Below are positions 1 through 40,064 of a stretch of 40,064 nt of DNA, one piece after another (within the stretch, counting starts at the first letter, position 1; every line of letters begins with the position of its first letter). The notes below the pieces were generated by a model, which did no database searches, was not told where the DNA came from, and saw only the letters and a list, made by a program, of their open reading frames with translations. The DNA lies in IMG/VR virus record IMGVR_UViG_3300047461_000329, positions 1-40,064 of that record, one strand, 5' to 3'. A program made the translations under genes and the position numbers. Source of the DNA: a virus.

Positions 1-563
1 CCTGACATCACCATTTCGAATCGCTTAAATAGATCCGCTGTCATACCATGTGGATTAGGCATACCTTTGTACATATCGAATCCGAGTAACTCAAGATGAG
101 CACCTAACATTGGAGCTTTACAATTTGCAATAAAGTCAGTATATTCTTTATAGTTTGCATTGTTAATCCATGGAACAACTGCTACTCCTAGACCATCATA
201 GTCTAGAACAGTTGGCTTCATAATGATATTAACATTGGAAGTAAAATATCCGAGCAACTCTTTGAGACTGCACAACTCGTTAGTATTTTTATAAAACACA
301 TCGTGATTCCCAGGAATAATATCCATAGTAATATCATTATCCCGAAGAGGTTCCAGGAAAACTTTACGATTCTGATTAAGTGCTTTAAAATTGACAAACT
401 TTCGGTGTTCATAATAATCTCCTAGATGCAGTATGTTTTTAATGTTATGTTCTTTTAAGTAAGGAAAGAATATTTCTGAATAGAAACGTTCTTGGTACTT
501 TAAGAAGATGTCAGAGGAGTTACGTACACCACAATGTGTATCGTTTAATATAGCTACTTTCAT
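1..563 (-). CDS. gp47: Recombination endonuclease subunit gp47 (SbcD/Mre11-like), 3' end beyond window
   Basis: Nuclease subunit of the gp46/gp47 complex, which resects double-strand ends for recombination and recombination-dependent replication. About 187 residues from the N-terminus are visible; the reading frame has no stop before base 1. The calcineurin-like metallophosphatase motifs are all present: NDTH (D8, H10), GDYYEHR (D49) and GNHD (residues 85-88), with a later GAHLEL stretch. The start ATG at 563 overlaps the stop of the upstream 81-residue gene as ATGA, so the two are probably translationally coupled. gp46 would be expected further downstream, outside the window. Seen directly: motifs and frame. 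Known: the T4 gp47 family. The sbcD-like alternative is the same family, so the call is firm. Confidence 0.93.
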   Translation of the reverse strand, partial: MKVAILNDTHCGVRNSSDIFLKYQERFYSEIFFPYLKEHNIKNILHLGDYYEHRKFVNFKALNQNRKVFLEPLRDNDITMDIIPGNHDVFYKNTNELCSLKELLGYFTSNVNIIMKPTVLDYDGLGVAVVPWINNANYKEYTDFIANCKAPMLGAHLELLGFDMYKGMPNPHGMTADLFKRFEMVMS

Positions 564-805
564 CGGCTATACTCGTCTAATCCATGAGATGCTTTGAATA
601 CATCAAACAACTTTTCAAATCGCATATCATACAATTGTTGGACACCTAATAAAGCATTTGATAGTTTATCTACTGCTTCAGCTGGAACATCTTTGAAGGT
701 TGGACTATCTACTAGTCTTTCCATTATTACTCCGACATCTTCAGTAACATTCCAACAATTCATGATTTCTTGTTCTAAATCAAATCTATCTTTCTTTATT
801 TTCAT
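560..805 (-). CDS. Conserved-position hypothetical protein, 81 aa
   Basis: I do not recognise a function. It is a small, charged, mostly helical-looking soluble protein with no signal peptide or membrane segment. Residues 50-75 carry regularly spaced leucines, valines and phenylalanines that could form an amphipathic helix. It sits between the late sigma factor gene (its ATG follows that gene's stop by two bases) and gp47, whose start overlaps its stop as ATGA. It therefore belongs to the same message as 55 and 47 and is probably made early or middle with the recombination proteins. An ORF on the opposite strand over the same bases is taken to be a shadow. Confidence 0.75.
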   Translation of the reverse strand: MKIKKDRFDLEQEIMNCWNVTEDVGVIMERLVDSPTFKDVPAEAVDKLSNALLGVQQLYDMRFEKLFDVFKASHGLDEYSR

Positions 806-807
806 AA

Positions 808-1392
808 TTACACCATAAATAATTCTAGCTTTTTAGCTTTAGCTGCAGCTTTTTCTTCCTTTGCAAATTGTTTAATTGCTTCGTCTTTAGTCTTAATAAC
901 ATCAATACGGCTTTTTAATTGATCAACATAAGCTCTTGTATCTGATGCTGCTTGTGCATCCATTCCCATGTCCATGAAATCTTCTACACCCATGCGTTCA
1001 ATAAATCGATGCTTTATATCCTGTTGCTTTTTCTCCTTTGTAATACGTCTAATAAAGGCAAAGAAACAAATCTGAGTGAAGTATGAGAAGGCATTAGGAT
1101 TGCCAGTACGAGTTGCTGTATCAATATTATAATTACGAATCGCTCTTAAACAATTCTCTACAGCATCCATTACCATTTCATCTCTATAAGTGTACCGAAC
1201 AAAGTTCGGTCTGTGAGACAGGCCTTCGGATATTTTCATAAAACACGTAGCAATATAGTCCGTTACCTTTGGTGTTACATCACCTCTAGCTTCGGCTTCA
1301 TTGACTGATTTAACATAATCAACAACAGCATAAGAAAACTCCCTGTTGTTAACGTAATGCGGTTTCTCTCTTGGTTTTAGTTTTTTGGTCAT
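808..1392 (-). CDS. gp55: RNA polymerase sigma factor for late transcription gp55
   Basis: Phage sigma factor that redirects host RNA polymerase to TATAAATA late promoters, working with the gp45 sliding clamp and gp33. It is 194 residues, against 185 in T4. Residues about 70-125 form the sigma region 2-like core, including NPNAFSYFTQ and the basic RRITKEKKQ segment. The C-terminal LELFMV tail is hydrophobic, consistent with the clamp-binding tail of T4 gp55 (inference). The start at 1392 is supported by a GGAG ribosome site eight bases upstream. A sigma70-type promoter directly precedes it (1416-1444), as expected for a gene that must be read before late promoters can fire. At least seven matching late promoters lie in this same window. 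Confidence 0.93.
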   Translation of the reverse strand: MTKKLKPREKPHYVNNREFSYAVVDYVKSVNEAEARGDVTPKVTDYIATCFMKISEGLSHRPNFVRYTYRDEMVMDAVENCLRAIRNYNIDTATRTGNPNAFSYFTQICFFAFIRRITKEKKQQDIKHRFIERMGVEDFMDMGMDAQAASDTRAYVDQLKSRIDVIKTKDEAIKQFAKEEKAAAKAKKLELFMV

Positions 1393-1415
1393 GTGTTGTT
1401 CTCCATAATATGTAT

Positions 1416-1444
1416 ATTATAACACAGTTTTCGTAGAATGTACA
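1416..1444 (-). promoter_or_regulatory. Sigma70-type extended -10 promoter driving gp55
   Basis: Minus-strand reading gives TGTACA, a 17-base spacer and TATAAT, with TGT immediately before the -10 (extended -10). Predicted transcription start is near 1409, giving a leader of about 17 bases that contains the GGAG site of gp55. The boxes and spacing are seen directly; activity is inferred. Confidence 0.7.
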
Positions 1445-1468
1445 CAGTTAAATTATTTTAAAAAAAGG

Positions 1469-1497
1469 TGTACATTTGCGAGAAAGTATGTTATAAT
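1469..1497 (+). promoter_or_regulatory. Divergent plus-strand sigma70-type promoter, mirror of the gp55 promoter
   Basis: Plus-strand TGTACA, 17-base spacer, TATAAT, preceded by TGT. It shares TGTACATT and TGTTATAATA with the oppositely facing gp55 promoter, with twelve differing bases between. A transcript starting near 1504 would run antisense into the 3' end of the 124-residue gene. No plus-strand gene downstream looks real, so the product, if any, would be a non-coding or antisense RNA. Confidence 0.5.
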
Positions 1498-1537
1498 AAT
1501 ATAGTTCCCGGGGAGGGTAGAGGTATACTATATTATT
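1495..1537. repeat. Perfect 10-bp inverted repeat with a GC-rich loop
   Basis: AATAATATAG at 1495-1504 pairs with CTATATTATT at 1528-1537 around a 23-base spacer that contains CCCGGG and GGGAGGG, unusually GC-rich for this genome. It overlaps the -10 and start region of the plus-strand promoter and abuts the stop of the 124-residue gene. It could be a regulator site, or a weak terminator for the uvsY-uvsW message. It has no U-run, so a standard intrinsic terminator is unlikely. Confidence 0.5.
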
Positions 1538-1911
1538 TAATGTACTGTATCAGGTTTATCAGGTATCAAAGTCGGGATCTCAGGTTCATCTTCAATTCCA
1601 TTATCAATATCAGTCATGTCTTGAGTCTTTTCCTCAAAGTCAAGAGCAAACTTAATGTAAGCTCTTTTTATGTTATTAGCAACATCAGCATGTGCAACTA
1701 CCATCGATCTTTCGATGGTAAAGGTATTGCTTAATGAGAGATCAAACCAAGGTACTAATTGGTATGCATCATGTTTATGTTGATTGATTTCAACTTTAAA
1801 TGGTCTATCTATTATAAAATTAGTTTCATTATGATTTGCCACTAATCCTATAATCTCATCTCCATTCATGAGCTTAAATTGGCGAATATGTAAGTCGTCT
1901 AGTTCGATCAT
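1537..1911 (-). CDS. Hypothetical protein, 124 aa, possible small beta-barrel
   Basis: Function not recognised. The N-terminal 60 residues look like a small beta-barrel: the stretch FKLMNGDEIIGLVANH resembles the strand-turn-strand opening of Sm/LSm-like or SH3-like folds (inference from pattern only). The C-terminal 25 residues are acidic and proline-rich, probably disordered. Its ATG overlaps the uvsW stop as ATGA, so it is translated with the recombination helicase. It is the last gene before the gp55 promoter region. A plus-strand ORF on the same bases is rejected as a shadow. Confidence 0.8.
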   Translation of the reverse strand: MIELDDLHIRQFKLMNGDEIIGLVANHNETNFIIDRPFKVEINQHKHDAYQLVPWFDLSLSNTFTIERSMVVAHADVANNIKRAYIKFALDFEEKTQDMTDIDNGIEDEPEIPTLIPDKPDTVH

Positions 1912-3419
1912 ATTTTTATTTCGTATACCTTGTATTTGAATTTCTCTTTATTATATATCTTTATTCTTTCTGCCGCATGATTTAGTGTATAATTCTTTTT
2001 ACTCTTCCAATGTAAATCATCTGCAATATCATATACCTTTGTTGCTTTACCATCTGCAGACTTACGTAATCCACGGCCAATTGATTGAAGTACTCTTATC
2101 TGTGACTTCGAAGGTGAAGCAAAGATTATATTGTTTAACCTTTTTATATTTATACCCGTGGAGAATGTACCAACAGATGCCACAATAATCGCATCAGATT
2201 CTCCTTCAGTGATAGCCCTTATCTGCTCGCGATCGTCCACCCCCGTTTCTCCAGATACATAAAACAACTTACGATTGGTTCGTTCCATTGCTTCTAGTTT
2301 ACTCTTTAGCATATCATGTAATGGCTTACCATGTTTATCTACATACTGAAAAAGTATAAGTGTATTACCATCTTGATCTAAAGCAAGGTTAGATATAAAC
2401 TGATTACGAGGATCGTGTCTTACAATAAAGTCCATTTCCTCTTGATACTTAACCTTAGATATCTGTTTACAATATTCATCAGCATACTTTAATAACAATA
2501 CTGATACACTTAAATCAGCCAAATCCTTCGAATCAATTAACTGTTTAGTAGTTGTTACTTTATGTACTGGTCCAAATAAACCTTCGAGAACTAACTGATG
2601 TGTTTGTGTTCCATCTAATGTACCAGTTGTGCCGATTCTATATTTAGCATTACCACACTTTTCAAGTATTGCAGTTAATGACTTAGCTTTAAAGTTATGT
2701 GCTTCATCACCAACAACCATACCAAAGTCCTGAAACCAAGCAGGACGTTCTTTATAAATCGATTGCCATGTACTAATCACTACACGTTTTCTTATATCAT
2801 ACTTTTCTTTACCACCATAAATCCTATGACAATCTTCTTCAACATTCCATTCATCATATTGACTATAATCACCAAAATCAGAATACATTTGCTCAACCAA
2901 TGATGTAGTCGGTACAATCAATAATATATTACCTTCATCATACGTACTTAAATAATACCGTATCGCCATGTATATGATTAAAGACTTACCAGATGCAGTC
3001 GGTGAAAGTAACAAAGATTGTCTATTACTCAATGCATGATGTACTGCTTCTTTCTGATAATCTCTAGCTTCAATCTTATCGCCACCCGCAGTTAAATGTA
3101 ATTCATCTAGCAATGCAGGTACATCAATATTCTCTGTAATATCTGGCCGACCATAGTTATCGTTATTCTCAATTTCTATCTCATAATCTCGAGCGGTGGC
3201 AAACTCACAAAGATACTTATACAAACCAGTATATAAAAGCTTTTTACGAAGATCATACAAACGTATTTTTCCGTCCCACATACGATTCTTATATGCGGGC
3301 ATAAACTTATATCCTGGCACATAGAAACAAAAATGATCTGATAGTTCTTGCTCTATACCAGCATCAGTTTGTATATTAAGGAATACGTGATTTGCTTTAG
3401 ATATTACAATCTTATCCAT
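1908..3419 (-). CDS. uvsW: UvsW superfamily 2 DNA/RNA helicase
   Basis: ATP-dependent helicase that unwinds R-loops and branch-migrates recombination intermediates, helping T4-type phages switch from origin-dependent to recombination-dependent replication. It is 503 residues, matching the T4 protein. An N-terminal DNA-binding segment of about 100 residues precedes the motor domains. Walker A is SPTASGKS (residues 139-146), the DEAH box is at 238-241, a TTGT motif is near 264-267, and motif VI QSIGRGLRK is at 445-453. All helicase motifs look intact. The start codon shares one base with the uvsY stop (TAATG) and the stop overlaps the next start (ATGA), so uvsY, uvsW and the 124-residue gene form one coupled unit. 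Confidence 0.96.
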   Translation of the reverse strand: MDKIVISKANHVFLNIQTDAGIEQELSDHFCFYVPGYKFMPAYKNRMWDGKIRLYDLRKKLLYTGLYKYLCEFATARDYEIEIENNDNYGRPDITENIDVPALLDELHLTAGGDKIEARDYQKEAVHHALSNRQSLLLSPTASGKSLIIYMAIRYYLSTYDEGNILLIVPTTSLVEQMYSDFGDYSQYDEWNVEEDCHRIYGGKEKYDIRKRVVISTWQSIYKERPAWFQDFGMVVGDEAHNFKAKSLTAILEKCGNAKYRIGTTGTLDGTQTHQLVLEGLFGPVHKVTTTKQLIDSKDLADLSVSVLLLKYADEYCKQISKVKYQEEMDFIVRHDPRNQFISNLALDQDGNTLILFQYVDKHGKPLHDMLKSKLEAMERTNRKLFYVSGETGVDDREQIRAITEGESDAIIVASVGTFSTGINIKRLNNIIFASPSKSQIRVLQSIGRGLRKSADGKATKVYDIADDLHWKSKKNYTLNHAAERIKIYNKEKFKYKVYEIKI

Positions 3420-3865
3420 TAGATTCCACTAGTGAATTTTCTCCACTCAATCATATTCTTGATATTTTGATGACGCCACTTAATATTCTCTAATATCTCT
3501 TTCAAGGTTTTATCAACCTCTTCAAGATATTCGATTTTAGATTGTGCTTCTTGTATAACAGGATCAGAGTCATAGAACTTATCCATGTCTCCTTTAAGTA
3601 CGGTAAGACCGTCAAGTGGATCGTATGGCCAACCAAACTCATCCATTTCTTCTTTAGATAGTTTGCCATTATAATGCAACCACTTATTTTTGAGCAATAC
3701 TCTGAACTCAGCTTCACGTCTCTTTAACGTAAGCTTATTAACTGACATAAGTTCTAAGTATTTACCATGAAGTTTGGCTGATTCGCGAGATGCTTCATCT
3801 AACTGCATTTCATCTATCTCGCAATCTTTTTGCCACATTTCTAGAATGGACTTTAAATCAATCAT
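3419..3865 (-). CDS. uvsY: UvsY recombination mediator
   Basis: Recombination mediator that loads the UvsX recombinase onto single-stranded DNA coated with gp32. It is 148 residues, slightly longer than T4 UvsY (137). The family pattern is clear throughout: the MWQKD start region, KLHGKYLEL near residue 33, KWLHYNGKLSKEEMDEFGWP in the middle and IEWRKFTSG at the C-terminus. It is strongly helical, in line with the oligomeric coiled architecture of the family. A ribosome site AAGGT lies nine bases before the ATG. uvsW follows with a one-base overlap. No TATAAATA lies directly upstream, consistent with early or middle expression. Confidence 0.95.
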   Translation of the reverse strand: MIDLKSILEMWQKDCEIDEMQLDEASRESAKLHGKYLELMSVNKLTLKRREAEFRVLLKNKWLHYNGKLSKEEMDEFGWPYDPLDGLTVLKGDMDKFYDSDPVIQEAQSKIEYLEEVDKTLKEILENIKWRHQNIKNMIEWRKFTSGI

Positions 3866-3903
3866 ATAGTTACCTTTTCAATCAATGTAAATTATATATA
3901 ATG

Positions 3904-4371
3904 CTATTTTATCTGGAAGTATGAATATTTAAATGTAACTTCAGCTGTAATATATTCAACATCACTTGCTGTATCAAACTGTAAACCAGATAACGCAGTA
4001 GGAAATATATCTTTAAATTCAATCTCTTTTGCTTTATTGTTATGTGAATTGAGTACAATTAAAGTTGCATCCGACATAACTTCACTCATTTCAACAGTAC
4101 CATTTACAATATCATGCATCCAATTGAATGTTTCGATAAAGTTTTCCATGTTCTCGGTTACATTAAATCTTACTGTCAAATCTTCGAAATTGATTCGATC
4201 ACCAACAAATCCAATATTAGCACCTTTATACGGAACAGGAGCTTCAGTCATACTAATACCTGGCAAGCTCGCAGCTGTACAAAAATACTCTAAATTAGGG
4301 TACTTATTATAATCAATCTTCAATTGAAAGCCCGTAGGACTTAAAAAGTTTTTATTAGTTGTTACTGACAT
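3904..4371 (-). CDS. Second gp19-like (tail-tube fold) virion protein
   Basis: A 155-residue virion protein of the tail-tube (gp19) family type. It shares with the true gp19 of this window a common skeleton: an aromatic-Cys segment before A-x-x-LP, then GDR-x-x-FE-x-x-T, then a short helix ending in W-M. It begins with the FLSPTGFQL pattern I associate with marine T4-like phages. It sits where T4 has vertex protein gene 24, between gp23 and uvsY, and has its own late promoter 22 bases upstream, so it is made late and is probably structural. In some marine T4-like annotations this slot is called gp3 (tail completion). I cannot tell whether it is a tube cap, a neck ring or a head-related part. 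Confidence 0.8.
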   Translation of the reverse strand: MSVTTNKNFLSPTGFQLKIDYNKYPNLEYFCTAASLPGISMTEAPVPYKGANIGFVGDRINFEDLTVRFNVTENMENFIETFNWMHDIVNGTVEMSEVMSDATLIVLNSHNNKAKEIEFKDIFPTALSGLQFDTASDVEYITAEVTFKYSYFQIK

Positions 4372-4392
4372 AATTTATCTCCGTTATATCTT

Positions 4393-4400
4393 TATTTATA
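4393..4400 (-). promoter_or_regulatory. T4-type late promoter (TATAAATA) for the second gp19-like gene
   Basis: Exact TATAAATA on the minus strand, 22 bases before the ATG at 4371, with CGGAG as ribosome site between. It lies immediately beyond the gp23 terminator, so the following gene is re-initiated as an independent late unit. Confidence 0.8.
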
Positions 4401-4403
4401 CGT

Positions 4404-4430
4404 AAAAAAAAGAGGATCCGAAGATCCCCT
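4404..4430 (-). terminator. Intrinsic terminator after gp23
   Basis: Minus-strand hairpin AGGGGATC-TTCG-GATCCTCT: eight base pairs (one G-U) with the stable UUCG tetraloop, followed by eight Us. It stands about 33 bases past the gp23 stop. This is the strongest terminator in the window and closes the head-gene transcript. Confidence 0.9.
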
Positions 4431-4463
4431 TTTTAATTTTTACTTCGAAGAAGTTATTACTGA

Positions 4464-5909
4464 TTATACACCAGTAACAACATTACGACGGAAGTAAGGG
4501 TTCGAACCAACACCACCAAGACCTAAGTTTTCAGTGATAGCACCAGTAGAACCTTCAACCGCAAATGGGTTAGCAACTAGACCGTAACGAGTCTTGAAGC
4601 CAACTTTAGGCTGGAAGGTTGAAGCTTCAACAGCTTTAAGTTGAGTCAATGGTACGTATGGGCAGTAGAACAAACCTGCGTCATAAGTGTTAGAACCTTT
4701 ATAACCAACAGTAGCATAATCATATGTTGCATAAGGATCAACATATACTTTCATACCGTTCTTAAGAGTACCAGCGAAAGTATTACCAGCGTTGTCAACT
4801 GCAAGACCTGCGCCTGCATCGATAGCTGAACCATAAGCCATTACGCCAGCAGCTGATAGAGCAGCAGCAACTGAGCTTGAGCAGATGATGTAGTTACCTT
4901 TACCACGGCGAGTTTCCTTAGCAATGATATTAGCTTCCTGTTCTAGACGGAAAGCAATACCTTGGAATTGCTCAGCTTGCCAACGGCCATTACCGGAATC
5001 GGCAACAGCACCAACAGTAAGTACACCGTTAACTGTACCAGTAGTACCAGTTTTAGCAGTTTCGTTAATCTTACGAATAACTTCACGGTTGATTTCAGCA
5101 AGGATTTCAGTAGAAAGGATGTTAGCCAACTCGGCTTCAGCATCTAGACCGTGTACAGCTTTAAGGTCTTGAGCTAGCTCCATAGTGTAAGAAGCTTGTA
5201 GTACTCGAGTTTTAGCAGTTACGCTTACTTTCTCAACAGTGAAACCTAACTCACCAGGAGTTGCCGATTCACCATTAGCAGTTGTATGTCCAGAACCAGC
5301 TCTACCAAGTACAACAACTGTACCGTCACCAGCAGGAGTACCAGAACCTAGAGTAAATACATGACCTATAGTGTTAGCACCACCGATGTTAGTTGCACCG
5401 TAGTTAGTATTACCTGTAGTAACAACCTGAAGGATGTCACCTTCATCAGTATTAGCAGCGTTGAAAGTTACGATACCAGCACCTGTTCCCAAATCACTAT
5501 CACCAGCTACTTGTGAACCACCGAAATCAGTATCTGCTTCGTCGAATAGAGCTTCGGTATCAGCAGTAGTGATAGCAGCATTACCATAACGTGCTTTCAT
5601 CGCGAAGATAAGGCCAGTAGGACCAGACATTGGTTGTACACCAGCAACATCATAAGCAATAAGGTTAGGCATTGCACGACGTACCAATGAAATCAATACT
5701 GGATCTGGGCTTTCGATAGAAGAAGTGTTAGTATTACCCTCAGTAATTGAGTAAGAAGATTGAGCAGCTTCTTGACGAAGAGCCTCTTCAGTGTTTTCTA
5801 AAAGACGAGCAGTAACTGCACGCTTTTCAGCGGACTCGATGATTGGAGCTTTTTCGTGATCCAATACTGGAGCCCATTTTTCCATAAGGACTTGATCTGA
5901 TTTAAACAT
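4464..5909 (-). CDS. gp23: Major capsid protein precursor gp23
   Basis: Forms the hexamers of the head after cleavage by the gp21 protease. It is 481 residues, against 521 in T4. Conserved family segments include SPDPVLISLVRRAMPNLIA near residue 68, MSGPTGLIFAMKARY near 94, and a C-terminal KVGFKTRYGLVANPF. The N-terminal 57 residues end in ITE, matching the I/L-x-E cleavage rule of T4-type prohead proteases, so the mature chain probably begins at G58 (inference). Residues about 110-220 are a Gly/Thr/Asn-rich variable stretch, likely the inserted surface domain. A GGAG site precedes the start. It is followed by the terminator at 4404-4430. An imperfect late promoter lies at 5932-5939. Confidence 0.97.
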   Translation of the reverse strand: MFKSDQVLMEKWAPVLDHEKAPIIESAEKRAVTARLLENTEEALRQEAAQSSYSITEGNTNTSSIESPDPVLISLVRRAMPNLIAYDVAGVQPMSGPTGLIFAMKARYGNAAITTADTEALFDEADTDFGGSQVAGDSDLGTGAGIVTFNAANTDEGDILQVVTTGNTNYGATNIGGANTIGHVFTLGSGTPAGDGTVVVLGRAGSGHTTANGESATPGELGFTVEKVSVTAKTRVLQASYTMELAQDLKAVHGLDAEAELANILSTEILAEINREVIRKINETAKTGTTGTVNGVLTVGAVADSGNGRWQAEQFQGIAFRLEQEANIIAKETRRGKGNYIICSSSVAAALSAAGVMAYGSAIDAGAGLAVDNAGNTFAGTLKNGMKVYVDPYATYDYATVGYKGSNTYDAGLFYCPYVPLTQLKAVEASTFQPKVGFKTRYGLVANPFAVEGSTGAITENLGLGGVGSNPYFRRNVVTGV

Positions 5910-5931
5910 TTTAGTTTCTCCTATTAATGTT

Positions 5932-5939
5932 TATTTTTA
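5932..5939 (-). promoter_or_regulatory. Probable variant late promoter (TAAAAATA) for gp23
   Basis: One mismatch to TATAAATA, 23 bases before the gp23 ATG. The distance is nearly the same as for the promoters before gene 13 (25) and the second gp19-like gene (22). No exact TATAAATA exists between gene 67 and gp23. The AT-rich context makes a chance match possible. Confidence 0.45.
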
Positions 5940-5956
5940 AAAAATAGTTTTACAGC

Positions 5957-7105
5957 TTACTTAAATACGTGTGAACTAAGTGCTGAGGTGTATCTTGACA
6001 TTGAATCAGATGTTTGCTCAGTAAGAGCTTGATCTGTTCCAACAACTTTATCAACTTCTGATTCTGAATCAACAGACTCTTTCATGAAGTAAGACTCTTT
6101 GATAGTTTTCACTTTCATATCGAAAGATTCAACATCACCGAACTCTACATCTTCAACTAAAGAAGAAAGTTTTTCAGCTTCAGTAGCTGCTAAGTCAGAG
6201 GTATATTTTCTTACAACATCTGCACGTTGTGACTCTTGTACAGATTGGAATAAGGCAACATTCTCGTCAGTGGTTTTATTGAGTTGCTCTTCCAGCTCGG
6301 CAACCTGTTCTGACAATTCGTCAACCAGATCTTCCTTACCTTCCGGAACACTAAGATAGTGCTCTTTAAATACGCTTTGTAGAGAAGTCATGAATGATTC
6401 TGCGATTTCGGTACGTAGACCTGCTTCAACAGCAACTTCATTAGACTCCATCCAACCTTCAACAACATAGTTTAAGTAAGCATCAACTTTCTCAACTAGG
6501 TCGCCTTTAACAGAAGAAACTTCTTCTTCAAGGTTTTGAGCATATTCACTCTCTAAACGATCGATCTCAGCACCAACTTTGCTTGATAGAGCAGCTTCGA
6601 AGATAGCTCCAGCTTTACCGCGGAAACCATCTGACAAAGTAGCTTCTTCAGCAACTAGTACGTCAAGATCTTCTTTATAGTCGATGTGTGATACATCAGC
6701 AGTTTCTGTAACAACAGCTTCTTCTTCAGCATCTACATCTTCTTTATGATAAGCATTTTGCAATTTCATCATACCTGCGTATAATTTCATTGCCTCATCT
6801 TTTTTAGCTTTTTTCATCATTGAATAAGCAGCATTTACGATACCAGCTTTAGTCTTAGGAATTTCAACATCTTTTCCAAGATCTTCTCCGTCTCCGCCGT
6901 CAACGCCATCTTCAGCGTCTTCATCAACTTCAACTTCATCCTCGTCTTCGTCTTCGTCTTCGTCAGACTCAACGTCGTCGTCTTCCTTTTTGACCGCAGC
7001 TTTCTCTTCAAGTGTTTCCTCGTCTAATGAATCAACTTGTGTCTCATCAACGAGCTCTTCACTTAGCTCTTCTGCATTATCAATGTCTTCATTTACAATA
7101 GACAT
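5957..7105 (-). CDS. gp22: Prohead core scaffold protein gp22
   Basis: Major internal scaffold of the prohead, removed by proteolysis during maturation. It is 382 residues, much longer than T4 gp22 (269). Residues about 40-75 form a dense Asp/Glu run (DEDEDEDEDE type), followed by a short basic helix region near 85-110. Residues about 150-330 are strongly helical with heptad-like spacing, including EQVAELEEQLNKTTDEN, a clear coiled coil. The C-terminus is Ser/Thr-rich. It lies between the protease and the major capsid protein as in T4. An AAGGAGA ribosome site just before the ATG, overlapping the end of gp21, indicates high expression. The extra length is mostly the acidic N-terminal region. 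Confidence 0.92.
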   Translation of the reverse strand: MSIVNEDIDNAEELSEELVDETQVDSLDEETLEEKAAVKKEDDDVESDEDEDEDEDEVEVDEDAEDGVDGGDGEDLGKDVEIPKTKAGIVNAAYSMMKKAKKDEAMKLYAGMMKLQNAYHKEDVDAEEEAVVTETADVSHIDYKEDLDVLVAEEATLSDGFRGKAGAIFEAALSSKVGAEIDRLESEYAQNLEEEVSSVKGDLVEKVDAYLNYVVEGWMESNEVAVEAGLRTEIAESFMTSLQSVFKEHYLSVPEGKEDLVDELSEQVAELEEQLNKTTDENVALFQSVQESQRADVVRKYTSDLAATEAEKLSSLVEDVEFGDVESFDMKVKTIKESYFMKESVDSESEVDKVVGTDQALTEQTSDSMSRYTSALSSHVFK

Positions 7106-7118
7106 ATTTTATATCTCC

Positions 7119-7775
7119 TTAGGAGTTTACAAGTTTAGAGAGGAAATTCTTGAAAGCTTTAATCTCAACATCCGATGATCGCATATTTCGAGCTTCTTTT
7201 ATTTCAGTCTCAATTTCTTCAATTTCTTGAGGTTTTAAAATGCCATTGTCCCACACCCAGTCAACACCTTCCATAATACCATTAACGAATGCTTCGGGAG
7301 CAGATGGATCCTGTACAATATCTACAGTTGCTAACATAAAGTCTTTTCCAACCTGCATGACACCATTTTTCTTCTCAAGAGTACCCATACCACGACTTGA
7401 TACACCAAGCTTCACACCACCTTCAAGTAGACCTTCAACGATCTTTCCCATAGGAGTCTGTAAGATTGATGCCTTTCCAATAACATCACTACCTTCAAAA
7501 CGAAGTTCAGTGATCTTATGTGAAACTTTATCCAAGTTAATACCTGGTCCATCTGGGTGATTTAACTCACCAACTGCTCGACCAGTCTTTACTTGTTCTT
7601 GTACGTACTTGTCTACAGCAGCTTCTAAAATGCTTTTCTCGTAAACACGTCCATTTCTATTCTTTTTATCGGCTTGCATGAATACGCCTTCAATAACATA
7701 TTCTTTCTTACCGTCTTTCTTTGCTTCTGTAATAACCTGTAGGTTACTATCATGATATTCTGATATCAATTTCAT
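7119..7775 (-). CDS. gp21: Prohead core protease gp21
   Basis: Serine protease (herpesvirus assemblin-like fold) that cleaves scaffold and capsid precursors during head maturation. It is 218 residues, near T4 gp21 (212). The catalytic His is expected in GELNHP (near residue 72) and the Ser in GVSSRGMG (near 124-125); both motifs are intact. The segment RNGRVYEKSIL near residue 40 is also typical. Its start overlaps the stop of the preceding 78-residue core gene as ATGA. It lies directly before scaffold gp22, one of its substrates in T4. The C-terminal 30 residues are charged and may be trimmed by self-cleavage (inference). Confidence 0.95.
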   Translation of the reverse strand: MKLISEYHDSNLQVITEAKKDGKKEYVIEGVFMQADKKNRNGRVYEKSILEAAVDKYVQEQVKTGRAVGELNHPDGPGINLDKVSHKITELRFEGSDVIGKASILQTPMGKIVEGLLEGGVKLGVSSRGMGTLEKKNGVMQVGKDFMLATVDIVQDPSAPEAFVNGIMEGVDWVWDNGILKPQEIEEIETEIKEARNMRSSDVEIKAFKNFLSKLVNS

Positions 7776-8008
7776 TGTTCGAGTTCCTCGCCCATTAGTT
7801 TGATAAAGTCATTTGCATTCTTTTCAGCTTCTTTAGCATTCTTAAAAGAATCATCAAGTCTGTCGCCATTAATATATACAGCAAACTTTCCGCCTTTTTG
7901 AGTAATAACTACATCAATTTTCTTTTTCTTACCAGCTTTCATAGTTTTAACTTGCTTCTCACCAGTAGCAAGTTTAACTTTTTCTCGGAGCTCGACAAAT
8001 GTTAGCAT
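7772..8008 (-). CDS. Small prohead-core-region protein (gene 68 position)
   Basis: A 78-residue basic protein: ten lysines fall within the first 45 residues, including a KKKK stretch. It appears to hold a short beta region (KIDVVITQKGGKFAVYINGD) and a C-terminal helix. It sits between gene 67 and gene 21, the slot of T4 gene 68, a prohead core component of 141 residues. Sequence similarity to gp68 is not evident to me, so equivalence rests on position only. Its stop overlaps the gp21 start (ATGA), and it begins three bases after the gene 67 stop. A head-assembly role is likely; the exact function is unknown. Confidence 0.72.
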   Translation of the reverse strand: MLTFVELREKVKLATGEKQVKTMKAGKKKKIDVVITQKGGKFAVYINGDRLDDSFKNAKEAEKNANDFIKLMGEELEQ

Positions 8009-8011
8009 ATA

Positions 8012-8179
8012 TTACTCTTCTTCTGTTTGTGTAGCCGGCTGACCCATTTGAGATGCAATTTCAATCTTCTTTGCATCTAATGCTGCAGTAAGTTTTTGAC
8101 CCATAAGTGTATCAAAATCTTTCTTGGCAGTTACGTTATCGCCTTTGCTAATGTTATCAATTAAATCTACTATATCCAT
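8012..8179 (-). CDS. gp67: Prohead core protein gp67-like, 55 aa
   Basis: A 55-residue protein starting MDIVDLIDNISKGDNVTAKK and ending in TQTEEE. In T4, gene 67 (80 residues) encodes a prohead core component with the same pattern: a short helix, a K-x-F-x-x-x-M segment, an I-x-I-A motif and an acidic tail. All of these are visible here (KKDFDTLMG, KKIEIASQMG, EEE). It is shorter, mainly lacking the extended acidic C-terminus. It is preceded by a GAGG ribosome site and an exact late promoter 15 bases upstream. It lies directly after the portal gene, exactly the T4 position. Confidence 0.8.
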   Translation of the reverse strand: MDIVDLIDNISKGDNVTAKKDFDTLMGQKLTAALDAKKIEIASQMGQPATQTEEE

Positions 8180-8193
8180 AATATCCTCTTATA

Positions 8194-8201
8194 TATTTAT
8201 A
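8194..8201 (-). promoter_or_regulatory. T4-type late promoter (TATAAATA) for the gene 67-21-22 unit
   Basis: Exact TATAAATA 15 bases before the gene 67 ATG. The predicted leader is very short, about nine bases, and includes the GAGG ribosome site. Confidence 0.78.
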
Positions 8202-8214
8202 AAAAAGTGTATTT

Positions 8215-9726
8215 CTACAACAAATCGGTGTCTATATCACCTTCGCCTTCGTCGCCTTTCTCATCTTCCATTTCTTTAGCCATGTCTTCAATTTCTTCAT
8301 CGCTAAACTTAAGAATGTTTTTACGTACCCATTTATTAGATACATACTTACCTACATATTCATCTAATTGCGATAGCATTTCAAAACGCTCTCTAATCAT
8401 TTCTGATTCTTTTAATTCTGAAAAGTAATTATCTTCAATGAAATCAAAATTAATATCTTCTTTCCAGCTATCCCAATCCTGTGAGGTAATAATACCTTTT
8501 AAGATGAGTTGTGTTTTAAGAAGCTGTATAAACAAGTCTGAGAATCGCATTCTTAACTTATCGATAAACTTCTTAAACTTAACTTCCTCTCGGCTAATCT
8601 CTGTAGATCTACCAATAGAAAATCCAGTATCTTGTTCCATACGTCCCATCGGAACATTTAAAGCCTTAAATAATTTCTTCTGGAAGTATAGAATATCATC
8701 AATTTGACCAAGATTTTCTCCACCCGGCAATGTAGTAATTTCAGTACCCTTTCCACCTTCTCTTCGTGGCAGGAAAAAATCCTCAAGCATTGACATGTGT
8801 TTCTTATCGTCTTTAATATTACCAGTCTGAGCATCGTAAACTAACTTATTACGATAGTCATTCATAATACCGCGTACGTATTCTTCAGCTTTACCTTTTG
8901 GTAAGTTACCTACGTCAATATAAAAGATTCTACGCTCTGGTGCACGCGATATGCGATAAATTACCAAAGAATCTTCCATCATGCGAAGCTGATTTACTGG
9001 TTTAACTGCTTTTTGCAAATATGAAAGAATACGTTTACGACTTGGATCTAACATACCTGATGTACAATATGCAATCGAATCTTTATGTATTTTTAAACCA
9101 GACTGACGACCACTTGCATCGGGTGTATCGTCTGGATTACTATAGATGAAAAACTCTTTTGAACCTTTTACTAGAGTTGCACCAGTTTTTGGATCCTTTT
9201 CTTCTGTTACTTCTTTTACTTTACGAAGCATAATAGGATCAATATATCGTAAGTCTTGAATACCTTTCTTTGGAGCATTCGAGTCAATTACAATATGGTA
9301 TGGTAATCGTCCGTCGATATACCACTTTTTAAATATATCATGACCGTGCTGACTAAAGTTTAGCATTGTCAAAATATTATCGAATTCTTCTCTGATTGTC
9401 TCTTTAATAGCATCAGAGGTATCTACCTTGTCTAATATAACATTAACGGGCGATGAATCATGATCGCCAATAATTGCATCATTTATAATATCTTCAATTG
9501 CAGTATCACATTCTGGATGCGATGCAATATCACGGTACTTGAGAATTAAGTCCGCTTCATTCTTTTGGTTATTTCCATCTAAATCTAAATAAGATCCAAA
9601 ATGACCCGCAGCCTTAATGACACCAGCGCCGTCCTCTTCAGCATCAGCAACAAACGTTTTTACTGAGGGTTTCTCAGTTGCATCTGTATCTTTTCTTTTT
9701 ATCTCAAAGCCAAAAAACTCAGCCAT
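8215..9726 (-). CDS. gp20: Portal vertex protein gp20
   Basis: Forms the dodecameric portal at one head vertex, initiates prohead assembly and is the DNA entry channel docked by terminase. It is 503 residues, close to T4 gp20 (524). Recognisable conserved stretches include IYRISRAPERRIFYIDVGNL near residue 255, DFFLPRREGGKGTEITTLPG near 315 and DILYFQKKLFKALNVP near 343. These are the segments used as the gp20 diversity marker in marine myoviruses. The C-terminus is acidic (EGEGDIDTD). An AGGA site precedes the ATG, and the leader carries a strong hairpin (9747-9767) just downstream of a late promoter. Confidence 0.97.
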   Translation of the reverse strand: MAEFFGFEIKRKDTDATEKPSVKTFVADAEEDGAGVIKAAGHFGSYLDLDGNNQKNEADLILKYRDIASHPECDTAIEDIINDAIIGDHDSSPVNVILDKVDTSDAIKETIREEFDNILTMLNFSQHGHDIFKKWYIDGRLPYHIVIDSNAPKKGIQDLRYIDPIMLRKVKEVTEEKDPKTGATLVKGSKEFFIYSNPDDTPDASGRQSGLKIHKDSIAYCTSGMLDPSRKRILSYLQKAVKPVNQLRMMEDSLVIYRISRAPERRIFYIDVGNLPKGKAEEYVRGIMNDYRNKLVYDAQTGNIKDDKKHMSMLEDFFLPRREGGKGTEITTLPGGENLGQIDDILYFQKKLFKALNVPMGRMEQDTGFSIGRSTEISREEVKFKKFIDKLRMRFSDLFIQLLKTQLILKGIITSQDWDSWKEDINFDFIEDNYFSELKESEMIRERFEMLSQLDEYVGKYVSNKWVRKNILKFSDEEIEDMAKEMEDEKGDEGEGDIDTDLL

Positions 9727-9746
9727 AAATAATCCTCATAATAATG

Positions 9747-9767
9747 GAGGGGAAGGAAATTCCCCTC
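9747..9767 (-). promoter_or_regulatory. Hairpin at the 5' end of the gp20 late transcript
   Basis: Eight perfect base pairs GAGGGGAA/TTCCCCTC with a five-base loop. It begins eight bases after the TATAAATA box, right at the predicted transcript start, and no U-run follows. It may protect the 5' end of the portal message or weakly terminate read-through from gp19. The structure is seen in sequence; the role is inferred. Confidence 0.65.
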
Positions 9768-9774
9768 ACTATAT

Positions 9775-9782
9775 TATTTATA
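9775..9782 (-). promoter_or_regulatory. T4-type late promoter (TATAAATA) for gp20
   Basis: Exact TATAAATA in the gp19-gp20 gap, 49 bases before the gp20 ATG. Confidence 0.82.
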
Positions 9783-9788
9783 CACTAA

Positions 9789-10316
9789 TTAAGAAGTGGT
9801 ATCTGATTCCCAGTATTGAACTTGTAGCTCAACTGTGAACTCTTCGATAGCATTCTCCGAATCATAGTTAACGTCAATTGCAGAGATATTCGTTGGCCAA
9901 GTGCCTCGGAAATCATAACGTTTTGCAACGGTACCATCTCTACGTAATTGCTCAACAATCATATCTGCTTGATAATCAACAGGATTAACAAGACCAGAGT
10001 TATTGTTGTGTTCGTTAATACCATTCATCCATCGCTCAAATGCATTACGAACGTTAAACTCAGAATCATTGATTACTGTAATTGTCCAAGGTTCGAATGT
10101 ACGATCACCAGCAATCTGTAATTGACGACCACGGAAAGGTACCGTAATCGGTGCAATTATTGAAGCTGGTAACTGAGCACCTTTACACAAGAATGAAGTA
10201 AGTTCTACATCACCTTGTGCATAACCAGGAAAGTTACATGTTACTTTAAACATGTTGGCGCGAGCACCACCCCCTGTTAATTTTGACTTAAAGTCATCTA
10301 CACCTAAAATAGCCAT
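9789..10316 (-). CDS. gp19: Tail tube protein gp19
   Basis: Hexameric rings of this protein build the inner tail tube through which DNA passes. It is 175 residues, against 163 in T4. Family features are the FKVTCNFPGYAQGD start, FLCKGAQLPASI near residue 42, a glycine-arginine turn followed by GDRTFEPWTITV near 69, a helix ending in RWMNGINEHN, and a C-terminal beta strand VELQVQYWE. An AGGAG ribosome site lies eight bases before the ATG. It follows sheath gp18 by 15 bases and is read from the tandem late promoters ahead of gp18. A second, divergent member of the family lies at 3904-4371. Confidence 0.95.
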   Translation of the reverse strand: MAILGVDDFKSKLTGGGARANMFKVTCNFPGYAQGDVELTSFLCKGAQLPASIIAPITVPFRGRQLQIAGDRTFEPWTITVINDSEFNVRNAFERWMNGINEHNNNSGLVNPVDYQADMIVEQLRRDGTVAKRYDFRGTWPTNISAIDVNYDSENAIEEFTVELQVQYWESDTTS

Positions 10317-10331
10317 TTTTGTTTACTCCTG

Positions 10332-12050
10332 TTATTGTCCAGCAATTTCACTAAACTCAACACCAGTACGAGTAGCAATGAAGTTTAATTTAATGAAGTT
10401 AATTGATCGAGCTGGCTTAATGAATATATCTGCAACGAATTGGTTGCTATCAATAACATTACCAGTATTATTTGTTTCATCACAAATTACTAAGAAATCA
10501 GTAATACCACGACGACCTTTAACATCACGTAAGAATGGTTCTACCATATTACGGAAGTTTGCGCGGGTAAACTCATCGTTAAATTCAAATAACATGCTCT
10601 TAGATGCAGTTGAAATTGCTTTTTCCAAAACAATAAACAGTCGACGAACGTTAATTCGATCAAATGCAGAAGCACGATTTTGTGAAGTTTTATCACCGAA
10701 CAACATTGTACCTTGTCCAGGGAATGAAACCAATGGATTAACACTTGCTTTATACAATATATCACGCTCAGTTTTATTAGGATTAAATCCTAGCTTGGTA
10801 ACTCCTAGGAGTTGACCGCGAGTTTCACCAGCTGGTGAGAACCAAGCATCTGCAACACGATCAGTATTAGCACAAAGACCAGCAATATGGCCAGCAGCGT
10901 TAATAAATCGATATGAATCAGTATACTTATCATATACTTTAATTGAAGTAGAATCACATACAACGTATGATGAATTTCTACCAGATACTGTAGTATCAGC
11001 TACAATTGTATCAGCAGAGATTGTACTAGTACCGTCTGTTAGTGATACTGGAGGAGATACAAAAGCAACACAATCTTTACGAGATTCAGCAATTTCTTGA
11101 AGTTTAGCTGCAATATCTGAACTTCCCGTAGCATCAGCAGTAGCAAAAAGCAAGTTAATATCGATTGTTTCTGAATCTTTTAATACATCAAGAGCTGCTG
11201 GAATTACTGCATTTGATACAGTACCATCAGCACCACCAGATAATCCCACAAATTGACCTGCAGTTGCCTGAGGTCCTGTTGTTTCAGCAGCAGTATATGC
11301 TGCGCTTCCTTGTGTAATGGCTGCAGGTTGTAAAGCTTTACCGCCAAGCCATGCTCCTCCTATATAACCTACGAAGATATATTGTGATCCATTATTAATG
11401 ACATCTTTAAAGAAGTTAGTAGAACCGTCATCATTCTTAGCATTAGTGCCCTGACTTACTGCTTCGAATGTTTCTAAAACTGTACCAGGAACTCCACTAA
11501 TTTCACCAGTTTTATCGATTACTGCAACATGCATTTCGTCCAATGCAGCTGAGTTACCTTTTGATACGGCAAAGTTTGAAGTTCCAGGAGCTCTTGTAAA
11601 TAAACTAGAGTGTGTCCAAGCAGCAAATGAAGTTGCGTTTGCAAGACAAACTTGAACTTCTAATGCATTACCTGATGTGCCTGGGGAACGAGCAATAAAA
11701 TCACCTGCAGAAGCTGCAAGTGTTAATGCGTCATAAGCATCCTGTGTTTTAATAAGTTGTGCTGTTAAATTAGTTGCGTTAAGAGCTCCAGCTCCAACAG
11801 CTCTTACTACTTTTAAAGCATTACCATACTTTAAAAAACCAGCCATTGGACCGAAATACTTAAATGTTGCTGCGGTAGGTTCGCCGAAAATATCAACTAA
11901 CTGTTTTTCTGAACTAACAGTAATTGGAGTATCAACGGGACCCTTTGTGAAAAAGCCTGCCGACCCACCTATACTAGTAGATACCGCAGGAATCACATTC
12001 GTTGCGTCGATTTCTTTTACCTCGACACCGGGTGAGACTTGAAATGCCAT
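10332..12050 (-). CDS. gp18: Contractile tail sheath protein gp18
   Basis: Sheath subunit whose contraction drives the tube through the host envelope. It is 572 residues, shorter than T4 gp18 (659); the missing length is probably in the outer, variable domains. The N-terminus has the typical SPGVEVKEID opening followed by GGSAGFFTKGPVDTP. The C-terminal third carries the conserved core, with NRASAFDRINVRRLFIVLEKA and FEFNDEFTRANFRNMVEPFL, and RSINFIKLNF near the end. The GAGAGGA ribosome site is strong. Two overlapping late promoters precede it at 12115-12131. gp19 follows after 15 bases, as in T4. Confidence 0.97.
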   Translation of the reverse strand: MAFQVSPGVEVKEIDATNVIPAVSTSIGGSAGFFTKGPVDTPITVSSEKQLVDIFGEPTAATFKYFGPMAGFLKYGNALKVVRAVGAGALNATNLTAQLIKTQDAYDALTLAASAGDFIARSPGTSGNALEVQVCLANATSFAAWTHSSLFTRAPGTSNFAVSKGNSAALDEMHVAVIDKTGEISGVPGTVLETFEAVSQGTNAKNDDGSTNFFKDVINNGSQYIFVGYIGGAWLGGKALQPAAITQGSAAYTAAETTGPQATAGQFVGLSGGADGTVSNAVIPAALDVLKDSETIDINLLFATADATGSSDIAAKLQEIAESRKDCVAFVSPPVSLTDGTSTISADTIVADTTVSGRNSSYVVCDSTSIKVYDKYTDSYRFINAAGHIAGLCANTDRVADAWFSPAGETRGQLLGVTKLGFNPNKTERDILYKASVNPLVSFPGQGTMLFGDKTSQNRASAFDRINVRRLFIVLEKAISTASKSMLFEFNDEFTRANFRNMVEPFLRDVKGRRGITDFLVICDETNNTGNVIDSNQFVADIFIKPARSINFIKLNFIATRTGVEFSEIAGQ

Positions 12051-12114
12051 CTTTTATATCCTCTCAAAGGTTAAATAGTGTGTGTACATAATACGATACT
12101 TACTCAATTACTAT

Positions 12115-12131
12115 TATTTATAATATTTATA
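12115..12131 (-). promoter_or_regulatory. Two tandem late promoters (TATAAATA x2) for gp18-gp19
   Basis: Exact TATAAATA at 12124-12131 and again at 12115-12122, nine bases apart. The second is 65 bases before the gp18 ATG. The upstream copy overlaps the last codons of gp17. This is the only doubled late promoter in the window and fits the high demand for sheath and tube. Confidence 0.8.
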
Positions 12132-13734
12132 GTTTTGAGATAGGCTCTTGAACAACCCATTGCTGTCCTGTATTATCTACTTCCACTGTTTGTTCGTCTG
12201 CGTTATTATCTCTTATAAAACCAAATGGTATTAAATCATCTTGTATTGCTTGTAATTGTTCTTGATATAACATATTCTTCATATCAATATCAGTTAATCC
12301 AGCAAATATATCTGTCGTTGCAAACCATGCAAACATAACAAGATTCATTACTAAGTCATCATGGTTACTACCTGACGCTTGAAACGAGTTACCTCTTGCT
12401 TCAAAGGTACTCATTTCCATAATTGTATTTGCATCAACAATACTTAGTTTCTTTTGTTCTACAAAATCTTTAAATGTAGAGCAACCAATTCGTTTTACAC
12501 GTTTAGTCATAGTAGCACCAATTGCACCAGCTTTTACAGTTGATTCTACAAATAAGTTTTCATATTCTAAATCATAATATAAACCATTACATACAACGCT
12601 ACCTTGATCATTTGATTCTACGATAACGTATGCTTCATTATATGTCATTGCATACTTGTATATAATATCAGGAAATAGTAATGCTGATAAATTATTATCT
12701 CTAAATACTGCAACTTGTTTAAATGGGTTAGTCGATGTATCAATAATATTAAAGGTTGAATAATCCTGTCCTCTACCTTTCGCCACATCAACACACATAA
12801 TATAGTTATGACCCTCTATCGGTCTTTCATACACATATACATTCTCTTGTATGTATATTGGCTCTTGTGCTTTTTGTCCAAGTAAACATTCAGCAGATAT
12901 AAGACTATTGCCTCTCCCTTGGAATGTATTACCAAACTCCTGATCAAACTGTATTTGAGAAGTATTAGCAATTGTTTGCTCTTTCCACTTTTTATCTCGT
13001 CCTGGTACATCCCACCAATCTACACGAAATGGTTTAAATTCATTCGTACCAGTAACTGCACCTTCCCACAACTTATGATATACATTACCAATACCATTTG
13101 CGGTAGAAGTAATAATAATTTTTGTATCTTTACCTGACGATACTACCGGATACGTTGATGTATAAAACGTAGCATCATTATCGATAAATGCAAACTCATC
13201 AAGAAATAGTAAGTTAATCGATAGACCACGAATAGAACTACCAGACGTAGCTGCAGCAATAATCTTTGAGTTATTACTAAATTCTATAGAACCCTTGTTT
13301 AACGCTTTACATCCTGGCTGCAAAAAGAATGGCAGGTTTTCTAACATTAGCGTAACTCGAGCCAACATTTCCCTTGCAGTTGCACCTTTATTAGCAAGTA
13401 TAGCAATCGTCTTTTCTGGGTTAAATATCGTAAACCATAGTAGATATGCTACTGATGATATTGATTTACCAGACTGACGACAAGCCAATACAATTGAAAA
13501 GCGATTACTATTAAAATGATTAAACATCTTCTCTTGATACTCATACAAGTCAAATGGAACTAGACCTTTATCAAGTGATATAATCTTTACATAAGTTTTT
13601 GCGAAGTACGCAGGATCCTGCATACATTTCTTATATTCTTTTATTTCCTCAATTGTAAACTGAGACTCAACACCGTCTCTCTTTACATTAGGATTTCCAA
13701 GATAACCAAACTCATTATTCTTTAATGTCGCCAT
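12127..13734 (-). CDS. gp17: Terminase large subunit gp17
   Basis: DNA-packaging ATPase and headful nuclease. It is 535 residues from the chosen ATG, shorter than T4 gp17 (610). Walker A is CRQSGKS (85-91) and Walker B LLFLDE (175-180). The RNase H-like nuclease acidic residues are all present: D316 in MCVDVAKG, E373 in IVESNDQG and D459/D460 in NHDDLV. I chose the ATG at 13734; an alternative in-frame TTG is one codon earlier. The first 20 bases overlap the end of gp16, and the ribosome site is weak, so translation is probably coupled to gp16. There is no sign of an intron or inserted endonuclease. Confidence 0.97.
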   Translation of the reverse strand: MATLKNNEFGYLGNPNVKRDGVESQFTIEEIKEYKKCMQDPAYFAKTYVKIISLDKGLVPFDLYEYQEKMFNHFNSNRFSIVLACRQSGKSISSVAYLLWFTIFNPEKTIAILANKGATAREMLARVTLMLENLPFFLQPGCKALNKGSIEFSNNSKIIAAATSGSSIRGLSINLLFLDEFAFIDNDATFYTSTYPVVSSGKDTKIIITSTANGIGNVYHKLWEGAVTGTNEFKPFRVDWWDVPGRDKKWKEQTIANTSQIQFDQEFGNTFQGRGNSLISAECLLGQKAQEPIYIQENVYVYERPIEGHNYIMCVDVAKGRGQDYSTFNIIDTSTNPFKQVAVFRDNNLSALLFPDIIYKYAMTYNEAYVIVESNDQGSVVCNGLYYDLEYENLFVESTVKAGAIGATMTKRVKRIGCSTFKDFVEQKKLSIVDANTIMEMSTFEARGNSFQASGSNHDDLVMNLVMFAWFATTDIFAGLTDIDMKNMLYQEQLQAIQDDLIPFGFIRDNNADEQTVEVDNTGQQWVVQEPISKL

Positions 13735-14140
13735 CAATCACTTTTTCGTCAGTGTTTAGTAGCATTCTCTGTAAATCAGTGGTGCTACCTATAAACATAT
13801 TATTATTAGTTACTTTACTTTTTTCTTCTTTCTTATCTACCAAGTCTTGTTTATTTTTTTGCAATGACATTAACTTATCAGTTACATCACCAATATCTTT
13901 AATTGATTTTGCTAATACTTCAAATGCGCGGGGGTGTTCGGATTCACGAGCAATCTCAGCAAGAGAATCCAATGATCCCATACCAGTACTTATAAGTTCT
14001 TTATATGTATCACGCGAAAACTTATAATCATTAATTATATCTTCTTTAGACAAAAGCTCCTTGTCAGCCTCGGCATGTTTCGCCTCGACTGGTAGATTTT
14101 TTTCTAATGATTTTGCAATTGCATCTTTCTTATTAAACAT
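13715..14140 (-). CDS. gp16: Terminase small subunit gp16
   Basis: DNA-recognition and regulatory subunit of the packaging motor; T4 gp16 forms rings and stimulates the gp17 ATPase. It is 141 residues, against 164 in T4. The central two-helix coiled region matches the family, especially DSLAEIARESEHPRAFEVL (residues about 57-75) and the C-terminal MFIGSTTDLQRML. N- and C-terminal arms are charged and probably flexible. The ATG follows the gp15 stop by two bases, and its end overlaps gp17 by 20 bases. Gene order 15-16-17 is the T4 order. Confidence 0.93.
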   Translation of the reverse strand: MFNKKDAIAKSLEKNLPVEAKHAEADKELLSKEDIINDYKFSRDTYKELISTGMGSLDSLAEIARESEHPRAFEVLAKSIKDIGDVTDKLMSLQKNKQDLVDKKEEKSKVTNNNMFIGSTTDLQRMLLNTDEKVIDGDIKE

Positions 14141-14142
14141 AA

Positions 14143-14904
14143 TTATTCAAAGTCAGTTAAATCAATAGTAGTTGTTACCGTAAAGTTAGATTCAGTATCA
14201 CTGCCTCCAAGGGTAATATCCATTTCAGATATATTATTAGAGCTTTGAGCTGATTGATTAAAGTCAACATTAACTTCTCTAATAACTTTATTATCACCAA
14301 CAGGGCCGTAAAACGACATTTTCATCGTAAAATCTAAAGTGTAAATTAGTACTCTTCTAGATTGATAATCACCTTCATATTGATCATCAAACGATACACC
14401 ATTTAATATAATGGGTACATCTTGTTTAAATGAAGTAAATTCATCTACAGGTTTAATCGATACTGTATATTCTGGTTGAAAATACGGTAGTATTTGTTCT
14501 AAAATTTGTAATCCATCATCTTGATTTTTAGCCATAATATTAAGCTGCATATTAATATTATATGGTGCAAACTGCTTAATTACATTGCGTTGAGTTGTAG
14601 TACCAGTAGTTCCTGGCTCAGTTATCATCGCTCTTTTAGCTAGCTTTTTAGTTGTATCTAATTCAATACCAGTTATTTCAAAAGCCATTCGAGGAAGCTT
14701 AATTGCAACTGATGCATCCTGACCAGTTAAAGCATCAAGACGAGATAAAAACTTTTGCTTAGGACCATAAGCTAATGGAACCTTTACCTGATTAATAAGA
14801 GATCCATCACCCTTTTTACGAGCAACCGTAATATTATTAAACATTGTACCAAAGACAGCAACTGATTTACGAACTGTAGCATGATAGAAATGAGAACCAA
14901 ACAT
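14143..14904 (-). CDS. gp15: Tail sheath stabiliser / terminator gp15
   Basis: Hexameric ring that caps the finished tail sheath and docks to the neck. It is 253 residues, against 272 in T4. The diagnostic start MFGSHFYHATVRK followed by FGTMFNNI, and the segment VKVPLAYGPKQKFLSRLDAL (residues about 41-60), match the family, as does PRMAFEITGI near residue 88. Its ATG shares one base with the gp14 stop (TAATG). The C-terminal 50 residues are Ser/Asn/Thr-rich and poorly conserved. Call based on motif recognition and position. Confidence 0.94.
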   Translation of the reverse strand: MFGSHFYHATVRKSVAVFGTMFNNITVARKKGDGSLINQVKVPLAYGPKQKFLSRLDALTGQDASVAIKLPRMAFEITGIELDTTKKLAKRAMITEPGTTGTTTQRNVIKQFAPYNINMQLNIMAKNQDDGLQILEQILPYFQPEYTVSIKPVDEFTSFKQDVPIILNGVSFDDQYEGDYQSRRVLIYTLDFTMKMSFYGPVGDNKVIREVNVDFNQSAQSSNNISEMDITLGGSDTESNFTVTTTIDLTDFE

Positions 14905-15866
14905 TATAATGTCTCCGATGGATCACCGAATGGATTAGATTCGGAGAAGTCAATAAAGTTATCACCTTCAATTTCAAACTGAACATTCTTAGCTTGGGAA
15001 TCAGAAGAGAATGTATTATTTGTATCATCATCAGCTAATGTATAAACATTTGTAATTACACAAGTATTACCAGATTCCGATCCAACTAAATTATTTGCAG
15101 ATCCTGTTGCCGATACGACAAACTCACGAGCCTGATCCGTAGCTGTGGCTGCGTTGGTTGTATCCTTAGTACCAATATTAGATACAGATATTGTTGCCGC
15201 GGTGGCTGATGTTTTCGTAATTGTTTGAACAGTACCAAAAACTGTAATTCCAGCAGAAAGAGTTTGAGTAACAATTTCACCTTGTGTAAAGTGATTACCT
15301 CCAGTTACTGTAACATCTATTCCAACCTGATATGTATTCTTAATTGTAGTTGAATCAATTGCTGCAACCCCAGTATCAATCTGCTCATCATTAGACTCAA
15401 AGAGAGCACATGATAGTTTATAAACTGGTAGGTTAGATAACTGATAAAATGGTTGTTCTTCTTCTACAAACTTGATTTCAAAGAAACTATTACTTAAAGG
15501 TAGATATATTAAATCACCTTCATCGGGTTTTGGATACGTAATATTACTATAATGTGTACCAATAAATTTTTGCCATTGTCTTCGTGATATAATAAAGTTT
15601 GCTTCGTCTCTTATTTCAAGACCAAACTTACTATATAAATCTCCTTCACCTTCGAAGCCTTCTGGATTTTCAATGTATGTTTCAATCATATATGCGTCAT
15701 CAAACTTAGATGAAGAATCTTCACCAAAGATATCATCTCGATTTATAAGTGTTCGAGGTAGATAGTACGCATCCTGACCGAAAATCTTTAAAGATTCAAT
15801 TATAAGATCTTCATAAAGATTTTGCTCAGATTTTACTGCTTGACTAAAGTATACATTTCTAGGCAT
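14904..15866 (-). CDS. gp14: Neck protein gp14 with an extra beta-rich insertion
   Basis: Neck/head-completion protein that forms the head-tail connector with gp13. It is 320 residues, longer than T4 gp14 (256). The first 165 residues are typical, with MPRNVYFSQAVKSEQNLYED at the start, ISRRQWQKF near 92 and GDLIYLPLSNSFFEIKFVEE near 116. The C-terminal EIEGDNFIDFSESNPFGDP is also typical. Between them, residues about 165-290 are Thr/Ala/Ser-rich and contain HFTQGEIVTQ and alternating beta-like stretches. I read this as an inserted beta domain. It follows gp13 by three bases and overlaps gp15 by one. Confidence 0.93.
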   Translation of the reverse strand: MPRNVYFSQAVKSEQNLYEDLIIESLKIFGQDAYYLPRTLINRDDIFGEDSSSKFDDAYMIETYIENPEGFEGEGDLYSKFGLEIRDEANFIISRRQWQKFIGTHYSNITYPKPDEGDLIYLPLSNSFFEIKFVEEEQPFYQLSNLPVYKLSCALFESNDEQIDTGVAAIDSTTIKNTYQVGIDVTVTGGNHFTQGEIVTQTLSAGITVFGTVQTITKTSATAATISVSNIGTKDTTNAATATDQAREFVVSATGSANNLVGSESGNTCVITNVYTLADDDTNNTFSSDSQAKNVQFEIEGDNFIDFSESNPFGDPSETL

Positions 15867-15869
15867 TTA

Positions 15870-16622
15870 TTATCCCACGAAGAAGTCAACCGGCTCTTCC
15901 CAGTTTAATCTAGCTTCTTCTTCTAATAATTTTAGTTCTTCGACTGCATCATCGAATATTTGACGACCATTGAAAGTAACACCACCCGGCATTACCATTC
16001 CTTCAAACTTAATTAAGTTAGCACCCCATTGCTTTTTAATAAGAGCTGTAGCATATTTCTTTAAGAAGTAATCGTTATATACATCAGTAAATGTAGCTGG
16101 ATCTACAACACGTTGACATTCAACTACAATGAAATCACCAACACTAACTTCCTTAGCCCAATCCATATCAATAACTAATCTATTTTTATGACGATTAAAA
16201 TTAATATGTTTTTCATCTGAATCGATAAGAAGATCAACCGTGGCCAAATGCTGTTTCGTTTGTACATATTCTAAAATATTACCCATGTAACCAAGTTGAT
16301 ACATATCATTTAAATGAAATTGATATTTCACATCAAACATATCTGTACTTGCAGAACTATGATCTCTGATTGGAAGAACTCTAATAACTTCTACAATATT
16401 ATCAGTTGTTGTGATATATCCATTAGTAATATCGTCTTGTGTAATTTGATGTTTTAGAAATATCTTTTCAATAGCATCCACATGATAGTGCTGATAGAAT
16501 TGAATAGCTTCATCTATTCTATCATCTAATTGATCATCGTCAACATTAATTTCGATTACAGGTGCACCTAAGTTTCTTAAGCAATACTTAATTAATGATG
16601 CTCTGCTATTTGGTTTAGCCAT
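15870..16622 (-). CDS. gp13: Neck protein gp13
   Basis: Head-completion protein that sits under the portal and joins the tail with gp14. It is 250 residues, against 309 in T4. Family marks are RASLIKYCLRNLGAPVIEIN at residues about 7-26, the acidic DDDQLDDRIDEAIQFYQHYH stretch that follows, and the C-terminal RQIFDDAVEELKLLEEEARL. A GAGGT ribosome site and an exact late promoter 25 bases upstream make it the first gene of the neck-terminase unit 13-14-15-16-17. Confidence 0.94.
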   Translation of the reverse strand: MAKPNSRASLIKYCLRNLGAPVIEINVDDDQLDDRIDEAIQFYQHYHVDAIEKIFLKHQITQDDITNGYITTTDNIVEVIRVLPIRDHSSASTDMFDVKYQFHLNDMYQLGYMGNILEYVQTKQHLATVDLLIDSDEKHINFNRHKNRLVIDMDWAKEVSVGDFIVVECQRVVDPATFTDVYNDYFLKKYATALIKKQWGANLIKFEGMVMPGGVTFNGRQIFDDAVEELKLLEEEARLNWEEPVDFFVG

Positions 16623-16646
16623 TTAAAAATACCTCATACTTTACTA

Positions 16647-16654
16647 TATTTATA
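16647..16654 (-). promoter_or_regulatory. T4-type late promoter (TATAAATA) for the 13-17 unit
   Basis: Exact TATAAATA in the gap before gene 13, 25 bases from its ATG, with GAGGT as ribosome site between. Confidence 0.82.
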
Positions 16655-16674
16655 AAGTTTAATTTTTGTAATTA

Positions 16675-16890
16675 TTATTCTGTTTTATTTTCAAGATACT
16701 GAATTTTATATCTTGGTCCTGATTTTTCTATGGCATAAAAAACAGAAATAACTGAAGGATCATCTGCGTGAATAACCTTAAGTTCTTGCAATCTATTCAT
16801 TATATCGTCTAGACTGTCTATAGTGCTGTCTATTATTTTCTCTGCTTTATTAGTTTCTGAATTAATTTTTTCATAACCTACTTTAGCCAT
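16675..16890 (-). CDS. Small hypothetical protein, 71 aa, downstream of the fibre gene
   Basis: Function unknown. The first 45 residues look like a single amphipathic helix with heptad-like spacing (IIDSTIDSLDDIMNRLQEL), and the rest is a short mixed segment ending in YLENKTE. The frame is open eight codons further upstream, but the ATG at 16890 is chosen. It has a strong GGAGGA site seven bases ahead, and this start avoids overlap with the fibre gene, whose stop is only one base away. Position right after a fibre gene would suit a small fibre-assembly chaperone or a packaging partner, but nothing in the sequence proves this. Confidence 0.7.
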   Translation of the reverse strand: MAKVGYEKINSETNKAEKIIDSTIDSLDDIMNRLQELKVIHADDPSVISVFYAIEKSGPRYKIQYLENKTE

Positions 16891-16891
16891 C

Positions 16892-19800
16892 TTATTCCTC
16901 CCATACCGAATCAATTATTGTTCCATGAATTTCTTGTATTCTTCCTGCATCTTGCCCGCCACCAAGTACCTCTCTTGCTCGTATTCTATATTCAAGAGTT
17001 CCATCATATACACCTATATGGCATCTAAAGTTGTGTATAGTGTTTCTTGTCGTACTAGAGGCCTGATATAAATCCATTTTATAATCTTGAACGATTTTCC
17101 AAACACTTGTACTTGTAAGGAAACCATTAGGAGAAATATAAACAGTTAATGTTCCACTTGCAAACAGTGCACCATAGTAAGTATCATATTCAACATAAGT
17201 TTTACTAACCGAGGGATCATACCACATTTTTTTAATATATTTATGAGAGTAGCTATTAGCTGTGTTTGAACTGGCTAAAAGTGCGCCGGGACCAAAATAT
17301 CCAGTAATATTTCCTGGAAAGGAAACTCTGTGAAATCCTGTACCAGTATAAACATGTGTAGCTGTCATTGTTGAACTAGCAGCATAGCTGGCTGTTCCTT
17401 TAACTTCAAAATATATAATAATATCGTTTACTGCGGCTGTAGATATACTCAAATAATCTAATTCAAAGGAAAACTCTACCTCTCTCAGACGTTTAATTCC
17501 AGGAGTTCCTTCTGAAATCATAGTAGGTGATATTTGAATATAGTTATTAGTTAAAGTAATAACTTCATCATTAAAAAAAGCTGTTCTTTTAATAGCATTA
17601 TTATCTACATAAGCTTTTACAGATTGTTGACTAGGAACAGCGGTTGCACTATCTGAGGCCATGTCATCCTCATCTTTAATAGTTACACTACTGCCACCAG
17701 ACTGAGAATTAATTGTAACAACACCTCCATCTTCAGCTAAAGTAACATTGGTTCCTGCTTTGAGTACTAACTCTTCTGATGATTCGAGAGTATTATCCAC
17801 AGTTCCATCACCGGTTAAGTCTACTTTAACAGTACGAACACTTCCGCCGCCACCACCTGTTTGGTCTGCTACCCACGCATAATCAGATCCATTCCAAGAT
17901 AAAATTTGTCCGGAACTTGCACTGCTTACATTAAGATGAGTGTCTACGCTTGAGTCCGTGTATGCAGCGGTTTGTGATACCCAGCTTAAATTACCATTTC
18001 CATCAGTTTTTAAAACTTGACCGTTGCTACCAGTATCGTTCGGCAGTACTAACGTATAGCTAGCCCCTGCACTATGAGGAGGCCCTTTTATAATTATACC
18101 GTGCGAGTTATTCTCACAGTTTAATACAAATTGTCCTGAACCTCTAGTGGCATTTCCTTTAAATACTACTTTACCTCCAGCATTTGGATCTAATTCTATG
18201 TCAGCTGCACTAGTTGAAACAATAGTGTCTCCGATCTTTATCACAGGTGTATTGCCTGCAAGAGCAGTTGTTGCTGTTGTGCCTAACGCTAATGCATCGG
18301 TAATTCCATAGCCAGATATTGTTGTTGGTTTACTTGAAAGTGATGCAAATGCACCATCAAAAGCATCAGTAATGCCATAACCAGATATCGTTGTCGGCTT
18401 ACTCGTAATATCGGCAAACGCAAAGGTAGTATCACCCGCCATTGCAGTTGTGCTTGATGTACCAATCGTTAACGCATCAGTAATACCATAACCAGATATT
18501 GTTGTCGGTTTTGATGTAATGTCAGCAAATGCGAATGTTGTATCTCCTGCCATTGCTGTGGTAGAACTAGTACCAATCGCTAGAGCATCTGTAATTCCAT
18601 ATCCAGAGATAGTAGTTGGTTTTGAAGTAATGTCAGCAAATGCGAATGTTGTATCACCCGCCATTGCAGTTGTTGATGACGTACCAATCGCTAGAGCATC
18701 TGTGATTCCATAGCCAGATATTGTTGTAGGCTTACTCGTAATATCAGAGAAAGCAAAAGTAGTGTTACCTGCCATTGCTGTCGTTGACGTTGTACCGAGT
18801 TGTAATAATGCAGTATCACCTGCTAATGCAGTCGTTGACGTTGTACCGAGTTGTAGTAGTTCGGGGGGTGTATATGTAAATACGCCAGTAGAGTTATTAT
18901 AGGAAATACCGCCTGTACCGTTAGCAGTGGCAGGGCTCCCAACACTTAGAGAAGTTAGTGCGATGCCTCCAGATACCCAATCGTAGTCAGAGCCAGTCCA
19001 ACTTAATACTTCATTATTACCTGCAGTAGATTGATTTAAGTGTGTGTCAACAGCAGCATCTGTATATAGTGTTGGTTTATTATTAAGACTTGCGTATTCT
19101 CCATCAAAGTCTATTGTAGCCGCAGTTCCTAATCCAAGAGTTGTTCTAGCGGCTGATGCATCTGCATCATCTATGAGTGTACCGCCAAAGGTACTTAGAC
19201 TTGAAGCAGCTACGTAATCTGAAGATGCTGTAGTAGCAGCACTTCCTAGTCCTAGAGTTGTTCTCGCTGCTGCAGCATCTGCGTCATCAATAAGACTAAT
19301 ACCAAATGAACTAACACCTAAATTCGTAAGTGCGTTTGTCTTTTGAGTAGCATTAAGAGATTGATTATTTACATCAACTCTTAATCTATTAGTTAATGCA
19401 GTCGATACTGTAGTAGAAAAACTAGCATCATTGCCTAAAGCAGCTGCTAGTTCATTCAAAGTATCAAGAGCGTCGCCAGCTCCACCGACGAGATCACTTA
19501 CACCTGCCGCAACAGCTGTAGTTACATAAGCAGTTGTTGCAACCTTTGTACTATTATCACTTGCTGACTGAGTTGTTGCAGTAGTTGCAGTATTGATTGT
19601 ACCTAATAACTCACCTTTAAATTGAGTTGCTTTCACATTACCGTTTACATGAAGAGCTTCAGATGGATTACTTAAACCAACTCCAACTTTACCGGTACTA
19701 TTACCCGAATTTAAGAAAATATTACCGCTTGAGGCGCCACCATTTAAAACAATATCACCATCATGTTGTAATTTAATTTCTGGATTATTAGTTCCTACAT

Positions 19801-21493
19801 AAGTAAGAAAAAAGTCGGATTCAGCATCACCAGTATTAAAATATGCTTTTACAGAATCATGTCCATTATCCCATTTAATACCACTCGTTTCACCACCAGA
19901 AGTATCTCTAAGAGTTAATTGGTTACTCGGATTATTTGCGCCGATACCAACATTACCGCTATTACTAATACGCCATCTTTCAGCATTATTACCTTGATCA
20001 TAAATACGTAAGGCACCATCGTTAGTTATAAATCTAAACCAACCGGCTGAGTTTTGCATATCTAAACTAGCTTGACTTGTATCTGTTGCTTCAACTTTTA
20101 TAGCAACAGTATTACCAGAACCTTTTACATGTAACTTACGATTTGGATCATTAGTACCAATACCGACTTGAGAACCAGCATCAACAAATAATGTATTAAT
20201 ACCAGCACCAGATTCAACTACTACAGAATTTTGGCCACCAACAACATCATAAATTGTGAAATTACCATTATCATTTGCACCTATATTCCAACCATCATTA
20301 GCTCCAGGTTTAAATAATATTCGAGCATTGCCACTACCATGTGTAGTTTCTATTTTAACTGGAACATTAGTAATATCTTTAATGTGAAATTTACAATTAG
20401 GAGTTTCTGTATTAATACCGACTCTTAAGCTATCGTCTATTGTAAAAGCTGCAGTATTTGTTCCGTCTGTATTACCGAAAATCCTAAATTTTTGTCCATC
20501 ATTAGCATTGTTATCAAACTTTAAGTTCATAGCTGCAATAGACTCTAAGGTCGTAGCTTCACTGCTTCCACGTGTTTCGTCATCATCAAAGTCTAGATAA
20601 CTGGCGCTTGCATAGGTACTACCACGGAATATATCTGAACGAAATTCTTCTGTAGCTTCTGCTCTACCTGTGATCGATAGTCCATTAGCAGTTGTTGCAA
20701 TTTTAGTATTTCCATTATGGAATAAGGTTGTTGCACCACCGTTTATAGCACTAAGATAGTTTCCTCCGGTATCGTTTTGCAAGTATAAATTATTTCCACG
20801 TACGCGTAAGTCTCCAGGGCCCGTATCGTAAACATAACTATGATTTCCATCAAAATAGATTTTTAAGTTTCCACTTGCTCCGAATACGGCTTTATCACTG
20901 TCACCGAAGTTTAAATCTGCGGAAGTTGTACCACCAGCAAAAGTGGCTGTACCAGATATAACAGCACTACCAACTACATCTATACCCGTATCTCGTACGG
21001 TAAGTCTACGAGCATAACTATTATCACTTTGTTTGTAGGTTATTTGTAAGTCGCCTGCTGAATTTCCTGTTAAACCATCGTTTGTTTCTACTATTTGAAT
21101 ATTTTCCCAACGCAAACCTTCTCCTGCTCCAGCATCTGCAAAAGATATATGATTTACACCAGTAATATTATTGTTGCCAAGATTCATGGCACTGTAAACA
21201 GGATTTCCGCTCGTAAAATTTAATGTACGACCATAAGCAATAGTAGTATTACCGGTTAAATTAATACCGTTAGCAGTTTTAGTTATGGTTTGATCGTCTA
21301 TGAATGTATTTGAACTACTTTGATATACGACATAGCTACCATCAGCAGGACTAGTAATAACAACATCTGAAAGATCGCCTAGATTTATTCCAGCTGTATT
21401 TACTTCAACTCTAGATGCGACAACTTCTTGTTGTGATGATGTGGAACCTTTTAATAAACCAGATTGCGAAATCTTTGCCTTTATATCTGACAT
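16892..21493 (-). CDS. Large tail-fibre-like structural protein, 1533 aa, with tandem repeats
   Basis: Probable receptor-contact or tail fibre protein. The N-terminus (MSDIKAKISQSGLL) is followed by a LGDLSDVVI module. Residues about 330-650 carry fibre motifs of the VGIGTNDPNRKLHVKG type, recurring at least three times. Around 900-1085 are near-identical 37-residue repeats ending ISGYGITDALAIG. After a glycine linker (GGGGG, near 1210) comes a LTGDGT/LKAGTNVTLAEDG module and a QQSVKAYVD motif near 1290. The last 240 residues form a distinct aromatic beta-rich domain, likely the tip. An AGGAGG site overlaps the end of the upstream small gene. There is no intramolecular chaperone or lectin domain I recognise. 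Host range role is inference. Confidence 0.85.
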   Translation of the reverse strand: MSDIKAKISQSGLLKGSTSSQQEVVASRVEVNTAGINLGDLSDVVITSPADGSYVVYQSSSNTFIDDQTITKTANGINLTGNTTIAYGRTLNFTSGNPVYSAMNLGNNNITGVNHISFADAGAGEGLRWENIQIVETNDGLTGNSAGDLQITYKQSDNSYARRLTVRDTGIDVVGSAVISGTATFAGGTTSADLNFGDSDKAVFGASGNLKIYFDGNHSYVYDTGPGDLRVRGNNLYLQNDTGGNYLSAINGGATTLFHNGNTKIATTANGLSITGRAEATEEFRSDIFRGSTYASASYLDFDDDETRGSSEATTLESIAAMNLKFDNNANDGQKFRIFGNTDGTNTAAFTIDDSLRVGINTETPNCKFHIKDITNVPVKIETTHGSGNARILFKPGANDGWNIGANDNGNFTIYDVVGGQNSVVVESGAGINTLFVDAGSQVGIGTNDPNRKLHVKGSGNTVAIKVEATDTSQASLDMQNSAGWFRFITNDGALRIYDQGNNAERWRISNSGNVGIGANNPSNQLTLRDTSGGETSGIKWDNGHDSVKAYFNTGDAESDFFLTYVGTNNPEIKLQHDGDIVLNGGASSGNIFLNSGNSTGKVGVGLSNPSEALHVNGNVKATQFKGELLGTINTATTATTQSASDNSTKVATTAYVTTAVAAGVSDLVGGAGDALDTLNELAAALGNDASFSTTVSTALTNRLRVDVNNQSLNATQKTNALTNLGVSSFGISLIDDADAAAARTTLGLGSAATTASSDYVAASSLSTFGGTLIDDADASAARTTLGLGTAATIDFDGEYASLNNKPTLYTDAAVDTHLNQSTAGNNEVLSWTGSDYDWVSGGIALTSLSVGSPATANGTGGISYNNSTGVFTYTPPELLQLGTTSTTALAGDTALLQLGTTSTTAMAGNTTFAFSDITSKPTTISGYGITDALAIGTSSTTAMAGDTTFAFADITSKPTTISGYGITDALAIGTSSTTAMAGDTTFAFADITSKPTTISGYGITDALTIGTSSTTAMAGDTTFAFADITSKPTTISGYGITDAFDGAFASLSSKPTTISGYGITDALALGTTATTALAGNTPVIKIGDTIVSTSAADIELDPNAGGKVVFKGNATRGSGQFVLNCENNSHGIIIKGPPHSAGASYTLVLPNDTGSNGQVLKTDGNGNLSWVSQTAAYTDSSVDTHLNVSSASSGQILSWNGSDYAWVADQTGGGGGSVRTVKVDLTGDGTVDNTLESSEELVLKAGTNVTLAEDGGVVTINSQSGGSSVTIKDEDDMASDSATAVPSQQSVKAYVDNNAIKRTAFFNDEVITLTNNYIQISPTMISEGTPGIKRLREVEFSFELDYLSISTAAVNDIIIYFEVKGTASYAASSTMTATHVYTGTGFHRVSFPGNITGYFGPGALLASSNTANSYSHKYIKKMWYDPSVSKTYVEYDTYYGALFASGTLTVYISPNGFLTSTSVWKIVQDYKMDLYQASSTTRNTIHNFRCHIGVYDGTLEYRIRAREVLGGGQDAGRIQEIHGTIIDSVWEE
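16896..16901 (-). promoter_or_regulatory. Ribosome binding site deciding the start at 16890
   Basis: GGAGGA on the minus strand lies inside the last codons of the fibre gene and at ideal distance from the ATG at 16890. It does not fit the alternative upstream start at 16914. Confidence 0.75.
18285..18857 (-). repeat. 111-bp tandem repeats (37 aa unit) plus a 51-bp repeat in the fibre gene
   Basis: The ISGYGITDALA block recurs at exact 111-base steps: its conserved ccagatat core is at about 18381, 18492, 18603 and 18714 on the plus strand, with an extra copy at about 18312 at shorter spacing. Amino acids are nearly identical while many third positions differ. Next to it, a 25-base exact repeat starts at 18780 and again at 18831 (51-base period, LLQLGTTSTTA unit). 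Confidence 0.9.
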
Positions 21494-21494
21494 A

Positions 21495-21836
21495 TTATGT
21501 TCCTCCTAGTGTGACTCCAGCAGTTACTTCAACCTGTCCTTCGACCACTCGAGTTGTAACCCCACCACTTGAATATATTTCAACATCATAAACATATCGG
21601 CCGGGTTCTAATACCTTTGTTTGAGTGTCGGTTAATCTAATTTCTATTTCTCCGTTACTTCCAGGAGTTGTAGGAGTTACAAATGCAACTGAAGTCTCAG
21701 AGTTATAATGCTTTTTTATTTTACCAGCATAAGTATAACCAGTTAGATTAACTAAACTTCCATCGTTATCTGTAACTGTAATCGTTGAGGAAAAGTTCGA
21801 ACCTTGATCAACTATTAAATTTGAATAAATTGCCAT
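21495..21836 (-). CDS. Small beta-sandwich structural protein (BppU N-terminal-like), 113 aa
   Basis: A 113-residue beta-rich protein: NLIVDQGSNFSSTITVTDNDGSLVNLTGYT at the start and GRYVYDVEIYSSGGVTTRVVEGQVEV at the end. This pattern resembles the N-terminal domain of baseplate upper proteins (BppU family) and small virion proteins of marine myoviruses, in which a polarity-sensitive strand follows a D-x-G-D/S motif. It likely forms an adaptor in the baseplate or fibre base. It has an AAGGT ribosome site and a late promoter 35 bases upstream. It is followed at once by the 1533-residue fibre gene, so the two are probably co-expressed partners. My split of the first motif here is for recognition only; family assignment is moderate. 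Confidence 0.7.
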   Translation of the reverse strand: MAIYSNLIVDQGSNFSSTITVTDNDGSLVNLTGYTYAGKIKKHYNSETSVAFVTPTTPGSNGEIEIRLTDTQTKVLEPGRYVYDVEIYSSGGVTTRVVEGQVEVTAGVTLGGT

Positions 21837-21870
21837 TATTGTTTACCTTAAGTTATGTTGCAATATAGTA

Positions 21871-21878
21871 TATTTATA
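21871..21878 (-). promoter_or_regulatory. T4-type late promoter (TATAAATA) for the BppU-like and 1533-aa fibre genes
   Basis: Exact TATAAATA in the gap between the accessory cassette and the BppU-like gene, 35 bases before its ATG at 21836. Confidence 0.8.
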
Positions 21879-21888
21879 CAAATAAAAA

Positions 21889-22236
21889 TTACAAACTTTC
21901 AATAAATTTATCTACTTGAGATCGAGGAACTATATATGCAGGCAATGTAGAAATGTTATTTTCTTTATGAAAAGCTACTCTATGACGACCATCTAAACAA
22001 AAATTGTCATCAGTTACTACAATAGGATCCTTACAAACACCTTTTGTTTGATAATAATTTAAAACATCTTCCTTTAACGGATGGATAATTTTACATTCGG
22101 TATTAGATATATCGTAGTTTTCTTTATAAGATATTAATCTCAAACAATTAAGCGTTATCATCATATGATTAACGTTTATGAATCTATTATCATCTAACCA
22201 ATGTCTACTATAAGATTTAGATTTAAAGTTGGACAT
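21889..22236 (-). CDS. ParB/sulfiredoxin-like domain protein, 115 aa
   Basis: A small protein with a ParB N-terminal-like core. The segment DPIVVTDDNFCLDGRHRVAF (residues 70-89) carries the characteristic G-x-HR box (LDGRHR, 81-86) found in ParB/Srx superfamily proteins, followed by a strand ending LPAYIVPR. No helix-turn-helix is present, so it is not a full partition protein. Phage proteins of this superfamily act in various ways (nucleotide-dependent binding, nuclease or modification), so the function is open. It overlaps the 2OG-oxygenase-like gene upstream by 14 bases and has an AGGA ribosome site. It is the last of three overlapping accessory genes between two fibre genes. Confidence 0.65.
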   Translation of the reverse strand: MSNFKSKSYSRHWLDDNRFINVNHMMITLNCLRLISYKENYDISNTECKIIHPLKEDVLNYYQTKGVCKDPIVVTDDNFCLDGRHRVAFHKENNISTLPAYIVPRSQVDKFIESL

Positions 22237-22771
22237 ATCTTAATCCTATAGAAACTCTATATCCAGATTCACAGTGTACTTTATGATGTGTATATGGTTC
22301 AATAGATGTTGCAGTAAAGGCTCTTAATGTAAGTCCATTTATATTATCATAAGTATCAATAAAATTGTCATCAGGAGAAAATCTATACGAAAAACAAGAT
22401 TTACCAGTTGCATAAGTTATATACATTACATCTGAAGGATCATTGGCATTTGTGTGCTCATCAATACCATCACCTGGTCCATATATAAATTGACCACTTA
22501 TTCTAAATGATAACTTAGGAAAACATTTTTTTAATATTGGTAATAATGGTATAACTTCAGAGTCGGGTATTTTTACATGAGATGAATTAGCAGCATGAAA
22601 ATCACATGAATCAGATTCACCAGTTCGTGAATATTTTTCATATTTATTATAAATGTCTTTAGTTGAAAGTTTCTTTAATAAATTTTCTAGTTCTTCAACA
22701 TATAAAGGAGCCGGGACGCCTTTTCCATGTATATCATATTCCGTATATTTTATCTGAGAAGTATTTGTCAT
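22223..22771 (-). CDS. Putative 2-oxoglutarate/Fe(II) oxygenase-like protein, 182 aa
   Basis: Probable double-stranded beta-helix protein. Features expected for a 2OG-Fe(II) oxygenase are GIDEHTNANDPSDVMYITYA (near 102-121), then HHKVHCESGYRVSIGLRYV (162-180) with a distal His and the Arg (R172) that would bind 2-oxoglutarate. The first metal motif reads H-T-N (106-108) rather than the usual H-x-D, so activity is uncertain. Marine T4-like phages commonly carry such oxygenases near tail genes; hydroxylation of virion proteins or DNA has been suggested but not shown. It overlaps both neighbours (38 and 14 bases). Alternative: a catalytically dead cupin-like binding protein. Confidence 0.6.
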   Translation of the reverse strand: MTNTSQIKYTEYDIHGKGVPAPLYVEELENLLKKLSTKDIYNKYEKYSRTGESDSCDFHAANSSHVKIPDSEVIPLLPILKKCFPKLSFRISGQFIYGPGDGIDEHTNANDPSDVMYITYATGKSCFSYRFSPDDNFIDTYDNINGLTLRAFTATSIEPYTHHKVHCESGYRVSIGLRYVQL

Positions 22772-23201
22772 AATTTATATTCAATTCAGGGCAAGTTATT
22801 TGTTCAATATCGTTAATATCTGTAATATTACTAAAGTCAGACTTACTTAAAAAGCTATTCATTGATTTAATGACACCTGCAATTTCTTTTGCAACTTCTT
22901 TATTGTCAAGCATCGATGCTTCTTGAACTAATTTTCTTAACTTGCCTACCTTATCATCAATATCAAATGTTAATCTTTGTAGTTTTTTTGATAATACTTT
23001 GACAGAATCTACTTCTAATTTTTTATTTTCATTAAGAAAGCAGCAATCAATATATTTTATATGTATTTTATATTGATCATAATCACTATCAGATAAAAAT
23101 AATCTATTAGAAGTTTCCGGAAGCTTAAGACCAGAATGAGTGATCATTAAGCTTCCATCTTTATTACTTTCTATATATTTGTAAATAGTACTCATATTCA
23201 T
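22734..23201 (-). CDS. Hypothetical protein, 155 aa, helical C-terminal half
   Basis: Function not recognised. The N-terminal third looks beta-rich (GSLMITHSGLKLPETSNRLF). Residues about 65-120 are strongly helical and charged, with VKVLSKKLQRLTFDIDDKVG then LRKLVQEAS, probably a coiled coil. There is no membrane segment or known motif. It starts 35 bases after the 3405-residue gene and overlaps the 2OG-like gene by 38 bases, making it the first of three tightly packed accessory genes. A second ATG two codons in is an equally possible start; the ribosome site is weak for both. Confidence 0.65.
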   Translation of the reverse strand: MNMSTIYKYIESNKDGSLMITHSGLKLPETSNRLFLSDSDYDQYKIHIKYIDCCFLNENKKLEVDSVKVLSKKLQRLTFDIDDKVGKLRKLVQEASMLDNKEVAKEIAGVIKSMNSFLSKSDFSNITDINDIEQITCPELNINYDKYFSDKIYGI

Positions 23202-23235
23202 TTCACTTAATTAATAACAATATTATATATAGTTG

Positions 23236-26200
23236 CTAGTCGCCTTCACCGTTATATATCATACAGCTCCATGCTAAATCCACATTATCACGGTGGTAGT
23301 AAGAAACGGAATTGTTATCATCACCACCACCATACTCGTTAGCTGATCTCAGTTTTACGATTTCGATTAAGAACTCAGTTGTGCTTGTACCATTTCTTCT
23401 AGCAGTAATACTGTATAAAGCTGGATTAGCTAGGTTATTTCCTCCCAAGGATCCAGTACTATAATTATTTCCTAAACTAGCAACGATATGAGGGAAAGTA
23501 TCGGCCCCTTTATCAGTTGCCAATGTTACAGTATAACGACCTGCTGCAGTTCGACTAACTGTACAATGATCAAGTCTAAGAGGATCAGTACCATTATGTG
23601 TACAAGCAGCCATTTTAGGTTGTTTACTATCAACATAGGCTTTATTTGAAACTTCGTTATCCAACGTTGGAGCTGGTTTTCTAATCTGCACGGACCATAC
23701 TTCACCAATAACACCATTATCGCCGTAGGCGGGTTGAGGGAAGGTATAATCTGCACTTTCAAAATACTTAGCTGGTATTATACTCGCGGCCTTAGCACTA
23801 GTACTTTCTGAAGTGTACATATTAATTTGAGGTATCCCTGAGGCCTCAGTCACGGTAGTAAATACAATTTCAGTTTTATCACTATTACCGAATGTTTGAT
23901 GAGCATTAGGTCTTATATTTGAACCTAATTTAAATTGTGTACCATTTAAATAAATGCCATTATCATCGGTACTACTAGTACCGCCAGCAGCACTATAAGT
24001 CGTATTATTAGAACTTATTGTAATTTTATTACCGGATCGCGTTATGCTTGTTGCATTATTACCTTGGAAACGAAGAGTTTGAGTTGAATTAATATCTACT
24101 GTGTCACCTTCAGTACCATTATTTTGATTAACTCCTACCTTCCAGTTGGCATAATTATCAGCACCATTTTCAACGTTAAGTATTCCACGAGCTTCTGAAG
24201 CAGTCAATGCCTTAGCATCACCACTATTAGCTGCTGTACGACCCATGATTCTATCAGTTGCAATATTTTGCATCTTAGCAAATGTGACTGCATCATCAGC
24301 AAGTTCAGCAGTAGCAACACCTTTATTTTTAATAGTAACATCACCACTCGTTACCAAGAAGTTATCAGTACTAAACTTAGCAATACCAAGATTAGTATCC
24401 GATGCAGTTTCACCTTTAATCGTAATACTTCCATTACCATTAGTAATATCAATACCTTCGCCTTCTGTAAGCTTAGCTGCTGCCGGGCCAGACGTACCAC
24501 CAATAAGTAGCTGACCATTTGTTGACATTGTTACAGCAGCTAATGTATCAGTACCAGTATCTTGAGAAATAATAACAGCCTTATTTGCAAATGATGTTGC
24601 ACCAGTACCACCCTTAGCAACTGCAAGAGTAGAACCAGAAGCTAAATCACTTGCAGTTGAAGCATTACCACTTAATGCACCAGTAAATGTTGCTGCCTTA
24701 ACTTCACTTGCGGTTCCAACACCAGATCTTGTTAGATCTATAAATGTAGAACCATCAGCCTTTGCATTAATTTCTACTAGCGAGAATACATTACCACTAT
24801 TAAGACCAGAATGAGGATCAAAGCGGAATCTAAATTTATCAGCATTTGCCACAGTATTACTATAATCATCACCAATAATGAAGTCTAGGCAAGATCTGTT
24901 AAATCCATTGAATGGCTGATTTGCATTTGCATCAATCTCTGAACAGAATTTTATTGACGCAACATCATTGGTATTACCACCTCTTGCAAAATAAATTCGA
25001 CCTGTTTCTAGTGTACTGTTATTAAACAATCCGTCTTTAACAATATTAGCTTCTGCAACATTTGGTCCTACTACCTTAACACCAGTAGAAGTAGTTGTTA
25101 ATTTTACAGCACTATCATAGTATAAATCAACCTGTGCATTCTGCGTGGCATTTATCATTGTTTCGTTGCCATTACCGCTGTTGACTTTAAATGTCGGTGT
25201 TGCAATCTCTAGCTGATCAGCTGAATCAATATGACCACCAGATCCGTCATGAGTCATTGTGAGGTAATCAGTACCACCACCATATGCATAGAAACCTTTA
25301 CCAGATTGAGTTGTTTTAACATCCTGATTACAATCAATTTGACCTTCGAAGTCATTAACTCCAGTACCGTTTTGATCGATAATACCACTTAACTTAATAT
25401 TGCCAGCAACATCTAATCTTTCTCCAGGCTCATTAGTACCAATACCAATATTACCTTCTGAACGTATTGTCATTCTAACCTTAGGTATAACACTACCGTA
25501 TTCCGGAGCATCTCCATCAGTTGCAAACTGAAGCCCATAAGCCCCCTCGGTATCATTATGTAGATGAGAAATAAGTAATGAGTTAGCTAAACAGTCAGTT
25601 GCTTCAATGTCTTCGTCGTTGGTTAACTCAATTTTACCTCCAACTCTTTGACCATCTTGGTATAATATAAGAGATGGATTTGCAGCTTCATTGGCATTAT
25701 TTGAATCTGCTTCAATAACAACCTTAGCATCAGTATTACCATTAGTTCTAACGTAAATAGCTGAATTTGCAACATCAGAACTAGTGTTAGAATTAGCATC
25801 ATAATTTGCATGATTACCGATTCTTAATCTAGAAGTATTCGAATTTAATAGTAAGTTACCGGAAATTTCTGCACCATCAGAAGTTGTTTGAAGCTTCAGT
25901 GATGAAGTACCAGAATTACCATGATACAATTCAACAGCACCAGCACCGTTGCCTGAAGCTGCTTTTCTAAATCGAATCCATGGTTGTGGTGTAAAGCTGT
26001 CTGCACTCACCGCACCTGAATTTCCAGCAGTACCAATTTCTAAACCATAATTTTCATTAAGGTTTTGTGCAATATAGCCCATACGTGTAGTATCAATACC
26101 AAACTCAAGACGTTTATGAGCAAATCTCCAATCTGAACCATCTGCATGTCTTTGATCGATTACTTGTAAATATGAAGTATTACCATTACGAACCTTAAAT

Positions 26201-29200
26201 ACTGCTTGAGTTGTAGAATTACCAGCCGTAGTACCTAGCTGTGCACTTTGTACTTGTAATATACCATCTCTATCAGTATTTGTAGTAGTCGTCATTCTAA
26301 CTTTGTTAATCGAGTTAGTACTTTGACCAGCGGGAATTGTTGATGCTTTGATCATGATTTCTGCATCAGAATTATCGCGATCAACTAAAAAGCTGTGTGC
26401 CTTAGTTTTACCAGCAACTTCAAGCTTATTAGTGCCGGGATCATTAGTACCAATACCAACATTCCCATCACCTTTAATTGTCATTGCATCTACAACAATG
26501 GAAGGACTTATTGCCTCAACAGCAGCTATAGTTTCATTTATTCCTCGATTGGCAGTTAGTAGTGAAGTTGAAACAGTACCATTTAATGTTTGGAATCTAT
26601 GCTCATGAGCAACATGTCTAATTCTATCTTTACCCGATGTGTCAGCTGAATCATTTAGCTTCATAAGAAGAAGTTCAGACTTTTCAGTACCGCCGTATAT
26701 ATGTTCACCCATCATGGTGTGTTGATAATGCTTTTGATTATCGCCAGTTGTTCCTTTAAATGCGATAAAGTTTTGAGTATCATTTTCAGCAGAGAATTTT
26801 ATTCCACCAAGTTTAGCAGTAGTTGCTTCTAAATCACCTATTACTTTAGCACCACCTGCCTTAGTTTCGAAAACTAATTCAGATGCAGTAATAGCATTAA
26901 TATTATTGTATATTTTAGTTGCACTTATACCATTACCGCTAATGTAAGTTTTACGTGCGCCATGAGATATTCCACCAAGTATTGCTTGATGATCATGACC
27001 ACTCGTCGCCTGGAAGTCAAGGAAACTCATGTAAGTACCATCTATCCGGTGTTGTATTCCCTTTGTAGCACTACTATATACTTCAGCTCCATCAGTAGTC
27101 GCAGTAGAACGTCGATCTTCAATTTGCAGAATTGATTTATTACCAGATGTGGTAACTTTATTTTGGAATTGTGCAGAAATTATTCTATTATTTAACTCAT
27201 GACCTAGTACAGTTGCACCATCAATGTCATATCTCTGATGAGTAAACAAACCAGTAGTATTAATTGATTTTAAGGTAGATGTACCATTAACACTCATACC
27301 ATTAGCACTAATCGACAATCCACGTGCAGTAATTTTATCTTCATCGATTAAAAGTCCTAATCGATTAGTTACTTCAGCGCCCTCAGCATCACCAGGATGA
27401 TTACCATTTAATCTAAATCTAATCTTACCAAATCTATCTTTACCTTCATCAGCTGTATCTTCAACATAATCAAATATTACTTCTCGATCTTCAACACCGA
27501 CTTTTAGTACTTCTTTGGTCATATCTGCATGCCGAGCTATACATAATGGTTGTGCATTACTATTAGTTTTAATTTGAACTTGATTAGCACCAGTTCCACC
27601 AGTTACCTGGAATTGTCCAGCACTAATACCGCCATTAGTAAGCGTAAGTACATTACTCTGTGAATTATATAAGAAAGCATCATCACTCTTAAGTTCACCC
27701 GATAACCCTGGTAAAAATGGTATTCTATTATTAACATCTGCATCACTTTCAGTCGAAGTATATACTTGTGAAGCCGACATTTTATCGCCTTGAGCAACGA
27801 TTGCACCTGACTGAGTATTAGTACTAACCGCACCCGCGTTACCAGCACGAGTTAATATGAATTGATCATATTGTTCACTCCATACAATTGCTGCTTCATC
27901 TACTTGAAGTTTAGCTGTACCGGTATTAGATCCACTCGCGCCTGTTGCTGTAAAGACTGTACCTGCATTATTATTAGCTGCACCCAATTGGGTAAATCCG
28001 GTACCACTTACAACCTTATATCGTTTACCAGCTGCAAGTTGTGTAGTATTCTTAATTGCGCTGAATCCTCTGTTAATAACAAACTTAGGAGTATCGGTAT
28101 TAGCAGGAACTGAATCATCTTCAGTTCTTAAAACAAGAGCATCACCAGTAATTGTTGTATTAGATACTGTAACAGACTGATTTGTACCGGTTACATTTAG
28201 TATTCCTGGAATATTAAGACGACCAGCAACAGTAGTAACTGTATTTGATCCACCAAGTGTAATTGTACTACTTGCACCATTACCACTTGCAAGATTTACG
28301 TTTCCAGCAGCTCCAAAGGTTCCATCAATATCTACATTGTTTGGTAATCCGATTGTTACAGTTTTTGTACCACTCTCATCAGTTACAGCAGTTTCAATTT
28401 CACCCGCAGTACCAGCAAATTTAACATTATTGCCTTGTGCAACTGCCTGACTACCACTATCACCTTGAACATTAAATGTTCCGAGGAAGTTAGCCATATC
28501 AACTTCGACAATACCTGCAATTCGACCTTGACGATCCACATGAATTTGAGGAATCTTAGCAGTTGTACCCCATGCAGTTAAACCGGCAGTTGCACTTGAT
28601 CCAGCTGGACCAGAACCACCACCTGTCATATCAGTAGTTGTATCGTTTAACGAAACATCAAAGTTATGATTTGTAGAATCCCATGTAACTGTCACATTAG
28701 ACATACTATTAGCAGTATTAGTTGTACCAATACCAAATAGACGATAAGCATTTTGGAAATCAACGTTAGGTTGAGTATATGCTTGTGGACTTGTTGCAGC
28801 AGTTAAACCTTTTACTTCCCATGCAATATCTGATTGGTTATGAGCAGATGCTGGATTATTAGTACTAACAGAAGCTTCTCTCCATTGGAATATTGCATCT
28901 GAACTGGTTTCAATTGAAACATTATCAATTGCACTACGATCAACCTGTAAACCTGCACCGCTATTTGCTGAAGGTTGTAAGTTTACAAAGGCACTTGCAA
29001 TATTAAATGTACCAGCAGCATTTGCTGACATTTTTAAAGTAGCACTTGAAACATCAAGAACAGTATTTGCACCAAATGCAAATGTTGTAGCTGCAGCTCC
29101 AGCACTAGGATTAGGAGAATTAAAGTTAATATCACCAAGTATTGTTTGTGCTGCGGCAGATACTCTATCTAATTTACCAGTTGGTTGCTGACTAGCAACG

Positions 29201-32200
29201 CTTTTAACAGTAACAGTTGCGGCTCCAGTACCATCTACAATTTCTTTAATTGCCGCTGTTAAATTAGATGATGTAGTACCTAGGTTACCTGCAGTTACGG
29301 CGCCAATCTCATCAGTAATTTCTTTAATTGCTGTTACTAATGTAGTTGCATTTGTACCCATGCTTGCTGGAGTAACTTCTTGCCCAACGCGCGCATCAAG
29401 TGTTCTAATAGCATTTACAACCGTAGGTGAATCAAATTGTAAAGTATCACCGCTGTTAATTGTTGAAACAACATCTGTATCTACAACAATACTTACACCA
29501 ACATTAACAGTTGTTACTAAAGTTCCGGCTGCAATACTTCCTGTGCGACCCGATTCGGTATTTTTAACTTTCATACCTACTGTGATACCAGTTGTATCGG
29601 CCATTGGAATCGTAGTTGCACTAGCATTTACTGAAGCAGAACCAGTATCACGAGTAATACGTGTATTAACACTATTTAAAATAGGTGCTTCGTTATTATC
29701 CTGAATATCACCAATTAATTGCTGAATCTCTTTAATTGCAGGAGCAATTATTTGTTTAGTATAACCAACTTCATCGTCTAATAATTGAGTATCTCCAATA
29801 TTTGTATCATTTACTAATACCGCTGATTGAACAGCTTCTGTTCTAAATACCAGAGCTCCTGATGTAGCGCCACCAGAAATGGCCTGAGTAAGTGTTATTG
29901 TATTATTGCTAATACTGTGAATTTTTGTACCGGCTGGAATATTAGTACCAGTTACAACCATTCCCTCTACCAATCCAGCTACATTATTTACTGTAACTGT
30001 AGTAGCTCCATTTGCTCCGCCTGAAGCATAGGTTTTAGATCTATTAGCATTTGTACCTAATTTAGCATTACTAATTGGTCCAAGTTCATCATGTAATTGT
30101 TCTAAAGCCCCAGTAATTGTATTGTTAGCACTTGATATATCTGCAATATTAGCTGCACCGATATATTCATTTGTGCTTGCAATAATATCTTTAAATGTTG
30201 TATTGGTATAAGAACCTTCAATATTAGCATCAGCAGCAAAAGGTGTAGATGCTAATGAACTTAATGTACCAATATCTGTTTGTATTTCTCTAATTGCATC
30301 AACAACATTACCGGTATTAAAGTCTGTTCCACCAGCATCAACAGTATTTAAAGTAGCAATTGTATCTGTAAGATCATCAGCACCAACAAGAGCTGTTTTT
30401 AATTCTACTAAAGAAGCAACAACATTTGCTGTATTAAAATCGTTTGTAGCACTTGTAAGTGAAGTGATATCACCAAGTAACTCTTGAATTTCTAGAATAG
30501 AGTCGATAATATTTGTTTTACTGTAACCATTTAAATTAGCTAAGTCTGCTTTCGCTAAAGCAATTGTAGCTGATGTATCATTATCAGTTCGAGCTGCTGA
30601 GCCAACTACAGCCAGATTAGCGCCATCACCAACTAATGCTTGTCTTAATTCTGTTAAAGCTGATACAACAGTTGCATCACTACCACCAGTCGCATTTCTA
30701 AATCCACCGGAACCATCATTCTCTGATCCGCTTTGAGTACTATACGCGACAACTGGATTAGCATTTAAACTATCTGGATCTCCAAGCTCACCATGCATTT
30801 TGTTAATCGCAGAAGATACTGTATTTGCAGCACCAATACCATTAACAGATACGTCACCAAGCATTCCCTGAATACCATGAATAGCATGTGATAATGAAGT
30901 AGCAGCTGCAGTATTATAATTGGTTCCATTGCTTAGTGCTTGTTCACCAATTTCGTCATGCAATTGTTTAACCGCACCAGTAATTGTATCATCATTTGTA
31001 CCACTTTTAATAGTAGAAATACCTACGGTTGTACCAATATATGCTTTAATATTATTAATTGCTGAAACAATATTTGATGGTGTGTCAGTAACATCGCCAA
31101 GAGTATCCTGATTAAGACCTGTTCTATCACCAATAATTTTTTGTATTTCAACAATAGCAGCAACTACATCATCGGCTGCATAATTAGCAGCATCTCCAGC
31201 ATTTGTATCAAGTGTATCAATAGTTGCAACTAAATTATTTGTACCAACAAGTGCATCTCTTATTTCAACTATTGCTTTACTTAAGCTTGGAATATTGGTT
31301 CCTAAAGAATCATCTGTAAAACCTTTACCGGCTAAGTCACCAGCAACATCACCAATCTCATCATGAACTCTTGCAATTGTTGATGTTACAGTTTCACCAC
31401 TAGTGATATCAGAAATATCTGTACTACCAATAAAGGTTTTAATTGTTGTAATTGCATCAGTCAAAGTAGAAGATGCGTTGGCTGTAGCACCTAAATTTGC
31501 ATCCGATAAATCAGTATCACCAATAAATGTAACTATATTTTTAGCTGCATCACTGATAGTATTTACATTTGCTGGAACTAGATGAGTATTATTACTAATA
31601 GTTGGTATTGCTGCATTACCAATCATATCTTGTAATTTGTTTAACATGACAACTAGGTCAGATGTAGAAAGAGTTTTTCTGTCACCAGAAGCACCGAATC
31701 CCGCTTGAACAGTATTAGTTGCGAGATCTTCAATCTTACCAATATCGTCTTGCAATTCTACAATAGCATCAACCGCACTTGCATATTCAATTTCGAATGA
31801 ATCACCAGAAACCGCTGGAGTATTTAATCGAATAATAGAAGAGAAAGTCTGATCAATTACACAATCATTATGAGTTGCAGTATATCGACTAGCTGCTATA
31901 GTTTGGCCAGCTGCAGTTGTACTTCTTAATAATTTAGAAGGATCAAATGTACCCGTTGTATCATAAAGTATAAGACCACCATGAGTTCCTAAACCATATT
32001 TACTTGCGTATGCAGTTCCGCCTAATGCAATTAATATCTTAGCAGTAAAGAATGGAACATTATTAGATGCTTCTGCAGTATTATTAGTTGTTTGATAAAT
32101 TCTTTCACCTTCCACAAATGCTGCCGAAGGTTGTGACGCACCAGAAGTAAATGGAAGTGCAAAGGTTGCTCTAGGTAAATGGAAACCATTAATATCTGTA

Positions 32201-33453
32201 ACACTTTGTGTTAACTTAGTTGTAGTACCGCTAGTTGTTTTGTATACTCGAACATAACCAACATTAAGCGAACCGACAACTTGTCTAACTAATCTAGCAG
32301 CAGCTATTGTTTGAGTAGAATAATTATCTGCAGCGCCTAAATTAAGTGCTGGGTTAAATGCACCAATAGCATTTTTAATAAGAATCTTTCTAATATTAGA
32401 TCCAGATTTTAAAACCGAAACGATATCAGCAGCAAACTCTCGTGTATTACTTGAACTATTACCGGTAAACTGATGAACAGATTTTCCTGCTACAAAATCT
32501 GCAGGTGCACCAGAACTACCTTCAACAATAATATAACCTGCAGTCATATCAAGTTTTTCATCTGGTGCAAAATCAACACGAATACCTACATTGTTAGCAC
32601 CACTTGATTGATCACGGATAAATTCTTCGTTACTGTCAATGATCTGATTGGCACCTGGGCCAACAGTCAAAGTAGCACTATTTATTATAATACTTCCCTG
32701 TGATGGAGTCTGTCCAGCTTGTGCGTTAACACCACCAAAGAGGAAACCAACCTGAGGTACAATAGTATTGCCTTCACTAATTGCCTGAGATATACTAAAA
32801 GCACCCGTAGAATCAATATCTACTGTTTTCTCTTCTACAACACTATAACCAGTAGCTGAATTAAGTGATTTAATAAAGGCTTTTACTTCGTATCTACTAT
32901 TTACATTAGCTGTACCTACGGTTCCAGCAAAGGTTAGAGTTTTACCTCTCCAAGTTGTATCTTCAATAAACGTATTAAATTCTATGTATGCACCACCGTC
33001 ATTACCATCTCGTGCAATATTACTTCCGCCTGGCGGTACTAAATTATTAGTAGCCCATATACTAGTATTAGGTGCTAATGTAATATTACCGTTTGCTGCA
33101 ACAGAGAATTGTTGATTGGCAATTTGTGAACCGCCTGGTTCCAGGCCATTATCCTGCCCGCCAAAGCCATATAGTACATTTCCAGTTTTAGCTGTACCAT
33201 TTTTTGCAAAAACTGAGTTATGCCCTCTCCAAGCAGCTCCGGAGTCAAGGTTTGCATTTACTGTAGATACACCAGTACCTACATTAATAGTTTTAGCCTG
33301 ATCTGTAAGTCGAGACTCTTTATCTAGAGAATCAGCAGATTTATTACTGTCACTCTCGATTGGACCTACGTCAAATGATACTTTGTTTGTAGACTGTCTC
33401 CACTCTTCAAACGTTGAAGTCTTTGGTACTCTTGTTTCTTTATTTTGTGCCAT
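23236..33453 (-). CDS. Giant fibre-like virion protein, 3405 aa
   Basis: Very large structural protein, probably a long tail fibre or adsorption apparatus component. The N-terminus (RVPKTSTFEEWRQSTNKVSF) is of a type I associate with large marine T4-like structural proteins. Residues about 100-550 are beta-rich. About 550-1270 hold many degenerate helical repeats of the form AI-x-EIQ-x-x-IGD or QLHDEIG. About 1270-1340 carries two GM-x-V type beta modules. About 1800-1860 is a RYKVVSGTGFTQLGA module. Near 2330 and 2670 are VGIGTNDPG-type fibre motifs followed by long beta segments. A SNKAYVD motif near 3260 precedes a C-terminal domain with GRYTVTLATDKG. The ATG shares a base with the preceding stop (TAATG). 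Role in host contact is inferred. Confidence 0.85.
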   Translation of the reverse strand: MAQNKETRVPKTSTFEEWRQSTNKVSFDVGPIESDSNKSADSLDKESRLTDQAKTINVGTGVSTVNANLDSGAAWRGHNSVFAKNGTAKTGNVLYGFGGQDNGLEPGGSQIANQQFSVAANGNITLAPNTSIWATNNLVPPGGSNIARDGNDGGAYIEFNTFIEDTTWRGKTLTFAGTVGTANVNSRYEVKAFIKSLNSATGYSVVEEKTVDIDSTGAFSISQAISEGNTIVPQVGFLFGGVNAQAGQTPSQGSIIINSATLTVGPGANQIIDSNEEFIRDQSSGANNVGIRVDFAPDEKLDMTAGYIIVEGSSGAPADFVAGKSVHQFTGNSSSNTREFAADIVSVLKSGSNIRKILIKNAIGAFNPALNLGAADNYSTQTIAAARLVRQVVGSLNVGYVRVYKTTSGTTTKLTQSVTDINGFHLPRATFALPFTSGASQPSAAFVEGERIYQTTNNTAEASNNVPFFTAKILIALGGTAYASKYGLGTHGGLILYDTTGTFDPSKLLRSTTAAGQTIAASRYTATHNDCVIDQTFSSIIRLNTPAVSGDSFEIEYASAVDAIVELQDDIGKIEDLATNTVQAGFGASGDRKTLSTSDLVVMLNKLQDMIGNAAIPTISNNTHLVPANVNTISDAAKNIVTFIGDTDLSDANLGATANASSTLTDAITTIKTFIGSTDISDITSGETVTSTIARVHDEIGDVAGDLAGKGFTDDSLGTNIPSLSKAIVEIRDALVGTNNLVATIDTLDTNAGDAANYAADDVVAAIVEIQKIIGDRTGLNQDTLGDVTDTPSNIVSAINNIKAYIGTTVGISTIKSGTNDDTITGAVKQLHDEIGEQALSNGTNYNTAAATSLSHAIHGIQGMLGDVSVNGIGAANTVSSAINKMHGELGDPDSLNANPVVAYSTQSGSENDGSGGFRNATGGSDATVVSALTELRQALVGDGANLAVVGSAARTDNDTSATIALAKADLANLNGYSKTNIIDSILEIQELLGDITSLTSATNDFNTANVVASLVELKTALVGADDLTDTIATLNTVDAGGTDFNTGNVVDAIREIQTDIGTLSSLASTPFAADANIEGSYTNTTFKDIIASTNEYIGAANIADISSANNTITGALEQLHDELGPISNAKLGTNANRSKTYASGGANGATTVTVNNVAGLVEGMVVTGTNIPAGTKIHSISNNTITLTQAISGGATSGALVFRTEAVQSAVLVNDTNIGDTQLLDDEVGYTKQIIAPAIKEIQQLIGDIQDNNEAPILNSVNTRITRDTGSASVNASATTIPMADTTGITVGMKVKNTESGRTGSIAAGTLVTTVNVGVSIVVDTDVVSTINSGDTLQFDSPTVVNAIRTLDARVGQEVTPASMGTNATTLVTAIKEITDEIGAVTAGNLGTTSSNLTAAIKEIVDGTGAATVTVKSVASQQPTGKLDRVSAAAQTILGDINFNSPNPSAGAAATTFAFGANTVLDVSSATLKMSANAAGTFNIASAFVNLQPSANSGAGLQVDRSAIDNVSIETSSDAIFQWREASVSTNNPASAHNQSDIAWEVKGLTAATSPQAYTQPNVDFQNAYRLFGIGTTNTANSMSNVTVTWDSTNHNFDVSLNDTTTDMTGGGSGPAGSSATAGLTAWGTTAKIPQIHVDRQGRIAGIVEVDMANFLGTFNVQGDSGSQAVAQGNNVKFAGTAGEIETAVTDESGTKTVTIGLPNNVDIDGTFGAAGNVNLASGNGASSTITLGGSNTVTTVAGRLNIPGILNVTGTNQSVTVSNTTITGDALVLRTEDDSVPANTDTPKFVINRGFSAIKNTTQLAAGKRYKVVSGTGFTQLGAANNNAGTVFTATGASGSNTGTAKLQVDEAAIVWSEQYDQFILTRAGNAGAVSTNTQSGAIVAQGDKMSASQVYTSTESDADVNNRIPFLPGLSGELKSDDAFLYNSQSNVLTLTNGGISAGQFQVTGGTGANQVQIKTNSNAQPLCIARHADMTKEVLKVGVEDREVIFDYVEDTADEGKDRFGKIRFRLNGNHPGDAEGAEVTNRLGLLIDEDKITARGLSISANGMSVNGTSTLKSINTTGLFTHQRYDIDGATVLGHELNNRIISAQFQNKVTTSGNKSILQIEDRRSTATTDGAEVYSSATKGIQHRIDGTYMSFLDFQATSGHDHQAILGGISHGARKTYISGNGISATKIYNNINAITASELVFETKAGGAKVIGDLEATTAKLGGIKFSAENDTQNFIAFKGTTGDNQKHYQHTMMGEHIYGGTEKSELLLMKLNDSADTSGKDRIRHVAHEHRFQTLNGTVSTSLLTANRGINETIAAVEAISPSIVVDAMTIKGDGNVGIGTNDPGTNKLEVAGKTKAHSFLVDRDNSDAEIMIKASTIPAGQSTNSINKVRMTTTTNTDRDGILQVQSAQLGTTAGNSTTQAVFKVRNGNTSYLQVIDQRHADGSDWRFAHKRLEFGIDTTRMGYIAQNLNENYGLEIGTAGNSGAVSADSFTPQPWIRFRKAASGNGAGAVELYHGNSGTSSLKLQTTSDGAEISGNLLLNSNTSRLRIGNHANYDANSNTSSDVANSAIYVRTNGNTDAKVVIEADSNNANEAANPSLILYQDGQRVGGKIELTNDEDIEATDCLANSLLISHLHNDTEGAYGLQFATDGDAPEYGSVIPKVRMTIRSEGNIGIGTNEPGERLDVAGNIKLSGIIDQNGTGVNDFEGQIDCNQDVKTTQSGKGFYAYGGGTDYLTMTHDGSGGHIDSADQLEIATPTFKVNSGNGNETMINATQNAQVDLYYDSAVKLTTTSTGVKVVGPNVAEANIVKDGLFNNSTLETGRIYFARGGNTNDVASIKFCSEIDANANQPFNGFNRSCLDFIIGDDYSNTVANADKFRFRFDPHSGLNSGNVFSLVEINAKADGSTFIDLTRSGVGTASEVKAATFTGALSGNASTASDLASGSTLAVAKGGTGATSFANKAVIISQDTGTDTLAAVTMSTNGQLLIGGTSGPAAAKLTEGEGIDITNGNGSITIKGETASDTNLGIAKFSTDNFLVTSGDVTIKNKGVATAELADDAVTFAKMQNIATDRIMGRTAANSGDAKALTASEARGILNVENGADNYANWKVGVNQNNGTEGDTVDINSTQTLRFQGNNATSITRSGNKITISSNNTTYSAAGGTSSTDDNGIYLNGTQFKLGSNIRPNAHQTFGNSDKTEIVFTTVTEASGIPQINMYTSESTSAKAASIIPAKYFESADYTFPQPAYGDNGVIGEVWSVQIRKPAPTLDNEVSNKAYVDSKQPKMAACTHNGTDPLRLDHCTVSRTAAGRYTVTLATDKGADTFPHIVASLGNNYSTGSLGGNNLANPALYSITARRNGTSTTEFLIEIVKLRSANEYGGGDDNNSVSYYHRDNVDLAWSCMIYNGEGD
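29700..31800 (-). repeat. Degenerate helical repeat array inside the 3405-aa protein
   Basis: Protein-level repeats: I count more than a dozen copies of a helix written as A-I-x-x-I-x-x-x-I-G-D/T or L-H-D-E-I/L-G, each preceded by a variable loop (for example IVEIQKIIGD, VKQLHDEIGE, IHGIQGMLGD, IREIQTDIGT, LEQLHDELGP). Spacing alternates between about 30 and 60 residues. DNA identity between copies is low, so this is an old expansion or a selected structural periodicity. Confidence 0.75.
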
Positions 33454-33668
33454 TATTTACTCACTAGTTGTTTTAATAAGTTTTTAATTTCTTCAACATC
33501 TGATTCGAGCTTGTCGATTTTTTCAGCCTGTTGAGCTTGCTTTTTAGACTCTTCAATCTGTCTTAATCTTGCTTTATAAGCAGTATCATTTATATTTATA
33601 ATCGCATCAGAGCTGTTATCACGAACTAATGAAGGATTATCCTGAACTTTTTGATATTCACCTTTCAT
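33453..33668 (-). CDS. Small coiled-coil protein preceding the giant fibre, 71 aa
   Basis: Small charged protein starting MKGEYQKVQDNPSLVRDNSS; a segment DAIININD then AYKARL follows. The C-terminal 40 residues are a clear coiled coil (KIDKLESDVEEIKNLLKQL). The pattern, PSLVRD near the start, an IND-x-x-x-Y centre and a C-terminal KLE-x-x-x-x-x-I-x-x-LL helix, is one I associate with small proteins beside structural genes in marine myoviruses; the function is unknown. The frame is open five codons further up to a TTG, but the ATG at 33668 lies one base after the stop of the DUF4815 gene and is preferred. Its stop overlaps the start of the 3405-residue gene (TAATG), suggesting a tightly coupled partner or trimerisation element. 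Confidence 0.75.
   Translation of the reverse strand: MKGEYQKVQDNPSLVRDNSSDAIININDTAYKARLRQIEESKKQAQQAEKIDKLESDVEEIKNLLKQLVSK
33593..33600 (-). promoter_or_regulatory. Possible late promoter (TATAAATA) inside the 71-aa gene
   Basis: Exact TATAAATA 140 bases before the 3405-residue gene. The bases also encode the IINI residues of the small protein, so the match may be a coincidence of coding. If real, it gives the giant gene its own late start. Confidence 0.4.
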
Positions 33669-33669
33669 A

Positions 33670-36600
33670 TTATGTTGCTGCAATTGCTCTAAAGTTCCTT
33701 ATCATTGGTACGTTTGATGAATCTTTACCGACTAACACTATCTTCATAGCAAATACAGTAAATGATTTCGGTGGAGTAATGATCCACTCAACGTTATCAA
33801 ACCCTGTTTCTACTGCTATGTTATTCGTAGGGCTAGCATAAGTCCATGGTAATAAATCAAAGCCAGCATTTGGATCTGCAGATGTTTTAAAATATAAAAA
33901 TACATTTGAATCAAAGGGTCTTAACACATTTGCAAGTACTCTTAATTCCGTTGCATTATTTTCTAAACGGACTTGTTTAGTAATGTAATTATTTATATCA
34001 TCCACACCAAACGGTGCGGTATTAGGAACATAGAATCTACCACTACCTGCAACATTATTATAATAGCTATTTTGAGTACTTGAACCACTTGTAGCAATTT
34101 GTGTACTTGCATTTACATTACCTGTTGTTGCATAGTATTCATTTTGTGTAGTTCCATCAGGCCCATATTGGTTGTATGTAGAAGGATCACTAATTCTATT
34201 TTGAGTTGCATATAATGAGAATCGTCTTCCATCAATAACTGGAGAGAGGAAGTTTGAGTTATTGGTAAATGTAATCGACATACCAAATGATTTCTTATCA
34301 AATGTAGAATTAATAATAGATGCTGCATGATCTTCATTCTTTTCTGATGCAACCAAGCATGGAAATTCCATTGGAGTATTTTTATTTAATGAAATAACTG
34401 CACTAGTAATATCTTCATAATCCATTGTTTGACCACTACGACTAACGCTATTTCCATCCATTGATCTACCTGCAGTTGTTGCAAATGTCGAGGTTAGATT
34501 AGTTCCAGCTGGCTGGAAGTTTTCATTATAAACATATAAGTTATTAAATTGTGCATTACTAGTTGCAAATACAGCATTACCACCACCTCTAATATTTAAA
34601 GTAGTTGCCTGACCCGTAACAGTTACACAATATGAATCATGCTCAATATCATGTATTTGATGACCAGCTGCAGCATTTAAGTTTGCTGCTGTAAGACCGT
34701 TTTCGCTAACACAACCAGTAAATACAACTTTACTGTTCTTAGCTGTATTTGCAGTTCCTACTTGGTTACCAGTATACATACCATGATTCTTATGATGTAC
34801 TCTAATTACAGTAGTACTACCACTAGGCTTAGAAATATATGTAAATGGATTACTCATTAATCTATCAGATTCTAGTTTATCATTTACAAAGTTAGCTGTA
34901 TAATTTGCAGCATTAGTTGCACTATTAACATCGAAATTTGCACGATATAAATTAAATTTTAAATCTCTTAATTGATGTGGAGTCCATGTTGAAGCATTTT
35001 GTGATGTAAAGAATACACCATTATATGGTTGCTTAACAATCATTGCCGGTTCACTTGCGCTTCCTGTAATATCTAATCGACCAGTTTCAGAGAAGTATAC
35101 CTTCCAAAGCTCAGATGATGCAATCAATACAACCGCATATTCAGTTGCTTCTGTCAAATAAACTGGATGTTCGAATGTAATAGGACATGCTACCGTTGCA
35201 TCAGTTGTGATATCAGATTCATAACATGTATTTTCTGCACGAGCTTTACCGTTAGTGTTACCAGTAGTGGTAGCAGTTGCAACGAATGAATCACCTTCAA
35301 CAGGAGTTGAGCCATGCTTATCACCATTAGGTCCAGTTGAATTTGCAACCCAACCAGCATTTGCCCATTGTCCTGCAGTACCTAAAGTATGAATAGTATA
35401 TGTATCGCCAATAACTAATCCATTACTTGGATGTCCACCTGTATTTGAATTATAATAAACAGTTACGTCAGAACCAGGAACAGCTTTTTGAGTTGGTATA
35501 CCGTTTTCAACTAATCGTAAACCTACACGTAATGGAATACTTTGTTTCTCATTAGTACCACCAGTTTTATCCGCACCAGCTACAAATAAATCAAGCTTAG
35601 TTGTATACATACCGCCTGGTTGATCACAAATAAATGTTTGTGCTAATGGATCGATATATTTAACTCTTTGAGTTATCTTGGTGACAGCAGCTTCCTTGAT
35701 AGTTCTTGATTCAGACAAATGAGTAGTTTCAATTCTAGGAATTCTTGTAGAATGAATTGTTTCTTCTAAATGTTGTACCGAACCTGCAGCATAATATGTT
35801 GCTTCTGCATAAGAAAGTTCATTCTCTGTATTATTAGTAGAGTCATCAGAAATTCTAAACTCTCTTGAACCAGTTTTAAATCGTAATCCACCTACATTAT
35901 TAGGTATCTGGAACTTACCAAATAATTTACCACCAGCATCTGTTATTAACGTACTATTACCATCTAATGAGCTTTTATTATAAAGAGATGCACTTTCAAT
36001 AGCTTCCTGTTTTGTCCATTCTATAAAGCCATCAGCACCATAATCAGGAGAAACTGATTTACAATAGGAGCTCACATCAATTCCATCGAAGAAAGGATAG
36101 AATTTAGTGTTAGGCTTTAAGTGTTCAGCTCTAAAGTATATAGTACGTGGTCTAATAAATGGAACAATTTGTGTTTCAACAACTTTAGTTCCTTGTGATT
36201 CGAGTTGAGTATCGATTACAATATCGTTTCTAAAACCATCTCTTATTTGATCATGGAAAGTAACTTCACTACTAGTTGTTTCTTCAACAAGCAATCTCAT
36301 ACCTTTATTATCATCAAGCCCCGTGTCCCACCACTCACCGTTTGGATCATTAATTAATGCATTAACATCGATATGCTGACTATCATAAGATATATAGCCT
36401 CTATTCTGATAAATATTCCAATCATCCTGCAATGTACCAGTAGCAGTTGCCATTGCTCTAGCCTTTCCATTATGATCTGTATTTGCAGTCTCTAGCTGAG
36501 TTGTTGACAAGCTTATAAATGTTGATTCAACACCAGTATGAGTAGTTTCCCAATGATTCCAATGCATACCAATAACATTATCTTCTTCCAATTGAGCTAA

Positions 36601-39600
36601 TAAAGAATTATAAACACCAACCTGATCAATAACTACATCAGGGCGATGAACTGTATCAACCCATTCATCACTATCGGGCGATAGCCACATTACACCACCC
36701 CATGTAAAGATATTATATGGATTAACTTTAATACTATCAGCCGCATACGGTTGTTCAATAAATGCGGTATTTGTATATGGTAACGTGTATATTGAGTTCT
36801 TTTCTACAATCTTTGAACTCTTTGCATCAGTACCGGTAGTTACCTTATCATTTGCAAATCTACGGATAGGAATGTTTTTAGTATTTGTATGAGGTCTAAG
36901 TATACCAGCATATCGATCAACAGAATTTAAATAGTCTGGGTGGTTAACGTTACCTTTGTTATGACCTTTAAATGAATCAACAAAAATACCATTTTTAAAC
37001 ATAGGATTACCGACAGAATCAACCATGTGATGATTCGTCGCAGCAGATTCCAAGAAGTTTAAAGAAGTATAATATTCTAACTTTTTAACCCGATCGTCAA
37101 TTGAAGCAATATCCTTCATTTGATATCGTTTATAATTATGAGTTATAACCTTAAAGTCTTTCATTGGCAAAGGTCTATACATATAACCTTTCAAATGAAC
37201 AGTGAAAAGAGTCATAGCATTTACTTTATCTTCTGGAATAGAAGGATTTAAAGCTGGCTTTCCTTGTATAACTTCGAAATCACCTTCTTTATTTACTATA
37301 ACTTTATCTGTTCTAGGTAAATAAAATTCTAGATCAGTTACAACCTTTCGTCCTTCAGCTGGTGCTTTACCAGAAATAGGCCCTGTTCCAGTTGAAAATT
37401 CTTTACCTAAGGTTGCGCCAGTAGCAGCTTTAATAGGTCTATAATCAATAGAATCTCTTAAAGAAATACCTTTATATTGTCTATTATAATTTGTTTTTTC
37501 GTCACCAGCACCCGATCCAGTAAATGAATCAACTGTGAAGAAGTCACCAGTACCATGTGAATAATATTTAAATTTAACTTTTAGATTTGTAATTGCCTGC
37601 ATTGATCCTTTTGGAATCAATCTAGATTCGTCGTAGTATGACTCTCTTTGACCATCATCAAAATCAAATTGACCAATCAAATTATTAAAGAAAGTAACAC
37701 CTGTACTATTAGCAACAGAAGGTAATGCTCTATCAAGTGTTATAACTGCTCCACTTACTGATTGAACTGTTCCATAACTAACTGGTTCTTCGTTACCAGT
37801 ATCAGAAGAAGTTTTTACAATTTGCATACCAGGAGTAATACTAGCATTCGCACTGCTTAAAGTAAGAGTAGTAGATCCTATGGTATTGCCGCTACTTGTA
37901 GTTGTTCCAGTTATATCTAAAGCAGCATCATAAGCATAATACACTTTTACAACATCTGCTTTATTTAATAATACTGGCTTATGACCATCAAATGCATATC
38001 CATCAAATGGTGCAGTACCAGTTTGCGAATAAGCTCTTGTTCTCGTTCTTAATGTGCTGGTGCTCGAATGTGAATTTTCGACTGTAACAATAATGTAAGC
38101 ATCAGTATCATTTTCACCACTATTTAATCCGCTTACTGTTACAGTTTGTCCAGAAACTGATATATTAGTATGAAGTGTTGCACCAGTAGCAGTATCTTGT
38201 GTTAAAAATCCAACAGTATCTACTAATGACTCGCCGGTAGGTAAAGTAAACGTGGTACTTGTAGCACTATTACTTGCTTTAGCTAAAGTAACTTTCTTTT
38301 TATACCTAGCTCGTGGAACTTCAGCTGTTGGAGATATATGAGAACCCATGTGCCTAATTGAATTGTAGGGCATTCTAAATATTTGAGTAGAAGCACCACC
38401 AGAAGCTCGAGCATTACTATATAGTTTACCTACATTATCTCCAGAAGCAGTTGCTAGAAATGCTGTTCCAGTAGCTTCATGAGGCTGATCAAATCGTGCA
38501 ACTTCAGTCAATGAACCTGCCGTAATATTAACATCGAATACATGTAATCTTGCTTTTGAATTATCAGTACTTGCAGGATGTTTTTCTAAAGATCTAAAAC
38601 GACATGTACCTAATCCAAGTACAGCACCATCTAGATGAACTGTACCGTTTCCAGTTTCACTAGCAGGAATAGTCAAATCATAATTAGCACCAAAACCAGT
38701 ACCACCATTTAATATTTCAATCTTTACTGAACCATCTCCTTTGATAATCATTTCAAATTCTAAACCACTACTACTTCCTGGATTACTTTGAGTAAAACTT
38801 ACTGTACTTGTAGTTCCATCAGCAGCCGTTTTTGTAAAATTGTTTGAAGATGCATTAGTACTCAGCTGTGTATATTTTGTCGTTTGTTTTGTTCTACTAC
38901 CAGCACTACCACCAATTACTACATCATTAAAGTGAGCAATTGCTGTACTGTTATTACTCGCATTCTGTAATGTAGCAACAGTGTAATTATTAATGTCTGG
39001 TAAACCTGTAACCGAACTTGTATCAATTAGGAAATAATTGCCGTAAGTTATTTCTCTTTCGACATCAGATACCTGTAAAGTTTCTGTACGAGGTTTTTCG
39101 ATTGTAATATATTTAGTTTTTAAATTTTGAACTCTAAATCCATCGACATACATTGTGTTTGGTTGAATACCAAATGCAAGTCGATCGTTACCAAATGTTC
39201 TTGCTCCAGCAGTATCACTAACAGTGGCTTCATCAGAAATAATAGTAGTAGCTGTTTTAAAACCGTTATTACCACCTTCGTTATTTAAATATTCACGTAC
39301 TTCATATTGAAACGGCTTAACACTATAATTACCAGATTCTTCAAATGTTCTTTTAGCAAGTTTTGCAGTAAGTTCGGTTGTATTTTTAGGATCACCTGCT
39401 GCTTTGTCAGAAGCAACAATTCCATTTTCAACTGTCATTAATAGTGTGTAACTTGTAAATTCTGAATTAGGAGTTGTATCTTTCGATGTTTTAATTAATT
39501 TAGTATCAATCTTATATCGATCAGCACCAGGGGCAGATAAATTTGTAGTACCTGCAGCGTTATCATTTAGTGTAGAATCAGTAATAGAACTAACAACACT

Positions 39601-40064
39601 TTCAGTTACTTGTAATCCAATAAAATATGAAGGAGTATTTGTGTACTTATCTAAGATAATCGATTGATCTTTTACATGAACAAATGTGCCTTTAATAAAA
39701 TAAGCACCTTCTTCAATATTAACAGCAGAACCAGTACCTACAGACTCTGCTGCAGTTAATTCTGAATCACTATTAGCGTCATCTACAAATGTTGCACCAA
39801 TAAATTCTGCAGCTGTTGCAGTTGATGCAGAGCCGCCATTAAGAGTATCACCGTTACCAAATCCACCAACACGAGTTTTCTTAGATATAATTTCACTACC
39901 AGATGAATTTAAAAGCTTAATTACCTCACCGGCTAAAAATGTTTTATTAGTACCTGTAGATCCATCACCACTAGTATATTGGACATATAACGTAATTGCA
40001 TCACCTGAATTACTTTCTAAGATACCAGTTTTTGTAGGATCATTTGCATCAGTACCTGCAGAAT
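33670..40064 (-). CDS. Giant DUF4815-type virion structural protein, N-terminus beyond window
   Basis: At least 2130 residues are in the window; the frame is open to the edge, so the true start lies outside. The ATG at 39438 is internal: upstream residues continue the conserved DUF4815 pattern, including NIEEGAYFIKGTFVHVKDQ, LDKYTNTPSYFIGL and APGADRYKI. After the ATG come NTMYVDGFRVQNLKTKYITI and further DUF4815-type segments. A domain with YTSLNFLESAA lies mid-protein, then DPLAQTFICDQPGGMYTTKLDLF with a GLRLVENGIPT strand. A GDTYTIHTLGTAG-type module is inserted in that last domain. The C-terminal 250 residues end in a beta domain (IAVETGFDNVEWIITPP). Such proteins are baseplate or tail-associated in marine T4-like phages; the precise role is unknown. 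Confidence 0.88.
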   Translation of the reverse strand, partial: SAGTDANDPTKTGILESNSGDAITLYVQYTSGDGSTGTNKTFLAGEVIKLLNSSGSEIISKKTRVGGFGNGDTLNGGSASTATAAEFIGATFVDDANSDSELTAAESVGTGSAVNIEEGAYFIKGTFVHVKDQSIILDKYTNTPSYFIGLQVTESVVSSITDSTLNDNAAGTTNLSAPGADRYKIDTKLIKTSKDTTPNSEFTSYTLLMTVENGIVASDKAAGDPKNTTELTAKLAKRTFEESGNYSVKPFQYEVREYLNNEGGNNGFKTATTIISDEATVSDTAGARTFGNDRLAFGIQPNTMYVDGFRVQNLKTKYITIEKPRTETLQVSDVEREITYGNYFLIDTSSVTGLPDINNYTVATLQNASNNSTAIAHFNDVVIGGSAGSRTKQTTKYTQLSTNASSNNFTKTAADGTTSTVSFTQSNPGSSSGLEFEMIIKGDGSVKIEILNGGTGFGANYDLTIPASETGNGTVHLDGAVLGLGTCRFRSLEKHPASTDNSKARLHVFDVNITAGSLTEVARFDQPHEATGTAFLATASGDNVGKLYSNARASGGASTQIFRMPYNSIRHMGSHISPTAEVPRARYKKKVTLAKASNSATSTTFTLPTGESLVDTVGFLTQDTATGATLHTNISVSGQTVTVSGLNSGENDTDAYIIVTVENSHSSTSTLRTRTRAYSQTGTAPFDGYAFDGHKPVLLNKADVVKVYYAYDAALDITGTTTSSGNTIGSTTLTLSSANASITPGMQIVKTSSDTGNEEPVSYGTVQSVSGAVITLDRALPSVANSTGVTFFNNLIGQFDFDDGQRESYYDESRLIPKGSMQAITNLKVKFKYYSHGTGDFFTVDSFTGSGAGDEKTNYNRQYKGISLRDSIDYRPIKAATGATLGKEFSTGTGPISGKAPAEGRKVVTDLEFYLPRTDKVIVNKEGDFEVIQGKPALNPSIPEDKVNAMTLFTVHLKGYMYRPLPMKDFKVITHNYKRYQMKDIASIDDRVKKLEYYTSLNFLESAATNHHMVDSVGNPMFKNGIFVDSFKGHNKGNVNHPDYLNSVDRYAGILRPHTNTKNIPIRRFANDKVTTGTDAKSSKIVEKNSIYTLPYTNTAFIEQPYAADSIKVNPYNIFTWGGVMWLSPDSDEWVDTVHRPDVVIDQVGVYNSLLAQLEEDNVIGMHWNHWETTHTGVESTFISLSTTQLETANTDHNGKARAMATATGTLQDDWNIYQNRGYISYDSQHIDVNALINDPNGEWWDTGLDDNKGMRLLVEETTSSEVTFHDQIRDGFRNDIVIDTQLESQGTKVVETQIVPFIRPRTIYFRAEHLKPNTKFYPFFDGIDVSSYCKSVSPDYGADGFIEWTKQEAIESASLYNKSSLDGNSTLITDAGGKLFGKFQIPNNVGGLRFKTGSREFRISDDSTNNTENELSYAEATYYAAGSVQHLEETIHSTRIPRIETTHLSESRTIKEAAVTKITQRVKYIDPLAQTFICDQPGGMYTTKLDLFVAGADKTGGTNEKQSIPLRVGLRLVENGIPTQKAVPGSDVTVYYNSNTGGHPSNGLVIGDTYTIHTLGTAGQWANAGWVANSTGPNGDKHGSTPVEGDSFVATATTTGNTNGKARAENTCYESDITTDATVACPITFEHPVYLTEATEYAVVLIASSELWKVYFSETGRLDITGSASEPAMIVKQPYNGVFFTSQNASTWTPHQLRDLKFNLYRANFDVNSATNAANYTANFVNDKLESDRLMSNPFTYISKPSGSTTVIRVHHKNHGMYTGNQVGTANTAKNSKVVFTGCVSENGLTAANLNAAAGHQIHDIEHDSYCVTVTGQATTLNIRGGGNAVFATSNAQFNNLYVYNENFQPAGTNLTSTFATTAGRSMDGNSVSRSGQTMDYEDITSAVISLNKNTPMEFPCLVASEKNEDHAASIINSTFDKKSFGMSITFTNNSNFLSPVIDGRRFSLYATQNRISDPSTYNQYGPDGTTQNEYYATTGNVNASTQIATSGSSTQNSYYNNVAGSGRFYVPNTAPFGVDDINNYITKQVRLENNATELRVLANVLRPFDSNVFLYFKTSADPNAGFDLLPWTYASPTNNIAVETGFDNVEWIITPPKSFTVFAMKIVLVGKDSSNVPMIRNFRAIAAT

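Follow-up and report, generated by a model that had tools for sequence, protein, structure and literature searches.

A conserved backward-facing promoter at the 3' end of an Sm-like gene in marine T4-like phages as a candidate source of cis-antisense transcription

The DNA analysed here, referred to below as the window, is an IMG/VR virus record of 40,064 bases that represents part of the genome of a marine T4-like phage. All genes identified in it lie on the minus strand, among them uvsY, uvsW, a gene for a 124-amino-acid (124-aa) protein and gp55 (Table 1). A similar gene order is found in the cultured phage C48C1, in Pelagibacter phage HTVC008M and in Methylophilales phage Melnitz, as well as in the cyanophages P-SSM2, P-SSM4, P-RSM4 and Syn30. 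Two promoters pointing in opposite directions occupy the gap between the 124-aa gene and gp55: one serves gp55, and the other faces back into the 124-aa gene. On the backward strand of the same gap in Melnitz-2, a 31-aa CDS is annotated (locus L082, 2426-2521, minus strand), which is probably a spurious gene call.

Table 1. Genes and sequence features at the locus, in window coordinates.
Feature	Position	Strand	Remarks
gp55, late-transcription sigma factor	808-1392	-	Downstream of the 124-aa gene
gp55 promoter	1416-1444	-	TGTACA 1444-1439, TATAAT 1421-1416; same class as the backward promoter and its separable neighbour
Backward (antisense) sigma70-type promoter	1469-1497	+	-35 TGTACA 1469-1474, -10 TATAAT 1492-1497
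Possible antisense RNA	1504-1670	+	If the weak terminator at 1643-1670 is used; terminator not conserved, end uncertain
Small inverted repeat CCC-GGGGA-GGG	1507-1517	+	Pairs over just 3 bp in the window; lies at about +4 to +14
Conserved purine-rich start of the predicted transcript, GGGGAGGGTAGAGGTATACTA	1510-1530	+	Single copy in the window
Gene of the 124-aa Sm/LSm-fold phage protein (PF16243 family)	1537-1911	-	Stop codon 1539-1537; target gene
uvsW helicase gene	1908-3419	-	Upstream of the LSm gene, with a 4-base overlap
uvsY	3865-3419	-	Identified in the window

Profile matches and a predicted structure indicate that the 124-aa gene encodes a protein of the Sm/LSm fold, and it is called the LSm gene in the following. 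The orthologues of P-SSM4 and P-RSM4 match the Pfam family Sm_like (PF16243) at 8e-44 and 1.3e-43, and a profile of the family matches the phage Sm-like protein of PDB entry 3by7 (2.5e-17) and the TIP60 designs (5.7e-19). The window sequence alone stays below the Sm_like cut-off (13.4 against 29.4 bits, E 0.09), and a BLAST search of named phages with the 124-aa protein itself returned nothing, so that profile methods are needed. Modelled with AlphaFold2 (pLDDT 87.5), the window protein consists of strands and a C-terminal helix; in a structure comparison its top matches are again 3by7 and the TIP60 designs, followed by other Sm/LSm proteins. The window protein thus has fold and family in common with 3by7, also a PF16243 member, but the two are only about 22% identical over the aligned part, and the window protein is extended by a helix at the C-terminus and by an acidic tail, modelled with low confidence, that ends in TVH. 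Outside the P-SSM4-type cyanophages, the C-terminus nearly always ends in a final His, usually as T-(I/V/L)-H. The 'methylamine utilization' label carried by cyanophage copies of the gene looks like a misannotation.

The two promoters are built alike. Each has a 17-bp spacer that ends in TGT (extended -10), and 24 bp (CAGTTAAATTATTTTAAAAAAAGG) separate their -35 boxes, all at the places described in an earlier note on this DNA. Initiation at the backward promoter is predicted at about position 1504. When sites are scored on the -35 and -10 boxes, their spacing and the extended -10, exactly one per strand reaches this level in the 40 kb, compared with about 0.04 per strand expected from first-order Markov sequence. 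The runner-up sites on the plus strand score clearly lower, in agreement with the earlier note, which saw here the only plus-strand signal in 40 kb. A looser consensus scan of the first 6 kb found promoter-like sites without excess (23 against 24.2 expected), and the case for the promoter therefore rests on the quality of the site and on its conservation. With near-consensus boxes at 16-18 bp, an extended -10 and conservation, the site has the features of a sigma70-type promoter, and its boxes are kept rather than lost in almost all relatives, which bears out the proposal that it is real. Two observations concern promoters elsewhere. In the lineage that comprises the window and the contigs G001, G002 and G003, TGTACA replaces TTGACA as the -35 box of most strong promoters, together with the extended -10 TGNTATAAT. 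Melnitz-2 (W02, 72881-73060, minus strand) carries three tandem near-consensus promoters on the strand opposite to most genes, possibly for another non-coding transcript.

Conservation of the backward promoter follows the LSm gene. Among 215 distinct ends of this gene, from marine T4-like phages of SAR11-, methylotroph- and cyanobacterium-type, 202 (94%) have a backward promoter within 90 nt of the stop codon, mostly 25-40 nt past it. The same criterion applied to control ends gave 9 of 288 for gp55 (3%) and 0 of 264 for uvsW (0%). The promoter is present in nearly all of 80 IMG/VR relatives, with a spacing of exactly 17 bp in 72, and its boxes are near consensus across relatives. A further 240 loci were drawn by means of P-SSM4-, HTVC008M- and C48C1-type gp55; the best backward site has 17-bp spacing at 102 of 103 window-type and at all 83 P-SSM4-type loci, and mostly 16-bp spacing in the HTVC008M type. 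At about 40 loci, nearly all of the C48C1 type, other genes split the LSm gene from gp55, leaving a gap of 330-1857 nt. From reading their sequences rather than from a family search, we take these genes to be mostly cytidylyltransferase-like and otherwise to encode a methyltransferase, peroxiredoxin or oxygenase. A near-perfect backward promoter nevertheless stands about 29-36 nt after the LSm stop codon at nearly all split loci, and gp55 is usually still preceded by a good forward promoter. Because the backward promoter stays in place when unrelated genes intervene, the comparison assigns it to the LSm gene and not to gp55. Its retention at 94% of the 3' ends of one gene, despite changes of neighbour, constitutes strong comparative evidence of function. 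The gap itself is an insertion spot in C48C1-type loci (such as L293, L300 and L324), most often for a cytidylyltransferase-like gene.

The same data bear on the mirror-image arrangement of the two promoters, which the earlier note ascribed to duplication or a shared regulator. A single regulatory unit that arose in this way could set the timing of gp55, and the -35 boxes are indeed close, 24 bp apart in the window and often only 4 bp in cyanophages (TTGACA-N4-TGTCAA), so that the two promoters may exclude each other. The arms agree at 21 of their 29 positions and at only 4 of 12 in the variable core, which places the likeness in the boxes. Whole-arm identity in the window's group is marginally higher for promoters of the same locus than for swapped pairs (19.0 against 18.4 of 29, P 0.02), whereas in three of four groups the two cores of one locus resemble each other no more than cores from different loci do. 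Nor does the pair stay together, since at the split loci the backward promoter remains with the LSm gene. A divergent pair under a shared regulator, recognisable by staying together and by resemblance beyond the boxes, was not found, and this reading is already largely refuted and hardly credible. The arms look alike because TGTACA-N15-TGNTATAAT is the common promoter of this phage lineage: the 113-kb contig G001 has 17 such sites, 16 of them forward, and its single backward copy is the promoter at the LSm end. The mirror-image match is, on this evidence, incidental, and the pair is not a functional unit.

Beyond the -10 box, conservation runs for about 30 nt and then fades. This stretch includes the purine-rich start of the predicted transcript, which reads GGGGAG...AGAGGTATAC in the window. 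An 11-bp inverted repeat (AATAATATAGT...ACTATATTATT, 1495-1537) surrounds it in the window; elsewhere only the closest relatives have it, and these only in part. Many ordinary promoters of the same genomes reach a ribosome-binding site and start codon within a few tens of bases. Plus-strand ORFs downstream of the backward promoter show no conservation among the relatives, neither in length nor in sequence, which upholds the earlier view that no real gene follows. A small ORF with its start codon opposite the conserved C-terminal His was rejected as a candidate, given that it often runs straight into a stop codon. The earlier note also proposed an antisense or small RNA over the end of the uvsW operon; the promoter does point antisense into the operon end, and the RNA itself is a prediction. 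Its 3' end is uncertain, as no antisense intrinsic terminator is conserved among relatives, and the weak one in the window (AGAGC-loop-GCTCT followed by a T run, -6.1 kcal/mol) is confined to it. The RNA may consequently have no defined end. No Rfam family reaches its gathering score, and a permissive scan of 1380-2000 gives chance-level matches only.

A small RNA that acts in trans, or is bound by the LSm protein, would be expected to have its active piece in the conserved 5' part, formed by the purine-rich stretch and the small inverted repeat. Conservation does peak at the extreme 5' end, which in the P-SSM4-type cyanophages is better conserved than the promoter spacer, and the neighbouring gene encodes a protein of the Sm fold, which is often RNA-binding. 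Such an RNA would nonetheless lack a conserved terminator or defined 3' end, and its 5' sequence is very different from group to group. A check of genomes and contigs for extra copies or trans targets gave the locus itself as the sole complement in each, with no partial copy of note elsewhere. In most groups, moreover, the 5' arm of the repeat would fall outside the RNA. A trans-acting or LSm-bound RNA seems quite improbable.

The small repeat of the window is the counterpart of a covarying repeat in its relatives. HTVC008M-type loci carry AGACT-ATGT-AGTCT, GGTCT-ATGT-AGACC or AACGG-TGT-CCGTT, and C48C1-type loci CAAAA-TACC-TTTTG or AAGGC-ATCA-GCCTT. Arms pair better with their own partner than with swapped ones in the HTVC008M and C48C1 types (P<=0.0005 in both) and in the window's group (P 0.008); in the P-SSM4 types, where the arms hardly vary, P is 0.14. 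The repeat begins 0-3 nt past the -10 box in three groups, which puts the predicted start inside its loop or close to it; in the window's group the distance is mostly 7-10 nt. Since most groups have the 5' arm ahead of the expected start, the repeat may act as single-stranded DNA within the initiation complex, or in sense RNA produced by read-through. As to the strand on which it would act as RNA, the count of G-U against A-C pairs is balanced in the window and C48C1 groups and slightly favours the plus strand in the HTVC008M and P-SSM4 types, and in the window's group the minus strand has the better folding energy. Two simpler explanations of the repeat were discarded. It is unlikely to belong to the 3' end of the operon, because its distance from the -10 box is nearly fixed within a group while that from the stop codon varies. 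Nor is it a general feature of promoters: among the other strong promoters scanned in the genomes and contigs, few carry a repeat of at least 4 bp, and none has one regularly tied to the -10 box.

A start region of this kind could also belong to an R-loop replication origin like T4 oriF, in which hybridised antisense RNA would prime replication until removed by UvsW. The transcript start in the window's group does strongly favour an RNA:DNA hybrid (-0.206 kcal/mol per nt, compared with 0.00 for 67 other promoters); uvsY and uvsW adjoin the site, and T4 UvsW unwinds origin R-loops (PMC3016281). In the other groups, however, the preference is weak (-0.025 to -0.081). The first 30 nt are poor in A+T (fraction 0.51-0.62); the value then climbs to 0.64-0.73, compared with about 0.62-0.68 at greater distance, so that the sequence past the first 30 nt is near background and offers no clear A+T-rich unwinding element. 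The GC-skew turning point lies away from the site in 7 of 7 genomes or contigs, although skew is confounded by gene class. We regard an origin at this site as very unlikely.

The explanation that we favour, with somewhat more confidence than doubt, is that the uvsY-uvsW-LSm operon carries at its 3' end a cis-antisense promoter that would limit expression of the operon by antisense RNA, by polymerase collision, or by both. The host's RNA polymerase, carrying the main sigma factor, would initiate a non-coding RNA near 1504 that overlaps the LSm gene at its 3' end and may continue into uvsW, thereby limiting LSm output and read-through past the gene. By one route, the two RNAs would pair and be cleaved by a nuclease, as with lambda OOP on cII; by the other, converging polymerases would collide, as proposed for lambda pO against pR. 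The sequence comparison itself shows the promoter and where it lies, its link with the LSm gene instead of gp55, the conserved start, and the lack of a conserved ORF and, nearly everywhere, of a sense terminator. That the promoter is transcribed, how long its RNA is, whether RNAs pair or polymerases collide, and what this does to LSm are inferred from it. The promoter and the first 30 nt or so of the RNA are conserved and its body is not, a pattern that fits action in cis through full complementarity. As nearly all sampled marine T4-like viruses keep this promoter, they probably make a hitherto unrecorded antisense RNA at the LSm gene. Three findings weigh against this cis-antisense explanation: no antisense terminator is conserved, simple antisense pairing does not account for the covarying repeat beside the -10 box, and 13 of the 215 LSm ends have no recognisable backward promoter.

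The unconserved RNA body could equally be expected if the promoter worked as a backstop and not through RNA. Bound or departing polymerase would then block the polymerases of the uvsY-uvsW-LSm operon, replacing a missing terminator and shielding what lies downstream. Only 1 of 224 cases has a sense-strand intrinsic terminator after the LSm gene, a finding that supports the cis-antisense explanation as well, and the promoter keeps its place just past the stop codon whichever gene comes next; convergent interference has, moreover, been proposed as the way in which lambda pO acts on pR. A pure backstop leaves the conserved purine-rich start and the covarying repeat unexplained, and we consider it unlikely, if still worth serious attention. 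An unlikely but far-reaching idea concerns the whole family: marine T4-like phages would encode, at one locus, an Sm-like protein and, started from a promoter retained beside the stop codon, an opposite-strand non-coding RNA that regulates this protein or is bound by it. The start site within the loop of a covarying inverted repeat would in such an RNA circuit be a promoter-linked structural element, a kind of which we know no example from elsewhere.

Antisense RNAs of phages are already known, and a 2010 review lists CfrI as the single experimentally confirmed one in T4-like phages (PMC2984593). The open literature searched, which does not extend to the Syn9 transcriptome (doi 10.1038/ismej.2015.210), contains no mention of an LSm-tied antisense promoter with a covarying repeat, and earlier RNA-seq evidence may exist. 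T4-like phages are among the most abundant marine viruses, and the antisense signal described here is linked to an Sm-like gene. Cultured phages such as HTVC008M and P-SSM4 allow direct testing.

Three known systems invite comparison. T4 oriF and oriG resemble the LSm site in having a promoter near recombination genes, and the window's group shares with them a start that favours R-loops (PMC3016281); the LSm site differs from them in its lack of the downstream A+T-rich unwinding element and of the skew signal. Lambda OOP RNA has a 52-base overlap with the end of cII and acts by RNase III-dependent cleavage, and its promoter pO also lowers oncoming transcription from pR, for which convergent interference has been proposed (PMC5869508, PMC3985674). 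OOP has a defined terminator, tO, a length of 77 nt and a tested RNase III action, whereas the LSm element is known from sequence, has no conserved terminator of its own to give a short RNA, and carries beside its -10 box a covarying inverted repeat that sets it apart from pO/OOP; no homology is claimed. What the two have in common is a sigma70-type promoter just past the stop codon of the target and pointing back at it, a non-coding transcript that overlaps (in the LSm case, is predicted to overlap) the 3' end of the target, and a site between a gene of an operon and the next gene. Finally, CfrI of cyanophage S-PM2 is an experimentally detected RNA of about 225 nt tied to psbA and a homing endonuclease gene (PMC2984593, PMC12197685), unlike the LSm-tied element predicted here. 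It is nevertheless a precedent from a T4-like cyanophage, and the likeness is that in both cases a T4-like marine phage has, or for the LSm gene is predicted to have, an antisense RNA encoded where a gene ends.
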